Shown here one piece after another: positions 1 to 64,000 of a DNA stretch of 64,000 nucleotides. Within the stretch, counting starts at the first letter, position 1; the number at the start of each line of letters is the position of its first letter. The DNA comes from Streptosporangiaceae bacterium (GTDB lineage: Bacteria > Actinomycetota > Actinomycetes > Streptosporangiales > Streptosporangiaceae): contig JAICYD010000006.1 in NCBI GenBank assembly GCA_025934375.1, positions 1-64,000 of the forward strand, given 5' to 3'. The translations under genes were made by a program, and so were the position numbers. The notes below the pieces were generated by a model. It searched no databases. It saw only the letters and a program-made list of their open reading frames with translations, and was not told where the DNA came from.

Positions 1-153
1 GCCGCCGGGGCGGTCAGGCCCGCAGACGTGTCCGGCCCTCATTCGTGGAACCCAGGGTTGTTCAGCGGCGTCCTAGGCAAATGGCAGACCTCGACCACGA
101 AGGAGAGAGCATGAATCAGCCAGCCCAGCACCGCATCGCGGGCCGGACGGGCC

Positions 154-338
154 TGGACGGATGAGGGGACCTCCCGCCAGGAACGCGGCCTGAAGCACCG
201 CGCCGGCAACGAGACCCGCACCATCCCCATCCCCCGGTCCTGGTCGGGCTGCTCCGCGCGCACATCAAGCGGTACGGCACGACCCCCGACGGGCGGGTCT
301 TCCAGACCGCCCGGGGCGGCATCCAGGTGCGCCGGGTC
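154..338 (+). pseudogene. Tyrosine recombinase (integrase) remnant, frameshifted
   Basis: The translated stretch reads like the central catalytic part of actinobacterial tyrosine site-specific integrases: a Trp-Thr-Asp-Glu-Gly start, then RQERGLKHRAGNETRTIPIP, then, after a shift of one base, VLVGLLRAHIKRYGTTPDG and VFQTARGG. The shift lies at the C run around 231-235, where one additional C would restore a single frame. Neither the N-terminal SAM-like domain nor the C-terminal Arg-His-x-x-Arg/Tyr part is present. It is a decayed fragment, consistent with the following 24 kb being an old integrated region. Family recognition is from memory of the conserved motif. Confidence 0.6.
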
Positions 339-561
339 CTTAACCATGCCCCCATTTGGTTGCTGATTCTCACGGTCAGGAAGCCCGTACCTGGTCACCG
401 GTCCCTGGACCCGACCGGGACCGGCCGCACCGGTGGGCCGTGCGCGGGAAGCTCGCCCTGAACGCCTTCGCCATCACCTTCGCCGACCGCTTCCCGGCCG
501 CCGAGAACTACTTCCCGCGATTCAGCAGTCGGAGGCGATCCTCACGAGCTCGTGACCACCA
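339..561. other. Unassigned stretch, no convincing gene
   Basis: A plus-strand frame continues from 356 to 664 without a recognisable domain and overlaps the end of the next minus-strand gene. The piece GKLALNAFAITFADRFPAAE looks protein-like, so a remnant is possible, but I cannot assign it. Confidence 0.3.
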
Positions 562-1629
562 TCACCCCCTTGCGATGGCGATCCCTTCCGCGTTGTCGAA
601 GAGCGATCCGCTATCGGTGAACGATCGCAACGGAGCGACGTTGCCGTTCGCCAAGCGGCCGTAGGCGCTGATGCGCCCCGTGCCGCCGAACTGGGAGGTT
701 TGCACCATGGCGTAGATCGTCCCGTCGACCTGGCTGCCGGCGATGCCCGTTATGAACATGCCAGGCAGTCCGGTCGCCGGCCCTTCAATAACGCGCACGG
801 GACGTGCGTCTCCGGCGGCGTTCCCGGCGAAGACGCAGATGCGGGTGGCCGTGCCGTCGCTGACCGCAGCGTAAATCCGGCCAGTGAGCCGTGAGAACGT
901 GATTGACATTTTGCACGACGCCGCGCAGTCCAGCCCTGTATCAGGACCCGAAATGACCCGTGCCGGGCTCGCGCTGCCATTCGCGCCACCCGCGAAGGCC
1001 GCGATCGAGTTATGCGGCTGCCCGGAGACGGCGACCAGCACCTCGCCTGCGCTGTCCGTGCTTAGCTGGTCCGGCCACGGGCCGAAACTGAACTCCACCG
1101 CAAAGGTCCGCGCCGGGGACACGAAGAATGGCGACGCGCCGTCCGGCGTCCCGCTAGCGCCTGGCGGCGACACTGCCACGCTTGATTCGGAATAGGTGCC
1201 AAGGACATACTCAAAGCCCTTTGCGTCGACCGCCACGCTCGTGTTATCCGGGATCTGGGATACGAATATCCGCGAAGGCGGGGTAGCGCCTCGGGCTCCA
1301 GGCGGGAACACGAAGGTGTCCGCGCCGGACACGAACGACTGCACGTACAAGTGCCCGGTGGCATCAAAGGCGACGCCCCACGGATCCCAGTCGGTGCCGG
1401 GCGTGTTCGGATTATCGACTGTCCGTGCGGGAGTCACGCTGCCGTCGCTGCTGGCGGCGTAGGCGGTCACCGGGCCATTGCCCGCGGTGGCAACATAGAC
1501 GAGCTCGCCCGCGCCTGCGCTTCGGGCGTCCCGCGCCTGCGCCGACCCGGGACTGGTGATGACCGAGCTGAGCACCAGCACGCCGCCCATGGCAGCCAGG
1601 GCCCTCCACCAGCGGCTGACCGTTATCAC
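562..1629 (-). CDS. Secreted protein with beta-propeller-like repeats
   Basis: 355 residues. The N-terminus has a short basic start, a hydrophobic core (LAAMGGVLVLSSVITS) and an Ala-x-Ala-type cleavage region near residues 30-33, so export by the Sec route is likely. The body repeats units of the form 'G.IY/VA...G...I.VFA..A.G.A.P.R.I.GP.TGL', typical of NHL/SMP-30-like or virginiamycin-B-lyase-like propeller proteins in actinobacteria. Two cysteines near residues 231 and 235 could form a disulfide. No catalytic signature is evident; a binding or surface role is inferred. It stands alone between an integrase remnant and an intron remnant. Function unknown. Confidence 0.75.
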   Translation of the reverse strand: MITVSRWWRALAAMGGVLVLSSVITSPGSAQARDARSAGAGELVYVATAGNGPVTAYAASSDGSVTPARTVDNPNTPGTDWDPWGVAFDATGHLYVQSFVSGADTFVFPPGARGATPPSRIFVSQIPDNTSVAVDAKGFEYVLGTYSESSVAVSPPGASGTPDGASPFFVSPARTFAVEFSFGPWPDQLSTDSAGEVLVAVSGQPHNSIAAFAGGANGSASPARVISGPDTGLDCAASCKMSITFSRLTGRIYAAVSDGTATRICVFAGNAAGDARPVRVIEGPATGLPGMFITGIAGSQVDGTIYAMVQTSQFGGTGRISAYGRLANGNVAPLRSFTDSGSLFDNAEGIAIARG

Positions 1630-1996
1630 AGCTCCTCCAGCCTGCGGTTGCCGACAGCAGCGCCGAACCGTGCGGCCGGCCTGACAACCACGCTGACGCC
1701 AGCATGCCGCAGAGTCCGCCGGCTGGCGAGATCACTGCGGGCATGACCTCACCCGCCAGGCGCTCGCCCTGCTCACTGGGCTGGGTGGATGATCTTTTTC
1801 CACGCGAATTTCGATCGACCTGACCATCACGCGGCGATGTAAATGGATGTAAATAGCCTTCTCGCCGAGGTCGGCGGTCGCGCTGCCCCTGAGAATTTAG
1901 CGGGGCTGCGGGCTGCCGGCTGGCGCGCGTCGCTGCCGCTCTGTGGCGCGGTTTCCGCCCGGGGTTGCGGGTCCCGGGCGGGCGCGCGTCCTAGCC
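1630..1996. other. Gene-free stretch upstream of the secreted propeller gene
   Basis: No frame here gives a recognisable protein. The first part is presumably the promoter region of the minus-strand propeller gene; the last part leads into the group II intron remnant, whose usable frame begins about 1997. Confidence 0.3.
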
Positions 1997-2289
1997 CGGT
2001 GAAAGCCGAGCTGATGAGGCGCCGCCGCCTGCCCGTCCCCGAGCAGGGACGATGGCTGGCCAGCGTGATCAGGGGACACGAGGCGTACTACGCCGTCCCC
2101 GGCAACGCGGAGGCGGTACAGGCATTCCGGTACCACGTCACCCGGCACTGGCGGTTCGCGCTGTCGCGCCGCAGCCAGAAGAACCGGGTCACCTGGGAGC
2201 GGATGTCCCGCCTGGCCAGACGCCACCTGCCCACGACCAGGATCAGGCACCCCTGGCCCGAAGCGCGGTTCGCCGCCAGGTACCCATGA
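1997..2289 (+). pseudogene. Group II intron reverse transcriptase/maturase, C-terminal fragment
   Basis: The fragment carries the conserved maturase/thumb tail seen in actinobacterial intron proteins: VKAELMRRR, VPEQGRWLASVIRGHEAYY, AVPGN, then RHWRFALSRRSQ, TWERMSRLARRHLP, and the terminal HPWPEARFAARYP before the stop at 2287-2289. In the intact family this region follows the RT domain and helps splicing. Here everything upstream, including the catalytic YxDD box, is missing; the frame before 1997 has unrelated sequence. It cannot encode a working reverse transcriptase. Confidence 0.75.
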
Positions 2290-2292
2290 CAG

Positions 2293-2363
2293 GAGCCCAG
2301 TGCGGTAATCCCGCTCGCTGGGATCTGCGCGGGGCCGCCAGCAATGGCGGTCCCTACCGCGAC
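2293..2363 (+). ncRNA. Group II intron domain V/VI-like hairpins
   Basis: GAGCCCAG (2293-2300) pairs, with one mismatch, with CTGGGATC (2318-2325) around an inner GCGG/CCGC stem. This is the size and layout of domain V with an AGC catalytic triad near its base. A second hairpin with CCGCC/GGCGG follows and ends in a segment with an unpaired A before GCGAC, as expected for domain VI with its branch-point A. Its position directly after the maturase stop is the strongest support. A covariance-model search for group II introns would settle it. Confidence 0.5.
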
Positions 2364-2696
2364 TAACTGCCGTGGCAAGGGACACACCGGCGGCGGTGAG
2401 CGCCAGCCGGGCAAGCGCGCCGCGGGATTCTTCCCAATCTTCAGACCGCACACCTCCGGATGAGGATTCATCCGTTAGCGACGAAACGCAGCGAGAATGC
2501 TCATTACAGCGGCCCCCCAATGAGGATTGAGCGTGAAGCGCCAGCCACGAGGCGGTCTGCCTGCTCTGCCTGGCCAGCGGTTGCGACGGCCGCCACGGCG
2601 ACCACTGCCTGGCTCGCGACGTCACTGGCTCCGGGAACTGCCCCGCCTGCGGGGGCGACGGTCGGGTCCACAGCCCGGTCGGCGGGGGTGCTGGGC
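2364..2696. other. Gene-free stretch after the intron remnant
   Basis: No frame gives a recognisable protein and no strong hairpin was noticed between the intron end and the stop of the minus-strand peptidase gene. Confidence 0.35.
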
Positions 2697-4276
2697 CTAT
2701 GGCGCGGGGAATGGCGTCATGTCTTGCTGGCAGATGGTGCCGGCTGGGGGCAGGGCGCCGGTCTGCAGGTAGCTGAGCTCGTAGTTGGTGGCGCAGGTGC
2801 TGGGGTTGGCGATCTCGGTGTGCCCGTATCCGCGGATGGTGAGCAGGCGCGCGCGGGCGAGGTCGTGTGCCATCGCCAGGTCGCCCTGGTAGGGCACCTG
2901 AGTGTCGCCGGTGATGCCGAGCAGGAGGATCGGGTTGGCGGTCTTGCGGTTCCACGGGCCGGTGTACCGGTCCCCGGTGCCGTTGCCGGGCCACTGGGCG
3001 CAGGTCTCGCTGCCCCACGTCTGAGCCAGCCCGAACCCGCCCGAGCGGGCATAGGCCAGCCTGGCATTGGATGCGTAGGCGCTCAGGTTCCGCGGGTTCG
3101 GGCTGTCGGAGCACACCACGGCCCATGTCTGCTCGGCGCCGGTGTAGAGGGGTGCGGTGGTCGGCGTGGCCGGGAGGCGGCCGGGGCGGCCGGGGTCGCG
3201 GCCGAAGCTGCCCACAACTGCTGCAGCTGGACGGCCCCTTGCTGCCAGGCGGAGACATCGCCCAGGTCTGCCACCGCGAAGGCGTCGGCGTAGGTGAATG
3301 TCTGCGGCGGGCTGCCGGCCGTGACGGGATGCGCGGTCAGGCGGCGCAGCAGCGTGCTCCACTTGGCGCGGGTCGCCGCCGGGGTGCCCGCGGAGAACGC
3401 GCACGCGGCCGTGGTCGCCTGGCCGCACAGGTTCAAGAAGGCGGTCAGCCCGGCCGCGTTCGCCTCATCTTGACCCAGGCGCAGCGTGAAGGGCAGGTTT
3501 GCGTCCGGGGTGGTCCAGGCGACCGGGTCGAGGCTGGCGTCCAGGACCATCCGGCCGACCCTGGAGGGGTACAGGTTGGCGTAGACGGCGCCGAGCCCGG
3601 TGCCGTAGGAGACGCCCACGTAGTTCAGCACCGGGTCGCCGACCGCCGCCCGCAGCAGGTCCATGTCCCGGGCCACGTCGGCGCTGGTGTCATGGTCGAG
3701 CAGGCTGCCGTTTGCCTTGCCGCACCGGGCGTCGAACCTGCCCCATGTCCGCACCCACGCCGCGTCCTGCCTCGCGCCGACGGGGAACAGCGGCAGCCCG
3801 GACAAGAACGCCTGCTCCGCTGCGGCATCGGGGAAGCAGCGCGCCGCGGTGCTGAAGCCGAAGCCCCGCGGGTCGAAGAAGACGATGTCGAAGCGCTCCC
3901 GCATCACGGCGGGAAGGCTCGGGTAAAAGCCCACCAGGCCCTCGATCTGCTCGGCAGGGCCGCCGCCGTTGATGAACAGCGACCCCAGGCGCCGGGCGGG
4001 GTCGGTAGCCAGGTGCCTGACTACCACAATGCTGACCTTCGCGCCGCCGGGGTGCCGGTAATCCAGCGGCACCCGGGCCGTCGCGCACTGAAAGCCGCCA
4101 TCGCAGGCCTTCCAGTCCAGCACCGGGACCGGTGCGGCGGCTGTCGTCGTGGCCCCCGCCTGCCGCACGGCGCCCTGCGCGGCGCCGGCGTCCGCGATCC
4201 CGGCGGCCAATGCCGCGGCCAGCCCCGCCGCAACCGCCACGGCAACCGCCCGCAGGGCGCGGCCGTGGTTCTTCAT
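2697..4276 (-). pseudogene. Secreted TAP-family alpha/beta hydrolase (tripeptidyl aminopeptidase-like), frameshifted
   Basis: Start chosen at the ATG ending at 4276; a GTG ten codons upstream is also possible. An Ala-rich signal peptide is followed by the family motifs: LDWKACDGGFQCATARVPLD, FINGGGPAEQ (oxyanion region, normally GGGPGGS), FDPRGFGFS, and the nucleophile elbow GVSYGTGLG. The C-terminal TAP-like domain, with WAVVCSDS, ILLLGITGDTQVPY (Asp) and GYGHTE (His), continues in another frame. The two frames join near 3170 in a GC-rich stretch, where one additional base would give one continuous protein of about 525 residues, the usual family length. The intact enzyme would be an exported aminopeptidase of the SlpD/SlpE or Tap type. 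As written it is truncated before the catalytic Asp and His. Confidence 0.75.
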
Positions 4277-4306
4277 CGATCCCAAGGGAGCTCGTTCCTT
4301 TCTCAC

Positions 4307-4869
4307 GGCCCCCGGAGGGGGTCACTCATGCCGGAATCGCGGTCAACCGGATGCGCCCGTCAGGGCAGGCAGTATTCAGACTGCGGGAAGCCAGTGCCCG
4401 GCCCGGGCGACGACGGCCGAGGACCGGGTCCCTTGCCCGGCCGCAGGCCTGAATGCGGCAGCCGGGATGCTAGCGGGCTTAGCCGGCGTCCTTGACGATG
4501 TCCTGCAGCGACGCCACCTGGCCAGGCAATCAGGCCGTCAGCAGCGCTGACATCGCCGGGCTTGAGGCCGGCGTGCTCTCGGCTGGCGAGGGCCGTCAGG
4601 GGTTCGTCTCCTCACGGAGATCACGCTACGAACCCGGCGTCAGCGAGGGAATGCGGCTAGCACACGACTCCGCCGGGAGGCTATCCCACAGGCTCTCCTG
4701 GGGGTTAGCCCCCGCGTGGTGGCCCAGGGTTTCCTCCAGCACGGGCGTAGCGGGAAAGCTGGGCCAGTCGCCGCGGCGGCACCTGCCTCCTCGAACGCAC
4801 GGTAGCCGCGCACCCGCCGGATCTCTACTGGAACCGTCTTGGTGGTTAACGGGCGTCATGAACTCCTGG
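4307..4869. other. Stretch without a gene; tiny minus-strand C-terminal remnant
   Basis: Between two frameshifted minus-strand genes there is no full gene. A minus-strand frame ending at a stop (4479-4481) gives QVASLQDIVKDAG preceded, in another frame, by protein-like sequence (LKPGDVSAADGLIAWP). This looks like a broken C-terminus of an unidentified gene. Confidence 0.3.
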
Positions 4870-5992
4870 TTATGCGTCCCGGGAACCTGCGTAGCGCAGC
4901 GCGCTTGCCGGGCTGTCGAACCCGCGATCGAGCGCCCTCACGCTCAAGTCCGACTCTGGAACCTCCCAGTCCCTCGCCAGTCCCCGACAATCGCGCGGCG
5001 GGAAGGGCGGGACGGCAACAGCTAGTCCCGATGCGAGCGCGTCGGCGTTCCTCCTGGTGACTGGCCAGGCGGGGGAGTAGGGGTCTAGGACCGCCGCGCG
5101 CACGAGTACCCGCCGGGCCTGGTCGCGGGGAGACAGCAGAGCTTCCCCGGAGGTTAGCCACCTTCCGGCTCGCCCGGCGGGCAGCTCGCCGGGGTGCAGC
5201 TCGCCGATGGCGTAGCCTGCGCGGCTGAGGACGTAGCGGTGCCAGCGGCCGGGCCACTGCGCGCAGTACAGGGCGAGCGTTAGTAGCCGGGCGGGGAGCC
5301 TCCCGCGGACCGGGCCGTCATTCCGGGCCGCGAGCCCGGGTGCCAGGCGCGGCCACGCCACGGTCGGGACGAACGGGGCGTCGAGCAGCCCGGCGACGGC
5401 GAGGGCAAGTGCCTTGCGTGCGTCCGCGCCGGCGGCGTACCTGATCGCGGCTCGCCGCTGCATCCAGGCATGGAACTGGCGGAGCGAGGGCCGCAGGCTC
5501 AGGTCGACGGTGCGGCACAACTCTGCCCAGGACCAGCGGCCGCTGCTGGCGCTCGTCTGCCCGGCGATCCGGCGGGCGTCGGAGTGGGTGATCGCGCCCC
5601 GGGCTGCGGCGAGGGTCAGGAAGGCCCGTAGGTCTCCTCGCCCGCCCGGCCACCGGCAGGTGGCTTCATCGTCGGCGATGCTCCCATCCTGGAGGCCGGC
5701 GAAGACATTGCCGATCCCGGTCATGCCATAGGGGTGCATGTCGGCGGCCAGGACCGCGCCCAGCCCTCCCGCGCCGGCCACCGCAAACAGCGGAGCCGAG
5801 CAGGCTGAGGATCTCGTCATGCAGCGGCGGATCGTGGGGGTCGCCGTCGATGATGACGACCACGTCGCCGGGTTCCGCCACCCCGAGCAGCCCTCCCCGG
5901 CGCACAGGCGGATGCAACAGCACCCCCGGAACCAGCCCGGCCGCCGCGTCACGCCCCAGCGTCTGCCCGGCGAACACATGGAAGGGTCTCAT
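4870..5992 (-). pseudogene. TfuA-like protein, frameshifted
   Basis: The start (ATG at 5992) overlaps the YcaO stop in an ATGA arrangement. Residues 1-65 match the TfuA core: MRPFHVFAGQTL, GVLLHPPVRRGGLLG, AEPGDVVVIIDGDPHD and DEILSLLGSAV. The next conserved block, VAGAGGLGAVLAADMHPYGM then TGIGNVFAGLQDGSIADDEA, lies in another frame. One extra T in a GTTTG run near 5794 explains the break. The long C-terminal region (about 230 residues) is typical of larger TfuA-core proteins. TfuA partners with YcaO enzymes in backbone thioamide formation, in thioviridamide-like peptides and in methyl-coenzyme M reductase. With the shift, only the first third would be made. Confidence 0.7.
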
Positions 5993-6360
5993 GGCCGCTC
6001 CCGCCGTGCCGGGTCGGGGCACACCACATTGACCACCGCGATCCCTCCGTCGCCAGCGAGGTCGACCACGAGCGGCGCGGCCCCGGTCGCGGCGCACGCC
6101 AGCCGGGTCACGGCCGCCACCTCGGCGGCAATCCCGCCGGGTGGCCTCACCATCGTGCTGGCCACCAGGTCGCGCCAGGGCAGCGGCCGTTCGTCCCAGC
6201 CCGCGAGCGCGAGATACCCGGCATTAACGAGACCGCCCGATCCTGCCAGCGCGGCCAGTCGCGCGGCGGCCGCGTCGCACAGCGCGGCCACCAGCGCAAC
6301 CACGGGATCAGGACGGACGGCGATGCCGGTCGTGACCACATCGCTGCGCCAGAGCCTGTC
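5989..6360 (-). pseudogene. YcaO cyclodehydratase-like protein, C-terminal fragment
   Basis: Reading on the minus strand, TTGIAVRPDPVVALVAALCD followed by AAAARLAALAGSG matches the YcaO segment 'G.G.HPDPEVAL.RALTEAAQ.R...IAG'. The end, PLVVDLAGDGGIAVVNVVCP, matches the YcaO C-terminus. YcaO enzymes use ATP to activate peptide backbone amides; the ATP-binding N-terminal two thirds are absent here. Recognisable sequence stops near 6345-6360, where an unrelated plus-strand fragment begins. The stop overlaps the TfuA start (ATGA), preserving the original operon order ycaO-tfuA. Confidence 0.65.
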
Positions 6361-6573
6361 CCATGGCGTTGGGACGAAGCTGCCGAGTCGAAGGCGACGA
6401 AACTCGGCGAGCTGCTGGAGGCCGATGGATTCAGCATCATGTCGGTAGTAGCGGGGAACCGGGCCTTCGTGTTCGCCCTTGACCCGCGCTTGGGGGTTCT
6501 GTTCAACGGCAATGACCGATCGGCTGAGGTTTACCTGACCGGCTGGAGTGATTGGATTAGCACTCTGACCTGA
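6334..6573 (+). pseudogene. 3' fragment of an unidentified gene
   Basis: A plus-strand frame with protein-like composition runs to a TGA at 6571-6573: SKATKLGELLEADGFSIMSV, then NRAFVFALDPRLGVLFNGND, then YLTGWSDWISTL. It has mixed charged and hydrophobic patterning unlike a random GC-rich frame. There is no start that would make it a full gene; the only in-frame ATG (about 6439) would leave 44 residues. It overlaps the point where the YcaO fragment loses similarity on the other strand, so I read it as the tail of another gene fused there by recombination. I do not recognise the family. Confidence 0.4.
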
Positions 6574-6830
6574 CGTGTGACAAGTTAGGATCCGGCGCAA
6601 AATGCGTTACCTGCGAGGCGTGGGAATGAAAGCGTTCAGCGATACGCGGAAGTCCCTTCTTGCGACCGCAGGCGGGAGATAACGCACCCGCCACAAAGGC
6701 CAGGTGGCTCGGCCGACCGAGCACGACAGCGCAAGAGTTCATGCCTGCCTTGTCGGCGGCGCATTGCGGTCGATGCTCACGGAAGTTACTTTCTATAGGG
6801 AAGTAGCTACTAACCGTCAGCGGGTGTGTG

Positions 6831-8401
6831 ATGGCGCGCGGGTCAGGTTCTTCGGGCGGTTCCTATTCCTACAAGCAGTGGGCTGCTGCTGAGCGTGCCG
6901 CACAGCGGGAACGCGAGCAGAAAAAGAGGCAGGCTGAGAAGGACCGCCTCATGGCGGAGGCGACAGCACGCGATGAGGAAGCCGAAGCCAGGCCGCGGCT
7001 GTTGAGCAGCGGGTCGCTGGGCTGGAAGGCCTGCTGCGGTCCTCCCTAGGACGAGATCCCCGCATTCGCCTCGACTCGCTGAGAATCTCCGCTGTCGTTC
7101 CGCCCCTCGACCTCGGGGCACTGGCGAACCCCGCTCCCGCGCCGCAATGGGCGGACTTTGAACCCGTGCCGCCGTCTGCGCTGGGACGCATGTTCGGCGG
7201 CGGGCAGCGTTATCAGGCCGCCTATGAGGAAGCCGAGCGGGCGTTCGCCAGCACCCAGGCTGACTACCAGCGGCGGGAGGCCGCCAGGCAACTCGGCATC
7301 ACGGCGGCCCGCGCGGAATGGGCCAAGGCAGCGGATGAGGCCAAGCGCCAGGCACAAGCGCACAACGCCCATATCGCCGAGATCGCTGCGGGCTTCCGGG
7401 CACATGACAGGTTCACCGTCAGCGAGTACGTGCAGATGGTCCTGGACAAGTCTCCCTACCCGGAAGGGTTCCCCGCCGAAAGGCACGCCGGGTACGTGCC
7501 CGAGTCCTCGTTGCTGGCGGTGGAGTGGTTCCTTCCGACTTTCGACATCATCCCTGTGCACAAGGCGTTCCGGCATGTCAAGACGCGCAAGGCCGTCGAG
7601 CCCGTCGCCAGGCCGTCGGCCGAGGCGCAGCGGCTTTACAACGCGGTGATCGCACAGGTCGCGGTCCGCACGGTTCGCGAGGTGTTCATGGTCACCCCGC
7701 CGGACATGGTCAGCACAGTCGTGTTCAACGGGCACGTCCATACCGTCGATACGGCTACCGGGCAGAAGATCCAGCCGCCGCTCATCTCAATGCGCGCCAC
7801 GAGGGAGAAGTTCGACGAGCTCGTACTCACCGAGCCACGCTTCGACCCAGTTGCCTCGATCAAACGGCACTTCTTCGCCGCCATCTCGCAGCATCCCGAG
7901 GAGCTGAAGCCGGTCGATCCGGTGATGCCGTTCAGCCAGGCGGACCCGCGCGTCGTCGAGGCCATTGATGTGATCTCCACCCTCGACCAGCGGCCCAACC
8001 TCCTGGAACTCAGCCCCGAGGCATTCGAGTCGTTCGTCCAGAACCTGTTCGCTAAGATGGGATACGAGACCGACCGGTACCGTTCCAGCCGTGACGGCGG
8101 CATCGACTGCATGGCCTATAAGCGCGACCCTGTCGCCCCCATGAAGATCGCCGTCCAGGCCAAGCTCTACACCAAGACCGTCTCGCCGACACACGTCCGC
8201 GACCTGTACGGGACAATGCAGCACGAGGGAGCCACTCTCGGCATCATGATCACCACTTCCGGCTACGGCCCCGGCAGCGTGGAGTTCGCCAACGGCAAGC
8301 CGCTCCACCTCATCGACGGCCCCGGGCTGATCTCCATCTGCCAGGAAAACGACATCCCCGCCCGCATCCTCGGACTCGGCACCCGCAAACGACGGACGTA
8401 A
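6831..8401 (+). pseudogene. Mrr-type restriction endonuclease with a frameshift near its N-terminus
   Basis: From the ATG at 6831 the frame gives SSGGSYSYKQWAAAERAAQR and a charged coiled coil to about 6990. It then shifts by one base and continues as AVEQRVAGLEGLLRSSLGRD through to the stop at 8401. One additional base near 6994-6997 restores one protein of about 523 residues, an architecture I know from actinobacterial Mrr-like enzymes. The C-terminal domain (about 7990-8360) has the PD-(D/E)xK-like signature of this family: SPEAFESFVQNLFAKMGYET, DGGID, then KIAVQAKLY. Mrr enzymes cut modified or foreign DNA. A GTG at 7166 could start a 411-residue protein lacking the coiled coil but keeping the nuclease, so activity is possible. 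Confidence 0.7.
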
Positions 8402-8515
8402 AGAACGACCTTATGCGCATATGCCGCACACGCGACCAGTCCGACCTGGAAAGAGGAGAAAGCGGCGGACGAGCGGGTCGGGCAGGCAGCCTAGAATTGC
8501 AGGCCGGGGACCCAA

Positions 8516-8727
8516 AAGCGCGGGCATGACGTTGCATCTCTTTCCGACCTGCGCTGCCTCGACCTTGAGCAGATCGACGCCGTCCGCGGGCGAGGAGCGA
8601 GTTGGTACTACCCCGCCATCGCGGCACTCTCGGGAGCGGGTGCCGGGCTTGTGATCTCCGGCGGGGAACTCGTTGTCACCGTCTCTGCCGGGGTCGCGGC
8701 AGTGCCTTCAGGAGGTGCGTGGCGGGC
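8516..8727 (+). pseudogene. EcsC-family protein fragment
   Basis: The frame reads HDVASLSDLRCLDLEQIDAV, WYYPAIAALSGAGAGLVISG, GELVVTVSAG. This resembles the middle of actinobacterial EcsC proteins ('..LD..DVD.LRP....YA..AA.EG..AG..I.GGE...'). No start codon or C-terminal half is present; similarity stops near 8727. EcsC proteins are membrane-associated and of unclear role. Identification is by pattern only. Confidence 0.4.
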
Positions 8728-8934
8728 GGGTCGATCTCGACGGTGTGCTGCTTCGGCGGGAAGGGCGAGGATGCCGAGCGGTGGTATCACCTCCTGGACG
8801 CTGGCTTCCGGCTGGGCATCCGGAGACTCGGTGGTGGTCTCGGGGACTGCTGCCGGGATGGTGACAGCCGGGGCGGCTTCTGCGGCCGGGGCGGGCGTGA
8901 GTGCGGGCAGATCCGGATGGCCGTCGGCACGCAT
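8717..8934 (-). other. Ala/Pro-rich 5' gene fragment (possible)
   Basis: A minus-strand frame from an ATG at 8934 reads MRADGHPDLPALTPAPAAEA and continues as an Ala/Pro/Thr-rich linker with acidic residues (ESPDAQPEASVQEVIPPLG). It loses distinct character where the EcsC-like fragment begins on the other strand. It may be the start of a protein with a disordered N-terminus, cut by a rearrangement. No family can be named. Confidence 0.25.
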
Positions 8935-8953
8935 TAGGGGACGCGGGATCGTG

Positions 8954-10147
8954 TCAATTCCAGGTGGTGCCGTTCCAGTGGACGATCAAGGGCCAACTCT
9001 GCTGGCTGCCCTGGCTGGGTATCCAGTAAGTGCCGACTGCCCAGCCGTCGGACGGTGCGGAGAAAGCGACGTCGGCGAGGCCGCCGGTTGCCTGGGGGTT
9101 GTCGCCTATCGGGACGGGGACCTGGGCCCAGGTGGTACCCGTCCATCGCATGGCGAGCGGGCCGGCGTCCCCGCCGCCGACAGCCCATACGGCCCGGCCA
9201 GGCGCGATGGTCACGCTGTAGAAGCCGCCGTTGGCGCCCGGGGCCGGTACCGCCTGCCAGGCTGCGCCGGTCCACCGCATGCTAAGCGGAGGGCGGGCGG
9301 CGCGTAGTTTGAGCTGGGAATTCACGGTCGCGTGCTGGCCGACCGCCCAGGCGGTCCCGGGCGGGCGGGCGGCGATGCCCAGCAGCGAGTTCGCGGGCCC
9401 GGCGATCGGGAACGATGCCCGCTGCCATGAATTGCCGTTCCAGCGAATGAGCACGCCACGTGGTGCCAGGCTCCCGCGCTCGGGGGCGGCCCCGATCGCC
9501 CAGGCGGTGCCCGCAGGCGTGAGGGCTACCTTCGTGAGGCCGGCAACGCCGGCGGGGGCGGGTACCCGATGCCATCCGGCGCCGTTCCAGCGCAGGATCA
9601 GCGCCTGCGGGTGCCCGGCGATGGCGGACTCGCCGACGGCCCAGCCGTCGTCACCGGACATGGCGATACCGGACAGGGCGGCGGCGGTTTCCGGCAGCCC
9701 CGTGGCCTGGCTCCATCGCTCCCCGTCCCAGTGCAGGAGCAAGGCCCTATCGGACCTGGCCGGCCCTGCAGGCCCGGGGAGTGCCCCGGTGAAGCCCACG
9801 GCCCACGCGTCGCTCGCCGAGACCGCTGTCACGCCTATCAGGAATCCGGGCACCCCGTCCAGTACGGCCGGGCTGGTCACCCGGCTCCAGGCCTGGCCAT
9901 CCCAGTGGAGCATCAGCGTGCTTAGCTGCGGGCCCGTCCCGCTGAATCCCACCGCCCAGGCATCAGTCGCCGAAGCCGCGGCGACGCTGTTCAACTGGCC
10001 ATGGAAGCTGAACGTGGGGATGGCGAGATTGCCGCTCAGCTGGGAGTGGGTGACAGTCTGGGAGTTGCCGGCAGTGCCGCATGCCGCCATTGTCATGGCG
10101 AGCGACACCCCAGCGGCGGAGAGACCCAGCCGGGCCATCAAGGACAT
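8954..10147 (-). CDS. Lipoprotein with six-to-seven-bladed WAVG-repeat propeller
   Basis: 397 residues. The N-terminus has a lipobox (MTMAACG, Cys near residue 23), so it is probably lipid-anchored outside the membrane. The rest is a repeat of about 50 residues with the core 'AVSASDAWAVG......L.LHWDG..W..V.' ending with HWNGTTW. This is typical of secreted actinobacterial propeller proteins whose blades close on WAVG and W-x-G motifs. No enzyme signature is seen. The start could be the ATG at 10147 or the one three codons later. It is a single gene between remnants. A ligand-binding or sensory surface role is inferred only from the fold. Confidence 0.75.
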   Translation of the reverse strand: MSLMARLGLSAAGVSLAMTMAACGTAGNSQTVTHSQLSGNLAIPTFSFHGQLNSVAAASATDAWAVGFSGTGPQLSTLMLHWDGQAWSRVTSPAVLDGVPGFLIGVTAVSASDAWAVGFTGALPGPAGPARSDRALLLHWDGERWSQATGLPETAAALSGIAMSGDDGWAVGESAIAGHPQALILRWNGAGWHRVPAPAGVAGLTKVALTPAGTAWAIGAAPERGSLAPRGVLIRWNGNSWQRASFPIAGPANSLLGIAARPPGTAWAVGQHATVNSQLKLRAARPPLSMRWTGAAWQAVPAPGANGGFYSVTIAPGRAVWAVGGGDAGPLAMRWTGTTWAQVPVPIGDNPQATGGLADVAFSAPSDGWAVGTYWIPSQGSQQSWPLIVHWNGTTWN

Positions 10148-10316
10148 GTCGCATATTCCACCAAATCAGGCAAGGCCTTGCGGCGCGAGCCGCACAGCCC
10201 GAGCGGCATTCCCCGGATCGTTACCAATGCCTTCGGGACGCCCGATCAGATCGGGACGATGATCACTGTCGCTGGATGGCCAGCCACGGTGATGACGAAC
10301 TTGGTCACGGTGTCCT

Positions 10317-10663
10317 TATCCCGGTCCGAACCCGCCGTTGCCCAGCTCCAGGTACAGCCGCCGCAGCAACGGCGGAACCGGCAAGCCGACGGCACGCTCT
10401 GCCTCCTCAACCGCCTCCTGGGCGGCGGGAACGAGGGTGGCGGGCAGTGGCTCCACCAGACCCTGGCCCCGCGCCTTCAGGTACTCCGGCGACCCCGGTG
10501 GTAGATCCGCCGGTACCTGCCATCGGCGGTCACCAAGAACGCGCCGCCCCCGTCCGTCGAGGGCACGGGGAGCCCTGGTATCTGATCCAGGTACTCGCCC
10601 GCCGCCACCAGGTCCCGAACCGCCTGGAAGGCCTCGTCTTCGCTCACTGATGCCACGCGGCAA
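10317..10663 (-). pseudogene. SMI1/KNR4 (SUKH)-like fragment, frameshifted
   Basis: The last part reads LVEPLPATLVPAAQEAVEEA then LPVPPLLRRLYLELGNGGFG. This is the N-terminal SUKH pattern in which an acidic helix precedes 'LP..lr..y...NGG.GPG'. In a different frame upstream, a protein-like start (SVSEDEAFQAVRDLVAAGEY) is present. At least one frameshift separates them, and the C-terminal part of the fold is missing. SUKH proteins often act as immunity factors for contact-dependent toxins. No toxin gene is nearby. Confidence 0.4.
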
Positions 10664-11036
10664 GTATTCCCCCTAGCACTGACAATCGAGGCAGGCGCGC
10701 ACGAGGCAGAAAATGTTGCTGGATAACCCTCGTGACCTGGATCTTACGGGGCAAGCTCTCGGTGCCCAGTTGCCGAGAATTGTGCGCCATCTCTGCATGG
10801 GACTCATATGTACTCATACGCGACATAAGTCACATGCTGTTGCGCGAGTCGGCGGGCGTCACGAAAACTAATACCGTCACGGGCGCCTAATTCGCAATTT
10901 ATCGCAACCCACTCCCATGACCTGCACTTTATGGGTCATTGTCGCTAAAGTGATCAACCGGCGTTTGCCGAGCGGGCGCGGAGCCTGCCCGGCGGCGCGT
11001 GAGCGGGAAATGCGACGAGGACCGAGGGGCGGGCAA
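10664..11036. other. Leader region of the defence operon
   Basis: This stretch upstream of the helicase is locally richer in A/T than its surroundings (around 10795-10935). That fits a promoter region. I see no protein-like frame; the open frame continuous with the helicase back to 10917 has no family-like residues. Confidence 0.35.
10917..10939. promoter_or_regulatory. Inverted repeat upstream of the helicase gene
   Basis: ATGACC (10917-10922) and GGTCAT (10934-10939) form an inverted repeat with an 11-nt spacer, about 100 nt before the helicase start. Position and symmetry suit an operator, but no regulator gene is adjacent. Confidence 0.3.
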
Positions 11037-14000
11037 ATGGCGTTGAAGCTGGAAGAGCTCACCCCCGGTGCCCAGGTCACCGGCCTGGTCGGCAATGGCC
11101 AGCCGGCCACCGTGATCCAGGCCCAATGGATCGGCGGCAACGCCCTGCGCCTGACGTACCGCACCGTCGACAGCCGCCTAGACGAGCGCATCCTCTACCG
11201 CGACCACGAGTCCCGCCTGGACCTGCACACCGCCGGGCCGGCCTACGAATTCCGGGCCGACGCCAGGCTGTTCAAGCTGGCGGCCGAGGCGCTGCGGATC
11301 AAGATGGCAGGCCGGTTCGACCCGATGCTCGCCGTCCATACGAGCAACCTGGAGCCGCTGCCGCACCAGATCCAGGCGGTCTACGGCGAACTGCTCAACC
11401 GCACGCCGCTGCGCTATCTCCTGGCCGACGATCCCGGTGCAGGCAAGACGATCATGGCTGGCTTGTACATAAAGGAACTTATGCTCCGCGGTGACCTGGA
11501 GCGCTGCCTGATCGTGGCGCCCGGTGGGCTGGTGGAGCAATGGCAAGACGAGCTGCGGGACAAATTCGCCCTCAATTTCGAGCTGCTGACCAAGGAAATG
11601 GTCAACGCCGACCCGGACGGCAACCCATTCCGCCGGCACCACTTGCTCATCGCAAGGATGGACCAGTTGTCGCGGTCCCAGGAACTGCAACAACACCTGG
11701 ACCACACCGACTGGGACCTGACCGTTGTGGATGAGGCGCACCGGATGGCGGCGCACTATTTCGGCAGCGAGCTGAAGAAGACCCGCCGCTATCAGCTCGG
11801 GGAGCTGCTGGGCCGCAAGTCGCGGCATTTCCTGCTGATGACCGCCACCCCGCACGCGGGGAAGGAAGAGGACTTCCAGCTGTTCCTGGCGCTGCTGGAT
11901 ACCGACCGGTTCGAGGGCCGTTACCGGGACGCGGTGCACACGGTCAGCACCGAGGGCCTGATGCGGCGCATGGTCAAGGAGGACCTGAAGACCTTCGAGG
12001 GTAAGCCGCTGTTCCCGGAGCGGAAGGCCTACACCGTCGGCTACGAGCTTTCGGGTGCGGAGCATGACCTGTACGAGGCGGTCACCCGCTACGTCCGCGA
12101 GGAGATGAGCAACGCCGACAAGCTCAAGGAGCACGGCGATAACAAGCGCGGCTTCACCGTCGGGTTCGCGCTAACCGTCCTCCAACGGAGGCTTGCCTCC
12201 AGCCCCGAGGCAATCCTCAGGAGCCTGGAACGCCGCCACCGGCGCTTGGAGAAGCGCCGCAACGAGATGCGCTACGGCGCAGCGACCGCCGAGGATGACG
12301 ACCTCGCCCGGCGGCTGCGCGACCTCCTCGGCAAGGACCCGACCGAAGCCGACCTCGCCAGCAGCGACGCACTGACCGACAGCAACAACGTCCCCGGCGA
12401 CGAGGCCGAGGAGGCCGAGTCCGAGATCGCGGACGCGGCCACCGCCTCCCGCACGCTTGCCGAGCTGGACAAGGAGCTGGCGATCCTGACCGACCTGATC
12501 GAGCTGGCCCGCCGGGTCCGGCACAGCGGCGAGGACAAGAAGTGGACGCAGCTGCGCGAGCTGCTCACCGCGCCCGGCCAGCACGAGCAGAAGATCATCA
12601 TCTTCACCGAGCACCGCGACACCCTGGAGTACCTGGCCGACCGGATCCGGGGGCTGCTCGGCCGGCACGACGCCGTCGCGACCATCCACGGCGGCGTCAC
12701 CCGCGAGCAGCGCCGCCACGTCACCGAGCTGTTCACCCAGGATTCCAGCCTGCGGGTCCTGGTCGCGACTGACGCGGCCGGGGAGGGCCTGAACCTGCAG
12801 CGCGCCCACCTGATGGTGAACTACGACCTGCCGTGGAACCCGAACCGGATCGAGCAGCGCTTCGGACGCATCCACCGCATCGGCCAGGCCGAGGTCTGCC
12901 ACCTGTGGAACCTGGTCGCCATCGACACCCGTGAGGGCCAGGTCTTCCAGCGCTTGCTGGACAAGATCGAGCAGCAGCGCCAGGCGTATGCGGGCAAGGT
13001 GTTCGACGTGCTGGGCGAGGCGTTCGAGGGCCAGCCGCTGAAGGATCTGCTCATTGAGGCGATCCGCTACGGCGACCGCCCGGACGTGCGGGCGCGCCTC
13101 AACCAGGTCATCGACGCCAAGGTCGGCGAGGGCCTGGACAAGCTCATCGCCGAGCGCGCCGCCCACGCCCAGATCTTCGACGCCGCCGACATAAAGCGAT
13201 GGCGCGCCCGCATGGACGAGGCCAACGCCCGCCGCCTGCAGCCGCACTACATCCGCGCCTTCTTCCTGGAGGCCTTCAAGCAGCTCGGCGGCCGGATCGC
13301 CGAGCGCGAGGCCGGCCGCTACGAGATCCGCCACGTCCCCGCCGACATCCGCGATCACGACCGCGCCGCCGGGACCGCCCCCGCCCCGGTCCTGCCCCGG
13401 TACGAGCGCGTCACCTTCGACCGCGAGCTCATCACCGCCGGCGGCAGGCCGCGCGCGGACCTGCTCGCCCCCGGCCACCCGCTGCTGGACGCGGTCACCG
13501 GCCTGATCACCGAGCGGCACGGCACCCTGCTGAAGCAGGGCGCCATCCTCATCGACCGGCACGACCCGGCCACCGAGCCCCGCCTGCTGGTCGCCGTCAC
13601 CCACGAGATCACCGACGGCCACGACCCCGCCCGCACCGTCTCCAAGCGCTTCGGCTTCGCAGAGATCGACGCCCCCACCACCGAGACGCCAGCACACGAG
13701 GCGCACGCCGCCGGCGAGGCCCGCTACCTCGACTACGAGCCACCATCCGATACCGAACGGAACTTGCTGTCCCCGCTCATTTCAGCCCCCTGGCTGTCGG
13801 CCGGGACGGAGGCGATCGCCCTGGACTGGGCGGTCACCGAGGGCATGCCCGCCGAGCTCATCCGCACCCGGGAAATCGTCACCACCCGCGTCGAGCAGAT
13901 ACGCCGCCTGGTCCGCCAGCGCCTCACCCAGGAGATCAACCACTGGGACTGGCGACACGCCGAGCTGCTTGACCAGCAGGCATCCGGCCGCCCGCTGAAG

Positions 14001-14579
14001 ATGAAGCCTGACACCGCCTACCAGCGCGCCCGCGACCTGGAACGCCGCCTGGACAAACGCCTCGCCGAGCTCGACCTGGACGCAGACCTGATCGCCCGCC
14101 CCCCTGTCATCTCGGCAGGCGCGCTCATCGTGCCGCAAGGACTGCTGACCGCGATCACCGGCACCACCAAGCCGCCCAGGTACGCGGCCGACACCACGGA
14201 GACTGACCGCCGGGCCATCGCCGCCGTCCTCGCCGCCGAACGCGCCCTCGGCCGTAACCCCCGCGAGATGCCCCACAACAACCCCGGGTACGACATCGTC
14301 TCCACCTGCTACGACGGCCACCTGATCTACATCGAGGTCAAGGGCCGCATCGAAGGCGCCGAAGACTTTTGGGTCACCCGCACCGAGGCCCTGCACGGCA
14401 AGAACGCCGGACTTGGATCACGGCTCGCCCTGGTCTCGGTCTCGCCGCTCGGTCCCGAACTGGACATCGCCCGCTACATCACGGACCCGTTCCGCGACGT
14501 GGACTTCGGCGACTTCAACGCCACCGGCCTCGGCGGCAACTGGACCAAAGAATGGGAACGAGGCGGAACTCCGGCATGA
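11037..14579 (+). CDS. Large SF2 helicase with DUF3883-like C-terminus (defence system helicase)
   Basis: The start is placed at the ATG of MALKLEELTPG; upstream in-frame codons to 10917 do not look like the family. A short N-terminal domain precedes the SNF2/SF2 core: Walker A LLADDPGAGKTIMAGLYIKE, DEAH box TVVDEAHRM, motif III MTATPHAGKEEDF, and motifs V/VI DAAGEGLNLQRAHLMVNYDL and RIEQRFGRIHRIGQ. The C-terminal 110 residues (GYDIVSTCYDGHLIYIEVKG onward) match DUF3883, a restriction-fold-like domain with E-x-K. About 1,180 residues, full length. Such helicases are found with DUF1156 methylases and DUF499 ATPases in defence loci. The gene overlaps the methylase by 4 nt, so the two are translationally coupled. 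DNA translocation or remodelling during phage restriction is the inferred role. Confidence 0.9.
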   Translation: MALKLEELTPGAQVTGLVGNGQPATVIQAQWIGGNALRLTYRTVDSRLDERILYRDHESRLDLHTAGPAYEFRADARLFKLAAEALRIKMAGRFDPMLAVHTSNLEPLPHQIQAVYGELLNRTPLRYLLADDPGAGKTIMAGLYIKELMLRGDLERCLIVAPGGLVEQWQDELRDKFALNFELLTKEMVNADPDGNPFRRHHLLIARMDQLSRSQELQQHLDHTDWDLTVVDEAHRMAAHYFGSELKKTRRYQLGELLGRKSRHFLLMTATPHAGKEEDFQLFLALLDTDRFEGRYRDAVHTVSTEGLMRRMVKEDLKTFEGKPLFPERKAYTVGYELSGAEHDLYEAVTRYVREEMSNADKLKEHGDNKRGFTVGFALTVLQRRLASSPEAILRSLERRHRRLEKRRNEMRYGAATAEDDDLARRLRDLLGKDPTEADLASSDALTDSNNVPGDEAEEAESEIADAATASRTLAELDKELAILTDLIELARRVRHSGEDKKWTQLRELLTAPGQHEQKIIIFTEHRDTLEYLADRIRGLLGRHDAVATIHGGVTREQRRHVTELFTQDSSLRVLVATDAAGEGLNLQRAHLMVNYDLPWNPNRIEQRFGRIHRIGQAEVCHLWNLVAIDTREGQVFQRLLDKIEQQRQAYAGKVFDVLGEAFEGQPLKDLLIEAIRYGDRPDVRARLNQVIDAKVGEGLDKLIAERAAHAQIFDAADIKRWRARMDEANARRLQPHYIRAFFLEAFKQLGGRIAEREAGRYEIRHVPADIRDHDRAAGTAPAPVLPRYERVTFDRELITAGGRPRADLLAPGHPLLDAVTGLITERHGTLLKQGAILIDRHDPATEPRLLVAVTHEITDGHDPARTVSKRFGFAEIDAPTTETPAHEAHAAGEARYLDYEPPSDTERNLLSPLISAPWLSAGTEAIALDWAVTEGMPAELIRTREIVTTRVEQIRRLVRQRLTQEINHWDWRHAELLDQQASGRPLKMKPDTAYQRARDLERRLDKRLAELDLDADLIARPPVISAGALIVPQGLLTAITGTTKPPRYAADTTETDRRAIAAVLAAERALGRNPREMPHNNPGYDIVSTCYDGHLIYIEVKGRIEGAEDFWVTRTEALHGKNAGLGSRLALVSVSPLGPELDIARYITDPFRDVDFGDFNATGLGGNWTKEWERGGTPA

Positions 14580-17338
14580 CCAAGGACCTGTGGTACAAGC
14601 CAAAGCTCATCGAGGTCGCTCTTCCCCTTGAGGACATCAACCGCGAGTCAGCCCGCGAGAAGTCGATTCGGCATGGCCACCCGTCCACCCTGCACCTGTG
14701 GTGGGCCCGGCGTCCGTTGGCGGCCTGCCGGGCGGTGCTGTTCGCCCAACTGGTCGATGACCCGAGCGCGCATCCCGACAAGTTCCCGACCGAACTGGAC
14801 CAGCAAGCCGAGCGGGATCGGCTGCACAAGATCATCTCCCGCCTCGTCGTCTGGGAGAACATCCACGACGAGAAGCTGCTCAAGGAGGCCCACGAAGAGA
14901 TCCTCAAGTCCACCGGCGGTAATCCGCCGCCGATCTTGGACCCCTTCGCCGGCGGCGGCTCCATCCCGCTGGAAGCCCAGCGCTTGGGCCTAGAGGCGCA
15001 CGCGTCGGACCTGAACCCAGTCGCGGTGCTGATCAATAAGGCTCTGATCGAGATCCCGCCGAAGTGGGCGGGACATCCACCGGTGTTCCCTGGTGCTGCG
15101 GCTGAGAAGATCTCCTGGCCACGCGCGACGGGCATCGCCGAGGATGTGCGCCGGTACGGGGAGTGGATGCATACCGAAGCTGTGAAGCGGATAGGCCATC
15201 AGTACCCTACGGTCGAAGTCGCTGGAGTCGAATCTTCGGTGATTGCCTGGTTCTGGGCGCGCACCGTCACCTGCCCAAACCCGGCGTGTGCCGGACGGAT
15301 GCCTCTAGTTCGATCATTCTGGCTCTGCAATAAGGCAGGCAGAGAGCGTTATATTAAACCGATCCCGGTCCCAGAAGAGAAACGTGTGCGCTTTGAAATA
15401 GGCGGTCCAGAAGGGGATCCCCGAGAGAGCACCGTTTCTGGGCGCACTGGAGCCGTATGCCTGCTCTGCAATACGCCGGTTCCAATGTCATATATCCGTG
15501 GCGAAGCCAGGGCTGGTCGTATGGATCCTCAGCTGATGGCAATGGCGGCAGAAGGTAAGCGCCAACGCTATTATGTTGCCGCGAACGAGGGACACGAGAA
15601 GGCCGCCGACGTGTCGCGGCCAGTCGATATGCCTGACGCCGAGATGCCTAACAATCCGCGCTGGTTCTCTCCGCCAGCCTACGGAATGACCGGGTATGCC
15701 GACCTCTTTACTGCGCGCCAAGCGGTCGCGTTGACGACATTCTCGGACCTTATCGGGGAAGCCCGCGCCAAGGTGGCAAATGATTCTGGGAACTCTGGGT
15801 ACGCTGACGCCATTGCAACTTACCTAGCATTCGCGATCTCGAAATTGGCTGACCGGGGATCATCGATATGCTCATGGGTGATACAACGCGAGTCGAACAG
15901 AAACACGTTCGCCCGTCAAGCGATCCCGATGACATGGGATTTCATAGAGATGAATCCGCTGTTGCGTGGCACGGGCAGCTTTGCAGGGGCGGCTGCATGG
16001 ACAATTGAAAGCCTTGAGGGTGCCGCGACGAGGGGAGCCGCTCGCGTCATGCAGGCTGACGCTGCAACATGTGCCACCGGCGGCGCAATTGTCTCCACGG
16101 ACCCTCCGTACTACGATAATATCGGATACGCCGATCTGTCTGACTTCTTTTATGTTTGGCTTCGACGATCGCTGCGCGACTATTACCCCGATCTCCTCGC
16201 TACGATGCTGACGCCCAAGGCAAAAGAACTCATAGCTACTCCGTATCGATTCAATGGAAGCAAGAATAAAGCGGAAGAGTTCTTCGAGGACGGCTTCTTG
16301 AGGACTTTTACTCGGATCCGAGAAGAGCAGCCAAAAGGCTTCCCGGCTACGGTCATCTATGCATTCAAGCAATCGGAAACCACAGATGAAGGCGAGGCGT
16401 CAACCGGCTGGGAACGGATGCTTAGCGGATTGCTTGAAGCCGGGTACTCTGTCACTGCCACTTGGCCAATTCAAACCGAACGGGCCACCCGCTCGATCGA
16501 TATCGGTACGAACGCCTTGGCGTCATCCATCGTGCTTGCCTGTCGCCCGCGTCCCGCCGATGCCGCGTTCACCGATCGGCGGGGGTTCATCGACACGCTG
16601 CAGGTCGAGTTCCCGGAGGCGCTGCGGAGGCTGGAGCAAGGCAAGATCGCGCCGGTGGACCTTCGACAGGCGGCGATCGGGCCAGGGATGGCGGTCTTCT
16701 CGCGGTATGCGCGGGTCAACGAGCCGGATGGGTCGCCCATGCGCGTGCGGGCCGCGCTCTCGCTGATCAATCAGGTGCTTGATGAGAAGCTGTCGCAGCT
16801 TGTCGGGGACGTGTCGGCCGATACCCGGTTCTGCGTGGAGTGGTTCAAGCAGTACGGGTTTGAGGAAGGGCCGTTTGGCACCGCGGACACGCTGGCGCGC
16901 GGCGTCGATACCGGGGTGGACGGACTCGTTCGGGCCGGGATCCTGAGGTCGGCTGCGGGGAAGGTGAAGCTCCGTTCCGTTGCGGATATTCCGGATGCTT
17001 ATGATCCGGCGGCCGACGAGCGAATGTCGGAGTGGGAGGTCTGCCTGCACCTCGCCAAGCAGCTCGATGAGCACGGGACGGACGCGGCGGCGCGGCTGCT
17101 GGCAGCGGCGCGGGATGTGCCGGGGATCGACCTGGACGACGTGCGGGAGCTGGCTTACCTCTTGTACTCGATCGCGGAGAAGAGGAACTGGGCCGAGGTC
17201 GGGCTGCTGTTCAACAACCTCGGCACGTTGTGGATGGACCTGGAGGACACCGCGCGGCGGGTGCCGTCTGGCGCTCATGCGGGCGGGCAGGGGCAGCTGA
17301 CCCTGGAGTTCGGGAGTGACGACGATGGCGGCGAGTAA
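14576..17338 (+). CDS. DUF1156-type adenine/cytosine DNA methyltransferase
   Basis: 920 residues from the ATG at 14576 (MTKDLWYKPKLIEVALPLED). Residues 20-50 hold the DUF1156 signature (NRESAREKSIRHGHPSTLHL, WWARRPLAACRAVLFAQL). The SAM-binding motif DPFAGGGSIPLEAQRLGLEA and catalytic motif IV STDPPYYDNIGYADLSDFFY mark an amino-methyltransferase. Between them, CPNPAC and CLLC pairs look like a zinc ribbon. The C-terminal 250 residues are helical and probably contact partners. It is the middle gene of three, overlapping both neighbours. It presumably marks self DNA. The part from about 15165 to 16540 has visibly lower GC and different codon choice than the rest, suggesting segmental replacement. 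Confidence 0.9.
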   Translation: MTKDLWYKPKLIEVALPLEDINRESAREKSIRHGHPSTLHLWWARRPLAACRAVLFAQLVDDPSAHPDKFPTELDQQAERDRLHKIISRLVVWENIHDEKLLKEAHEEILKSTGGNPPPILDPFAGGGSIPLEAQRLGLEAHASDLNPVAVLINKALIEIPPKWAGHPPVFPGAAAEKISWPRATGIAEDVRRYGEWMHTEAVKRIGHQYPTVEVAGVESSVIAWFWARTVTCPNPACAGRMPLVRSFWLCNKAGRERYIKPIPVPEEKRVRFEIGGPEGDPRESTVSGRTGAVCLLCNTPVPMSYIRGEARAGRMDPQLMAMAAEGKRQRYYVAANEGHEKAADVSRPVDMPDAEMPNNPRWFSPPAYGMTGYADLFTARQAVALTTFSDLIGEARAKVANDSGNSGYADAIATYLAFAISKLADRGSSICSWVIQRESNRNTFARQAIPMTWDFIEMNPLLRGTGSFAGAAAWTIESLEGAATRGAARVMQADAATCATGGAIVSTDPPYYDNIGYADLSDFFYVWLRRSLRDYYPDLLATMLTPKAKELIATPYRFNGSKNKAEEFFEDGFLRTFTRIREEQPKGFPATVIYAFKQSETTDEGEASTGWERMLSGLLEAGYSVTATWPIQTERATRSIDIGTNALASSIVLACRPRPADAAFTDRRGFIDTLQVEFPEALRRLEQGKIAPVDLRQAAIGPGMAVFSRYARVNEPDGSPMRVRAALSLINQVLDEKLSQLVGDVSADTRFCVEWFKQYGFEEGPFGTADTLARGVDTGVDGLVRAGILRSAAGKVKLRSVADIPDAYDPAADERMSEWEVCLHLAKQLDEHGTDAAARLLAAARDVPGIDLDDVRELAYLLYSIAEKRNWAEVGLLFNNLGTLWMDLEDTARRVPSGAHAGGQGQLTLEFGSDDDGGE

Positions 17339-20300
17339 CCGGGACCGGATCGACGCTGGCTTGCACCTGCTGGGCAAGGGGCTGGTGCCGTTTATTGACC
17401 CGGTGATGGCCGGGTCGGTTCCGGCGGACCGGGACTGGGTGGAGCTGCTGGACGCGCGGAACAATTCGCGTCGTGGTACCGGCTACCGCAACTCCAAGGA
17501 TGACCCGCGGTTCCTGCTGTCGGTGCTCACCGATGAGTGGCGGCTGTTTAAGGACAAGCTGTCGCGGGCGGAGCAGTCGTTTGCCAGTGAGCTGCGGGAT
17601 ACCGCGAACAAGTGGGCGCACGGGGAGAAGTTCAGCGGGGACGACACCTACCGGGCGCTGGACACGATGGAGCGGCTGCTGGCGGCGGTGGACGCGGTCG
17701 CGGAGGCGGATGCGGTGCGCAAGCTGCGACGGGACGCGCAGCAGGCGGCGTTCAATTCCGAGACGCGTAAGGCCGTTGCGGTGATTACTGGGGTTGAGGG
17801 TACGGGGTTGAAGCCGTGGCGGGAGGTGATCGTGCCGCAGGCTGATGTGCGGGACGGGAACCTGCGCGGCGCGGAGTTCGCGGCCGACCTGTTCTACGTC
17901 ACCGTGGGGCAGGCGTCGCGGGAGTACCTGGATCCGGTGGAGTTCTTCCGCCGGACGTACCTGACCGACGGGCTGCGGGACCTGCTGGCGTGGACGGCGC
18001 GGCGGGTTGGCGGGGACCGGAATGCGCCGCCGGTGGTCAACTTGCAGACGAACTTCGGCGGTGGCAAGACCCACTCGATGCTGGCGCTGTACCACCTGCT
18101 GTCCGGTACCGCGCTGACGTCGTTCCCGGATGAGCTGCAGCGGCTGATCGCCGACGCCGGGATTGGCGCACTGCCGGCGACGCGGCGGGCAGTGCTGGTG
18201 GGCAACCACATCAAGGCCGGGGCGCCGTCGGAGAAGCCCGACGGGACGAAGGTTTCCACGCTGTGGGGTGAGCTGGCCTGGCAGCTCGGCCTGGCCGCGG
18301 GAGGCGAGGTCGAGGCGCGGCGGGCGTTCGAGATGGTGCGGGACGCTGACGAGACGAGGTCGAACCCGGCGGACGCGCTGGGGCGGCTGATCAGCGCGTA
18401 CGCGCCGTGCCTGATCCTGATCGATGAGTGGGTGGCGTACGGGCGGCAGCTGTACGGGCGCGAGGACCTGGCCGGCGGGACCTTCGACACGCAGTTCACG
18501 TTCGCGCAGACGCTGACCGAGGCGGTCAAGGCGGTGCCCGGTGCGATGCTGGTGGTCTCGATTCCGGCCTCGTCGGCGTCACCGTCGGCCGAGGAGGCGG
18601 AGCGCGGCGCGACCGACATCGAGGTCGGGGGCATGAACGGCGCGGAAGCGCTGCGGCGGCTGCAGCAGGTGATCCACCGGGTGGCGGACCAGTGGCGGCC
18701 GGCGACGCCAGTGGAGTCGTTCAAGATCGTCCGGCAGCGGCTGTTCGAGGAGCCCTCGGCTGACGCGCAGGTGGACATCGCGGCGGTGGCGCAGCGGTTC
18801 ACCGACTTCTACGCCCGGCACCGGGCCGACTTCCCGGCCGGGGTGGCGGAGCCGTCGTATGAGGAGCGGATCCGGGAGGCCTACCCGATCCACCCGGAGC
18901 TGTTCGACCGGCTGTACCAGGACTGGTCCACGCTGGACCGGTTCCAGCGGACCCGGGGCGTGCTGCGGCTGATGTCAGCGGTGATCCACACGCTGTGGCT
19001 GCGGGATGACCCGGCGCCGATCATCGTGCCCGGCGGGGTGCCGCTGGAGGCCGATGAGGTGCAGACAGAGATCACCCAGTACCTGGAGGACCGGTTCAAG
19101 CCGGTCATCGACACCGACATCGACGGCGCCACCTCGACCCCGGCGGTCCTGGACGCCTCGCGGACGGCGTACTGGCAGCGCCGCATCACCCGGCGGATCG
19201 CCCGGTCGATCTTCCTCGGCTCGGCCGCCACGCTGAAGGCCGCGCACAAGGGCGCCGAGCAGCCCCGCATCTGGCTCGGCATGGCCGTGCCCGGCGACAC
19301 CGTGGGGAACTACGCGGGCGCCCTGCACCTGCTATCAGAGCAGGCGACCTACCTGTACAGCGAGGGATCGCGGTACTGGTACGACGTCGCCGCCTCCGTG
19401 GCGAAGATGGCCCGCGAGCAGGCCGACCGGCTGCGCGACCGGCCCGAGGAAACCTGGGCCGAGATCCTGCGCAGGCTGACCCGCCGCGAGGGGCCGGTGC
19501 GCGGCATGTTCGCCCGGGTTCAGGTTGGCCCCGAGAAAAGCGACGACATCCCCGATGAGGCCGCCGTCCGGCTGGTGGTCATGCACCCACGCTTCCGGCA
19601 CGCCCGCGGCGAAACCACCTCGTCGGACGCCGCCGTGTGGGCGCTGGCGGCGGCGCAGGGGCGCGGGACCGCGCACCGGCTGAACCGGAACATGATCGTG
19701 TTCCTCGCCGTCGATGCCCGACGGTACGAGAGCCTCGATGAGGCGGTGCGCCAGTACCTGGCGTGGACCGACCTTGGCTCCGAGCAGCGGATCATCGACC
19801 TTGACCTGCCGCCGCAGCAGGCCGCCCAGGCCCGCAAGCGGCTCATCGACGCCGACCGCACGGTGGACCTGCGGATCTCCGACAGCTATCAGTGGCTGCT
19901 GGTCCCGGTGCCGGGCGGCGGCGGCGTCGGCCTGGCCATCGATGAGCACCGGGCCGACACCGCCAAGGAGCGCCTAGCCGAGCGCGCCTCGGACAAGCTC
20001 CGCGCCGTTGACCTGCTGCGAGTGGTCCAGGGACCGCAGAACATCCGGCTGGACCTGGACAAGTACCTGGCCTCCGTCTGGTCACGGGACGGGCACATCC
20101 CGGTCGGGCAGCTGTGGAAGTACTACTGCGAGTACCCCTACCTGCCCCGGCTGGCCGAGCGCGCGGTGCTGGAGAACGGCATCGTGAAGGTCTTCGACCA
20201 GGTGGTGTGGGAGCAGGACGGGTTCGCGGTCGCATCCGGGTTCGACCCGGGTTCTGGCCGTTGTGTCGGGCTGGCGCTCCCGGCGGAGAACGCGGCCCCG

Positions 20301-20837
20301 CCGATCAGCGACACGACGCTGCTGGTTCATCCGAGCCGCGCCATCGCCCAGCGGGCCGCTGAACGAGTCGCGGCCGAGGCCGCCCAGCGCGCCGCCGAGG
20401 AAGCGGCGAGTGCGGCTGCGGCCGGGGCGGGCACGGCGGGCGACGGTTCGGGGACGGAAGGAAGGTCGGGAACGGGAAGCGGGACGGCTGCAGGCGGCGG
20501 GGTGGCTACCACGGTCGGGTTCACCACCACGGTCGTGCCCGACCCGGCTGGTACCGGCGCGCACGGCATGGATTCACCGCCCAAGCCTCGGCCCCCCGCG
20601 GCCAAGACCCGCTACTACGGCCGGGCCGACCTGGACCCGGAGCGCTACGCCCGCGACTTCAACCGCCTCAGCGCCGAGGTCATCCAGCACCTGGCCGCCC
20701 TGGATGGCGTCGACCTGGAGATCTCGATCGAGATCACCGCGATCAAGCACGACGGCTTCCCGGACGACAAGATGCGCATCGTCTCCGAGAACGCCCGCAC
20801 CCTGAAGTTCGCCGAATCCGACTTCGAGGACAGGTAA
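17325..20837 (+). CDS. DUF499-type P-loop ATPase (PglY/BrxC-like)
   Basis: About 1,170 residues. The ATG at 17325 (MAASNRDRIDAGLHLL) is preferred over the GTG three codons upstream; either way it overlaps the methylase end. Walker A is QTNFGGGKTHSMLALYHLL and Walker B CLILIDEWVAYGRQL, the DUF499 pattern shared with PglY/BrxC. The C-terminus has an Ala/Gly-rich linker (about 20360-20560) and a small domain (YYGRADLDPERYARDFNRLS, then MRIVSENARTLKF) that is standard for stand-alone DUF499 proteins. It is intact and full length. In BREX/Pgl-like systems such ATPases couple target recognition to restriction or modification; that role is inferred here from the neighbours. Confidence 0.9.
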   Translation: MAASNRDRIDAGLHLLGKGLVPFIDPVMAGSVPADRDWVELLDARNNSRRGTGYRNSKDDPRFLLSVLTDEWRLFKDKLSRAEQSFASELRDTANKWAHGEKFSGDDTYRALDTMERLLAAVDAVAEADAVRKLRRDAQQAAFNSETRKAVAVITGVEGTGLKPWREVIVPQADVRDGNLRGAEFAADLFYVTVGQASREYLDPVEFFRRTYLTDGLRDLLAWTARRVGGDRNAPPVVNLQTNFGGGKTHSMLALYHLLSGTALTSFPDELQRLIADAGIGALPATRRAVLVGNHIKAGAPSEKPDGTKVSTLWGELAWQLGLAAGGEVEARRAFEMVRDADETRSNPADALGRLISAYAPCLILIDEWVAYGRQLYGREDLAGGTFDTQFTFAQTLTEAVKAVPGAMLVVSIPASSASPSAEEAERGATDIEVGGMNGAEALRRLQQVIHRVADQWRPATPVESFKIVRQRLFEEPSADAQVDIAAVAQRFTDFYARHRADFPAGVAEPSYEERIREAYPIHPELFDRLYQDWSTLDRFQRTRGVLRLMSAVIHTLWLRDDPAPIIVPGGVPLEADEVQTEITQYLEDRFKPVIDTDIDGATSTPAVLDASRTAYWQRRITRRIARSIFLGSAATLKAAHKGAEQPRIWLGMAVPGDTVGNYAGALHLLSEQATYLYSEGSRYWYDVAASVAKMAREQADRLRDRPEETWAEILRRLTRREGPVRGMFARVQVGPEKSDDIPDEAAVRLVVMHPRFRHARGETTSSDAAVWALAAAQGRGTAHRLNRNMIVFLAVDARRYESLDEAVRQYLAWTDLGSEQRIIDLDLPPQQAAQARKRLIDADRTVDLRISDSYQWLLVPVPGGGGVGLAIDEHRADTAKERLAERASDKLRAVDLLRVVQGPQNIRLDLDKYLASVWSRDGHIPVGQLWKYYCEYPYLPRLAERAVLENGIVKVFDQVVWEQDGFAVASGFDPGSGRCVGLALPAENAAPPISDTTLLVHPSRAIAQRAAERVAAEAAQRAAEEAASAAAAGAGTAGDGSGTEGRSGTGSGTAAGGGVATTVGFTTTVVPDPAGTGAHGMDSPPKPRPPAAKTRYYGRADLDPERYARDFNRLSAEVIQHLAALDGVDLEISIEITAIKHDGFPDDKMRIVSENARTLKFAESDFEDR

Positions 20838-20872
20838 CTGGGCCACCGAAGTTCGGCGTGCGAAGTTTTGCA

Positions 20873-20896
20873 GGCTGGCTGACAACATGGCCAGCC
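20873..20896. terminator. Hairpin between convergent ATPase and OLD genes
   Basis: GGCTGGC (20873-20879) pairs with GCCAGCC (20890-20896) across a 10-nt loop in the 73-nt gap. No U-run follows on either side. A two-way terminator is plausible from position only. Confidence 0.35.
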
Positions 20897-20910
20897 AGTC
20901 GCCGCGGGCG

Positions 20911-22713
20911 TCACGGCTGCCGGGCCGCCGCAAGCAGCCGGTCGAAGGCCTCGGCAAGCTTTTCCGGTATGTCCTCCCGGCTGGTGGCGAGTTCTGCGTG
21001 GCGGGCCATGAGGTCTGGCTTGGCGGTTGAGCCGCCCATCCCTCCCGAGACGAGGTCGCTGACTTTCTTGCTGAACTTTCCAGCACAACGGAGGGCAGCG
21101 AACTGCTCTGGGAGCCAGGGGTTCCCGTCGCGCTGCGGCCAGTGCAGGTTCGCCAGTTCGGTCCACTGCTCGTCGCTGAAGAGTTCCTCTAGCTCGTTGG
21201 GGTCACCAAGGTAGTCGATCCGGTTGGTGGGGACACCGTGGTTGTTCAACTCGCGCTCTGAGAACAGTTTCGGCTGATCACGGAGGCTGTCCTTGTCCAC
21301 GATGACGTAGACCGGCTTGCCCATCCCCGTGAGGTACCTGGTCAGCTTGAGCGCGTTGGTGTTGTTACCGGATTCCCAAATGATGATCCCGGCCTCACGA
21401 AGCCGTACCCCGGTCGCAAGATGGAACATGCGGGGGAAGGCGCGCTTCTCCGACGACCCCTCAACGAGCAGGAAGCAGCGCTCGAACAAGATGGAGCTGG
21501 TGGACAGGCCTAGCTGTTCCGCGAGATTGCTGGCGAACGTGTCGAGGTCATCGTCCGTTCCATCCCGGGGCAGCCTGCGGATCCTCGTTTCCTGGCTGGT
21601 CCGTTCCAGATGGACTACGTCTTCCAGGGGGACCCGGTCGATGATCTGCACCGAGTGGGTGGCGATGACCATGGCAACGTTGCCACCCGGCGTGCACTGG
21701 CCCTGGGCCCGGTCCATGAACTCGCGCTGTCGAACGTAGTCGAGTGAGGTGTCGGGCTCGTCATAGGCGATAACGACAGACCGTCCAGGATCGCCGCTTC
21801 GAGTGACCTCCTGCCGCTCCCACTCCCAGACCGCCTGGATGACCTGCTTGCGGCGACCCGTTCCCGACTGCTCGAACGGGATACGCTGCCCGTCATGACT
21901 GGCGAACAGCTGTGCGCTGGACACAGGGTCGCGGAACGAGACCTGCGGGATGACCTCGACGCCGGAGATTCCGTCGACTCCAGCCTCGATCGCCGTGCAT
22001 AGTCCCAGGGCGGCGGCCTGCAGAGCCGACTCGGTCTCGGCCTGCAGTTTTACAACGGACGCCCGGAACTCTGGGCGGGTGAGGATCTCCCGGAACGCGG
22101 ACCTGAGCGCACCAAGGACCGTATCGTTGACGTCGGCCCCCTCGATCCCGGCGCGGTGCAGGTAGACGGGCAGCCGACTGGTGACATCCTCTCCCGCGCC
22201 TTCCCAGCCCAGGCACGTCGGCTGGCCAGCGATGAACTGTTCCAGCGGCACAAGGAAACTCTCCTTGGACGTCCTCGGCCCTGTAATTGAGATCCCGTGC
22301 GCGTCGGCGATGTCTCGCAACTCGCCGATCAGCTTTCTGCGGAGGTTGCGCAGGGATTCGTCCACGGGAACATCTCGCTCCACCTGGTACAATGCCGAGC
22401 GCTCGCCGCGGGTGGCGACCCGCCGGATGCGCGCGACGGCGGCCAGGTCCGTGGCCTCCTGATCGGCGGTGGATAGTGCGAACTGCCCGGTGACGATGAT
22501 CTCCGGGTGAGGCGATGAATCGTCGCCGCTGACCTCGTTCGGAAAGTCCGAATCAGCCATCTCCCGGGATGTCAGCAGGAATCCGAGGGCATCCAGGACT
22601 GAGCTTTTCCCGCTGTCGTTCCGCCCGGTGAGTACCGTCGGGGAACGCACTGGAATGGCTGTCACCTCGGCCAGGGACCGGAACCCGGAAATGGAAAATG
22701 AGACTAGCTGCAT
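20911..22713 (-). CDS. OLD-family ATP-dependent nuclease (ABC-type ATPase plus TOPRIM)
   Basis: 600 residues, start MQLVSFSISGFRSL. The N-terminal ATPase has Walker A LTGRNDSGKSSVLDALGFLL, signature-like FEQSGTGRRKQVIQAV, Walker B VVIAYDEPDTSLDY and the H-loop MVIATHSVQII. The C-terminal TOPRIM has FLLVEGSSEKRAFPRMF (Glu), then YVIVDKDSLRDQP, where the usual D-x-D reads DKD. This is class-1/2 OLD architecture; such nucleases act in phage exclusion and as effectors of two-gene systems such as Gabija. Here no UvrD partner is adjacent. It converges on the helicase-methylase-ATPase operon, so it may be a separate defence gene or an associated effector. Confidence 0.88.
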   Translation of the reverse strand: MQLVSFSISGFRSLAEVTAIPVRSPTVLTGRNDSGKSSVLDALGFLLTSREMADSDFPNEVSGDDSSPHPEIIVTGQFALSTADQEATDLAAVARIRRVATRGERSALYQVERDVPVDESLRNLRRKLIGELRDIADAHGISITGPRTSKESFLVPLEQFIAGQPTCLGWEGAGEDVTSRLPVYLHRAGIEGADVNDTVLGALRSAFREILTRPEFRASVVKLQAETESALQAAALGLCTAIEAGVDGISGVEVIPQVSFRDPVSSAQLFASHDGQRIPFEQSGTGRRKQVIQAVWEWERQEVTRSGDPGRSVVIAYDEPDTSLDYVRQREFMDRAQGQCTPGGNVAMVIATHSVQIIDRVPLEDVVHLERTSQETRIRRLPRDGTDDDLDTFASNLAEQLGLSTSSILFERCFLLVEGSSEKRAFPRMFHLATGVRLREAGIIIWESGNNTNALKLTRYLTGMGKPVYVIVDKDSLRDQPKLFSERELNNHGVPTNRIDYLGDPNELEELFSDEQWTELANLHWPQRDGNPWLPEQFAALRCAGKFSKKVSDLVSGGMGGSTAKPDLMARHAELATSREDIPEKLAEAFDRLLAAARQP

Positions 22714-22894
22714 GGGGATCCGGCACCACCAACTCGCGACTGTGTCACCTTGACATTAACGATTGTAGGCAAACGTAATGCGCGGCACGCAGAATTGCGC
22801 GGTGTTGCTCGTCATCGCCGTTGGCGCCCGTGAGGGATTTCCGCTCGGCAAGCGGCCGACGCTGGCCCGCATCTGAGCGCCCGCGGACGCCCCT

Positions 22895-23320
22895 TCAGTC
22901 CGTGAGGCTCCCAGCCTGACCGAAGAGCCGTTCCCGTTCGGCGGCGGCGGCGAGCCGTGCTAGCTCCGCCTCGGACACGTCAACAGCGTCTGGTGCCTGG
23001 TGCGCGATCACGCTGTCACGGGCGAACTCGTCGAAGAGTTGCTGCTTGTCTGCGACGATATCGCGGATGCGCTCATCCACGCTGTTTTCTGTCAGCAGCC
23101 GGTGGACTTGGACCGTGCTGGTCTGGCCCACGCGATGAGCTCTCGTGATCGCTTGCGATTCCGTGGCCGGCTTCAGCTGGGGCTCGCAGATGACGACGAC
23201 CGACGCGGACCGGATGTTGAGCCCGACGCCACCCGCGGTGATCTGGCGCGACGAGCACGGCGCCGTGTCCCGCCTGCCGATCGCCGAGGTCGCGGGGCGG
23301 CGCGCAGGGCGGTGGCGTGG
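22895..23320 (-). pseudogene. SNF2 helicase C-terminal fragment, frameshifted
   Basis: Minus-strand frames give, in order, GAVLVA, then after a one-base shift QITAGGVGLNIRSASVVVIC, EPQLKPATESQAITRAHRVG and QTSTVQVHRLLTENSVDERI. This is motif V/VI of SNF2 ATPases, followed by a short acidic tail ending at 22895. The rest of the enzyme is absent. It is a relic beside the OLD gene and shows that a second helicase-type gene was once present in this accessory region. Confidence 0.6.
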
Positions 23321-23878
23321 CGGGTGACGGCGACGGTGAGGGACCCGGCGATCTTCTAATGCGCCCCGGCTGCTCCGTAATCCTATTCCCCCGGTTGCTC
23401 AGGGCGCGGGGGTTCGTCATGGGTGAAGCGGCGGGCCATGGCCGCTGTGGTGGCCTCGGGGCAAGCGCGGCGCTGGCATGACGGCGGACGGGCGGATGCC
23501 GGGGCACGGGCTGGGGGGCATGGCAGGCCCAATGATGCGCATCGGTAGCCTGGCCTTCCTGGTCATGGCGACAGGGACCAGGCCTGCCACGAATGCATCC
23601 CGGCCCGCCCGCGCCCCCTGCACTGCCCGCCGCCCCCGCCCAGGCCGTTCCGCCGTGCACCATCAGCGGGCCTGGCAGGCAGGATCCTGTTCCCGGATTC
23701 CATGCCTCCGCTTGCCTCATGGCGTTCGCCGCCACATGCGTGATAGCGACTTATTAATGATCTATTAGCGCGACCAGCGAGACTCTCCCCATGGACACTG
23801 CAACGCGGCGTTCCCCAGCTCATGCCGATAGGCGCGGGCAACTCCAGGCCCCGGTGACCACGACGGAAAGGAACTGAG
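23321..23878. other. Upstream region of the secreted Calx-beta-like gene
   Basis: No recognisable gene. The frames here are GC-rich shadows. An A/T-rich patch (about 23745-23770) lies roughly 110 nt before the next start and could hold a promoter; a purine-rich ribosome site (GGAAAGGAA) precedes the ATG at 23879. Confidence 0.3.
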
Positions 23879-24559
23879 ATGCGAAGAGGCTTTATTCTTT
23901 CCGGGATCGCGGCGGTCGGCCTGCTGGCGGCTGGCCTTATCGCCTCCGCGCCCGTGCCCGCGTACGCGGCTAGCAACACGGTTTCCGTCCAGGACAGCGG
24001 GGCATCGCAGTTCATCGTGCGCTGCGATTCGCAGAGCACCTGCAACACCATCACCGTGGGTCCGCTGCTGATCCAGTTCAACCGGACCGGGTCATTTAGC
24101 AAGGCCCAGGGCATCTTCTACAAGATCACCAACGGGACCGCGGTCGACGGCAGGGACTTCAACATCCCGGCGACTGGCGAGGTGACCATCCCCGCGGGCC
24201 AGTTCAACACGGACCTGTCCGTCCCGCTGGTGTACGAGGGGCTGTTCAACGCCACCCAGAGCTTCACCATCACGATCACCGGGACTTCCCCGTCGGCCAC
24301 CGTCACGCAGAGCACCGCGACTGCCCTGATATCCGGCGGCACCATGCCGCCGGACTGCTCGTTCACCTGGATCAGCAGTTCCAGCCAGTCGGTTAGCTGC
24401 ACCGGGCGGCCCGCGACCCAGGCGTGGCACTCGCAGTTCTACTGCATCAACTTCCCGTTTAATCGCTATGCCATGGACGGCAACGAGGTGACCGGTGAGG
24501 GGACATCGACGGTCAGCAACTGCCCCAACGTCGGCGACGGTTCCATCAACCTTGGCTGA
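23879..24559 (+). CDS. Secreted Calx-beta-like single-domain protein
   Basis: 226 residues. A clear signal peptide (MRRGFILSGIAAVGLLAAGL, cleavage after AYA-A) is followed by one beta-sandwich unit: FNRTGSFSKAQGIFYKITNG, AVDGRDFNIPATGEVTIPAG and FTITITGTSPSATV. This matches the Calx-beta pattern 'A..G.DY...G.vtf..G......i.i.D'. After it comes a Cys-containing tail (CSFTW, SVSCTGRP, FYCINF, SNCPNV), probably with disulfides. No catalytic site is seen. A secreted binding or matrix protein is the most that can be said. Confidence 0.75.
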   Translation: MRRGFILSGIAAVGLLAAGLIASAPVPAYAASNTVSVQDSGASQFIVRCDSQSTCNTITVGPLLIQFNRTGSFSKAQGIFYKITNGTAVDGRDFNIPATGEVTIPAGQFNTDLSVPLVYEGLFNATQSFTITITGTSPSATVTQSTATALISGGTMPPDCSFTWISSSSQSVSCTGRPATQAWHSQFYCINFPFNRYAMDGNEVTGEGTSTVSNCPNVGDGSINLG

Positions 24560-24672
24560 GCCAGCGGCCAGCCGCCAGCGCACCGCTACCAGCCGGGACG
24601 CTGACCGGCGCATGCCGGTACCGGGCACCGCCCTGTAGCACTCCCAGTACCGCCCACAGGTAAGTGCAGTCC

Positions 24673-24709
24673 AGCAGCCTCCATCGAACTCAGTTCGATG
24701 GAGGCTGCT
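24673..24709. terminator. Strong bidirectional terminator hairpin
   Basis: A perfect 17-bp stem (24673-24689 with 24693-24709) closes on a three-base TCA loop, between two convergent genes (stops at 24559 and 24833). The stem sequence AGCAGCCTCCATCGAAC is unusual for the area. Transcription termination from both sides is the natural reading. Confidence 0.75.
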
Positions 24710-24832
24710 TACTTAGGAGCCTGGGAGGCGAAACCCCCGCTTGTCAACGGCGCTGCGGGCCGGACTCCTGCGTTCGACCGGCGCCTGCGGGTGCCGCTCG
24801 CGTGATTGCCGTGCGGGGTTCCCCGGGGGTTG

Positions 24833-26071
24833 TCACCAGGCGACTTGCCCGGCATCCGGGGCCGGTGGGATGGGCCGGGTGTAGCCGGGACCTATCGCGG
24901 AGATGGCGGCCAGGTGGCTTGTCCGCCCGTCGGATTGCCAGCGTCCGGCCACGATGACGCTGCCGTCCGGGCTTGCCCATTGCAGGCAGGCGTAGGGCGG
25001 GATGGCGGCGTGCTTGTCCTGGACCGGGGCGAGCTGCCTGACCTGCTTGCCGGTGGCGGCGGAGAACTGGGCGATGGCCGAGACCCGGTAGCCGTCGGGG
25101 GGACCGCCGTTCTTCACGCCGTTGCAGAACACGGCCTGGCCGTTGCTGGTCATCACCAGGGCGCCGAGGCAGGTGAAGCCCGGGAAGGGGACCCGGACGG
25201 CCAGGCGGCTACCGGCGAGCAACTGGCCGCCCGTCCCGCCGGTGTCGAGCAGCCGCAGGCCGCCTAGCGAGAGCCCGGGGTCCTGCAGCCCTGGCCCCTG
25301 CCAGTTGAACGCCAGGGTCCGGTCATCGGCGGCCCACGACAGCGCCTGAGGGCCGAGGGGCTGGTCGCCGAACGCGAACAGCGAGGGCATCCGGGTTGCG
25401 GCGGTCCAGGTTCCCTGCAGCGCCCCGCCGGACGGCAGGCCACCAGCGGCCGCCGCCCTGCCGAGAGCATAGACGCGGATCTGATGCACCCTTTCCGAGG
25501 GCACGACGGCCACCGCGAGTCGGCTGCCATCCGGTGACAGCGCGGCGCCCCAGATGGCCAGCGCTGGCATGGCCGGCACGGGCAGCGCGGCGATCCGCGT
25601 CGTGCCGGTAACCGGGCTGTACGCCAGCAGGTACAGCTGGGTCGGTCCCGCGCCCAGGACACCGGATGCGGCCGGCAGCGCCTGGTACCGCCCCGACTGC
25701 CGGGAGGCGGCCACGATCCAGGTGCTGGCCGTGCTCGTGGCGGCGACCACGCTGAAGGTGGTGTACGGCGCCGGCGGCTGCACGGCGGCCAGGACCTTCC
25801 CCGACATGGTCGCACGGATGGTGATGCCAGCGGCATGCAGCCCGGTGGCGGGCACCCTGGCCAGCGCCGCGTAGTACGCCGGCACCGCCTCGCCGGGTCC
25901 CTGCGCAATGGTCGGCGCCGACACGGCAGGGCGCGGTGCCGCCGGCCGGGAAAGCCCCGGGCCGTTCAGCACGGCCAGCACGGCCAGGACCCCGGCCGCG
26001 ATCACGACCTGCCCGGCAAGCGCCGCGATGATCAGCGACGGCACGGGCCGGCGGCGTAGCTTCCTGCCCAT
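24833..26071 (-). CDS. Membrane-anchored propeller-like protein
   Basis: Start taken at MGRKLRRRPVPSL (26071); the open frame extends 12 codons further. A single N-terminal transmembrane helix (IIAALAGQVVIAAGVLAVLA) follows a basic stretch, giving a type II membrane protein. The extracytoplasmic part has weak WD40/TolB-like repeats ('..LSPDGSRLAVA', 'LSWAADDRTLAFNW', 'LQWASPDGSVIV'). No enzyme residues stand out. Similar proteins are common as single-copy hypothetical proteins in actinobacteria. Function unknown. Confidence 0.7.
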   Translation of the reverse strand: MGRKLRRRPVPSLIIAALAGQVVIAAGVLAVLAVLNGPGLSRPAAPRPAVSAPTIAQGPGEAVPAYYAALARVPATGLHAAGITIRATMSGKVLAAVQPPAPYTTFSVVAATSTASTWIVAASRQSGRYQALPAASGVLGAGPTQLYLLAYSPVTGTTRIAALPVPAMPALAIWGAALSPDGSRLAVAVVPSERVHQIRVYALGRAAAAGGLPSGGALQGTWTAATRMPSLFAFGDQPLGPQALSWAADDRTLAFNWQGPGLQDPGLSLGGLRLLDTGGTGGQLLAGSRLAVRVPFPGFTCLGALVMTSNGQAVFCNGVKNGGPPDGYRVSAIAQFSAATGKQVRQLAPVQDKHAAIPPYACLQWASPDGSVIVAGRWQSDGRTSHLAAISAIGPGYTRPIPPAPDAGQVAW

Positions 26072-26184
26072 GACTGGACAGTACCCTGCGCCGGGTACCC
26101 GGTACACGCGCCCATGCCAACAGGCGCGAGGGCGCCGGCACGCCGGCCGGCACGTGCCGGGCAGGTGGCTTCAGCCCGGACGGA

Positions 26185-26787
26185 ATGGCCGGCGGACGTT
26201 CACGACGACCGAATCAGATAGCGCTTCCCAGGCATGGTCGTATCGCTCAATCACTAGCAGGTAGGTCTACTGGGCTTCGCAAGGTCCGTGCGACCTCCGA
26301 TGAGGACATCCTGCAGCGCCAGTACTGCATGATCCTCGCCGAGCGGGGAGGTGATCGCTGGCTTCCCATCTGGATCGGGCCCGCCGAGGCCACGGCGCTC
26401 GCGCTGGCGCTGGAATCGGCCGAGATGCCGCGCCCGTTCACCTACAAACTGGCGGCCGGGCTTGTCGAGGCCGCCGGCTCCCGGATCACCGAAGTGAAGG
26501 TCACCCGGTTGCTGGAGAGGGTGTTCTACGCCGTCGTCGTCGTGCAGGGGCCAGGCGGGCCGCGGGACGTCGACGCGCGACCCAGCGACGCCGTGAGCCT
26601 GGCCGTGGCCAGCGGCGCGCCCATCCGGAGCAGCCCAGCGCCGCGCGCAGCGGCCCGGCCCGCAGCCCGCAGGCAGCATCGTCCAGGACACAGACCCCGG
26701 GCAACCACCCGCCGGCTGAAGCGCTCTGCCCCGCCAAGCCGGGCGGGGCCGTGGCGTCCCGTCCGCTCAGCTCAGGTCGTCGGGTAG
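26185..26787 (+). CDS. DUF151 (bifunctional nuclease-like) domain protein
   Basis: The central 100 residues match DUF151: RWLPIWIGPAEATALALALE, MPRPFTYKLAAGLVEAAGS, FYAVVVVQ and VDARPSDAVSLAVASGAPI. The family is called bifunctional nuclease from a plant member; the bacterial role is unsettled. The N-terminus is short compared with the family, whose usual first beta strand is missing. The C-terminus beyond GAPI is Arg/Pro/Ala-rich and overlaps the MarR stop region, so a small shift or true divergence at the end is possible. The start is uncertain. Confidence 0.65.
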   Translation: MAGGRSRRPNQIALPRHGRIAQSLAGRSTGLRKVRATSDEDILQRQYCMILAERGGDRWLPIWIGPAEATALALALESAEMPRPFTYKLAAGLVEAAGSRITEVKVTRLLERVFYAVVVVQGPGGPRDVDARPSDAVSLAVASGAPIRSSPAPRAAARPAARRQHRPGHRPRATTRRLKRSAPPSRAGPWRPVRSAQVVG

Positions 26788-27236
26788 CGCATCTCGATGG
26801 CGTGGCCGCCCGGGGTGTCCTGCAGGAGCTTGCGCAGCAGCCGGGCGAGCTCGGCCATCTCCCCGGGGGCTAGCCGGCGGGTGATGAGGTCATCGATGAT
26901 CGCGGTCTGCGCGCGTCCGTCGGCGAGCGTCTGCTGGCCGGCTGGCGTAAGGCGCAGCCGCACGACGCGCTTGTCGTCGCGGCCGGGTTCCCTGGCAACG
27001 AGGCCTCGGGTGACGAGCGTGTCGACGAGGCGGCTGGGACTGCCGGTTTCGGAGATCATCAGCCTGCCGAGCTCGACCAACGTGAGCGGTTCGCGGGTGG
27101 CCAGGACCTGGAGCACTTCGGCCTGGGCCGGGGTCAGGGAAGCCGCGCGCAGGTGGTCCGCCATCATCCGGCTGCCCTGGCGTTGCGCGGCGAGGATGAG
27201 GTGGCGGATCTCAGTGGCGCTGATGGTCGCAGGCAC
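26772..27236 (-). CDS. MarR-family transcriptional regulator
   Basis: Start placed at a GTG (27236) because AAGGAG lies seven bases upstream; an ATG at 27287 lies inside the operator repeats and is less likely. The winged helix shows LTPAQAEVLQVLATREPLTL, then VELGRLMISETGSPSRLVDT (recognition helix) and LVAREPGRDDKRVVRLRLTP (wing). It is divergent from the reductase-lactonase-hydrolase operon and probably represses it until a phenolic or other small ligand binds, as is usual for MarR proteins. About 154 residues, normal length. Confidence 0.85.
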   Translation of the reverse strand: MPATISATEIRHLILAAQRQGSRMMADHLRAASLTPAQAEVLQVLATREPLTLVELGRLMISETGSPSRLVDTLVTRGLVAREPGRDDKRVVRLRLTPAGQQTLADGRAQTAIIDDLITRRLAPGEMAELARLLRKLLQDTPGGHAIEMRYPTT

Positions 27237-27286
27237 TGCTGGCTCCTTGGCTATTTGACGAATGGGGGTCGGATGCATGATACTCA

Positions 27287-27338
27287 TGACACGACATCAA
27301 TGACATGTCATGAATGATATAGCATCGATGATGTGTCA
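27287..27338. promoter_or_regulatory. MarR operator cluster (palindromes)
   Basis: Between the divergent genes lie a perfect palindrome TGACATGTCA (27301-27310) and a flanking inverted pair, TGACACGACATCA (27287-27299) and TGATGTGTCA (27329-27338). The surroundings are unusually A/T-rich for this genome. This is the expected form of a MarR-controlled divergent promoter. Confidence 0.6.
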
Positions 27339-27362
27339 CTGCTCTAGTGTAGGAGGTGCGCC

Positions 27363-28373
27363 GTGACGGCGACATCCAAGTTCAGCTCCGCCGGTGGCGG
27401 CCAGGCGGCCAGCGATGTGCTGCTGCTGGGCGCGGCCGGGAACAGCGGCCAGCTCATAGCGGCCGAACTGGCTGCCCGGGGCCTGTCGATGCGGCTGGCC
27501 GGGCGCCGCCGGGGTCCGCTGGAGGACCTCGCCGTGGCGCTGGCCGCGACCGGCGCGAAGGCGGACGTGCGCGCCGTCGATGCCGGCGACCGGGAGTCGC
27601 TGGCCGAGGCGGTTGCCGGCGCCGGGGTCGTCTTGTCAACGGCCGGGCCGTTCGCCCGGCAGGCCGGCCCGGTGATCGATGCCTGCCTGGCCGCCGGTGT
27701 GCCCTACGTGGACATCGCGAACGAATGGGCGGCCGTGCGGGGATTGCTTGACCGCGATGAGGACGCGCGGGCCCGCGGGGTCGCCCTGGTGACCGGGGCC
27801 GGGTTCGGGCCCGCCGCGACCGAGGCGCTGGTGTTGCGGCTAGTCGAGCGGACAGGCGCGGTGCCCGCGCGGGTGCGCGTCGCCGCCGCCGCGGCGGTGG
27901 CCCGGCACAGCGACGGCGTGCGCCAGACGATCCAGGAGTCCTTGCCGCAGGGCGCCCTCACCTACCGGGACGGCCAACTCGTCAGCGAGGCACTCGGCAG
28001 CGGCGCCACGGTGCTGACGTTCGGCGGCGCGCAGCGCCAGCTCCTGCCCGGTCCGGTCGGTGACCTGGAGACGGCCAGGCTGGCCAGCGGCGCGGCCAGC
28101 GTGGTCGCATACATCAGCAATCCGGCGGCGCACCCCGGCGGGACCGACTCCTGGACCTGGGCTGAGGTTACCGGGCCGGACGGGCGGGTCGCCTGCGCCG
28201 AACTGCAGACCGGTGACGGCGTCCTCGCCACGGCCGCCATCGCGGCCGAGACGACCGCGCGCGTGCTGGCCGGCGCCGCACCCGGCGCGTGGACTCCCGG
28301 CGCCCTGTTCGGGGCTGGCCTCGTTACGGACGCCACGGGCGCGCGGGTGACCATGAACGGACAGCCGGCATGA
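27363..28373 (+). CDS. Saccharopine dehydrogenase-like NAD(P)-binding protein
   Basis: 336 residues from a GTG at 27363 with AGGAGG six bases upstream. The Rossmann fold begins with VLLLGAAGNSGQLIAAELAA, followed by LSMRLAGRRRGPLEDLAVAL and the VLSTAGPFARQAGPVIDACL segment. This is the saccharopine dehydrogenase/trans-acting enoyl reductase pattern. Related proteins reduce or rearrange small carbonyl compounds, but the substrate cannot be told here. First gene of a three-gene operon under the MarR regulator; its stop overlaps the next start (ATGA). Confidence 0.8.
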   Translation: MTATSKFSSAGGGQAASDVLLLGAAGNSGQLIAAELAARGLSMRLAGRRRGPLEDLAVALAATGAKADVRAVDAGDRESLAEAVAGAGVVLSTAGPFARQAGPVIDACLAAGVPYVDIANEWAAVRGLLDRDEDARARGVALVTGAGFGPAATEALVLRLVERTGAVPARVRVAAAAAVARHSDGVRQTIQESLPQGALTYRDGQLVSEALGSGATVLTFGGAQRQLLPGPVGDLETARLASGAASVVAYISNPAAHPGGTDSWTWAEVTGPDGRVACAELQTGDGVLATAAIAAETTARVLAGAAPGAWTPGALFGAGLVTDATGARVTMNGQPA

Positions 28374-29266
28374 ACGGCAAGCACAGCCCGGTCAGCCGGG
28401 TGTCGGTGATCAGCACCGGAACCGTGGACATCCGCCCGCAGCACGTGCGGTCGGACGGCACCCCGCCGCTGTGGTGGCTGATGACCTCGCGGCGCTGGAC
28501 CGGCCCGCTGCCGATCAACGTCTACGTCATCGAGCGCGGCGACGGGCTGGTCCTGTTCGACACCGGGCAGGACCGAGCCTCGGTGACCGATGCCAGCTAC
28601 CTCCCGGAAGGCCTGGCCGGAGTGCTGAACCGGCGCCTGGCGCGCTTCGACATCGCCCCGGACCAGACGCTGGCCACGCTACTGGCCAGCATCGGCTACG
28701 ACATCGCCGACGTGCACACAGCGGTTTTGTCGCACCTGCACGTGGACCACATCGGCGGGCTGCCCGCCCTGACGCACGCCAGCATCGTGATCAGCAGCAC
28801 GGAACGGCAGGCCCTGGACCGCCCGTTCGCCCAGCTGAACGGCCTGATGCGCGAACACATCATGCTCCCTAGCCTGAACTGGAGGCTCATCACCCCGCAG
28901 CCCACCGACGACCCGTCAGTCGCCCCGTTCACGGCCGTGCACGACCTGTTCGGCGACGGCAGCCTGGTCGTGCTGCCCACGCCGGGTCACACCCCTGGCT
29001 CGCTTTCCCTGCTGGTCCGCCGGCCCGGCTTTCCGCCGCTGCTGCTGGCCGGCGACCTCACCTTCGACGCGGACCTCATGGCGCACGAGCACGTGCCCGG
29101 CATCGGCCAGCACCGCCAGCTGCTCGACAGTACCCGCAAGGTCAACATGATCCGCGCGAGGTACCCGGACCTGGTCGTGCTGGCCGCTCACGACCGCGGC
29201 GCCGCGGCCAGCCTGGCCGCCGCCGAGCAGGCCAACCCCGGTAAGCAGACATCTCAGCCCGTCTAG
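28370..29266 (+). CDS. Metallo-beta-lactamase-fold hydrolase, N-acyl homoserine lactonase-like
   Basis: 298 residues, start ATG overlapping the upstream stop. Metal ligands are in place: HLHVDHIGG (H-x-H-x-D-H), PTPGHTPGSLSLL (His), GDLTFDAD (bridging Asp) and a late AAHD. The N-terminal NVYVIERGDGLVLFDTGQD is typical of the AiiA/AttM lactonase branch. The family opens lactone rings, including acyl-homoserine lactones. Being between a reductase and an alpha/beta hydrolase suggests stepwise degradation of a lactone-containing compound. Quorum quenching is possible but not shown. Confidence 0.82.
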   Translation: MNGKHSPVSRVSVISTGTVDIRPQHVRSDGTPPLWWLMTSRRWTGPLPINVYVIERGDGLVLFDTGQDRASVTDASYLPEGLAGVLNRRLARFDIAPDQTLATLLASIGYDIADVHTAVLSHLHVDHIGGLPALTHASIVISSTERQALDRPFAQLNGLMREHIMLPSLNWRLITPQPTDDPSVAPFTAVHDLFGDGSLVVLPTPGHTPGSLSLLVRRPGFPPLLLAGDLTFDADLMAHEHVPGIGQHRQLLDSTRKVNMIRARYPDLVVLAAHDRGAAASLAAAEQANPGKQTSQPV

Positions 29267-29276
29267 GAGGAACGTA

Positions 29277-30245
29277 ATGAAAGTCGACACGCTCGAATCA
29301 GTCCAGCTCGGCGGCATCACCCAGTGGATTCGCATCCGGTCCGCCGACCCGTCCAATCCGGTACTGCTGCTGATGCAGCAAGGCCCCGGGCTACCGATAA
29401 TCAACGAGGTACGCCGGTTCGAGCGCCTACTCGGCCTCGAAGACGCCTTCACCGTCGTGTACTGGGACCAGCGCGGCACCGGCCTGTCCGCGCTGCCACT
29501 GCGCCAGCGCGCGGGCGGATTCGAGATCAGCGCGGACCGGATGGTCGACGACGCCGTGTCGCTGCTGGAGCTGCTTCGCGACCGGTTCGGCGGCAAGGCA
29601 TTCATCGCCGGGTTCTCCTTCGGCGCGACGTTCGCCGCGCGAGCAGCCGCGCGGCGCCCCGATCTGGTGGCCGCACTCGTCGCAACCGGCATGGATATCG
29701 ACATCCCGGCGGCCGAGGCCCACATCTACGACTTCGCGCTCACCACCGCCCGCCAGCGCGGCAACCGACGCGCCATCCGGCAGCTAGAGGCGATCGGCCC
29801 GCCTCCCCACCTGGACGCGAAGCAGTTCACCACCCGGGCGCGCTGGACCGCCAATTTCGGGGGCGTCGTCCACGGCGCCAGCTTCGCTAGCGGGCTCCGC
29901 GACCTGCTTGCCAGCCTGGTCCGCTCGCCTGACTATCCGGCCACCGCTCTCATCAGGGCCATCCGCGGGATCAGCGCCTCCGTGACCGCGCTGCTGCCCC
30001 AGCTTGCCAGCACCGACCTCGTCACCACCATCCCCCGGCTGGAGGTGCCCATCGTCTTGGCGCAAGGGCGCCTTGACCAGGTAGCGCCCGGCCACGCGAC
30101 CCAGCGATTCCACGACTCGCTGACCGCCCCGGACAAGCAGCTGGTGTGGTTCGAGGAATCGGCCCACTCGCCGCATCTGGAAGAACCAGGCAAGTTCCGG
30201 GACCTGCTCATGTCCGTGCGGGCCAGTCATTTCCCGAAGGCCTGA
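29277..30245 (+). CDS. Alpha/beta hydrolase (prolyl aminopeptidase-like)
   Basis: 322 residues, AGGAGG at 29267-29272 before the ATG. Motifs: LLLMQQGPGLPII (the family HGGPG is altered to QQGPG), VVYWDQRGTGLS, the nucleophile elbow IAGFSFGATFA (Ser), LAQGRLDQVAP (Asp) and FEESAHSPHLEEP (His). The triad is complete. The S33-like fold covers proline iminopeptidases and many small-molecule esterases or epoxide hydrolases. The MarR-operon context favours a small-molecule substrate. Last gene of the operon. Confidence 0.8.
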   Translation: MKVDTLESVQLGGITQWIRIRSADPSNPVLLLMQQGPGLPIINEVRRFERLLGLEDAFTVVYWDQRGTGLSALPLRQRAGGFEISADRMVDDAVSLLELLRDRFGGKAFIAGFSFGATFAARAAARRPDLVAALVATGMDIDIPAAEAHIYDFALTTARQRGNRRAIRQLEAIGPPPHLDAKQFTTRARWTANFGGVVHGASFASGLRDLLASLVRSPDYPATALIRAIRGISASVTALLPQLASTDLVTTIPRLEVPIVLAQGRLDQVAPGHATQRFHDSLTAPDKQLVWFEESAHSPHLEEPGKFRDLLMSVRASHFPKA

Positions 30246-30620
30246 CCGACCGGTGCGAGGCTGCGTTCCGCGTCCGACATCTGCAGTGCTGCCGCGACCT
30301 GGTCGGCCGTCTTGCCGTCGACCCGGGTCTCGCTGACCTCCTGCGCATGCCGCAGGCTGCGCAGGAGGGCCGCAAGCGGCACCGCGTACAAGGTGGTGAG
30401 CGTGCTGTGCACGGCCGCGAATGCGGACAGCGTGCCCAGCGACAGTTCCGCGACGTTCCCGTACAGGGCCTCTGCCCAGGTTTACCTCTGGACCCCGCCG
30501 CGTCTGCGGCGCTGACCCCTTGACGGCCGCGAGTACCAGCCCGTCATTGACCGCGAGGCGGAGCAGGCCCGAGCCGGCTGCCACGGCATGGAAAGCGAGG
30601 GACGCCGCCGCGTAAGCCAG
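30227..30620 (-). pseudogene. Frameshifted short protein, unidentified
   Basis: Two minus-strand frames give protein-like pieces that join near 30480: LAYAAASLAFHAVAAGSGLL, then LRLAVNDGLVLAAVKGSA, and, after the shift, WAEALYGNVAELSLGTLSAF, then VHSTLTTLYAVPLAALLRSL and TADQVAAALQMSDAERSLAP. The first part is hydrophobic and could be a membrane segment. It follows the WYL regulator stop directly and has no clear start. I do not recognise it. Confidence 0.35.
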
Positions 30621-30625
30621 GCCGA

Positions 30626-31642
30626 TTATCGCTTCGTCGCGAAGGCCCTGAGCCTGTCGGCGAAGGCGACGACGAGCTCGCGGAGCTCGTCTGGCTGCTC
30701 GATGGCGAACGGCAGGTCGAGTGACGCGAGCAGGGGAGGCAGCCAGTCGAGGCGCTCCGCCCGTACCTCCACGCGGTGCCATCGGCTGGCATGGGAGTCC
30801 GCCGTGGACGGAGGCTCACTCCCGGGTGAGTGCTCCGCTGGCGGAGGCTCATCGATGGTTGCGATGCTGGCGGGAAGCCGGGCACGGATCTGCCCGGTGG
30901 TCCCCTGGACCCGGAGGATCACGTGATGCCGGTAGGCCGCCGTGGCGAACCCGGACAAGACGCGCTGGGCCGGGTCGAGCCCGGGAGGCGGCTCGAACGA
31001 GCCGGGCAGCGCCCGCGCGTCAGCGATGCGGTCGAGTCGGAAGGTCCGCTCTTCGCCGATCCCCGGGTCAGCGCCGGTGACGTACCAGCGGGCCGAGTGG
31101 GAGACCAGCCCGTAGGGGTGCAGGGTGCGCTCGCTGCGCCGGCCGCCGGCAGCGGTGTACCTGAGGGAGACCGGCCGGTGATGGCGCACGGCATCGGCGA
31201 GAGTGAGCAGGACGGCGGCATCCGGGGCAGCGAGCTCGCCGGGCGGTGCCGTGAACGCGAGCGATCCGAGCACGCTGTCGAGCCTGCGGGCGACCCGGTC
31301 CGGCAGCACCCGCCGGATCTTCGCCGAGGCCGTCTCACCCGCCGTGCTGGCCGCGGTCATCAGCCCGGCGCGGTGCCCGGCGACCAGGCCGAGCAACACC
31401 GCGAGCGCTTCATCGTCGTCCAGCATGAGCGGGGGCATCCGGTACCCGGGGCCAAGGCGGTACCCGCCATAGCGGCCGCGCACCGACTCCACAGGCACGC
31501 CGAGGTCGGTCAGGTGGTCCACGTACCGCCGCACAGTGCGCTCATCGACGCCGAGCCTGCCCGCGAGCTCGGTCCTCGTCCGGATTCCGCCGGACTGCAG
31601 CAGCTCCAGCAGGGTGAGCACCTGAGTCGTAGGCCGGGCCAT
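30626..31642 (-). CDS. WYL-domain transcriptional regulator (YafY/DeoR-like)
   Basis: 338 residues. An N-terminal HTH (TQVLTLLELLQSGGIRTRTE, then GVDERTVRRYVDHLTDLGVP) is followed by VRGRYGGYRLGPGYRMPPLM. The WYL domain is around residues 140-220 (RPVSLRYTAAGGRRSERTLH, PYGLVSHSARWYVTG; the WYL triplet reads WYV), then a WCX-like C-terminus. WYL proteins bind nucleic acid or nucleotide ligands and often control neighbouring genes. It is divergent from a small VOC-fold gene across an inverted repeat, so autoregulation plus control of that gene is likely. Confidence 0.85.
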   Translation of the reverse strand: MARPTTQVLTLLELLQSGGIRTRTELAGRLGVDERTVRRYVDHLTDLGVPVESVRGRYGGYRLGPGYRMPPLMLDDDEALAVLLGLVAGHRAGLMTAASTAGETASAKIRRVLPDRVARRLDSVLGSLAFTAPPGELAAPDAAVLLTLADAVRHHRPVSLRYTAAGGRRSERTLHPYGLVSHSARWYVTGADPGIGEERTFRLDRIADARALPGSFEPPPGLDPAQRVLSGFATAAYRHHVILRVQGTTGQIRARLPASIATIDEPPPAEHSPGSEPPSTADSHASRWHRVEVRAERLDWLPPLLASLDLPFAIEQPDELRELVVAFADRLRAFATKR

Positions 31643-31659
31643 GCCCAGAATCTAGCCGC

Positions 31660-31686
31660 AATACTGGACCGTTTCTGTCCAGTATT
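31660..31686. promoter_or_regulatory. Operator for the WYL regulator
   Basis: AATACTGGAC (31660-31669) and GTCCAGTATT (31677-31686) form a perfect 10-bp inverted repeat with a 7-nt spacer, 18 nt upstream of the regulator start and 50 nt before the VOC gene. Perfect symmetry and A/T content mark it as the likely binding site. Confidence 0.65.
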
Positions 31687-31735
31687 CGACTTAGCGTGGG
31701 TGCAGACCAGTTCCGCAGACCCAGGGGAGAACAGC

Positions 31736-32134
31736 ATGGACTTCGTCTCGATCCGCATCATCACCGCCGACGTCGCCCGGCTGGCCGGCTTCTACGAGCG
31801 GGCCACCGGGGTGCAGGCGGACTGGGCCAGCGAGGACTTCGCCGAGCTGCGGACCGCCCACGGCACCCTCGCGATCGGCAGCACCCGCACAGTCCCGCTG
31901 TTCGCGCCCGGCTCCGCCCAGCCCGCCAGCAACCGCACCGTGATCATCGAGTTCCTCGTCGATGACGTGGACGGCGTCCATAAGAACCTCGCCGGACTCG
32001 TCGGGGACTTCGTCAGCGAGCCTGCCACGATGCCCTGGGGCAACCGGGCACTGCTGTTCCGCGACCCCGACGGCAACCTCGTCAACTTCTTCACGCCCGT
32101 CACCCCGGCCGCCATCGAGAAGTTCAGCCGCTAG
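31736..32134 (+). CDS. VOC-family (glyoxalase/bleomycin-resistance fold) protein
   Basis: 132 residues from the ATG at 31736, preceded by GGGGAGA. Two beta-alpha-beta-beta-beta modules: FVSIRIITADVARLAGFYER and TVIIEFLVDDVDGVHKNLAG, then NRALLFRDPDGNLVNFFTPV. The family binds metal or small ligands; substrate unknown. Controlled, by position, by the divergent WYL regulator. The pairing of a YafY-like regulator with a VOC protein recurs in actinobacteria. Confidence 0.85.
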   Translation: MDFVSIRIITADVARLAGFYERATGVQADWASEDFAELRTAHGTLAIGSTRTVPLFAPGSAQPASNRTVIIEFLVDDVDGVHKNLAGLVGDFVSEPATMPWGNRALLFRDPDGNLVNFFTPVTPAAIEKFSR

Positions 32135-32239
32135 CGCCACGCCGCGCGGTCGGCGAACGCATTCTTGCGGAAGCGCCCCTGGAAGGGAAAGGCCAAATAC
32201 CCCAGCAGGGCAGCGGGCAAAGACCGCCTACGGGGCTGC

Positions 32240-32875
32240 TCACCGGCTCCCCGGCCTGCCCCGGCGGGCTGGCCCGGTTCGACACCGACGTCCTCGGCCA
32301 GCCCAGCATCCGGGACAGCGTGCCTGGACGCTCGCTAACGTGGTCTTCCAGCGGCCGTCGGCGTCGGCCTCCGGCCAGCCGGGCGGGTTGCCGGCGTCCA
32401 GCGCGATGTCGGAGCCGAACGCGTCGTAGTAAGCCTCGTAGATCAGGTCGGATTCGCGTGCCTGCTGGTGGCGCAGGCCGGATAGCACCGAGGACAGCCG
32501 CTGGCGCAGGTCGGCGAAGTCGACTTGAGCGTCGCCGGATTCGCTGAACTCGTCGCGCAGCGAGGCGATGGTATCTTGCAGCTGACGGTAGTGCAGGCGC
32601 AGGCCGCGGGTCCGGTTGCGCAGCCAGGGCTGACTGCGGGCGATATCGGACAGCAGGCTGTCGGGCAGTTCGGCGTTGCGCGCCTCGCTGGCGGCGGTCT
32701 CGGCAAGTACGTCCAGCGCGGCGCGGACGTCGGCGCGCCAGGCTTGCTCCCGGCGCGGGGCTGCTGAGGCCAGGGCTGTTTCGAGTTGCCGCATCGCCAG
32801 CAGGGTGCGGTCCTGGTCGGACCGTCGCTGCTGTGCCCGCGCCCGGAACTCCTGGCCTGGTTCCTCAGCCGGCAT
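32240..32875 (-). CDS. Helical protein of the dnaJ-hspR operon, unknown
   Basis: 211 residues. Starts 11 nt inside the hspR gene, so it is translationally coupled. Almost all alpha-helical with heptad-like spacing (LLAMRQLETALASA, LHYRQLQDTIASLRDEF, LRQRLSSVLSGLRHQQ) and an end motif ESDLIYEAYYDAFGSD resembling the last helix of hemerythrin-like bundles, though the metal-binding His pattern is not visible. The last 30 residues are Arg/Gly-rich and may be a frame artefact. A role in the heat-shock response is suggested only by the operon. Confidence 0.6.
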   Translation of the reverse strand: MPAEEPGQEFRARAQQRRSDQDRTLLAMRQLETALASAAPRREQAWRADVRAALDVLAETAASEARNAELPDSLLSDIARSQPWLRNRTRGLRLHYRQLQDTIASLRDEFSESGDAQVDFADLRQRLSSVLSGLRHQQARESDLIYEAYYDAFGSDIALDAGNPPGWPEADADGRWKTTLASVQARCPGCWAGRGRRCRTGPARRGRPGSR

Positions 32876-33224
32876 CGCCGTTCCCGTCAGGTGCCGCAGG
32901 CCCGGCGTTCGCGCTGCGCGCGGCCAGTGCCCGTAGCGCCGCCAGCTCCTGCTGCAGGCGCCGGGTCTCCTCGAGCAGGGCCAGGACGCGGCGGATGCCG
33001 GCGATGTTGAGCCCGTCGGCGGTCAGCGTGCAGATCTCCTGGAGCCGGTCCAGGTCGCGGTTGCTGTAGCGGCGGGTGCCGCCGGCGCTGCGCGCCGGGT
33101 CCAGGAGCCCCTCGCGCTCGTAGATCCGCAGCGTCTGCGGGTGCAGGCCGGCCAGCTCCGCGGCTACCGAGATGCTGAACAGGCCGCGGTCGGCATCGGC
33201 CCAGCCGCCGCTCACCATGGCCAT
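32865..33224 (-). CDS. hspR: HspR, MerR-type heat-shock repressor
   Basis: 119 residues; ATG at 33224 overlaps the J-protein stop. The winged helix reads LFSISVAAELAGLHPQTLRI then YEREGLLDPARSAGGTRRYS, and the coiled coil is IRRVLALLEETRRLQQELAA. HspR in actinobacteria represses chaperone genes by binding inverted repeats called HAIR; with heat it is released. Here it sits after a J-protein gene and divergent from hsp20. It lacks the C-terminal hydrophobic DnaK-contact tail in any obvious form, ending in an Ala/Gly-rich tail. Confidence 0.85.
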   Translation of the reverse strand: MAMVSGGWADADRGLFSISVAAELAGLHPQTLRIYEREGLLDPARSAGGTRRYSNRDLDRLQEICTLTADGLNIAGIRRVLALLEETRRLQQELAALRALAARSANAGPAAPDGNGDAG

Positions 33225-33703
33225 TCCCGCATTTCCTCCAGGTAGCGGGCGGCCATCTCGGCCAGGAGCAACAGCCGGGCACGGTGGTCGCGGTCCGCGC
33301 CGTGGCCAGGCGGCGCGTACGACGGTTCCACCCGGACCGGGCCTGCCCACAGAGGCGCGCCGTGCGCCGCAGCGGGGGGCGGCGACAGCGGGCCTGACGG
33401 GGACAGCACGGTCACCCGGACCACCGTCCCCGGCGCGGGTCCAGGGACGCGGGACTCTGGTTCCGGGACCCGGGCCGCCTGGTCGTAGGCGGCGCGGCGG
33501 CCGGGGTCGCTGAGCATCTCGTACGCCTCGGCCAGGGCGCGGAACCGGGCCGGAGCGGCGGCGTCCCGGGGCCGGGCGTCGGGGTGCTCGGCCCGCGCCC
33601 GACGCCGCCAGGCCCGCGTGATCTCGGTCGGCGTGGCCTGGCGCGCCACGCCGAGCAGCTGGTAAGGATCCGGCTGTGGCTGGCCGTTCCCTGGCCTGTC
33701 CAT
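33212..33703 (-). CDS. J-domain (DnaJ-like) co-chaperone, short
   Basis: 163 residues from ATG 33703 with AAGGTGA upstream. The J domain has PYQLLGVARQATPTEITRAW, the HPD tripeptide in AEHPDARP, and FRALAEAYEMLSDPGRRAAY. After about residue 70 comes a Pro/Gly-rich linker and a short helix (RLLLLAEMAARYLEEMREW). The zinc fingers and substrate domain of full DnaJ are missing, so it is a J-only partner for a DnaK encoded elsewhere. First gene of an operon with hspR and the helical protein. Confidence 0.8.
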   Translation of the reverse strand: MDRPGNGQPQPDPYQLLGVARQATPTEITRAWRRRARAEHPDARPRDAAAPARFRALAEAYEMLSDPGRRAAYDQAARVPEPESRVPGPAPGTVVRVTVLSPSGPLSPPPAAAHGAPLWAGPVRVEPSYAPPGHGADRDHRARLLLLAEMAARYLEEMREWPW

Positions 33704-33781
33704 GCAGGTCACCTTCCCTTCCTGCCCCGTCTTCCGCAACGCGCGGCGGCAGGCACCGTCTCTAGTATGGCCCACGAGAAA

Positions 33782-33825
33782 ACCTGAGTCGAGTCTTGTC
33801 AGGTAATCGATTCCGGTGCTATATA
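33782..33825 (+). promoter_or_regulatory. hsp20 promoter and HspR-type inverted repeat
   Basis: A likely -35 box TTGTCA (33796-33801) and -10 box TATATA (33820-33825) are spaced by 18 nt and lie about 57 nt before the hsp20 ATG. ACCTGA (33782-33787) and TCAGGT (33799-33804), with an 11-nt spacer, overlap the -35 box. The classical HAIR is CTTGAGT-N7-ACTCAAG; this site is related in base content but not identical. Confidence 0.5.
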
Positions 33826-33881
33826 AATGCTGCGCGCGAGCGCGTGACAGGAGAACCGACACGGCAAGGAGGCTTGCGATC

Positions 33882-34304
33882 ATGCTCATGCGTACCGATC
33901 CGTTCCGCGAGCTGGACCGGCTGACCCAGCAGGTGCTCGGCACCGCTGCCCGGCCGACGGCGATGCCAATGGACGCCTACCGCAAGGGCGACGACTTCTA
34001 CATCCAGCTCGACCTGCCCGGGATCCGGGCAGAGTCCATCACGCTGACCGTCGAGCAGAACGTGCTGACCATCCGCGCCGAGCGCGCGCCAGCCGAGGCC
34101 GGCGGCATCCAGATGATCGTCGCCGAGCGGCCCCACGGCACCTACAGTCGGCAGGTCTTCCTCGGCGAGACCCTCGACGCCGAGAACATCAGCGCCGATT
34201 ACGCCGCCGGCGTGCTCACGCTGACTATCCCGGTTCACGAGGCCGCTAAGCCCCGCAGCATCCAGGTCACCAGCAGCGACGAGAAGCAGGCCGTCGCCAG
34301 TTAG
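33882..34304 (+). CDS. Hsp20-family small heat-shock protein
   Basis: 140 residues, AAGGAGG before the ATG. The N-terminal arm is short (MLMRTDPFRELDRLTQQVLG). The alpha-crystallin domain runs from about residue 27 (MDAYRKGDDFYIQLDLPG) through LTVEQNVLTIRAERAP to the A-x-x-x-G-V-L signature (ADYAAGVLTLTIPV). An I-x-V tail is present (RSIQVTSS). It is a holdase chaperone of the Hsp18 type. Divergent from the dnaJ-like/hspR operon and probably repressed by HspR. Confidence 0.9.
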   Translation: MLMRTDPFRELDRLTQQVLGTAARPTAMPMDAYRKGDDFYIQLDLPGIRAESITLTVEQNVLTIRAERAPAEAGGIQMIVAERPHGTYSRQVFLGETLDAENISADYAAGVLTLTIPVHEAAKPRSIQVTSSDEKQAVAS

Positions 34305-34887
34305 CCACGGGCTGCGGCATGGTCAGGTAAATCTATGGTGGTTGGAGTAGACATTCGACGTCGAGCCAGGTAATCTTCCTGCTGTAAGCGAAGAAGAGAA
34401 AATCATTGAGGCGCGGCAGATGACGAACTGCCCGCAAGACTAGGAGCACCGAGGTACGGCGCTGTTGGCGAGTGCAGTAACGGTACGTGCCGAAGGTGCA
34501 GGACCGGTCAGGTGCGCCGGGGCCGGGCATGATGAAAGGCTCCGGGGCAGTGACCAGCGGCGTTCCACGCGCTGGGACCGAAGTTGAAGGATCCAGAAGG
34601 TGGAACTCAGGCCGCGCCGAAGGTAGCCGGAAAGCTCAGAGGAGAAGGGGAGGGTTGCGCACCGTCGGATCGCCCGTTGCCGGCTGGAGCACGCCGGGCG
34701 GGTACCGCAGTCCCATCAGTAAGGAAGGTGGTCTTCGGTCACGCATACGCGATTCCCGCGCCGCCCGCCCTCGCAGTCGGGCCGCGCGGAAAAGGCAAGC
34801 CGGCGAAGCTGCCGGTAGATGGTAGTGAAACTCAAACCCTGGGCCCCGGTGCTACGGCACCGGGGTCCTCATGCTGTGGAGGGTGCG
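34305..34887 (+). other. 580-nt gene-free stretch, possibly a structured RNA
   Basis: No convincing protein is present. The part 34480-34830 has a purine-rich pattern with repeated GAAGGT, GGAAAG and GGTGGAAC motifs, unlike shadow frames of coding DNA. It resembles RNA domains of group II introns, whose 3' remnant is found elsewhere in this window, but I cannot fold or search it here. It ends in a very stable hairpin before the MerR gene. A minus-strand frame to 34333 (RHLPRLNDFLFFAYSRKITW) also looks protein-like and could be a gene tail. Confidence 0.35.
34841..34868 (+). terminator. Hairpin with UACG tetraloop before the MerR gene
   Basis: A 12-bp stem (34841-34852 with 34857-34868, one G-U pair) closes on C(UACG)G, a member of the extra-stable UNCG loops. 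It lies 19 nt before the MerR ATG and just upstream of its ribosome site (GGAGGG). No U-run follows, so it may be an attenuator, an RNA 3' end or a stabilising element. Confidence 0.5.
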
Positions 34888-35232
34888 ATGGGCCATACCC
34901 CGCAAGACGCTGGCGGGGCCGGGGCCGGAAAGCTCGACGATGACGACTACCCCGCCTACACCATAGGCCGGGCCGCGGAGATACTCGGCACCACGCAGGG
35001 GTTCCTGCGGAGCCTGGGCGAGGCCGGGCTGATCGAGCCGCAGCGCTCGCCCGGCGGGCACCGCCGCTACTCCCGCTATCAGCTGCGGCTGGCGGGCCGC
35101 GCCCGTGAGCTCGTCGACCAGGGCACCACGCTGGACGCCGCCTGCCGCATCATCATCTTGGAAGACCAGCTCGCCGACGCCCAGCGAATCAACGCCCAGC
35201 TCACCGCCCGCGAGCCGCGGCCGCCCCGATGA
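34888..35232 (+). CDS. MerR-type HTH regulator
   Basis: 114 residues. The HTH and wing are PAYTIGRAAEILGTTQGFLR, GEAGLIEPQRSPGGHRRYSR, then a helix YQLRLAGRARELVDQGTTLD and a short coiled coil (IILEDQLADAQRINAQL). It lacks cysteine or ligand-binding extensions, like HspR-type or MlrA-like short regulators. Actinobacterial proteins of this form often sit with cold-shock or stress genes; a cold-shock gene lies 4 kb away. Target unknown. Confidence 0.8.
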   Translation: MGHTPQDAGGAGAGKLDDDDYPAYTIGRAAEILGTTQGFLRSLGEAGLIEPQRSPGGHRRYSRYQLRLAGRARELVDQGTTLDAACRIIILEDQLADAQRINAQLTAREPRPPR

Positions 35233-35398
35233 CCCCGGGCACCCGGGACGTCCCCGCCCAGGACGGTTCACAAGTAGGCGGACCCGACGGACCGCGGACC
35301 CGACGGACCACCGGCGGCCTTTCAAACCCCGGCACCGGCCTGCCGAAGCCCGAAACGACCGGAGACGAGCCGGTGACCCGGTACCAGCACGCCCGCGC

Positions 35399-36646
35399 CT
35401 ACGCCGAGGCCAAACCGGCGAACCTCACCCCGGTCTCCCGCCGAGGCGGCCGTAAGCCCGAGGAGGGTTCACAGACGCGGTTCCGGCCAGGGCCGGGAGT
35501 GCGGGGTTCCTGCGCTGGCGATGCCGCGATCAGCTCTTCGAGTTGCCGGACGATGGCTGCGGGCGGGATCGGCAGCGGCCGCGCGAATACGTTAAGCAGC
35601 GTGTCAACCGACTGGCCGACGGTGAACCTTGCCCCGGCGTCGTGCCGGGAGGCCGCCGGCACGGGCCCGCTGCCGACGGCCTCGCGGATGCCCCAAGCGA
35701 GTGCCTCGGCGTTATCCGGGCTGACGAGCACCATCGCGCCGCAGTCGGTCTCGGGCAGGCCGCCGTCGTCAGAGGCAACCACCCGGCAGCCCGAGTGCTG
35801 AGCCTCGATGGAGGCGATGCCGAAGGTCTCGTGCCAGTACTGGCTGTTGGACGGCATGACCACGATGTCGTGGCGGGCCATCAAAGCGGCCATCGCACCC
35901 GGCGTCTTGCGGCTGGCCACCAGGGAGATTCCGGGGTGCGCGCCGAGCATTCGCTCGATGATCTTTCCCTGCGGCTTGTCCGCGCCTGCGGTCGTGGCGG
36001 TGAACGTGAGTCCGGGGTCTTGCTCGATGATGTCGATGTGCAGTGTCTCCAGCAGGGTGTAGATGCCCTTCTCCGGGCTCAGCCTGCCCGCGAACAGGAT
36101 GCGGGTCGTCCCGGTTGGGCGCCCGGGCCGGGAGGCAGCGGCGAAGTCTGGTTCGGCGAACGGGTAAACCACGCTGATCGTGGCGATGTCCACATCGAGG
36201 TATTCCGACCACAGCGCGGCGGCGTACTGGCTGGTGGCGATCAGTGCGCGTTCCCTGGTCCCCGCGATGGCGAATGCTCTCTTGCGTTCCCTGATGGGCG
36301 GCGGGTTGTGCAGGATGAGGAACGCAGGGTGCCTGGTCGGCACGGTGTGCGGCTCGTTGACGAAGACGACGGTGCTGTCGAGTCCGCCGACTTCGGCCAG
36401 CGTGGCCAGTGACAGGAACGGGATGTCAGCGAATCCATCCCTGCCATCGCGGGAACCAAGGCCGACGGTGACTACCTGCGCTGCTACGCCGCGCCGGGTC
36501 AGTTCCCGGACTTGGCCAACGGTGTAGTTCTCCGATCCGCCGGTGCCGGCGGGCAGTGGGTTTCCTGGGGACCAGATAAACGATATCAACGTCTTTAGCC
36601 CGCATTCCCTTGTGGCCGAGGCACCGGGGATAGCGGGTGCGTGCAC
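35399..36646 (-). CDS. GT4-family glycosyltransferase
   Basis: 415 residues in the open frame. The family part begins around residue 17 with LKTLISFIWSPGNPLPAGTG then GSENYTVGQVRELTRRG, so the real start may be downstream of the GTG at 36646; no ATG is available there. Motifs of the GT-B fold are RILFAGRLSPEKGIYTLLET, DIVVMPSNSQYWHETFGIAS and IEAQHSGCRVVASDDGGLPE (the E-x7-E region). The donor is probably a nucleotide sugar; the acceptor is unknown. The last 35 residues are low-complexity. Confidence 0.8.
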   Translation of the reverse strand: MHAPAIPGASATRECGLKTLISFIWSPGNPLPAGTGGSENYTVGQVRELTRRGVAAQVVTVGLGSRDGRDGFADIPFLSLATLAEVGGLDSTVVFVNEPHTVPTRHPAFLILHNPPPIRERKRAFAIAGTRERALIATSQYAAALWSEYLDVDIATISVVYPFAEPDFAAASRPGRPTGTTRILFAGRLSPEKGIYTLLETLHIDIIEQDPGLTFTATTAGADKPQGKIIERMLGAHPGISLVASRKTPGAMAALMARHDIVVMPSNSQYWHETFGIASIEAQHSGCRVVASDDGGLPETDCGAMVLVSPDNAEALAWGIREAVGSGPVPAASRHDAGARFTVGQSVDTLLNVFARPLPIPPAAIVRQLEELIAASPAQEPRTPGPGRNRVCEPSSGLRPPRRETGVRFAGLASA

Positions 36647-37128
36647 GCGAGGCCGGTGTCCCTCGCGGCCGACCGCGTACCAGCCGACCGCGCTGTGAGC
36701 GTGAGCGGGCGGGCACAGTGCGGACCACGGTCGAGTCTGCGACCGGGCTGCAGCCTGACCCTGGCGAAGCGCTCGAAACCGGGATGCCGACGCATATCAG
36801 CGGCATTCGCAACGGCGAACATCAGCAGCGATCGCATAGTAGCACGAGCCGCCCCGGCCTGGTTGGCGGACGCGACCACGTCGGCAACCGCCCATCACCT
36901 GGGGAGTGCCGGCGGTCCGTAGCGCAGCCGTTGCCCGCAGGTTCTCCCGGGGCATGGGGACCGCCGGCCCATGCTGGCACGGGAGCCGCGGAAAGGCGCA
37001 GACTGATCACAATGAACAGTTAGTGCCCGGAGTCGGCATTAAGCTGCCTTCGAGGCCCTTCAATCCTCCGCCCGACTAAGCCCTGAACGTCTTCCGCGCA
37101 GGTCAGCGTGGGCGGCAGGGAACAGAGG
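36647..37128. other. Gene-free stretch between glycosyltransferase and small protein
   Basis: No full gene is evident. A minus-strand frame near 36740-36870 (ATMRSLLMFAVANAADMRRH) looks somewhat protein-like but has no start, family match or clean end. Confidence 0.25.
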
Positions 37129-37389
37129 ATGACCATGAGTGATTTTTACGGAATCGAGCCGGGTACCGTGCCTGGCTTCGCCGAAGCTGGCGCCGGCGCA
37201 TACATGAGCGTGGTGAAGTTGCCCGAGGAGACCGTCCAGCACATGGTCAGCTTCATGGAGAGGCTGCGCGGCATGTACGAGGCCGATCCGCTCGCGTTCG
37301 AGGTATGCGTCCGGCACGTCGCCTCCGTGATCGAGGATCAGCGTCGTCACGAGGGGAAGGCTGACCCGCGAGGAGGCGCAGCGCCCTGA
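37129..37389 (+). CDS. Small acidic protein, unknown
   Basis: 86 residues from ATG 37129 (or 37135). Sequence features: MSDFYGIEPGTVPGFAEAGA and an amphipathic helical half (LPEETVQHMVSFMERLRGMY then LAFEVCVRHVASVIEDQRRH). Acidic, one Cys, no membrane segment. The last 43 nt overlap the desaturase end on the other strand. The codon pattern is convincing, but I cannot assign a family. Confidence 0.55.
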   Translation: MTMSDFYGIEPGTVPGFAEAGAGAYMSVVKLPEETVQHMVSFMERLRGMYEADPLAFEVCVRHVASVIEDQRRHEGKADPRGGAAP

Positions 37390-38435
37390 CGTGGCGCCGG
37401 GACGGCCTTGCCGCCAGCGACCGGACGGCCCAGTTCACCGCCGACGACGGCGAGGTGGCCAAGGGCCTGGGCATAGGACCTGAGCAGGCTCGCCTGGGTG
37501 TACGCCACGTTCCGGTCGGCGCAGAACGCGGCCACCAGCGCCTGTGCCGTGCGCAGGTTCGGCCGCGGCATCGACGGGAAGAGATGGTGCTCGATCTGGT
37601 AGTTCAGGCCGCCGAGGGCGAAGTCGGTGAGCCAGCCACCACGGACGTTGCGTGAGGTCAGGACCTGACGGCGCAGGAAGTCGGTCTTATCGGATGCCGC
37701 GAGGATCGGCATCCCCTTGTGGTTGGGCGCGAAGGAACAGCCCAGGTAGAACCCGAACAGGCCTTGCTGGACGATGACGAACGCGACCGCCTTGACTGGC
37801 GGCAGGACGAGGAGCACCGCGGTGAGATAGGCGACGAAGTGCACCGCGAGCAGCGTCGCCTCCCAGGCACGGTGCCGGCAGCTGGCTCCGGTCACCGTAC
37901 GGATGCTCGACGCGTGCAGGCTGATCGCCTCGAAGAACAGCATCGGGACGAGCAGGTAGGCCTGGTAGCGAAAGACTAGCCGCTGAACGCCCCGCGCGGC
38001 CCGCGCCCTTGAGCCGGAGAACGCCAGCACGCCGATCATGATGTCCGGGTCGGCGCCCTCGGTGTTCGGGTGGGCATGATGCCGGCTGTGCTTGCCGGCC
38101 CACCAGGCGAAGCTGACGCCGGTGCCGAGATTGCCGCACGCGATGCCGAGGACGGTGTTGGCGCGCCGGGTACGGAAGACCTGGCTGTGCCCGGCATCGT
38201 GGCCGAGGAAACCGATCTGGGCGAAGACGGCCGCCAGGAATACCCCGTCGGCCAGTTGCCACCATGAATCCCCGATGACGGCGAACGCCGCCCAGCCGGC
38301 TGCGAATGCCGCCACGGTGAGCGTGATCTTCCAGGCGTAATATCGCGGCCGGCGGTCCAGCAGGCCCGACTGCCTCACCTGCCTGGACAGGGCGGCGTAG
38401 TCGCTGCCACGCGGGCTGGCAGGCTCAGGCGTCAT
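37347..38435 (-). CDS. Membrane fatty-acid desaturase (acyl-lipid front-end type)
   Basis: 362 residues. Three histidine boxes are in order: GFLGHDAGHSQ, WAGKHSRHHAHPN and LNYQIEHHLFPSMPR. The Q-x-x-H-H box marks the delta-6/omega-3-like acyl-lipid class. Hydrophobic segments surround them (AAFAAGWAAFAVIGDS, ATLLAVHFVAYLTAVLLVLP). The enzyme inserts a double bond into membrane lipid acyl chains using a di-iron site and ferredoxin-type electrons. The N-terminal cytochrome b5 fusion of eukaryotic enzymes is absent, as usual in bacteria. A cold-shock gene 0.6 kb away fits a membrane-fluidity role. Confidence 0.9.
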   Translation of the reverse strand: MTPEPASPRGSDYAALSRQVRQSGLLDRRPRYYAWKITLTVAAFAAGWAAFAVIGDSWWQLADGVFLAAVFAQIGFLGHDAGHSQVFRTRRANTVLGIACGNLGTGVSFAWWAGKHSRHHAHPNTEGADPDIMIGVLAFSGSRARAARGVQRLVFRYQAYLLVPMLFFEAISLHASSIRTVTGASCRHRAWEATLLAVHFVAYLTAVLLVLPPVKAVAFVIVQQGLFGFYLGCSFAPNHKGMPILAASDKTDFLRRQVLTSRNVRGGWLTDFALGGLNYQIEHHLFPSMPRPNLRTAQALVAAFCADRNVAYTQASLLRSYAQALGHLAVVGGELGRPVAGGKAVPAPRQGAAPPRGSAFPS

Positions 38436-39026
38436 TGCGGCTCCTCGAGGTTGGGCACGGTCATGCTGATCGGGAGCCGCCAGGACTGGGACGGCGTCAA
38501 GTTGCGGCGCGGCCCGAAGCCATGTGAGATCCGGGAGCCAGCAGCCCGCGTGATCCGCGAAGCGTGCCGCTTCCCGCGACGCCGGTGCACGTTTCCTGGT
38601 CAGTGTAACCCGGCCGCCGCCACAGGAAGTGATCGCATTCTGGAATACTATTGCTAGTTTCCTCCTGCGAGCATGTACTCGGATCGCTGCATGTCAGTTA
38701 CTGGCGGCCGCCTTCCGCCTCCCGGCTCCCGGCGCGCGGCCGGTTCGCGGCGACGTGGAAGGCAGGCGGGAATGAAGCTGGCTTGGCCCTTCTCCGGCGG
38801 TGTCGGGCGAGCCTGGCCCTGGCTGGTGCCTTCGAAGTACGGGTCGGTCCGCGATGGTGTTAGATTGAGCCTGGTTACAGTCGAAGTTCGTGCTCGTGTA
38901 ATAGCGCCTGCGGATTCTGACAGCGGGCGCCTGCATTCCAGAGCTCTCCTTGACGGGAGGGCAGGTGGCCGTGCAGCCCGGGATGCACGCCGTGGGTCCT
39001 GATGATCGTCTCAGAAGGAGAGCACG
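38436..39026. other. Upstream region of the cold-shock gene
   Basis: No convincing gene. Frames here have shadow character. A long 5' leader before the cold-shock start would be normal for this family, as such mRNAs carry temperature-sensing structures, but I see no sharp conserved element apart from AAGGAG just before the start. Confidence 0.35.
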
Positions 39027-39230
39027 GTGGCTCAGGGAACAGTGAAGTGGTTCAACGCGGACAAGGGCTATGGCTTTATCGCTCCCGACGACGCCACGCA
39101 GGATGTCTTCGTTCACCAGTCCGCGATCGAGACTGACGGTTACCGCAGCCTGCAAGACAACCAGCGCGTCGAGTACACCACCGTCCGCGGGGCCAAGGGT
39201 CCCCAGGCCGAGCACGTCCGGCCCCTCTGA
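39027..39230 (+). CDS. Cold-shock domain protein
   Basis: 67 residues, GTG start with AAGGAG upstream. Whole-length [23 protein letters not shown] (RNP1 region KGYGFI), [17 protein letters not shown] (RNP2 DVFVH), [19 protein letters not shown]. Acts as a single-stranded RNA/DNA chaperone. Slightly unusual is Ala rather than Thr or Glu after the RNP1 Ile. Followed by a sigma factor gene in the same direction, with 135 nt between. Confidence 0.95.
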
Positions 39231-39365
39231 AGTCGCAAGCGGTACCTGGGGGACGGCTACCAACGCCGGGGCGCCCTCCGCTAGAGATGCGCGGGCCGCC
39301 TGCTCCCCGCAAATGCCTGGTCGCTGAGCCATGGCCAGCCCAACCGCACCTGATACCGGGCTGAA

Positions 39366-40355
39366 ATGGCGCACCCAGGCCCGGCCCAGGATGAGCCGTC
39401 GTTTCCCGGGGGGGACGATGAGCGCCCTCAGGCCGCCACCAGCGCCACTAGCGACCCGGTCAAGGACTACCTCAGGCGGATCGTCAAGGTGCCGCTGCTC
39501 AGCGCCGGGCAGGAGGTTGAGCTGGCCAAACGGATCGAGGCTGGCCTGTTCGCCGAGCAGAAGCTCGCCGAGGGCAGCCGGGCCCTTTCCGCCGAGGCGC
39601 AGGCTGACCTTGAGCAGGTCGCCAAAGATGGCAGGAGCGCCAAGACTCACCTGGTGGAGGCCAACCTGCGTCTGGTCGTGTCGGTGGCCAGGAGATACAA
39701 CGGGCGCGGGATGCTGCTCTTGGACCTGATCCAGGAGGGAAACCTGGGCATGATGCGCGGTGTGGAGAAGTTCGATTACACCAGGGGGTACAAGTTCTCC
39801 ACCTATGCCACCTGGTGGATCCGGCAGGCGATCACCCGGGCGATGGCCGACCAGTCTCGCATTATCCGCCTCCCGGCGCACACAAGCGAGGCCATTACCA
39901 GGCTGGCCTGGGTGCAGCGGCAGATGCTCCAGGATCTGGGCCGGGAGCCCACATCCCGAGAGCTCGCGGCCGAGCTGGACATGACCCTAGAGAAGCTCAT
40001 CGAGTTGCAACGGTGCAGCCGCGAGCCGATCTCCCTGCACACGCCGCTCGGCGAGGCCGGGGACGGCGAGCTCGGCGACCTGATCGAGGACTCCGCGGCC
40101 GCCGGACCCGTCGAGGTGGTGACCTTTACCCTGCTGCAGGAGCAGGTGCAGGAGATCCTCCAAACCCTGACCGAGCGCGAGGCCGGCGTGGTGTCCTTGC
40201 GGTTCGGGCTAGCCGACGGGCGGCCCAGGACCTTGGACGAGATCGGCAAGCTCTACGGGGTCACCCGGGAACGGGTCCGGCAGATCGAGTCCAAGACCTT
40301 GTCCAAGCTGCGCCATCCGTCCCGGTCCAAGCTCCTGCGGGAATACCTCGATTGA
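39366..40355 (+). CDS. Principal-type sigma-70 factor (HrdA-like, group 1/2)
   Basis: 329 residues. Region 1.2 ([20 protein letters not shown]), region 2 ([40 protein letters not shown]), region 3 ([20 protein letters not shown]) and region 4 ([40 protein letters not shown]) are all present. The long acidic region 1.1 is absent, which points to a group 2 alternative factor such as HrdA/HrdD rather than the essential HrdB. The promoter-reading helices match the principal type, so it should recognise ordinary -10/-35 boxes, perhaps under stress. Confidence 0.9.
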
Positions 40356-40356
40356 T

Positions 40357-40530
40357 CTAGCGGCAGCCGACGCGCGCGACCTCCGAGCGGAAGGACATCG
40401 TGATCTGCTGAAGCAGCAGCGGTGCCGACGGGTGCGGGTCATGGCGCGGCAGTACCGCGTAGATGCCACGCGTCGGCGGATTGACGAGGGCCAAGGTGGT
40501 GACCCCTGCCCGCAGCGTCGTGCTGAGCAC
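40357..40530 (-). pseudogene. C-terminal remnant, LysR-type effector domain-like
   Basis: A minus-strand frame ending at 40357 reads GVLSTTLRAGVTTLALVNPP then TRGIYAVLPRHDPHPSAPLL and LLQQITMSFRSEVARVG. The end resembles LysR-type effector domains ('..L..P....Y.V.PR......R.F...'). Sequence beyond 40530 upstream is unrelated. It faces the NTF2-like remnant head to head with no intergenic space. Confidence 0.35.
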
Positions 40531-40532
40531 TC

Positions 40533-40919
40533 CGGGTATCCGACATCGCGCTCGCCGCCACGACCGCGGCGGTCGGCGATGAGGTACTCGCCCCGCTGCG
40601 CGCCTACATCCGCGGGCACGCAACCGGCGACCCGGCCCATCTCCGCGAGGCGTTCCTGCCCACGGCCCACGTTGAGGGGATGCGGAACGGGACCTTCGTG
40701 TCATGGCGCCTCGATGATTACTGCGCGCTCTTCCACGGGCAGCCAGCACCAGACGAGCCGGCCCGCTCCCGTCGCATCGACGCTGTGGACGTTCGCGGAA
40801 CGGTCGCGACGGCATCGATGACGCTCCGGCACGGAGCAGACGTCTTCGCCGACATCTTCCTGCTGGTTCACGTCGATGGCCAGTGGCGGATCGCAAACAA
40901 GGCCTACCATCGCCACTGA
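40533..40919 (+). pseudogene. NTF2/SnoaL-like (lumazine-binding) gene lacking its start
   Basis: The frame from about 40533 reads VSDIALAATTAAVGDEVLAP then YIRGHATGDPAHLREAFLPT and HVEGMRNGTFVSWRLDDYCA, ending ADIFLLVHVDGQWRIANKAY. This is a complete NTF2-like fold of the putative lumazine-binding group. There is no ATG, GTG or TTG in frame between the upstream stop (40524) and 40680. The ATG at 40680 would drop the first two helices. The start codon seems deleted; GTA stands where GTG would be expected. Confidence 0.6.
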
Positions 40920-41091
40920 TGGGATCCTTCCGCGGCCAGCGCGGAACTGCGGAGTAGGCGTAGCAGGAGCCGGTGAGGCCGACGGTCAGGGTTACCGGCC
41001 CGGGCCGCTGTTGTAGAGGTCGATGGCTTCGCGCCGAAGGCCGTGTCAGCAGGATTTCAGCGGCGTTTCAGCGTGCGCCGGCAGTCTCTCC

Positions 41092-43134
41092 TTACCGGCG
41101 CGGGCCGGGCAACACCGCTGCCTTCTCCGCGAAGTGACACGCGACCGGGTGGCCCTGCCCCCGGTCGGCCAGCACGGGTTCCTCGGTGGCACAGATGCCC
41201 TGCGCCTTCCAGCAGCGGGTGCGGAACCGGCATCCGGATGGCGGAGACGTTGCGCTCGGCACGTCACCGGTGAGCAGGATCCGGCGGCGTTGACGTTCCA
41301 CCTGCGGGTCGGGCACCGGCACCGCGGACAATAGCGCCTGAGTGTAGGGGTGCGACGGCGCGTCGTAGACCTGGGACCTGGTGCCGGTCTCCACGAGCTT
41401 GCCCAGGTACATGACGGCGACCCGGTCGCAGATGTGCCGAATCACCGACAGGTCGTGCGCGATGAACAGGTAGGAAAGACCAAGGCGATCCTGGAGGTCC
41501 TCCAGCAGGTTCACCACCCCGGCCTGGACCGAGACGTCGAGGGCGGAGACCGGCTCGTCGAGCACGAGCACTTTCGGTTCCAAGGCGAGGGCCCGGGCGA
41601 TGCCGACCCGTTGCCGCTGGCCGCCAGAGAACTCGTGCGGATACCGGTTGCGATGCTCGGGATTGAGGCCGACCAACCGGAACAACTCGGCCACCCGGGC
41701 CGGGCCGGTCCGGCGGTCCCAGCGCTCGTGCACCCGCAACGGCTCGGCCACGATCTCACCCACCGGAATCCGCGGGTCGAGCGAGGCCATCGGGTCCTGG
41801 AACACTACCTGCACGTGCTGGCGAAGCGCCCGCAGCTGGCGCCTGGTCTGCGTGGTCAGCTCCTGGTCCCCGAATCTCACCGAGCCCGACGTTGCCGGAA
41901 GCAGCTGCAGGATCGACCGTGCGGTGGTGGATTTCCCGCACCCTGATTCGCCAACCAGGCCGAGCGTCTCGCGTTCGCGTAGCTCCAGTGATACTCCGCA
42001 GACGGCGTGCACATTTCCTACCTTCCGGCGCGCCAGCCGGCCGCTGGTGAGCGGATAGTGCTTGACCAGGTCGGTGACGCCTATGATCGGCCGGTCGTCC
42101 ACGGCGGGCAACGTCTGCGGAGCCGGCGGCGCCGGGTCTGCGGTACCGAAGAGCGGCACGCCCGCGGCCAGCTCGCGCGAGCGGTGGCAGGCGGAGCTGT
42201 GCTCCGGTGCCGCCAGGCGCAGGGTCGGCTCTTCCTCGGCGCAACGCCCGATCACCACCGGGCAGCGGGGGACGAACGGGCAGCCGGGCGGCAGCTTGAC
42301 CAGTGACGGAGGTGCACCGGGGATCGGCCGCAATCGCGCGTAGCCGACGCCGTCCAGCCTGGGCAGCGAGCCCAGCAGGCCCAGCGTGTACGGCATCCGG
42401 GAGCGGAAGAAGATGTCGTCGACCGGACCGGCTTCGACCGGCTTGCCCGCGTACATGACCATGACCCGATCGGCCAGCCCGGCCACGATGCCCAGGTCAT
42501 GCGTGATCAAGATCATCGACGCCCCGGTCAGTTCCCGCGCGGAGCGCAGCGCCTCCAGCACCTGCGCCTGGATCGTGACGTCGAGCGCCGTGGTGGGCTC
42601 ATCGGCGATGATGACGTCCGGGTCGTTGGCCATGGCGATCGCGATCACCACCCGCTGGCGCATGCCGCCGGAGAGCTCATGCGGAAAGCGCCGCGCCTGC
42701 TCGGCGGCGCGCGGGATGCCGACCGCCTCCAGCAGTTCGACCGCGCGGCGGTGCGCGGCTTCCTTGCTCATTTCCCGCCGGGTCCAGATTGTCTCCGCCA
42801 CCTGCCAGCCGACGGTGAACGCCGGATTCAGCGAGCTGAGCGGATCTTGCGGGACGTACGCGATCACGCTGCCGCGCACGTGGGCCAGGTCCCGCTCCCG
42901 GAGGCTGAGCAACTCCTGGCCCGCTGCCTTGACCGAGCCGGTGACCCTCGCGTTCTTCGCCAGCAGGCCGAGGATGGCAAGCGCCGCCGTGGACTTGCCT
43001 GAGCCTGACTCGCCAACGATGCCGAGCGTCTCACCCCGGCCAAGCCTGAACGTCAGGTCCCTGACCGCGTGGACATCACCGTCGCGGGTGCGGAAGGTGA
43101 CGTTCAGGCCCATGACCTCCAGTAGCGGGCTCAC
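41092..43134 (-). CDS. Twin ABC ATPase of an oligopeptide transporter (DppD-DppF fusion)
   Basis: 680 residues from a GTG (43134) overlapping the permease stop by 4 nt. Two complete ABC domains. First: Walker [21 protein letters not shown], signature [16 protein letters not shown], Walker [15 protein letters not shown]-loop ITHDLG, then an oligopeptide-type C-terminal Cys motif ([17 protein letters not shown]). Second: [49 protein letters not shown], and a second Cys motif ([17 protein letters not shown]), which in this family can hold an Fe-S cluster. Powers import of oligopeptides or related solutes. The separate DppD and DppF of other bacteria are fused here. Confidence 0.92.
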
Positions 43135-44069
43135 CGAGTTGCTCGCTGGGTGGGATCGAGGGCGTCGCGCAGGCCGTCGCCGATGAAATTGATCGACAGG
43201 ATCGTTACCACCAGGAACCCCGACGGGAAGAAGAACAGCCACGGCAGCGAGGTCGCGGCATCTTGCCCGCTGCTGACCAGGCTGCCCAGGGATACCTCCG
43301 GCGGCTGGATGCCCAGACCGAGGAAGGACAAGACCGCCTCGATCAAGAGCGCGAGCGCGACCGTCAGCGTGGCGGTGACCACGATAGAGCCGATCGCGTT
43401 CGGGATCATGTGGCGGAAGACGATGCGCAGGTCGCTGGCCCCGATCGCGTGCTCGGCCTCGACGAACTCGCGCTCCCGCAGTGACAGGAACGCGCCGCGC
43501 ACCTGCCGGGCCAAGTTCGTCCACAGCAGCAAGCCGAGGATGAGGGCGATCCAGAACCAGCTCCCGGCTTGCTTGCTCAGCTTGTTCGCGAGCACCAGCA
43601 AGACCGCCAGCAACGGGACCGCGAGGATCAGGTCGGTGAACCGCATCAGCAGGGCATCCGCGAGCTTGCCGTAGTAGCCGGCTATCGCGCCGATCACGGT
43701 GCCGATCGTCGTCGCGATCAGCGCCACCAGCGCGGCCGTCTTGACCGATGTCGCCTCAGCCTCCATGACCTGCGCGAACAGGTCATGCCCGATCAGGTCG
43801 GTGCCGAACGGATGCTGTGGGGATGGGCCAGTGGCGAAGTCGCTGGTGATCGTCGAGTAGCTGTACTGCCAGAACACTGACCCGAGGGTCGACAGCAGCA
43901 CCAGGAGCAGGAACACGACCAGGCCGGCCAGGGCGAGGCGATGATGGGCGAACCGCTCGAGGGCCAGCCGGAACTGGCTGCGGGACTCGACCGCGGGATC
44001 CTGGATGGCATCGGTGACCAGGGTGAGGGCCGGGGTCGGCGGGGTGATGCCAGGCGCGGGCTCAGGCAT
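43131..44069 (-). CDS. Oligopeptide ABC permease, DppC-like
   Basis: 312 residues, six transmembrane helices ([20 protein letters not shown] near the start, [20 protein letters not shown] later). The EAA loop reads [20 protein letters not shown], the coupling helix to the ATPase. The N-terminal cytoplasmic tail has the OppC-type [19 protein letters not shown]. Overlaps both neighbours by a few bases, so translation is coupled. Confidence 0.9.
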
Positions 44070-45045
44070 TGCGGATCCTCGGGTCGAGGACGCCGTAGAG
44101 CAGGTCAGCGAGGATGTTGAACATGACCACGGCCGTGCCGGCCACCATCAGCCAGCCCGATACCGCGTAGACGTCCGGGCTTTCCGCGCCGGTCAGCCCG
44201 TTGAAAAGGTACTGGCCCATTCCGTTCCAGCTGAACACGATCTCGGTGACCAGCGCGCCGCCGATCAGCGCGGCGAAGTCGATGGCGACGACCGTGATGA
44301 CCGGAATGAGGGCGTTGCGCAGCGCGTGCACGAACAGTACCCGGCGGGGCGACAGGCCCTTGGCCCGGGCGAGCCGGATGTAGTCGGCGTTCAGCACGTC
44401 CAGCATGGCGGCCCGCTGGAATCGGCTCCAGGTGGCGTACGTGACGAGCGTGAGCGTGATCACGGGCAGCGCGGCGTGCTGCACCTCGTTGGCAAGCACG
44501 TTCCAGGTCCCGGTGATGCCGGGGGTGCTCTGGCCGACCGTGAACAGGACCGTGTGGCCGACCGCGCGATTCACGTCCACCGCGAGGAAATCCTTCAGCA
44601 GCAGGCCGAGGACGAACACCGGAGTGGAGTAGAACAGGTAGGCCAGGCCGGTCGAGACATGATCGACGGGCTTGTACTGCCGTACCGCGCTGATCACGCC
44701 GACGACGACGCCGATCAGTACCGACAAGATCACGGCGGGCACCACCAGCTTGACCGTGACCAGCAGCCGTTGCGCGATCTGGGACCCGACTGGCTGGCCA
44801 GTGTAGCTGGAGCCGAAGTTGCCGTGCAGCAGTCCATCCAGCCAGTTCCAGTAGCGGTCGGCCAGCGGCTCGTTGAGGTGCAGTTGCGCCGCCGCCGCGG
44901 CAATCGTAGCCCGCGATACCCCGGGCGTCGCCTTCAGCGCGGCCAGGGGATTCCCGGACAGGGCGACCAGGATGAACACGCCGAAGCTGAGGACCAGCAT
45001 GACGATGACCCCGGCCAGCAGCCGCCGCAGCAGGTAAATCCACAC
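44062..45045 (-). CDS. Oligopeptide ABC permease, DppB-like
   Basis: 327 residues. Starts MWIYLLRRLLAGVIVMLVLS, standard for DppB/OppB, with six membrane spans and the EAA loop YIRLARAKGLSPRRVLFVHA. Periplasmic loop residues PLADRYWNWLDGLLHGNFGS are the conserved OppB TMP region. It pairs with the DppC-like permease to form the channel. Confidence 0.92.
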   Translation of the reverse strand: MWIYLLRRLLAGVIVMLVLSFGVFILVALSGNPLAALKATPGVSRATIAAAAAQLHLNEPLADRYWNWLDGLLHGNFGSSYTGQPVGSQIAQRLLVTVKLVVPAVILSVLIGVVVGVISAVRQYKPVDHVSTGLAYLFYSTPVFVLGLLLKDFLAVDVNRAVGHTVLFTVGQSTPGITGTWNVLANEVQHAALPVITLTLVTYATWSRFQRAAMLDVLNADYIRLARAKGLSPRRVLFVHALRNALIPVITVVAIDFAALIGGALVTEIVFSWNGMGQYLFNGLTGAESPDVYAVSGWLMVAGTAVVMFNILADLLYGVLDPRIRNA

Positions 45046-45078
45046 GGATCGCGCCCGCGCGCTGGCCCGCCGCCTGGC

Positions 45079-46857
45079 TCACGTGGCGCCCCAGGCGTTG
45101 GCGTTCCACGGAATGCCGATGTTGCTGGTGTTCGGGACGACATGCGCGTAGTTACTCGACCAGCCGAACAGGTCCGGATTCTGGAACAGCGGCAGCGTCG
45201 CCATATCCGACCAAAGCTGTCCGTCCACCTGGTTGTACAGGGCCGTCGCCTGAGTGGGGTTGATTGTGGTCAGCGCCTGGTGGAACAGCGTGTCCACCTT
45301 CGGGTCGGAATAGTGGTCCCAGTTGTTGCCGCACTCAGGTGACGTGTACGAGCAGTAGATCGCCTGGTTCGCCGAGGTGAACGGCGATATCACCCAGGCG
45401 AATTCGATGATCTGGAACTCGCCCTTCGGGCCGATGGTGCCGAACAGCGTGTTGGCGTTGTAGTTCTGGATGCTGATCTTGACGCCGATCGCCTTCATGT
45501 CGGCCTGGAACAGCTGCTCGATTTCGGAGCGCACCTCCACGCCACTGGTGGTGGAAATGCTCAGGGTGAGGTCCTGGCCCTTTTCCGGGCCGAAGTTCGG
45601 GCGGAAGTACCCGTCCGGGCCCATGGTCATTCCCGCCTGCCGCAGCAACGACTTCGCCTTGGCCGGGTCGAAGGCACCGGAACCGTTGTCGGTCGCGGAG
45701 TAGCCCGGCTCGGTCGGCATCATGAGGCGGTTGCCCAGTGGGCTGATCTGGGTGGTGAGCGGGGCCACGATCCGAGTGATCATCTCCTGCCGGTTGGTGC
45801 CGTAGGCGATGGCGTGCCGCACGCTGGACAGCGCCAGGTACGGGTTAGCCTCGTTGAAGTCCATGTGCTGGAACTCCAGCGCGGGCTGGACCTTGACCGT
45901 GAAATTCGGGATCGACTTGACACTGTCCAGGAACGGGATCGAGGCGAGCACCGGATTGACCATGTTCACCTCGCCGTTCTGCACGGCCGGGGGCTGCTGC
46001 TGGTCGGAGAGGATGAACCGGAAGACGATCTTGCTGAGCGTGCCGGGCGGGCCCCAGTAGTGCGGATTGCGCACCTCGACCAGGTCCTCGCCCTTGGTGT
46101 AGCTCTGGATCTCGTACGGGCCGCCAGAGACCTGTACCGACGGGCCGAAGGACGCGTAGCCGGAGTCGAAGCCCACCTTCTGCGCGATGTGCGCGGGAAG
46201 CAGCGGGTTGGCCTGGCTGAATAGCGACTGCCAGTCGCCGTACGGCTTGCTGAACACTACTGTGGCCGTCTTGCCGCCGTTGGACCCGGTGATCGACGCG
46301 ATCTGGTTGTAGCCCGCCGAGGTGGCCGGAAGGAACGGCTTGCCGCCGGCATCCTTGAACTTCGGGCTGCCGCTTTGCGCCTGCCAGTTATAGATGAAGT
46401 CGCTGGCGCTGATCGGCACCCCGTCGGACCAGGCGGCCTTCGGGTTGATCTGGTACTCGATCGTCTGCGGCCTCGCCTTGACGACGGTCGCGCTCGTCAC
46501 GACCTCGGTGTTGAGGGCCGGCTTGAGATCCGGCTGGACGGCGAATACTCGCGGCAGCGTCTGATCCAGGATCTCGGTGAGGACGAACTCGTTGTCCCCG
46601 GCCAGCAGTGAGTTGAAGCCGGGCACGTCTTCATCGAGGGCGAACGTCAGCGTGCCGCCATTCTTGACCGGGCCACTGGCAGACGAGGACGGTCCCGTGG
46701 TCGTGCTGCAGCCGGCCGCGATCAGCGCGGTGGCCGCCACTACGGCCACGCCGTACCTTCTGCCTCGACGCGAACCGGAACAGTTCACTGCACGGATCAC
46801 GGCGACCTCCGCGGGTATCAGCCCCCCGAACGATCTGTCTCTCTGAGTCCGCGCCAT
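45079..46857 (-). CDS. Oligopeptide ABC transporter solute-binding lipoprotein
   Basis: 592 residues. Signal peptide with lipobox (ALIAAGCS, Cys near residue 50); the true start may be the GTG at about 46803 (VIRAVNCSGSRRGRR), giving a normal leader. Family 5 features: GGTLTFALDEDVPGFN, the anchor WSDGVPISASDFIYNWQAQ, VEVRNPHYWGPPG, and late YNQVDGQLWSDMATLPLFQN. First gene of the operon, 33 nt before dppB. Captures peptides or similar ligands outside the membrane; the ligand cannot be told. Confidence 0.92.
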   Translation of the reverse strand: MARTQRDRSFGGLIPAEVAVIRAVNCSGSRRGRRYGVAVVAATALIAAGCSTTTGPSSSASGPVKNGGTLTFALDEDVPGFNSLLAGDNEFVLTEILDQTLPRVFAVQPDLKPALNTEVVTSATVVKARPQTIEYQINPKAAWSDGVPISASDFIYNWQAQSGSPKFKDAGGKPFLPATSAGYNQIASITGSNGGKTATVVFSKPYGDWQSLFSQANPLLPAHIAQKVGFDSGYASFGPSVQVSGGPYEIQSYTKGEDLVEVRNPHYWGPPGTLSKIVFRFILSDQQQPPAVQNGEVNMVNPVLASIPFLDSVKSIPNFTVKVQPALEFQHMDFNEANPYLALSSVRHAIAYGTNRQEMITRIVAPLTTQISPLGNRLMMPTEPGYSATDNGSGAFDPAKAKSLLRQAGMTMGPDGYFRPNFGPEKGQDLTLSISTTSGVEVRSEIEQLFQADMKAIGVKISIQNYNANTLFGTIGPKGEFQIIEFAWVISPFTSANQAIYCSYTSPECGNNWDHYSDPKVDTLFHQALTTINPTQATALYNQVDGQLWSDMATLPLFQNPDLFGWSSNYAHVVPNTSNIGIPWNANAWGAT

Positions 46858-47106
46858 CAGGCCGATTTTGTCCAGACGGGGCGCTGGATCGCGACCGTTT
46901 CGTAATCACAATGTTGCTTAATCAACTACTAATTACCATCGCTGTGGCGCAGGCTACGGCGGGGGAGCTTGAGGCGCACTGTGCTAGCGTAGTTCGCAAC
47001 GAGCGGGCAATCACAAGCAAATCATCATAATGCAATCTGAGCCACCGCTGCGCGCCTGGTGAGTGGACGAGGATGGTCAGGGGCAGTCGATCCTGGGTGG
47101 CTGCCG

Positions 47107-47769
47107 CTAGGATCCACCGGGTGCTTGCCCGAACAGCCCGGCCTGGTAGGCGAGCACGACCGCCTGGACCCGGTCCCGCAGGCCGAGTTTCTGCAGGATG
47201 TGCGTGACGTGGGTCTTCACGGTCGTCTCGCCGATGAACAGCGTGCGGCTGATCTCCGCGTTGGACAGGCCAGTGGCGATCAGCCGGAGGATCTCCAGCT
47301 CCCGCTCGGTGAGGTCGCTGAGCTCCTTCGGCGGGGCGGGCCGTGGGATGCGGGTGAACTGCCTGATCACGCGCTTGGTGATGGCCGGGGACAGCAGCGC
47401 GTTGCCGGCGGCGACGGTGCGGACCGCGCTGATGAGCTGCTCGGGCGGATCGTCTTTCAGCACGAACCCGCTGGCGCCCGCGCACAGCGCCTCGTAGACG
47501 TACTCGTCGAGGCCGAAGGTGGTGAGGATCAGGACCCGCGCGGCGTCGTTGGCCGCGAGGATGCGCCGGGTGGCCTCAAGGCCGTCAAGCTCGGGCATCC
47601 GGATGTCCATCAAGATCACCGCCGGGTCCGTCCGCGCGGCCTTCGCGACGGCCTCGATCCCGTTGCTCGCCTCCGCCACGACCTCGATGTCCTGCTCGCC
47701 CGCGAGCAGCATCCGAAAGCCCGCGCGGACCATGGACTGGTCGTCGGCGACCAGGACGCGAATGGTCAC
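47107..47769 (-). CDS. NarL/DesR-family response regulator
   Basis: 220 residues. Receiver: IRVLVADDQSMVRAGFRMLL (acidic pair), VILMDIRMPELDGLEATRRI (phospho-Asp), LILTTF (Thr) and GFVLKDDPPEQL (Lys). LuxR-type HTH: DLTERELEILRLIATGLSNA, EISRTLFIGETTVKTHVTHI. Translationally coupled with the upstream kinase (ATGA-type overlap). Output target likely nearby or itself, via the palindrome upstream of the kinase. Confidence 0.93.
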   Translation of the reverse strand: MTIRVLVADDQSMVRAGFRMLLAGEQDIEVVAEASNGIEAVAKAARTDPAVILMDIRMPELDGLEATRRILAANDAARVLILTTFGLDEYVYEALCAGASGFVLKDDPPEQLISAVRTVAAGNALLSPAITKRVIRQFTRIPRPAPPKELSDLTERELEILRLIATGLSNAEISRTLFIGETTVKTHVTHILQKLGLRDRVQAVVLAYQAGLFGQAPGGS

Positions 47770-48929
47770 CGTGACTGCCCGTTCAGCGACAGCCGCACCT
47801 GGAGCAGGAAGCCCCCGCCCGCGGGAGTGCCCGTGGTCATCTCGCCGTCATACAGGCGGACGCGCTCGCGGATACCGATGAGCCCGTGACCGGGACGGTG
47901 CCCGTTGCCGAGCGCCATGCCCTGGCCGTTGTCCCGCACTTCGATGCTCAGCTGACCGGGATCGTAGCCAAGCGAGACCATCGCCTCGCCGGCATTAGCG
48001 TGCTTGAGCACGTTGGTGAGGCCCTCCTGGACGATCCGGTAGGCGGAAATGTTGAGGCCACCGGGCAGCGGGAAGCGATCCCCGGTGACCCGCAGCCGGA
48101 CGGGCAGGCCCGATCGCCCGACCTCGTCGAGCAGCTGCCCGAGACGATCCAGCCCGGGCTGCGGCGCCAGCTCCGTGCCATCGCCGCCGGGGTCGCGCAT
48201 CGCGTCCAGCAGCAGGCGCATGTCGGCCAGCGCGGTCCGGCCCGTCTGCTCAACGGCGCGGAGGGCATCCTTGTGCTCCGCGTGTGCTTCCGGGAGCTTG
48301 TGCCGCACGACGCCGGCCTGGAGCACCATGACGCTTACCGCGTGGGCGATAGTGTCGTGCAGCTCGCGGGCGATCCGGGCTCGCTCCTGCGCCGCCGCCA
48401 CCCGGGTGGCGGCCTCCCGCTCCTGCTCGGCGCGAGTGGCGCGCCGTTCCGCCGCCTCGGCATGCCGGGCACGCTCCCGCAGGACCAGGCCCGCGCACCA
48501 CACGATCGCGAACAGCAGCGGGATGAAGATCAGCTGGCCGCGGGGGTGGGCGGGATCGTTGTAGACCACGATCACCGCGCCGCAGACCACGATGGCCAGG
48601 CCGGTCCGGGCCCGCCGGGCGTCATTGAGGTTGCCGAGCAGGAACGAGGAGATCATCGCCGCGATGAACGCGCTGACGGGGGTCACCACGAGCCGCCCGT
48701 CGATGAAGGAGACCGCCGCCGCGATCAGCCAGCTCGCCGCGGCGGCGGAGAACGGAAAGCGGCGACGGCCAAGGAGCGGCAGGATCACCAGCGCGATCCC
48801 CGGCGCGGTCAACCACGCCGGCCGCTGCCCCTCGTGCCGGAGCGCCACCTCGACCGTGCTCTCGACCGCCAGGGCCGCGACCAAGGCCTCGAGCGCGTAC
48901 CCGCGCGCCAGCGATCGTAGGCGTTCCAC
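47766..48929 (-). CDS. DesK-type sensor histidine kinase
   Basis: 387 residues. N-terminal four to six membrane spans (ALVILPLLGRRRFPFSAAAA, LIFIPLLFAIVWCAGLVL), then the HisKA_3 box ERARIARELHDTIAHAVSVM with the phospho-His in the RELHD motif. The HATPase_c has the N box EGLTNVLKHANAGEA, G1 EVRDNGQGM and G2 GHGLIGIRERVRLYDGEMTT. Cytosolic kinase of the pair with the NarL-type regulator. A ligand-binding extracellular domain is absent, so it probably senses membrane state. Confidence 0.93.
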   Translation of the reverse strand: MERLRSLARGYALEALVAALAVESTVEVALRHEGQRPAWLTAPGIALVILPLLGRRRFPFSAAAASWLIAAAVSFIDGRLVVTPVSAFIAAMISSFLLGNLNDARRARTGLAIVVCGAVIVVYNDPAHPRGQLIFIPLLFAIVWCAGLVLRERARHAEAAERRATRAEQEREAATRVAAAQERARIARELHDTIAHAVSVMVLQAGVVRHKLPEAHAEHKDALRAVEQTGRTALADMRLLLDAMRDPGGDGTELAPQPGLDRLGQLLDEVGRSGLPVRLRVTGDRFPLPGGLNISAYRIVQEGLTNVLKHANAGEAMVSLGYDPGQLSIEVRDNGQGMALGNGHRPGHGLIGIRERVRLYDGEMTTGTPAGGGFLLQVRLSLNGQSR

Positions 48930-48963
48930 GAGATGAATCTAAATCGCCGGCCTCGCAGCCGCT

Positions 48964-48979
48964 TCCTACCTAGGTAGGA
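48964..48979. promoter_or_regulatory. 16-nt perfect palindrome upstream of the kinase
   Basis: TCCTACCTAGGTAGGA is identical to its reverse complement and lies 35 nt before the kinase start. It is the obvious candidate binding site of the NarL-type regulator for autoregulation. It also lies 19 nt beyond the stop of the L,D-transpeptidase remnant. Confidence 0.55.
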
Positions 48980-48997
48980 GGCGGGGTCATCGGGGCG

Positions 48998-49210
48998 CTA
49001 GAAGACGTCCACCTCGGCTCCGATCGGCAGGTGGTCATGGTAGTAGTGCGCGTTAGCCAGGGTGAGGTGGATGCAGCCATGAGACGAGGAGGTGAGGCTG
49101 CCGGCGTGGAAGGCGATCCCGCCCTGCGCGAAGAACACGGCATACGGAATCGGCACCCCGAAGCTGGTGCTGATGTAGTGCGCCCCCGCCTTCCAGGCGA
49201 CGTGGAAGGT
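48998..49210 (-). pseudogene. L,D-transpeptidase catalytic-domain fragment
   Basis: The minus-strand frame ends FHAGSLTSSSHGCIHLTLAN then HLPIGAEVDVF before a TAG (48998-49000). This is the YkuD signature H-x(n)-S-H-G-C-[IV]-[HR], containing the catalytic Cys. Upstream FGVPIPYAVFFAQGGIAF fits the domain. An in-frame stop and unrelated sequence precede about 49210, so the signal peptide and the first half are gone. It would be inactive. Confidence 0.65.
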
Positions 49211-49304
49211 TGCCTAGCGACGACCCGAGCGTGGCGGTGACGCTCGAAGTCGCCGAAGGCCGCGCGGGACTGCTGCTAGCGTGCAGTCGTGAGGTCGTCA
49301 TTAG

Positions 49305-52300
49305 ATGCTGGTCATTCACGGAATCTGGGCGCACGGCGCGCCGCACGTGTGGGCGGAGGATCCCGCGTTGCCCGCGCAGGCCCCCCCGCGCGCCGGGCGG
49401 CCCTCCAGGGCGCCCCGCTCGCATCCGTTCGCCGTGCCGCCCGGCCGCCTGGCGGACGCGCTGGCCGAGGCAGGCGCGGGGGACCTGGCCCGCAAGGCAG
49501 TGGACGACGAGCTCACCATGCACCTGCCATCGCTGCCCAACGCTCCCCTCGCGTCGCCGGAGCTGATTCGCCGTCCGCCGGTGACGGGCAGTCCGGACGC
49601 CAGGCCCCCGGGCCGCCCGGTTCTGGCGGCCTGGCGCGTACCGGTCCTGACCTTCGAAGCCGGGACCGCGGCGTCAGTGCTGACCACGCTGGGTGACCGC
49701 CCGCCCGGTGAGCTGATCATGAGCGGGTCGATCGGCTACTGGGCGGCCGTCGCGCGGTTCGCCGCCGACCTGGTCACGCGGGGTAGCGTCCTGCCGGCGC
49801 TGGCCGAGGAGGCTGGCGGCCACGCCGCCCGGTGGCGGCCGGTGCTGTCGTCCGCCGATGTCCACCGGGCCCGGGAGCTCGCCGCCGCGATGCCGCCCGC
49901 CTGCCGGGCCGCCGAGGGGGCGGCGGAAGGAACGGCGCCCGGGCCGCTCCTGGCGGGCGCGCTCGACGCCCTAGTGGACGCGTCCGCGCGCGCCCGCCTG
50001 CCCAGTGGCCTCCTGCCCGCGCGCCGAGGTCGTCGTCCAGCCCGCGTTCCGCTAGCGGAACGGACCGTGGCTTCGCTGACCGCGGCTGACCCCGCGGTGG
50101 AGGTGGCGACCCCGCAGGACGAGCTTGAGGCCCGCGAGCTGAGCGCCGCGCTGGCTGGCTGGCGGGCGAGTGCCTCGCTTCCGGGCGGCCCCGTGCGTAC
50201 CTGCTTCCGCCTGGTGGAACCAAGCGCACCCGCTTCATCCGCGTGGCGCGTCGAGATCGCGCTGCAGTCGGCCGAAGACCCGAGCCTGATGCTGTCCGCC
50301 GCCGACGTGTGGGACGGAGCCGGATACGGCTGGATCACGGGCGAATCTCATCCGGAAGAGGCACTGCTGGCCGGCCTCGGTACGGCTGCCCGCCTGTTCC
50401 CCGCTCTCGACGGCGCGCTCCGCGACGCGGTACCGGCCCAGGTCACGCTGGACACGGCGGGCGCGCTTGAGTTCCTGCGGGAAACCGGCCCGCTGCTGTC
50501 CGGCGCCGGATTCGGCGTGCTCCTGCCCGACTGGGCGCGCAAGGCGCGCCTTGGCCTCAAGCTGACCACCAGGTCGTCATCCAGCGGATCGTCGGCCTCG
50601 GCCAGGCAGGGCCAGTTCGGAATGCAGGACCTCGTGGACTTCCGGTATGAGCTGGCCATCGGCGAGGACGTGCTGTCAGCGGAAGAGTTCGCTGAGCTCG
50701 CGGAGCTGAAGGTTCCGCTCGTCCGCATCAGAGGTCAGTGGGTCGAGCTCGACCACCGCCACCTGAAGGCGGCACTGGAGTTCCTTGAGCGCCAGCAGTC
50801 CGGGACGATGGCCGCGGCCGAGGTCCTCGAAGCGGTGATCGGCACTGGCGGCCGGCGCGGCGAGCTGCCCTTGGCCGCCGTCGATGCCGACGGGTGGCTC
50901 GGCGACCTGCTGTCCGGGCAGGCCGACCGGCGCCTGGTGGCGATGAATACCCCCGGGGATTTCCGCGGCACGCTGCGCCCCTACCAGCAGCGCGGCCTGT
51001 CGTGGCTGTCCTTCCTTGGCCGGCTCGGCCTCGGCGCGGTCCTCGCCGACGACATGGGACTCGGCAAGACCGTCCAGCTGCTGTCGCTCCTGTGGGCGGA
51101 ACATCAGGAGCGGGCCTGCGCCCCACCCGCCCCGGATGCGCCACCCGGCCCCACCTTGCTGGTGTGCCCGATGTCGCTGACCGGGAACTGGCAGCGGGAG
51201 GCGGAGCGGTTCACGCCCGGCCTGACGGTGGTTGTCCACCACGGGGCCGGCCGGCTGGCGGGCGCGCCGCTGCTGGCCGCGCTGACCGCCGCTGACCTGG
51301 TGATCACCACCTACCAGACAGCCGCGAGGGACCTGGCGGTGTTGTCGCAGGTGCGCTGGGCGCGGGTGGCCTGCGACGAGGCGCAGGCGATCAAGAATCA
51401 CCTCAGCCAGCAAGCGAAGGCCGTTCGGGCGCTCCCGGCCAGGTCGCGGATCGCGCTGACCGGGACCCCGGTGGAGAACCAGCTGTCCGAGCTGTGGTCG
51501 ATCATGGAGTTCGCCAACCCCGGCCTGCTCGGGTCCGAGAAGGCCTTCCGTGAGCGGTACGCGGTGCCGATCGAGCGGCACTCCTGCGATGAGGCGGCGC
51601 GGGAACTGCGCCGGGTCACCCAGCCATTCGTGCTGCGCCGCCTGAAGACCGACAAGTCGATCATCTCCGACCTTCCTGAGAAGCAGGAGATGAAGGTCTG
51701 GTGCAACCTCACCCCGGAGCAGGCCAGCCTCTACGCCGCCACCGTCACTGACATGCTGTCCCGGATCGATGACGCGGCGGACGACATCACCCGGCGCGGC
51801 CTCGTGCTCGCCACGATGGCCAAGCTCAAGCAAGTCTGCAACCACCCAGCCCACCTGCTCGCCGACGGTTCCCGGCTCACCGGGCGGTCGGGCAAGCTGG
51901 CCCGGCTGGAGGAGCTGAGTGAGGAGATAGCCGCCGACGGAGACAAGGCGCTGTGCTTCACGCAGTACGCCGAGTTCGGCCGGATGCTGCAGCCGTACCT
52001 GGCCGCGCGGACCGGCTGCCCGGTGCTCTTCCTGCACGGCGGCACCTCCCGCAAGCAACGGGACGCCATGGTCGCCCGATTCCAGGAATCGGACGAGCCG
52101 ATGCTGTTCCTGCTCTCGCTGAAGGCGGGTGGCACCGGGCTGAACCTGACCGCGGCGAACCACGTCATCCACATCGACCGCTGGTGGAACCCGGCTGTGG
52201 AGGACCAGGCCACTGACCGGGCGTTCCGCATCGGCCAGCGCCGGGACGTCCAGGTCCGCAAGTTCGTCTGCGTCGGCACCCTGGAGGAGCGGATCGACGC

Positions 52301-52427
52301 CATGATCGAGCAGAAGAAGGCACTCGCCGAGCAGATCGTCGGCACAGGCGAGAACTGGCTGGCCGAGTTGTCCGCGTCCGCCTTGCGAGAGGTCCTCGCG
52401 CTATCCCCCGAGGCGGTCTCCGCATGA
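49305..52427 (+). CDS. SNF2-family DEAD/DEAH-box helicase
   Basis: 1,040 residues. An N-terminal actinobacterial extension with the DUF3670-like region (LVRIRGQWVELDHRHLKAAL) is followed by the ATPase core: RPYQQRGLSWLSFLGRLGLG, VLADDMGLGKTVQLLSLLWA (Walker A), ARVACDEAQAIKNH (DEAQ), IALTGTPVENQLSELWSIME, and motifs V/VI LKAGGTGLNLTAANHVIHID and DQATDRAFRIGQRRDVQV. It is a double-stranded DNA translocase. It is always found with the SWIM protein encoded next; the pair is conserved across actinobacteria and its role is not established. Overlaps the SWIM gene by 4 nt. Confidence 0.92.
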   Translation: MLVIHGIWAHGAPHVWAEDPALPAQAPPRAGRPSRAPRSHPFAVPPGRLADALAEAGAGDLARKAVDDELTMHLPSLPNAPLASPELIRRPPVTGSPDARPPGRPVLAAWRVPVLTFEAGTAASVLTTLGDRPPGELIMSGSIGYWAAVARFAADLVTRGSVLPALAEEAGGHAARWRPVLSSADVHRARELAAAMPPACRAAEGAAEGTAPGPLLAGALDALVDASARARLPSGLLPARRGRRPARVPLAERTVASLTAADPAVEVATPQDELEARELSAALAGWRASASLPGGPVRTCFRLVEPSAPASSAWRVEIALQSAEDPSLMLSAADVWDGAGYGWITGESHPEEALLAGLGTAARLFPALDGALRDAVPAQVTLDTAGALEFLRETGPLLSGAGFGVLLPDWARKARLGLKLTTRSSSSGSSASARQGQFGMQDLVDFRYELAIGEDVLSAEEFAELAELKVPLVRIRGQWVELDHRHLKAALEFLERQQSGTMAAAEVLEAVIGTGGRRGELPLAAVDADGWLGDLLSGQADRRLVAMNTPGDFRGTLRPYQQRGLSWLSFLGRLGLGAVLADDMGLGKTVQLLSLLWAEHQERACAPPAPDAPPGPTLLVCPMSLTGNWQREAERFTPGLTVVVHHGAGRLAGAPLLAALTAADLVITTYQTAARDLAVLSQVRWARVACDEAQAIKNHLSQQAKAVRALPARSRIALTGTPVENQLSELWSIMEFANPGLLGSEKAFRERYAVPIERHSCDEAARELRRVTQPFVLRRLKTDKSIISDLPEKQEMKVWCNLTPEQASLYAATVTDMLSRIDDAADDITRRGLVLATMAKLKQVCNHPAHLLADGSRLTGRSGKLARLEELSEEIAADGDKALCFTQYAEFGRMLQPYLAARTGCPVLFLHGGTSRKQRDAMVARFQESDEPMLFLLSLKAGGTGLNLTAANHVIHIDRWWNPAVEDQATDRAFRIGQRRDVQVRKFVCVGTLEERIDAMIEQKKALAEQIVGTGENWLAELSASALREVLALSPEAVSA

Positions 52428-53332
52428 GCCCGCGATACGTTCCCTGGCCTGATTACTCGCCCGGCGGGCCGATCGCCGTGGAGGGCGGGATCAAGGCCAG
52501 GAGCAAGCGCGGTCCGATCGGCGAGCAATGGTGGTCGCGCCGGTTCATCGGGGTCCTTGAGTCCTGGGGCATGAGCGGCCGGCTGCAACGAGGCCGCAGC
52601 TACGCGCGGCGTGGTCAGGTCCTGGAGTTCGAACTGACCACGGGCAAGGTCACCGCGCGCGTGCAGGGCTCGCGCCCCCAGCCTTACAAGGTCGCGATCA
52701 CCGTCCTTCCGCTGACCGCCGCGCAGTGGCGGCACGTGGAGTCCCGCCTTGGCGCCCAGGCGCTGTTCCGCGCCCGGCTGCTGGCCGGCGAGATGCCCGC
52801 CGAGATCGAGCAGGTCTTCGCCGACGCGGGCACGCCGTTGTTTCCCCGGTCGGCCAGGGACCTGGACATGCGCTGCAACTGCCCGGACTGGGAAGTCCCT
52901 TGCAAGCACCTGGCCGCGGTCTGCTATGTGCTCGCCGAGGCATTTGACACCGACCCGTTCGCGATGCTCGCCTGGCGCGGCAAGTCCCGCGAGACCCTGC
53001 TCGCCGCCCTGCGCGGCCAGGTCGCGGCCGCATCCGCCGGTCGTGGAACGGCCGTCGCGCGGCCCGGCGCTACGGGTGACACCCCGGCCCTGGCGGCCTT
53101 GGCGGACGTGACCGCGCCGCCGCTGGCGCAGTCCCTGGCCGACTTCTGGTCACCAGGCGTAAGCCAGGCCCGGCTGCGCGCGCTGCCACCTAGCCCCGTG
53201 ACCCCGCCCGACCTGATGCTCCGCCTCGGCGCCCCGCCCGCGATCGAGGTTCGCGGCCAGTCATTGCCGGACATCCTCACGCCCGCGTACGCGAGGTTCC
53301 CCGAGTCCGAACGGCAACCACCCGGTCAGTGA
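52424..53332 (+). CDS. SWIM zinc-finger protein, partner of the SNF2 helicase
   Basis: 302 residues, ATG overlapping the helicase stop. The SWIM motif C-x-C-x(n)-C-x-H is seen as MRCNCPDWEVPCKHLAAVCY. An N-terminal conserved region begins WPDYSPGGPIAVEGGIKARS and GEQWWSRRFIGVLESWG. It probably binds DNA or the helicase through zinc. The C-terminal 80 residues are Pro/Ala-rich. Standard length for the family. Confidence 0.9.
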   Translation: MSPRYVPWPDYSPGGPIAVEGGIKARSKRGPIGEQWWSRRFIGVLESWGMSGRLQRGRSYARRGQVLEFELTTGKVTARVQGSRPQPYKVAITVLPLTAAQWRHVESRLGAQALFRARLLAGEMPAEIEQVFADAGTPLFPRSARDLDMRCNCPDWEVPCKHLAAVCYVLAEAFDTDPFAMLAWRGKSRETLLAALRGQVAAASAGRGTAVARPGATGDTPALAALADVTAPPLAQSLADFWSPGVSQARLRALPPSPVTPPDLMLRLGAPPAIEVRGQSLPDILTPAYARFPESERQPPGQ

Positions 53333-53386
53333 GGACCGGTCGCGGTCATGGCCGCGGCGGTAGTCGCTGCCCTATGCTTCGCGTGA

Positions 53387-54775
53387 GTGACGGCAAAGGA
53401 GTTAACGGTCAAAACGCTGCCGCCAGCAATCATGAATAGCCGGCGCCTCGCCGCCATCGCGGCCGCACTGATCCTCGGGGGCGGGGGCTTCGCGCTGGTC
53501 TCGGCATCGTCCGCCCCGGGGCCCGCGGACCCTGGCGGAGCCGGGAAAACGCCGGCCGGCGCCGGAGCCACGCGGAGCGTCCGTGGCGGCGCGCCGGGAA
53601 CCGTGGGCCGCGGCACCTGGGTGGCCTCCTGGGCGGCCAGTCCCATGAGCGGGACCACTTCCGTGGGGACGATCCCGGGCCTTTCCCGCCAGACGGTGCG
53701 GAACATCATCTACCCGAGCGTGGGCGGCACCTCGCTGCGCGTGCGGCTAACCAACGCCTTCGGGGCGGCGCCCCTCACGGCCGGCGACGTGAGCGTTGGC
53801 GTGGTGCTCAGCGGGGCGCGACTGGTGCCCGGGAGCAGTCACGCGCTGACCTTCGGCGGGAAGTCGTCGGTGACGATCCCGGCCGGCGGGCAGGCGCTGA
53901 GCGATCCGCTCCCCATGCCGGTCCGGCCGCTGGAGGAACTGGCCGTCAGCCTGTACCTGCCGGACGTCACCGGGCCGCCGACCAATCACGCGGCCGCGAT
54001 GCAGGCCAACTACATCGCCGCGGGCGATCACGCGGGCGACCCGGCCGCGGCCGCCTACGCGACCACCACCCCGCGGTGGCTTTTCGTCGGCGAGCTGGAC
54101 GTGCGCTCCGCGACCGCGGACGGCACCATCGTCACCTTCGGCGACTCGATCACCGATGGCATCCACTCCACCGCCGGGGCCAACGACCGCTGGCCCAACT
54201 TCCTCGCGCGCCGGCTGGCACGGCTAACCGGCGACCGGGCACCGGGCGTCGTGGACGAGGGGATCGGCGGCAACCGCGTGCTGCAAGCCTCCCGGTGCTT
54301 CGGGGCGAGCGCGAAGGCGCGCTTCCAGCAGGACGCCCTGTCCTTGCCGGGGGTCAAGGCGGTGATCGTGCTGGAGGGCATCAACGACATCGGCTTCGTC
54401 GGGTCGCCGGACGGCAGCGGCTGCCTGGCGCCCAACCCGCCGGTCACCGCGGCGCAGATCGAGGCCGGGTACCAGGCGCTGGTCACGATGGCCCACGCCC
54501 GGGGCGTCAAGATCTACCTCGGGACGCTGACTCCCTTCCTGGGCAGGCGCGTCAATCCCGCGGTCCGCGGCCGCGAGGCCCTGCGCGAGGCGGTCAACAA
54601 CTGGATCCGGGCCAGCGGCGCCTTCGACGGGGTGATCGACTTCGCGCGCGCCCTGCAAGACCCCCGTGACCCCACCCATCTCAGGGGCGCCTACAACTCC
54701 GGCGACCACCTGCACCCCAACGACCTCGGCTATGAAGCGATGGCCGACGCCGTCCCGCTCGCCATCGTGGCGTAG
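53387..54775 (+). CDS. Secreted SGNH/GDSL-type hydrolase
   Basis: The open frame starts at a GTG (53387); the ATG at 53432 (MNSRRLAAIAAALILGGGGF) begins directly with the signal peptide and may be the real start. SGNH blocks: IVTFGDSITDG (Ser), DEGIGGNRVL (Gly, Asn), VLEGINDIG (Asn) and GDHLHPNDLGYEAMA (Asp-x-x-His). A preceding beta-rich domain (WVASWAASPM, LRVRLTNAFG, VSLYLPDVTG) is the usual N-terminal part of this secreted branch. An extracellular esterase/lipase-like role is expected; substrate unknown. Confidence 0.88.
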   Translation: MTAKELTVKTLPPAIMNSRRLAAIAAALILGGGGFALVSASSAPGPADPGGAGKTPAGAGATRSVRGGAPGTVGRGTWVASWAASPMSGTTSVGTIPGLSRQTVRNIIYPSVGGTSLRVRLTNAFGAAPLTAGDVSVGVVLSGARLVPGSSHALTFGGKSSVTIPAGGQALSDPLPMPVRPLEELAVSLYLPDVTGPPTNHAAAMQANYIAAGDHAGDPAAAAYATTTPRWLFVGELDVRSATADGTIVTFGDSITDGIHSTAGANDRWPNFLARRLARLTGDRAPGVVDEGIGGNRVLQASRCFGASAKARFQQDALSLPGVKAVIVLEGINDIGFVGSPDGSGCLAPNPPVTAAQIEAGYQALVTMAHARGVKIYLGTLTPFLGRRVNPAVRGREALREAVNNWIRASGAFDGVIDFARALQDPRDPTHLRGAYNSGDHLHPNDLGYEAMADAVPLAIVA

Positions 54776-54865
54776 CGGAGGCGGGCGGACGCCCCGCGGA
54801 TCCCGTAATCGGAACGTTGCTGATGGCCGGCGCCTGCGCCCGCCTGTCCGCTTATCATCAGGCTT

Positions 54866-56188
54866 ATGTGGCCGAGAGGTTGCGTTCGCTGGAGGCAGGC
54901 AACCGAGGGTCCAGGCATGATGCCGAGCGGGCCTGCCGTGACAACCCTAAGGTCGGTGGTGGCGTACCTCGCCTCGGTGGTGCGGGGGGCGGGAATCGCG
55001 TACACCGTCGTGCAGGTCGTTACCTGGCACTCGTTCTACACGGCCACTCCCTGGCGGCTGGCAGGTCCCGTGCTCGCTGTGGCGTGGGGGGCGGCGGCGA
55101 CGCTCTCCCTGCGCAGGGACTGGCCTTCCCCCGCACTGGCGTGCCTGGATTCGGCCGTCTACGTGGCCCTGGCGCTTGGCGGGTCGGGGTGCGTCCCGCC
55201 CGCCGTGCGTGACGAGGCGTCCAGCTGGCTGGTCATCAGCATGTCGGGCCAGCTGATGATCCCCGCGTGGTACGCGCCGGGCATCTTGTTCTGGCTACTC
55301 GCGCTCATGTCGGCGACGGCCTACTGGGCGGGCGCGATGCTGCATCCCGTCACCAGCTCGCGGACGCTGACCGCGGCAACGATCGTGCTCATAGTCCTCG
55401 GGGTCGTGCACGCCTACGGCCGCCGGCAGCTCTACCGGCGCGCCGCCGCCGCGGACGCCGCGTTGCGCGAATCCGATCAGGCCGCCAGTAAGCAGTACGC
55501 GATCTTGCGCGCGACGATCGAGCGGCGCGAGCATGAGCGCCTGCTCCATGACACGGTCCTCAACACCCTTACCGCCCTGGCTCGTCCCAGCCGCGCTGGC
55601 CTGGCTAATGCGGTGAACAGGTGCCGCCAGGACGTGGACCTGATTGAGGACGCGCTCGCCGACCCCAATGACCTGGCCACCGCGGCCAAACGGCGCTCTG
55701 GTGACTTGCTCGGCGAAATGCGGGCCGCTGTCGCCGACATGCGCGCCCGGGGGCTGCGCGTCCACGCCGGCATCGATGACGGGCAAGCGCCGGCGATCCC
55801 GGCCCCGGTCGCCCTGGCGATCTCCAGCGCCGCCCGTGAGGCACTGTCCAACGTGGCGGCCCATGCCGGCACCGGGGAGGCGTGGGTGCGAGTCCGCCTG
55901 ACGGCACCGGGCCGGGACGGCGAGGCCCCGCAGGGCGCGGAGGTGACCGTGCGCGACGAGGGCGCCGGCTTTGACCGTGCCCGTGTCGATCACGCCCGGC
56001 TGGGCCTGCGACGGTCCATTGCTGAGCGCGTCGCTGACTGCGGCGGGCGCGCGTCGGTCTGGTCGCGACCCGGGAACGGCACCGTGGTCCACCTGTCCTG
56101 GCCCGCCGTGAGCGGACTGAGTCCGGGCGCCGCGGACGCTGGCCCCCGAGACGATCATGAGCTGGCCGCGGAGTCCTTGCCGTGGTGA
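54866..56188 (+). CDS. Sensor histidine kinase
   Basis: 440 residues in the frame; a start at 54917 (MMPSGPAVTTLRS) is as likely as 54866. Five or so membrane spans (IAYTVVQVV, LACLDSAVYVALALGGSG, GILFWLLALMSATAYWAGAM, AATIVLIVLGVVHAYG), a linker helix, then the phospho-acceptor region ERREHERLLHDTVLNTLTAL. HATPase_c: EALSNVAAHAGTGEA (N box), TVRDEGAGFD (G1), GLRRSIAERVADCGGRASVW (G2). All kinase parts are intact. Overlaps the following gene by 7 nt and belongs to a four-gene signalling unit ending with a FadR-type regulator. Confidence 0.88.
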   Translation: MWPRGCVRWRQATEGPGMMPSGPAVTTLRSVVAYLASVVRGAGIAYTVVQVVTWHSFYTATPWRLAGPVLAVAWGAAATLSLRRDWPSPALACLDSAVYVALALGGSGCVPPAVRDEASSWLVISMSGQLMIPAWYAPGILFWLLALMSATAYWAGAMLHPVTSSRTLTAATIVLIVLGVVHAYGRRQLYRRAAAADAALRESDQAASKQYAILRATIERREHERLLHDTVLNTLTALARPSRAGLANAVNRCRQDVDLIEDALADPNDLATAAKRRSGDLLGEMRAAVADMRARGLRVHAGIDDGQAPAIPAPVALAISSAAREALSNVAAHAGTGEAWVRVRLTAPGRDGEAPQGAEVTVRDEGAGFDRARVDHARLGLRRSIAERVADCGGRASVWSRPGNGTVVHLSWPAVSGLSPGAADAGPRDDHELAAESLPW

Positions 56189-57321
56189 GCCATCACGCCG
56201 TAGCGCGCAATGCTGCCGAAACCGGGCTGATGCGCGTCGTCGGGGCTCTGGCGGTGCTCGTCCCGTCCCTGGCGGTGATCCAGGTGCTGGTCAACTCGCG
56301 TGACTACCGGCAGCCGGCCCTGGCGATCGCTGTCTGGCTCGCGGTCCTCGGGGCCGCCGCGTGGCTCGTGCCGCGGCTGCGCGCGGGTCCCCTCGCCACC
56401 GGCGAGACAGTAGCCGCGATCACCGTCGCGGTGGCGGCCGTGGCGGCGATCGAGGTCGCCCACCGGCCGGATCACGACCCCGCGAGCTTTGACATGGCCA
56501 TCTTGGGGACGGCCTGGCTGCTCGCCTTGGTCGCCTTGAGCCGGCCTGCCCGGGTGTGGATACCGGGCGCGCTGCTCGTCTACGCCGTGCACGCGGGGCT
56601 GCTCGTCGCCGACGATGGCGTGAACTCCCTCAGCCTGTCCCAGCTGGAAGCGGCCGGCTACATCCTGGCGACCATGCTGATCACGTTCGCCGCGATCCGG
56701 TCCACCTTGGCCACGCACGTCACCGTGTCCGCGCGCCGGGCGTCGCTGGCGAGCAGCGCGGCGGCCGAGCGCGCCGCGGTCGCCGCGATCCAGCAAGAGC
56801 GCCAGGCGCGGCTGCGCGCGCTCGAGCGGGAGGCGCTCCCGTTGCTGCGGGCTGTCGCCGACGGGTCGCTGGACCCCAGCGCGGAAAGCGTCACCCAAGA
56901 GTGCGCCCGGCATGCCGCCGCCCTGCGGCATTCGCTGACGGACGGCGGGCCGGCCGACGACATGCTGGTGTCCGCGCTGGCGCCGTCGCTGAGTTCCGCG
57001 CGCGCGAGAGGGCTGCTGGTGACCATCCAGGCCATCGGCGAGGTGCGAACTCCGCCGCCCGCGGTTGCCCGTGCCATCCTGGCGACCCTCGACGCCATGC
57101 TCGCCGCCCTGGCGCCGCATCCCGTCGTGCTCACGCTCATCGGTTCCGGCGATGGCGCCGAGGCCTACCTGACCTTCGACGCGCTGCCGTCGAGCATGCC
57201 CGGCCTGGCGACGTTCGGGGCAGGCCTGCCCGCCGCGGCTGGCTGGCACGCCGCGGTGATCGCGGCCGACAATGGCGGGGGGTGCCTGGAGGTCGCCTGG
57301 CACCAAGACGGTGGCCGGTGA
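56182..57321 (+). CDS. Kinase-like membrane protein without ATP-binding boxes
   Basis: 379 residues. Several membrane spans (VVGALAVLVPSLAVIQVLV, LAIAVWLAVLGAAAWLVPR, AAITVAVAAVAAIEVA, YILATMLITFAAIRS) precede a charged helical linker (RAAVAAIQQERQARLRALER) and a cytosolic domain of about 170 residues. The layout follows the kinase upstream, but the N, G1 and G2 boxes are not recognisable and there is no clear acceptor histidine. Overlaps the kinase and the response regulator genes, so all three are made together. An accessory sensor or inhibitor of the neighbouring kinase is a reasonable inference. Confidence 0.75.
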   Translation: MVSHHAVARNAAETGLMRVVGALAVLVPSLAVIQVLVNSRDYRQPALAIAVWLAVLGAAAWLVPRLRAGPLATGETVAAITVAVAAVAAIEVAHRPDHDPASFDMAILGTAWLLALVALSRPARVWIPGALLVYAVHAGLLVADDGVNSLSLSQLEAAGYILATMLITFAAIRSTLATHVTVSARRASLASSAAAERAAVAAIQQERQARLRALEREALPLLRAVADGSLDPSAESVTQECARHAAALRHSLTDGGPADDMLVSALAPSLSSARARGLLVTIQAIGEVRTPPPAVARAILATLDAMLAALAPHPVVLTLIGSGDGAEAYLTFDALPSSMPGLATFGAGLPAAAGWHAAVIAADNGGGCLEVAWHQDGGR

Positions 57322-58160
57322 CTCCCGTCATTGACGTCGCCGCCGTCGATGACCACCCGATTGTCCTCGACAGCGTCGCGAACTGGGTCACGGCCGGGGA
57401 GGGCGACATCCGGGTAGTCGCCACCGCGCCGACTGTCGATGTCCTGCTCGCCGGGCCCGGACGCCAAGCGGACGTCGTCCTGCTCGACCTGGACCTCGGT
57501 GACGAGACCACGGTGGATGCCAATGTGGCCGCCGTCTTGGCGGCGGGCCCCGCCGTCCTGGTCTTGTCGGCCTCCGACCGGCCGGTCGCCGTCCGGTCGG
57601 CGATCCGGGCCGGCGCCCTCGGATACGCGCTGAAGAGCGAGCAGGCTGATCAGATCCGCGCGGCGATAAGGGAAGTGGCGGCGGGCCGGGACTGGATATC
57701 TCCCCGCCTCGCCTACATCTTCGCGACCGATGACGCCGCGGACCGGCCTGCCCTCAGCAAACAGGAAAGGCGCGCGCTTCAGCTCTACGCCACCGGGATG
57801 CCGATGAAATCCGTGGCCAGGAAGATGGCCATCAGCGAAGAGACGGCCAAGCAATACATGGGGCGCGTGCGCGAGAAATACGCGCGGGCCGGACGCGCGG
57901 CGCCGACGAAGCTGGAGCTGTATTATCGAGCGGTCGAGGATGGGCATGTCCCACCGATACCCTTAGTCCGCGTCCCCCCCCGGCGGATAAGGAGCAAGGA
58001 CATGCCCGTCCCCGGCCCTTCTTTCGTCAATAACCTATCCACGCCTCAAGGTATTGTCATGACCCCTATCCCGGGGACAGCGCCCGCCGCATTGTGCCCG
58101 CGGCGACGGCCAGGCCCGGCCCGGGCCAGTGACCCCGGATCGGCCCAGCGGGTACCGTGA
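57318..58160 (+). CDS. LuxR-type response regulator with extended tail
   Basis: 280 residues from a GTG at 57318 overlapping the previous stop. Receiver: VAAVDDHPIVLDSVANWVTA, VVLLDLDLGDETTVDANVAA (phospho-Asp), LVLSAS and GYALKSEQADQI (Lys). HTH: LSKQERRALQLYATGMPMKS, VARKMAISEETAKQYMGRVR. After the HTH about 55 residues of Pro/Arg-rich tail remain (VPPRRIRSKDMPVPGPSF onward), longer than usual. Its end overlaps the FadR-type gene start. Confidence 0.88.
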   Translation: MTPVIDVAAVDDHPIVLDSVANWVTAGEGDIRVVATAPTVDVLLAGPGRQADVVLLDLDLGDETTVDANVAAVLAAGPAVLVLSASDRPVAVRSAIRAGALGYALKSEQADQIRAAIREVAAGRDWISPRLAYIFATDDAADRPALSKQERRALQLYATGMPMKSVARKMAISEETAKQYMGRVREKYARAGRAAPTKLELYYRAVEDGHVPPIPLVRVPPRRIRSKDMPVPGPSFVNNLSTPQGIVMTPIPGTAPAALCPRRRPGPARASDPGSAQRVP

Positions 58161-58909
58161 GCCTCGTGACCGACCCACGCCCCGACGCGACGCCAGACTG
58201 GGCCGGAATCGCGATCTTCCGTCCGGTCCGCACCGGCAACGCCTTCGAGGAGGCGGTCGAGCGGATCTTGCAGGCGGTCAAGCTCGGGGTGTTCCCGCAC
58301 GGCTCGCGGCTGCCAGTCGAGCGCGACCTGGCGGTCCGGCTGAACGTCAGCCGGGCCACGGTGCGCGATGCCATCCGGTCACTGCAGGACGCCGGGTACG
58401 TTACGTCGCGGCATGGCCGGTACGGCGGCACGTTCGTCGCCTACCAGGTACCCGAGCCCGGCCCGGACGACCTGCGGCGGGCCGCCGCCGACATCAGCGA
58501 CCGCCTCGATGACGCCATCGTCTATCGCCATGTCCTGGAGGCGGGCGCGGCTGAGCGGGCGGCGCTCACCGGCTTGCGCGCGCAGCAGCGCGACTACCTC
58601 ACCAGGCGGCTGACGGAGGTGGCGAGCGCGCCGCCGGCCGAGTACCGGCTGGCCGACTCCCGGTTCCACCTGGCGATCGCCGAGCTGACCGGGTCCCCCT
58701 CTCTCACCGCGAGCATCGCCGAGTGCCGCATGCGCCTGAATGACCTGCTCAACGCGATCCCGATGCTGGCCCGCAACATCGAGCACGCCTCGACCCAGCA
58801 CCAGGCGATCGCGCAGGCGATCCTGGCCGGGGACGCGGCGGCCGCCCGGCAGGTGACCGCCGAGCACGTCGACGCGACCGCCGCCCTGATCCGGGGTTTT
58901 CTCGGCTGA
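58157..58909 (+). CDS. FadR-type GntR regulator
   Basis: 250 residues. Winged helix: AFEEAVERILQAVKLGVFPH, LPVERDLAVRLNVSRATVRD, AGYVTSRHGRYGGTFV. The FCD effector domain has AGAAERAALTGL, DSRFHLAIAELTGSPSL, and a late HQAIAQAILAGDAAAARQVT with a probable metal-binding His set (Asp/His/His). It is followed by the glutamine-synthetase-like operon with a palindrome between, so it very probably controls that operon in response to an intermediate or substrate of the pathway. Confidence 0.9.
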   Translation: MSLVTDPRPDATPDWAGIAIFRPVRTGNAFEEAVERILQAVKLGVFPHGSRLPVERDLAVRLNVSRATVRDAIRSLQDAGYVTSRHGRYGGTFVAYQVPEPGPDDLRRAAADISDRLDDAIVYRHVLEAGAAERAALTGLRAQQRDYLTRRLTEVASAPPAEYRLADSRFHLAIAELTGSPSLTASIAECRMRLNDLLNAIPMLARNIEHASTQHQAIAQAILAGDAAAARQVTAEHVDATAALIRGFLG

Positions 58910-58945
58910 GGCGAGGCCTTGACACCGGTCCCCGCCACGGCAGAC

Positions 58946-58960
58946 ACTTGCCACGCAAGT
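58946..58960. promoter_or_regulatory. Operator of the FadR-type regulator
   Basis: ACTTGC (58946-58951) and GCAAGT (58955-58960) form a perfect inverted repeat with a 3-nt spacer, in the 100-nt gap between the GntR gene and the glutamine-synthetase-like gene. A TTGACA box lies at 58919-58924. FadR-type sites are usually such short palindromes. Confidence 0.55.
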
Positions 58961-59010
58961 CAATGGATTGATTTCAGGCCATTAGAAGGTGCCGTCTTCA
59001 GGAGGTGCTG

Positions 59011-60375
59011 ATGGGTCCATACCGTAGCCGTCTGACGCTCGAGGAACTGCGGCCGCTAGTCGCCAACGGGACCATCGACACGGTCGTGCTGGCGCTGACC
59101 GACATGCAAGGCCGCCTGCAGGGCAAGCGGATGGCCGGGGACTTCTTCCTAGCCGAGGTGGCCGCGCACGGCGGCGAGGGGTGTGACTACCTGCTGGCGG
59201 TCGACGTCGACATGAACACCGTCGACGGGTACGCCCTGTCATCCTGGGACCGCGGCTACGGGGACCTGGTCTTCGCCCCCGACCTGGACACGCTGCGCTA
59301 CATCCCCTGGCACCCGGGCACCGTCATGGTCCAGTCCGACATCGCGTTCCTCGACGGCACCCCCGTTCCCGTCTCCCCCCGGCAGGTGCTGCGGCGGCAA
59401 CTGGACCGGCTGGCGGCCTACGGATGGGACGCCTACGTCGGCACCGAGCTGGAGTTCATCGTCTTCAAGGACACCTACGAGCAGGCCTGGAACTGTGATT
59501 ACCGCGGCCTCACCCCGGCCAACCAGTACAACGTCGACTACTCGGTCCTCGGCACCGGGCGCGTCGAGCCCCTGCTGCGGCGCATCCGCAACGAAATGGC
59601 GGGCGCCGGGATGGTCGTCGAGTCGGCGAAGGGCGAGTGCAACCCGGGCCAGCACGAGATCGCCTTCAAGTACGGCAAGGCGCTGAACACTTGCGACGAC
59701 CACTCGGTCTACAAGACCGGCGCGAAGGAGATCGCCGCCCAGGAGAACGTGAGCCTGACGTTCATGGCCAAGTACAACGAGCGCGAGGGCAACTCCTGTC
59801 ACATCCACCTGAGCCTGCGCGACGCGGCCGGGACGCCCGTGCTGGCCGGCGACCAGCCGCACGGTTTCTCGCCGCTCATGGAGCACTTCCTGGCCGGGCA
59901 GCTCGCCTGCCTGTCGGACTTCGCGCTCCTGCTGGCCCCCAACGTCAACTCCTACAAGCGCTACGTCCCCGGCAGCTTCGCGCCCACCGCCATCGCCTGG
60001 GGTCGCGACAACCGCACGTGCGCGCTGCGGGTCGTCGGGCACGGCCCGTCCCTGCGATTTGAGAACCGCGTCCCCGGCGGCGACGTGAACCCCTACCTGG
60101 CCGTGGCTGCCCTGATCGCGGCCGGGCTGCACGGGCTGGAGAACGACCTGCCGCTCGAGCCGGAATTCACCGGCAACGCCTACGCCTCCGCCGCCGCGCG
60201 GGTGCCGTCCACGCTGCGCGACGCGATCGACGCGTTCGCGGCCAGCGCGGCCGCCGAGCGCGCGTTCGGCCGCGACGTCGTCGAGCACTACGCCCACGCG
60301 GGGCGGGTCGAGCTGGCGGCCTACGGCTCGACGGTGACCAACTGGGAGCTGCGCCGGGGGTTCGAAAGGCTATGA
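59011..60375 (+). CDS. Glutamine-synthetase-like gamma-glutamyl ligase (PuuA/GlnA3-4 type)
   Basis: 454 residues; ATG at 59011 follows AGGAGG by 5 nt. GS motifs are complete: YVGTELEFIVF, VVESAKGECNPGQHEIAFKY, GNSCHIHLSLRD (His), APNVNSYKRYVPGSFAPTAI (ATP region), RFENRVPGGDVNPYLAVAAL. The adenylylation Tyr loop of true GlnA is absent. With a GATase and aldehyde dehydrogenase next to it, the likely reaction is ATP-dependent gamma-glutamylation of an amine (polyamine or ethanolamine), the first step of PuuA-like catabolism. Confidence 0.88.
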   Translation: MGPYRSRLTLEELRPLVANGTIDTVVLALTDMQGRLQGKRMAGDFFLAEVAAHGGEGCDYLLAVDVDMNTVDGYALSSWDRGYGDLVFAPDLDTLRYIPWHPGTVMVQSDIAFLDGTPVPVSPRQVLRRQLDRLAAYGWDAYVGTELEFIVFKDTYEQAWNCDYRGLTPANQYNVDYSVLGTGRVEPLLRRIRNEMAGAGMVVESAKGECNPGQHEIAFKYGKALNTCDDHSVYKTGAKEIAAQENVSLTFMAKYNEREGNSCHIHLSLRDAAGTPVLAGDQPHGFSPLMEHFLAGQLACLSDFALLLAPNVNSYKRYVPGSFAPTAIAWGRDNRTCALRVVGHGPSLRFENRVPGGDVNPYLAVAALIAAGLHGLENDLPLEPEFTGNAYASAAARVPSTLRDAIDAFAASAAAERAFGRDVVEHYAHAGRVELAAYGSTVTNWELRRGFERL

Positions 60376-61139
60376 GCAGCCGTCCGCTGACCAGCCGTCC
60401 GCTGATCGGGATCAGCAGCTACCTCGACGAGGCGGCGTGGGGGGTCTGGCACCAGCCCGCCGCGCTCATCCCGCAGTCATACGTCGCCGCGGTGACCCGC
60501 GCCGGCGGCCTCGCCGTGCTGCTGCCGCCCCAGGAGGACGGCGCCCGCGAGGCCCTCGCGGCCCTCGACGGCCTGGTGCTCTCCGGCGGGCCCGACCTCA
60601 ATCCCGGCCGCTACGGCGCCGACCCCCATCCGCTCACCGGTACTCCCAACGACACGCGCGATTCCTGGGAGTTGGCACTCCTGGCCGCGGCACTGGCCGA
60701 CGACACCCCCGTTCTCGGCATCTGCCGGGGGATGCAGCTGCTCAACATCGCCCAGGGCGGCGCGCTGACCCAGCACCTGCCGGACGCCCTCGGCGAAACC
60801 GGGCACCAGCCGGCCCCCGCGATCTTCGGCCGCCGCGAGGTCCGGGTCCGCGGCGACAGCCGCCTGGCCGCGATCCTCGGCATTAACGCGAGCGCTGCCA
60901 CCGTTGCGGTCCGCTGCTACCACCATCAGGCGGTCGCCGAGCTCGGCCGCGACCTGCTGCCGGTGGCCTGGTGCGGCGACGAGACGCTCGAGGCGATCGA
61001 GCTGACGGGTCACCGTTTCGCCTTCGGGGTCCAGTGGCACCCGGAGGCCGATCCGTCCAGTCCCGCCAGCGGGCGCCTGTTCGAGGCGCTCGTGGCGGCC
61101 GCCCGCGCCACCCCGCGCGAAAGGAGCGCCGCCATATGA
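60372..61139 (+). CDS. Class I glutamine amidotransferase-like gamma-glutamyl hydrolase (PuuD-like)
   Basis: 255 residues, start overlapping the previous stop by 4 nt. LIGISSYLDEAAWGVWHQPA, DGLVLSGGPDLNPGRYG, the nucleophile elbow VLGICRGMQLLNIAQGGALT (Cys), and FGVQWHPEADPSSP (His and Glu). This is peptidase C26, which removes gamma-glutamyl groups from gamma-glutamyl-gamma-aminobutyrate in the PuuD step. Fits its position after the ligase. Confidence 0.88.
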   Translation: MSSRPLTSRPLIGISSYLDEAAWGVWHQPAALIPQSYVAAVTRAGGLAVLLPPQEDGAREALAALDGLVLSGGPDLNPGRYGADPHPLTGTPNDTRDSWELALLAAALADDTPVLGICRGMQLLNIAQGGALTQHLPDALGETGHQPAPAIFGRREVRVRGDSRLAAILGINASAATVAVRCYHHQAVAELGRDLLPVAWCGDETLEAIELTGHRFAFGVQWHPEADPSSPASGRLFEALVAAARATPRERSAAI

Positions 61140-61939
61140 CCAGCGCGCAGCCGTACACGCACTCGGTGGTCAACCCGGCCACCGAGGAGGTAGTCGCCAG
61201 GGTCGAATACGCCGGAACCGCCGAGGCCGACGCCGCGATCGAGCGGGCCGCGCGGGGCGGCAAGAGCGCCAACATCGTGTTCGCCGACTGCGACCTGCCC
61301 GCCGCCGCCGCCAGCGCCCCCTACGCGGCGTTCGACAACGCCGGGCAGGACTGCTGCGCCCGGTCCCGGATCCTGGTCGAGCAGTCCGCGTTCGATGAGT
61401 TCATGGCGCTGCTGGAACCCGCGGTGCGCGGTGTCCGGGTCGGTGACCTGCTCGATGAGTCCTCGCAGATGGGGCCGCTGATCTCAGCCGAGCAGCGGGC
61501 CAGCGTCGCCCGGTACGTGCCCGACGACGCGCCGGTCGCGTTCCGCGGCACGGCGCCGTCCGGCTCCGGGTTCTGGTTCCCGCCCACGGTCCTCGCCCCT
61601 GCCGGCCGCGACTCGGCCGCCTTCCGGGAGGAGATCTTCGGCCCGGTGCTGACCGTCGTGCCCTTCCGCGGCGAGGACGAGGCGGTGCGGATCGCCAACG
61701 ACACCGAGTACGGCCTGTCGGGGTCGATCTGGACCCGCGACCTGGGCCGGGGCCTGCGGGTCGCGCGCGGCGTCCAGGCCGGCAACCTCTCGGTCAACTC
61801 CCACTCCTCGGTGCGGTACTCAACGCCGTTCGGCGGGTTCAAGCAGTCCGGCCTCGGCCGCGAGCTCGGCCCGGACGCGCTCGACGCCTTCACCGAGACC
61901 AAGAACGTGTTCATCTCTACCTCGGGGAACAACTCATGA
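61136..61939 (+). pseudogene. Aldehyde dehydrogenase with a large in-frame internal deletion
   Basis: 267 residues against about 450-480 for the family. The first 35 residues (HSVVNPATEEVVARVEYAGT) are the normal N-terminus. The sequence then jumps to GGKSANIVFADCDLPAAAA, the segment just after the catalytic ELGG. Roughly 200 residues are missing, including the NAD-binding Rossmann part and the general-base Glu. The active-site Cys (NAGQDCCARSRILV) and C-terminal half (EEIFGPVLTVVPF, FGGFKQSGLGRELG) are intact. Start and end overlap the neighbours normally, so translation of downstream SDR is preserved. It should be inactive as a dehydrogenase. Confidence 0.85.
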
Positions 61940-62703
61940 GCAATCGCCTGGACGGCCGGGTCGCCGTCATCACCGGAGCCGGCAGTGGGATCGGGCTGGC
62001 CAGTGCCCGCCGGCTGGCCGCCGAGGGCGCCCGCGTGGTCTGCGCCGACGTGGACCCCGCGTCCGGTGAGAAGGCCGCCGCCGAGGTCGGCGGGCTGTTC
62101 GTGCAGGCCGACGTGACCGATGAGCGCGCGGTGGAGGCGATGTTCGCCACCGCGGTGGCCACCTACGGCCGCCTGGACATCGCCTTCAACAACGCGGGAA
62201 TCTCCCCGCCGGAAGATGACTCGATCCTGGTGACGGGGCTGGATGCCTGGAAGCGGGTCCAGGAGGTCAACCTGACCAGCGTCTACCTGTGCTGCAAGTA
62301 CGCGATCCCGCACATGCGGCGCCAGGGCAAGGGCTCCATCATCAACACCGCGTCTTTCGTCGCGACGATGGGCGCCGCGACCTCGCAGATCTCCTACACC
62401 GCGTCCAAGGGCGGGGTGCTGGCGATGTCGCGGGAGCTCGGCGTCCAGTTCGCGCGGGAGGGAATCCGGGTCAACGCGCTGTGCCCCGGGCCGGTGAACA
62501 CCCCGCTGCTGCAGGAGCTGTTCGCCAAGGACCCCGAGCGCGCCGCCCGGCGGCTCGTGCACATCCCGATGGGCCGGTTCGCCGAGCCTGAGGAGATCGC
62601 CGCCGCGGTGGCGTTCCTGGCCAGCGACGACTCCTCCTTCATGACCGCCAGCACCTTCCTCGTCGATGGCGGGATCGCCGGGGCGTACGTCACCCCCCTC
62701 TAG
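61936..62703 (+). CDS. Short-chain dehydrogenase/reductase
   Basis: 255 residues, ATG overlapping the previous stop. VAVITGAGSGIGLASARRLA (nucleotide site), ADVDPASGEK (Asp favours NAD), NNAGISPPE, the catalytic Ser region (INTASFVATMGA), YTASKGGVLAM (Tyr-x-x-x-Lys), and VNALCPGPVNTPLL. Complete and standard. Last gene of the gamma-glutamylation operon; probably oxidises an alcohol or hydroxy acid intermediate. Confidence 0.92.
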   Translation: MSNRLDGRVAVITGAGSGIGLASARRLAAEGARVVCADVDPASGEKAAAEVGGLFVQADVTDERAVEAMFATAVATYGRLDIAFNNAGISPPEDDSILVTGLDAWKRVQEVNLTSVYLCCKYAIPHMRRQGKGSIINTASFVATMGAATSQISYTASKGGVLAMSRELGVQFAREGIRVNALCPGPVNTPLLQELFAKDPERAARRLVHIPMGRFAEPEEIAAAVAFLASDDSSFMTASTFLVDGGIAGAYVTPL

Positions 62704-63999
62704 CCGGCCGGGAATGGGTAACCGGCCGCCGACCAGGTCGGCCCGCGGGACGCGGATCATGGCGAGGGCGATCAGCAGCAGCAGCGCCGAGACGGCGGCC
62801 GCGACCAGGAACGCGCGGTCGAAGCCGGCCGCCAGCGCGTGCTGATAGGTCCCCGAATGGGCACGGGTGCTGTTGGCCACGACCGTCCACGCCACCGTGC
62901 CTAGCACCGCTAGGCCGATGGCGCCGCCTGCCTGTCGGCCGGTGTTGAGCAGGCCGGAGGCGACCCCGGTGTCCGCCTCCGGCACCCGGGCCAGGCTGAC
63001 CAGCGTCAGCGGGACGAACAGCAGCCCGAGCCCGGCCCCGATCACCAGGATCGGGCCGAGCAGCGCGCCCGCGTAGGTGCCGTGCTCGCCCACCAGCGAC
63101 AGCCAGTACAGGCCGCCGCCGCAGCAGGCGGCTCCGGTCGCGAGCAGCGGCCGTGGCCCGATCCGGGCAATCAGCGACGCGGCCGCCCCCGACGCCACCA
63201 GCATCGTGGCGGTGAACGGCAGGAAGGCCATTCCCGTCCGCAGCGCCGAGTAGCCCCACACGTTCTGCACCAGCACCGTCAGGAAGAAGAACACCCCGAA
63301 CAAGGCGGTGCCCACGCCCAGCATGATCAGGTTCGCGCCCACGCGGTCCCGGTCGCGCAGCAGCCGCAAGGGCAGCAGCGCGTGCCGGCTGCGAGCCTCG
63401 ATGATGGTGAACGCCACCAGTAGCACCGTCGCGGCGCCCAATGCCGCCATCACCTTGGCATCGCCCCAGTGGGAGGCGCCGTCCGGGCTGGTCGGGGCGT
63501 TGCTCAGGCCGTAGACCAAGGCCGCGACCGCGCCGGTCCCGGTGAGCGCCCCCGGCAGGTCGAGCCGGCCCGCCCACCGTGCCACGTCCGGCAGCGCCAC
63601 CGGTGCGGCGAGCGCGGCGGCGACGCCGATCGGCACGTTGACGAACAGCACCCACCGCCAGGAGGCATACGTGACCAGCAGCCCCGCGGCGACCAGCCCG
63701 GCCGCCCCGCCGGCCACGCTCATGGACGCGTACAGGCCCATCGCCCGGCTGCGCGTCCGCCCCTCCGGGAACGTGGTCGCGATCAGCGACAGCGCGGTCG
63801 GCGCGACGATGGCACCGCCCGCGCCCTGCACGACGCGGGCCGCCAGCAGCCCGGCCGGGGACGTGGCGAGCCCGCCGGCCAGGGACGCCGCCGAGAACAG
63901 CAGCAGCCCGGCGATGAACATCCGGCGGCGGCCGAGCAGGTCACCTAGCCGCCCGCCGAGCAGCAACAGCCCGCCGAACGCCAGCGCGTACGCGTTCAC
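62704..63999 (-). CDS. MFS exporter, DHA2 (EmrB/QacA) type, partial
   Basis: Partial: it runs off the right edge, so the first helix is missing. Clear motifs are GGLLLLGGRLGDLLGRRRMF (motif A), ARVVQGAGGAIVAPTALSL, GLVAAGLLVTYASWRWVLFV (motif C area, with NVPIGV) and LLNTGRQAGGAIGLAVLGTV. About 14 helices would be expected. Convergent with the SDR. There is no stop in its frame at the SDR end: the frame continues antisense through the SDR and on into the aldehyde dehydrogenase. I end the feature at the SDR stop, where homologous sequence (IRVPRADLVGGRLPIPG) ends. Drug or metabolite export is the family role. Confidence 0.8.
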
Positions 64000-64000
64000 C

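Follow-up and report, generated by a model that had tools for sequence, protein, structure and literature searches.

An Hma-type anti-phage operon of a Streptosporangiaceae bacterium, predicted from sequence, in which the ATPase-fused HEPN domain has lost its catalytic arginine

Results and Discussion

The stretch of DNA analysed here (the window, 64,000 nucleotides from a Streptosporangiaceae bacterium) carries three overlapping genes that, judged from their sequences, form a complete copy of the Hma anti-phage system in an actinomycete host. The same trio has been described before: Payne et al. named it Hma in 2021 (PMC8565338), a 2026 survey (PMC12839542) classes it as the Type-1 DUF499-centred BREX-related (BR) system, and its domain fusions appear in PMC3710099; the system is therefore of a known kind. 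The new detail appears to lie in the ATPase, whose N-terminal HEPN domain does not have the residue normally required for cutting, the domain itself being still conserved. We consider it probable, at roughly three chances in four, that the operon works as a restriction-modification-like antiphage system in which HmaB marks self DNA, HmaC and HmaA cut unmodified DNA, and the RNase activity of the HEPN domain has been lost, reduced or rewired.

Organisation of the operon

All three genes lie on the + strand. The first, hmaA (11037..14579), encodes an SF2/Snf2 helicase of 1180 residues with a C-terminal DUF3883/NOV_C nuclease domain; hmaB (14576..17338) encodes a DUF1156 protein of 920 residues, a predicted amino-methyltransferase; and hmaC (17325..20837) encodes a HEPN-DUF499 AAA+ ATPase of 1170 residues. 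The frames are open throughout and overlap by 4 nt (ATGA) between hmaA and hmaB and by 14 nt between hmaB and hmaC, which bears out the intact, overlapping arrangement and the coordinates given in the first-pass annotation. Its assignment to Hma also holds, as the PADLOC profiles for all three proteins agree, with scores far above chance (HmaA 1414.8, HmaB 1049.7 and HmaC 856.7 bits). Helicase, methylase and ATPase are thus all encoded in a single overlapping operon. The Pfam families are Helicase_C, SNF2-rel_dom and NOV_C (DUF3883) in HmaA, DUF1156 in HmaB (PF06634, E 2.9e-32), and DUF499 (PF04465, E 4.5e-21) together with a Swt1-like HEPN domain (PF18731) in HmaC. A perfect 7-bp inverted repeat, CACTTTA-14-TAAAGTG, is found at 10925-10952, ∼85 nt upstream of hmaA, and could be an operator or a chance occurrence.

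The helicase, methyltransferase and ATPase motifs are conserved in dozens of Hma loci from several phyla, with the gene order mostly A-B-C. The earlier statement that all three proteins keep their catalytic motifs is correct for these three activities, which match the family consensus, but does not extend to the HEPN domain of HmaC, where the catalytic Arg is replaced by Ala.

Comparison with the nearest homologous operon, locus L122 from the same genus, gives dN/dS values of 0.31 for HmaA, 0.14 for HmaB and 0.41 for HmaC, in support of the proposal that the trio is selectively maintained. Of 343 genomes of the family, 33 carry the HEPN_Swt1 domain, as do 2 of 8 in the genus, the window's own being counted; this occurrence is patchy, as expected of defence genes.

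Relationship to named systems

Genes, order and families are the same as in Hma as originally defined (PMC8565338; PADLOC). The PADLOC definition of HmaC omits the HEPN domain, which the window's protein carries ahead of residue 162; the profile match starts at that residue, and the HEPN part falls outside the definition because the profile begins after it. Among the Type-1 BR systems, recorded in 2446 taxa, the ATPase carries an N-terminal HEPN domain in 1370 and the helicase an active C-terminal nuclease in 79% (PMC12839542). The window operon shares with the HEPN-fused Type-1 BR systems the HEPN-DUF499 ATPase, and with Type-1 BR generally the DUF1156 N6-methyltransferase with its nested recognition region and four cysteines, and the Snf2 helicase with a C-terminal PD-(D/E)xK nuclease, here a predicted fold. 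As in Type-1 BR, no DUF3780 gene occurs among the scanned neighbours; nor does HmaA have a match to the HKD nuclease that Type-2 BR helicases carry at the N-terminus, so that neither of these Type-2 BR traits was seen. The same domain fusions, HEPN-DUF499 with SNF2-DUF3883, define the Ava_2192 family of Anantharaman et al. 2013 (PMC3710099).

The ATPase, methyltransferase and helicase are homologous to BrxC, BrxXI and BrxHII of Type-3 BREX, according to PMC12839542. The operon differs from Type-3 BREX in that neither PglZ nor any other BREX gene was found. The scan, which covered part of the window's ORFs, returned neither PglZ nor BrxC (DUF6079), in agreement with the earlier remark that the operon is free of PglZ.

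The helicase and its nuclease domain

HmaA retains helicase motifs I, II, III, V and VI, which match the family consensus. Its DUF3883 domain (residues 1030-1180; 14124..14576, + strand) had been put forward as a possible source of the cut, with structure prediction of the C-terminus as the way to check it. We modelled the C-terminal 151 residues of HmaA with AF2, using 48 homologs. The model (pLDDT 88.6) has a PD-(D/E)xK fold, in which the candidate active site residues are a helix Glu, Asp1086 (in G-Y-D1086), and Glu1100 and Lys1102 (E1100-V-K1102). It resembles archaeal Hjc resolvases (Z 11.3 over 106 residues, 2.7 Å) and the SPARDA nuclease (Z 11.0), and the Glu, Asp1086, Glu1100 and Lys1102 are invariant in 49 aligned rows. 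Neither the nuclease profile nor that of HmaC had a match in sequence searches of the PDB. The predicted fold and the invariant E, D and ExK residues together give good support to DUF3883 as the cutter, and the model supports a working PD-(D/E)xK nuclease in the HmaA tail. The idea is already published: DUF3883 was called a novel REase domain in 2013 (PMC3710099) and an active REase in 2026 (PMC12839542), where the Type-1 BR helicase is also described with an N-terminal Tudor domain and an internal inactive REase. The first-pass view that the mechanism of this system is largely untested is in part out of date, given a 2024 study, cited in PMC12839542, that reports antiphage defence by the Snf2-fused nuclease domain.

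The methyltransferase and its recognition segment

In HmaB, motif I (DPFAGGGS, residues 122-129) and motif IV (DPPY, residues 509-512) are separated by residues 130-506, a nested recognition region that contains four cysteines, at positions 233, 238, 295 and 298. These probably form a zinc site; they fit the four-Cys zinc finger that related methylases, those of Type-3 BREX, are described as having in their nested recognition region (PMC12839542). HmaB is called an m5C enzyme in the PADLOC paper (PMC8565338); contrary to that label, an amino-methylase is indicated both by the DPPY motif and by the description of the HMM.

The variable middle part of the protein, residues 200-665 (15173..16570, + strand), comprises most of the nested target-recognition region together with motif IV and is distinguished by its codon composition. 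Its GC3 is 0.60, compared with 0.84-0.85 in the rest of HmaB and 0.91 in HmaA and HmaC. Among loci with an HmaC GC3 of at least 0.8 (n=35), to which the comparison was limited, the HmaB segment has a lower GC3 than HmaC in 34, with a median difference of -0.21. Measured against L122, synonymous sites are saturated in this segment and unsaturated in HmaA and HmaC. Both the low GC3 and the saturation would be explained if recognition modules had been imported repeatedly; codon constraint on the segment may instead lie behind the low GC3. A variable segment of low GC3 is what one would expect of a restriction-modification recognition module, and it fits a specificity that is often exchanged, as it is in classical restriction-modification systems.

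Two further observations concern variation around hmaB in other loci. In L132, L133, L135 and L136, HmaA is ∼62% identical to that of the window and HmaB only 36-39%, which suggests exchange of the whole methylase gene. The gap between hmaB and hmaC reaches 2.8-6.8 kb in L018, L020, L026 and L126, where the operon may enclose further genes; PMC12255303 mentions a Septu system embedded in Hma.

The ATPase and the altered HEPN domain

The Walker A (GGGKTH) and Walker B (IDE) motifs of the HmaC DUF499 domain are present, and are invariant among the rows aligned. In the AF2 model the C-terminus consists of a disordered linker (1032-1092) and helices at 1108-1124 and 1147-1159, with no strands called; the Type-1 BR ATPase has been described with a C-terminal RRM-like domain (PMC12839542). 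A whole-chain PDB fold search with the model gave no match at E <= 0.001, and the arrangement of the ATPase is thus taken from its family.

The Swt1-like HEPN domain (PF18731, E 4e-29) occupies residues 12-123 of HmaC (17358..17693, + strand). It had been overlooked at the HmaC N-terminus, which left the earlier account of possible effectors incomplete. HEPN RNases carry an Rx4-6H motif; RNase L, RloC and PrrC cannot do without its His, and RNase L and PrrC also need its Arg (PMC3710099). In the window's protein the sequence is A94-N-K-W-A-H99 in place of R-N-x-x-x-H, codon 94 being GCG, so that the domain is present and the catalytic motif is incomplete. This sets it apart from the bacterial Ava_2192 family, which is marked active in the table of PMC3710099, and from the HEPN-fused Type-1 BR systems, where HEPN is treated as an endoRNase and proposed as a last-resort RNase layer (PMC12839542); a search by term of that survey's main text shows no mention of inactive versions.

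Position 94 in the aligned HmaC homologs is Arg in 75, Gly in 8, Ala in 3 (the window included) and Leu in 2. His99 is found in nearly all of them and in every row with Gly or Ala at position 94; in the two Leu rows, L021 and L092, it is missing too. The Gly and Ala rows all come from relatives of the window's own class, in some actinobacterial lineages. A quick tree of the ATPase part of HmaC, with HEPN left out, required 3 changes of the Arg. A second tree, built more carefully and with additional rows, required 2, its bootstrap trees giving 2-3 and none of 200 giving 1, with the caution that it has several long branches and that its well-supported branches alone force only 1 change. We take the number of changes in the alignment to be 2-3, an uncertain figure.

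Five short actinobacterial proteins of the same family other than HmaC (L013, L110, L111, L112 and L113) also carry an Arg-less Swt1-like HEPN domain, with the same LR..GN...H pattern.

Between Arg-less relatives the dN/dS of the HEPN domain is 0.03, 0.29, 0.16 and 0.14, in line with the remainder of HmaC, which indicates that the domain is kept under purifying selection. Given Ala in place of the catalytic Arg, it is most likely that the canonical RNase step has been lost or strongly reduced, the HEPN domain being kept for dimerisation, for binding RNA or a partner, or else using an Arg one turn upstream. For a set of actinobacterial Hma systems we consider possible, at a little under even odds, a reading in which the Arg has been lost repeatedly while the His and selection are retained, and in which HEPN either now serves, without catalysis, as a sensor or as part of the assembly, or has moved its Arg one turn upstream (R-x7-H). 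No such R-x7-H active site is described among the HEPN families in the literature examined.

Possible, though in our view rather unlikely, is that the domain is still an active RNase whose Arg has moved to Arg91 (Lys91 in relatives) with His99 kept, so that the suicide RNase layer remains. An Arg or Lys occupies position 91 in all 20 Arg-less, His-keeping HEPN domains, compared with 57 of 97 Arg-bearing ones (Fisher p 1.4e-4, ignoring relatedness). Residues 81-98 form one helix in the AF2 model, which places positions 91 and 94 one turn apart, and His99 persists in every Gly/Ala-94 row of HmaC; a HEPN family with the His and without the Arg may use other basic residues (PMC3710099). However, Arg91 is also frequent in related proteins that still have the catalytic Arg, and may thus be older than the loss and of no significance, and since the rows are related the excess at position 91 is suggestive only. 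The spacing between Arg and His would moreover be 7 residues, beyond the 4-6 described, and both the KEN domain and PrrC depend on the Arg for RNase activity (PMC3710099).

It is improbable that the HEPN domain has lost all function and is now decaying. The catalytic Arg is gone, and identity between the window and L122 is 61% in HEPN and 83% in the ATPase part; against this, the domain has the low dN/dS values given above, His99 is retained, and the Arg-less HmaC genes examined are open through the HEPN domain. Since the Arg is lost, purifying selection persists and an Arg or Lys lies one turn upstream, a last-resort RNase role in the window's operon appears doubtful, unless catalysis has been rewired.

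A model for Hma action

In the mechanism that we propose, the variable nested recognition region of HmaB would select the sequence at which the enzyme methylates a base amino group (probably N6-adenine), and this methylation would mark host DNA as self. The DUF499 AAA+ ATPase of HmaC would assemble with HmaA on unmodified invading DNA, which the helicase would translocate on or open and the C-terminal PD-(D/E)xK domain would cut. The HEPN domain of HmaC would normally serve as a second, RNA-cutting effector. The operon, its motifs, the nuclease fold, the loss of the HEPN Arg and the purifying selection rest on sequence or prediction; protection, assembly of the complex, the methylation target, the self/non-self logic and the role of the altered HEPN domain we infer.

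It is unlikely that host-directed nicking or abortive infection, and not the cutting of unmethylated phage DNA, is the main action of the trio: a methyltransferase with a variable recognition region fits discrimination of self from non-self. That the genes belong to DISARM or BREX is scarcely credible and is refuted at the level of family assignment, for although HmaA also matches DrmD (382 bits) and BrxH (324 bits) in PADLOC, it scores 1415 bits against its own profile and falls below the NCBIfam cut-off of 610 for DrmD, and the partner genes PglZ, DrmA, DrmB and BrxC are missing among the scanned neighbours.

Genomic surroundings

Convergent with hmaC and outside the operon lies a gene for an OLD-family ATPase-TOPRIM nuclease of 600 residues (20911..22713, - strand; AAA_15, OLD-like_TOPRIM). 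It is open over its 600 codons and keeps the P-loop, acidic Walker B and TOPRIM motifs; its best PADLOC matches, GajA and Old, are weak, and no UvrD-type partner was recognised among the scanned neighbours. A conserved link between Hma and this neighbour was rejected, as none of the other Hma loci examined has an OLD match. Also outside the operon, 2.6 kb upstream, is an open gene for a 411-residue Mrr-type IV restriction endonuclease, of the methyl-directed type (7166..8401, + strand; Mrr_cat E 9.4e-30; PADLOC mREase_IV 251 bits), with a D...QxK motif. Its match to the PADLOC profile begins only at position 140 of 544, and the protein is thus possibly shortened at the N-terminus. The description of the flanking genes as remnants applies to a 78-residue DpdE/DrmD-like SNF2 helicase tail (22895..23131, - strand), apparently a gene remnant, but not to the OLD-family and Mrr-type genes. 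The region is thus a small defence-gene cluster with some debris. Synteny of the right flank within the genus is limited to scattered pieces in one genome, so that insertion boundaries could not be drawn. Farther away, a gene for a 1040-residue SNF2 helicase with DUF3670 (49305..52427, + strand) matches the ZorD and DpdE helicase domains; it is probably a chromosomal actinomycete SNF2 helicase rather than a member of a defence operon.

Implications

Although Hma and BR systems are widespread, the job of the HEPN domain on their ATPase has so far only been proposed. Natural Arg-less HEPN domains in otherwise intact operons offer a direct test of the part played by RNA cutting in defence: if Arg-less copies protect as well as Arg-bearing ones, the role of HEPN in these systems would not be, or not only be, that of an RNase.

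Follow-up and report, generated by a model that had tools for sequence, protein, structure and literature searches.

The window, which is the whole 64,000-nucleotide stretch of DNA analysed here, contains a compact divergent gene set in which a marR gene on the reverse strand faces away from three forward-strand genes for a reductase, a metallo-hydrolase and an alpha/beta hydrolase. The predicted MarR-family repressor gene (26772-27287, reverse strand; PF01047) gives a product scoring 40.7 bits against the Pfam MarR model, with a cut-off of 24.6. The predicted saccharopine-dehydrogenase-type NAD(P)H reductase (27363-28373, forward; PF03435, 51.9 bits, cut-off 25.1) starts with GTG behind an AGGAGG at 27351-27356, and its Rossmann motif GxxGxxG at residues 23-29 predicts the use of an NAD(P) cofactor. 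It is followed by a lactonase-like hydrolase of the metallo-beta-lactamase (MBL) fold, hereafter the lactonase (28370-29266, forward; PF00753, 77.0 bits, cut-off 22.7). Its start is probably the ATG at 28370, rather than the GTG at 28289 taken from the mechanical list of reading frames, and this ATG overlaps the reductase stop codon by 4 bp (ATGA). The last gene encodes an alpha/beta hydrolase (29277-30245, forward; PF12146/PF00561, 68.2 bits against PF12146, cut-off 27) with a QQGPG loop and a predicted triad, kept in 4 of 4 aligned copies, of D267, H297 and the GxSxG nucleophile S114; the AGGAGG ahead of its start (29265-29270) is overlapped by the lactonase stop codon (29264-29266). With Pfam scores above the cut-off for all four products and genes joined in this manner, the tightly coupled operon with a divergent marR that was proposed in the initial annotation is borne out.

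A sigma-70-like marR promoter, a pattern match from a consensus scan, spans 27306-27277 and overlaps the main candidate operator, ACACGACATCAATGACATGT (27289-27308), which agrees at 16 of 18 positions with ACACGACAT-NN-ATGTCGTGT, a palindrome recurring upstream of relatives of the lactonase. The candidate immediately precedes the marR start codon, and the enzyme genes lie downstream of it. It is the sole site with at most 2 mismatches (it has 2) in the 7.4-Mb genome, and 100 shuffles of the window contained no operator match. A weaker site, ATATAGCATCGATGATGTGT (27319-27338), agrees at 12 of 18 positions by eye, with 7 of 9 matches in its right half, and we only infer from this resemblance that it may be a second operator-like site. 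Strong palindromes had been claimed for this region, and an inverted repeat with 25-nt arms, 76% complementary, does exist at 27287-27338, but 32 of 500 dinucleotide shuffles reach the palindrome score, and for this reason palindromes by themselves were rejected as proof of an operator. Unlike that score, the match to a conserved operator argues against chance. The genome offers no support for a wide regulon, as it holds only two sites with 3 mismatches outside the window, compared with one for the reversed control pattern.

For the comparative analysis, lactonase relatives from named genomes were used, namely the best 80 of 102, and the operator was counted in its inward or outward-facing form with at most 3 mismatches and no more than 400 bp upstream of the lactonase. 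It occurs in 40 of the 80 upstream regions, that is, in 39 of the 60 loci with a MarR match and in 1 of the 20 without, versus none of 80 base-shuffled regions and none of 76 regions lying 1.5 kb downstream; in 58 of the 80 loci the distance between a MarR gene and the lactonase is at most 700 bp. The consensus was derived from the same 80 loci that were counted, so the independent test is a scan of 341 genomes of the host's family. There the inward form with at most 2 mismatches was found in 40 genomes, and matches to a reversed control pattern in 5. All 29 sites with 0-1 mismatch adjoin a MarR gene and a hydrolase, the latter being this lactonase at 20 sites (two of these match partially, L142 over 62 residues and L170 in two pieces) and an unrelated alpha/beta hydrolase at 9, to which G059, a genome outside the family, adds a tenth case. 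Among the 15 sites with 2 mismatches, one is linked to MarR and a hydrolase, namely that of the window, and the other 14 are unlinked. The alpha/beta hydrolase of the window is alignable with the operator-linked one over only 88 residues, at 25% identity. Gene positions in the relatives were taken from protein matches and reading frames, the first gene caller having picked antisense frames in several loci. The proposal of a MarR-controlled set with a lactonase-fold enzyme is supported as a prediction, now by comparative operator evidence.

Among 60 relatives, the MarR protein of the window has 9 matches at E ≤ 1e-12 in other genomes. Seven of them, the best (E ≤ 1e-22), adjoin the lactonase in 5 cases and the other alpha/beta hydrolase in 2, and the last 2 of the nine adjoin neither; with the MarR of G059 the identity is 45%. 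On a MarR tree of 93 rows (74 once near-copies were removed), the branch of the window protein is very long (3.2) and separate from the other MarRs of the module. On this tree the two kinds of hydrolase need 3 label changes, versus an average of 8.6 over 500 shuffles, not one of which was as low, and the starred branches are compatible with a single change of hydrolase kind. As the same kind of regulator and operator stands beside either the lactonase or an unrelated alpha/beta hydrolase, one pair seems to drive interchangeable hydrolases, and this exchange behind a single repressor-operator pair favours a lactone or ester as the inducer.

Further genes accompany the lactonase. With a profile seeded from one such neighbour, SRPBCC (Polyketide_cyc2) genes were found at 32 of 80 loci no more than 1.8 kb away from the lactonase, and none in 597 kb of further flank; in the 64-kb window this type gave no match at E ≤ 1e-3. 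Alpha/beta hydrolases were found at 14 loci within 1.8 kb (280 kb) versus 11 matches in the 597 kb beyond, and Rossmann proteins 12 times near the lactonase (280 kb) versus 12 in the 597 kb beyond, which is a modest enrichment for both, with several seeds taken from near genes. Among the loci without a MarR match, some have TetR-, NmrA-, SRPBCC- or alpha/beta-hydrolase-like genes, as judged by eye, and L108 has a Crp-type regulator at the lactonase locus. The hosts of the lactonase family are mostly actinomycetes, and further members are on contigs that bear the labels Chloroflexi, Alphaproteobacteria and ANME-2 archaeon; one plasmid-borne member is annotated as "N-acyl homoserine lactonase family protein".

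The reductase and the second hydrolase have a much narrower occurrence. Scoring six candidates per genome, reductase matches at E ≤ 1e-25 were obtained in 4 of 338 family genomes, namely that of the window, G003 (78%), G490 (79%) and G339 (43%). Besides itself, the hydrolase has in the 60 relatives a counterpart in G003 (59%) and, in G046, a relative with 35% identity, and in 386 genomes of the phylum the search returned itself and one 38% relative; G490 holds an orthologue with 75% identity. The gene order is Crp-type regulator, lactonase, hydrolase and reductase in G003, and Crp-type regulator, reductase and hydrolase in G490, where the 12.5 kb examined contain no lactonase. The two Crp-type regulators are 80% identical, and ACTTTAGTC-N11-GACTGAGGT stands ahead of the first enzyme gene in both genomes; the window contains no copy of this motif even with 3 mismatches allowed. 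The occurrence of both genes together under a Crp-type regulator in G003 and G490 indicates that the reductase and the hydrolase make up a stable, though rare, pair whose regulator differs. L073, an Acidimicrobiaceae MAG, carries a lactonase gene and a hydrolase gene (56%), after which comes a distant reductase whose frame ends early, and for that reason L073 was not added to the two full sets. With its extra reductase-hydrolase pair, the window represents a rare variant of the module, and as these two genes are missing from most relatives, they may serve another substrate. A phage link was rejected, as the sole phage matches are two Acinetobacter phage records with 23% identity, and a scan of viral contigs for the hydrolase confirmed no relative.

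The initial annotation had credited the lactonase with all metal ligands, and indeed the seven residues H122, H124, D126, H127, H207, D229 and H274 are present and unchanged in all 82 family members aligned, as predicted ligands of an HxHxDH~H~D~H dinuclear metal site. In a Foldseek search with its AlphaFold2 model (29 sequences, pLDDT 91.8), AiiA ranked first (TM-score 0.83 normalised by target, 22% identity). AiiA, AhlX and GcL are the top folds, and the first 26 fold matches are acyl-homoserine lactone (AHL) lactonases and 4-pyridoxolactonase; the fold leaves the substrate unfixed. The position of AiiA Tyr194 and GcL Tyr223 is Phe232 in the window enzyme. Of the 82 rows, 77 have Tyr there, 4 have Phe (window, G003, L097 and L100) and 1 has Cys. 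The supposed AiiA/AttM-like lactonase is thereby upheld in fold and metal site but not in the active-site tyrosine, and as the likeness fails at this residue, AHLs are not the best guess for the substrate. V125, A227 and F232 are common to the window and G003, with V125 and A227 in no other of the 82 rows; none of 400 random pairs of similar identity had more than 2 such rare residues in common, the window/G003 pair having been chosen after F232 was seen. In all of a further 22 rows covering the three positions, some of which repeat loci among the 82, position 125 is Q or P, position 227 is V and position 232 is Y, and the L073 lactonase has the usual Q/V/Y. The triplet accompanies the full gene set in 2 of 2 cases (window and G003). 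A quick tree places these two lactonases apart, and an AU test with four long rows omitted did not reject a single clade of both (p 0.17). R276 is found in 1 of 82 rows, that of the window lactonase.

The effect of such a change has been measured in related enzymes. As given in excerpts of PMC11423328, Tyr-to-Phe in GcL cuts the AHL kcat/KM about 80-fold (C4), 20-fold (C6), 308-fold (C8) and more than 100-fold (C10) and raises paraoxonase activity about 11-fold, and in AiiA it lowers the AHL kcat/KM about 169-fold. A loss of only 30% of activity upon a Tyr change in AiiA is cited in an excerpt of PMC3776789, so that, going by these excerpts, the size of the effect is disputed. With F232 in the window lactonase, a lactone or ester other than an AHL becomes likelier; by analogy with these mutants, our guess would be a substrate that can do without this residue, for example an enol or aryl lactone. 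F232 and R276 could also mean that the window enzyme is weakened.

We consider the locus to be a substrate-inducible detoxification or turnover operon, repressed by MarR and induced by a lactone or ester, in which the hydrolases act before the reductase, and we assign this reading a probability of roughly 0.55. The sequences show the order and coupling of the genes, the folds, the metal ligands, the predicted triad, a conserved operator, and a regulator and operator of the same kind adjoining either hydrolase; from these we infer binding, repression, inducer, enzyme activities and step order as follows. MarR would bind the predicted operator at 27289-27308 and repress in both directions, until a small lactone or ester, or a product thereof, releases it. 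The metallo-hydrolase would then open the lactone or ester through a metal-bound hydroxide, the alpha/beta hydrolase would cleave a second ester bond, or an alternative one, and the reductase with NAD(P)H would reduce an unsaturated or keto product. The target is likely a lactone, and the suggestion of a signal or antibiotic in the initial annotation is conjectural. The Tyr-to-Phe change suggests a non-AHL substrate, perhaps an enol or aryl ester, in which the leaving group is good. Counting against our reading are the very long branch of the window MarR, the 2 mismatches of its operator, a class in which 14 of 15 sites are unlinked, the 5 genomes matched by the reversed control, the possible weakening of the lactonase, the lack of the extra genes in most relatives, the usual Q/V/Y in L073 and lactonase scores far under the curated AttM and AiiA cut-offs. 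The locus combines conserved local regulation with a plausible function, and it is still a MarR-linked hydrolase operon. A bolder form of this reading, which we regard as doubtful, is that MarR and ACACGACAT-NN-ATGTCGTGT constitute a previously undescribed actinobacterial lactone/ester switch, into which unrelated MBL or alpha/beta hydrolases are swapped, often with an SRPBCC protein; the window lineage would have captured a Crp-associated reductase-hydrolase pair, and its lactonase would have lost the tyrosine for an enol- or aryl-lactone whose keto product is then reduced.

Several other explanations have to be weighed against this. Quorum quenching, in which the operon would hydrolyse the AHLs of neighbouring bacteria, agrees with AiiA, AhlX and GcL as the nearest solved folds and with AttM and AiiA as the best NCBIfam models, though below cut-off; moreover, an excerpt of PMC9728292 describes AHL lactonases in both the MBL (AiiA) and the alpha/beta fold (AidH, AiiM, JydB). 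We find it unlikely, as the window has Phe for the Tyr whose replacement lowers AHL kcat/KM in GcL and AiiA (PMC11423328, in excerpt), albeit to a disputed extent, and AHL cleavage leaves the reductase unexplained. An equally low probability is given to resistance against, or turnover of, an antibiotic or polyketide lactone, with the hydrolases and reductase inactivating a macrolide-like or polyketide compound. MarR regulators often sense antibiotics, the SRPBCC genes recur near the lactonase, and the alpha/beta hydrolases are weakly similar to the macrolide esterase EstT; yet the EstT score is 20 of 450 bits, far below cut-off, the SRPBCC type is missing from the window, and a Pfam scan of the immediate neighbours revealed no transporter or resistance gene.

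Many actinomycetes use gamma-butyrolactone-type signals, and the predominance of actinomycete hosts in the lactonase family would fit the turnover of such a hormone of the organism's own. Against this stand the family members on contigs of the other labels given above, and we hold the hormone explanation to be very unlikely. The least probable explanation is that the lactonase is decaying and that the reductase and alpha/beta hydrolase alone matter, for which one may point to the rarity of R276 and F232 and to G490, where the pair is retained with no lactonase in the segment examined; however, the frame is intact, all metal ligands are kept and the start codon overlaps the preceding gene, and V125/A227/F232, being common to the window and G003, looks like a specific change and not decay.

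A single operator sequence marks where an uncharacterised lactonase/esterase family is probably induced, and the inducer can therefore be sought with one reporter. The inducer, if found, would give a function for the lactonase family and reveal how unrelated hydrolases exchange behind one sensor. The tyrosine-less lactonase is, in addition, a natural test of the role of that tyrosine in MBL lactonases.

The initial annotation did not recognise the combination as a named pathway, and neither a named pathway nor a paper on this gene combination or module was found in the literature searched. Among known systems, AiiA has the same fold and HxHxDH~H~D~H metal site as the window lactonase, which differs in Phe232 for Tyr194, in a score of 68 bits against the NCBIfam AiiA model (NF045699), far below its cut-off of 375, and in adjoining marR. 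AttM/BlcC is alike in grouping a lactonase with an oxidoreductase under a local repressor. The attKLM/blcABC genes include aldehyde/alcohol dehydrogenases, with an IclR-type repressor in the blc operon, whereas the window has MarR and a saccharopine-type reductase, and its lactonase scores 88.3 bits against the NCBIfam AttM model (NF045700), likewise far below the cut-off of 390. AhlX (PDB 9khq/9kho) is the best sequence match among solved structures (4.1e-15), although its identity to the window enzyme, whose function is predicted, is about 24%. For the window hydrolase, the nearest known systems include PcaD (3-oxoadipate enol-lactonase) and proline-iminopeptidase-like alpha/beta hydrolases; PcaD-type models, single or bifunctional, are the top NCBIfam models for it and for three operator-linked counterparts, but its 50.5 of 255.85 bits is far under the cut-off. 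None of the 22 PDB matches obtained with the window hydrolase is named AidH, AiiM or JydB, but these enzymes resemble it in the predicted Ser-Asp-His triad, and, in the excerpt of PMC9728292, they illustrate that a lactone substrate can be common to the MBL fold and the alpha/beta fold.

The operon of the window is bordered on the marR side by a gene with a bifunctional-nuclease domain (PF02577; 26185-26787), which lies on the strand opposite marR and whose frame extends into the marR 3' end, and downstream by a minus-strand gene for a WYL-domain regulator (30626-31642).

Among the genomes with orthologues of the reductase-hydrolase pair adjoining a Crp-type regulator, G003 carries a second set with such a regulator, here together with a lactonase and an SRPBCC gene (L123, G003:C45, 2371-4326), in which the lactonase frame appears to be broken. 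In G490, the Crp-type regulator gene that adjoins the pair has a minus-strand tRNA-Val gene (L180, G490:C321, 8450-8524) directly upstream of it; tRNA genes are frequent spots of integration.

A copy of the lactonase family with 59.8% identity is found on a Nocardia plasmid (L182, NZ_CP107850.1), where an MFS transporter gene precedes it and a transposase gene is present in the surrounding stretch, and no MarR gene is among the 10 features listed around it in an incomplete gene table. Members of the family, whose presence there may reflect transfer or mis-binning, are also carried by a contig labelled as an ANME-2 archaeon MAG (L104), on which a lactonase, an alpha/beta hydrolase-like gene and a second lactonase follow one another at about 6001-8440.
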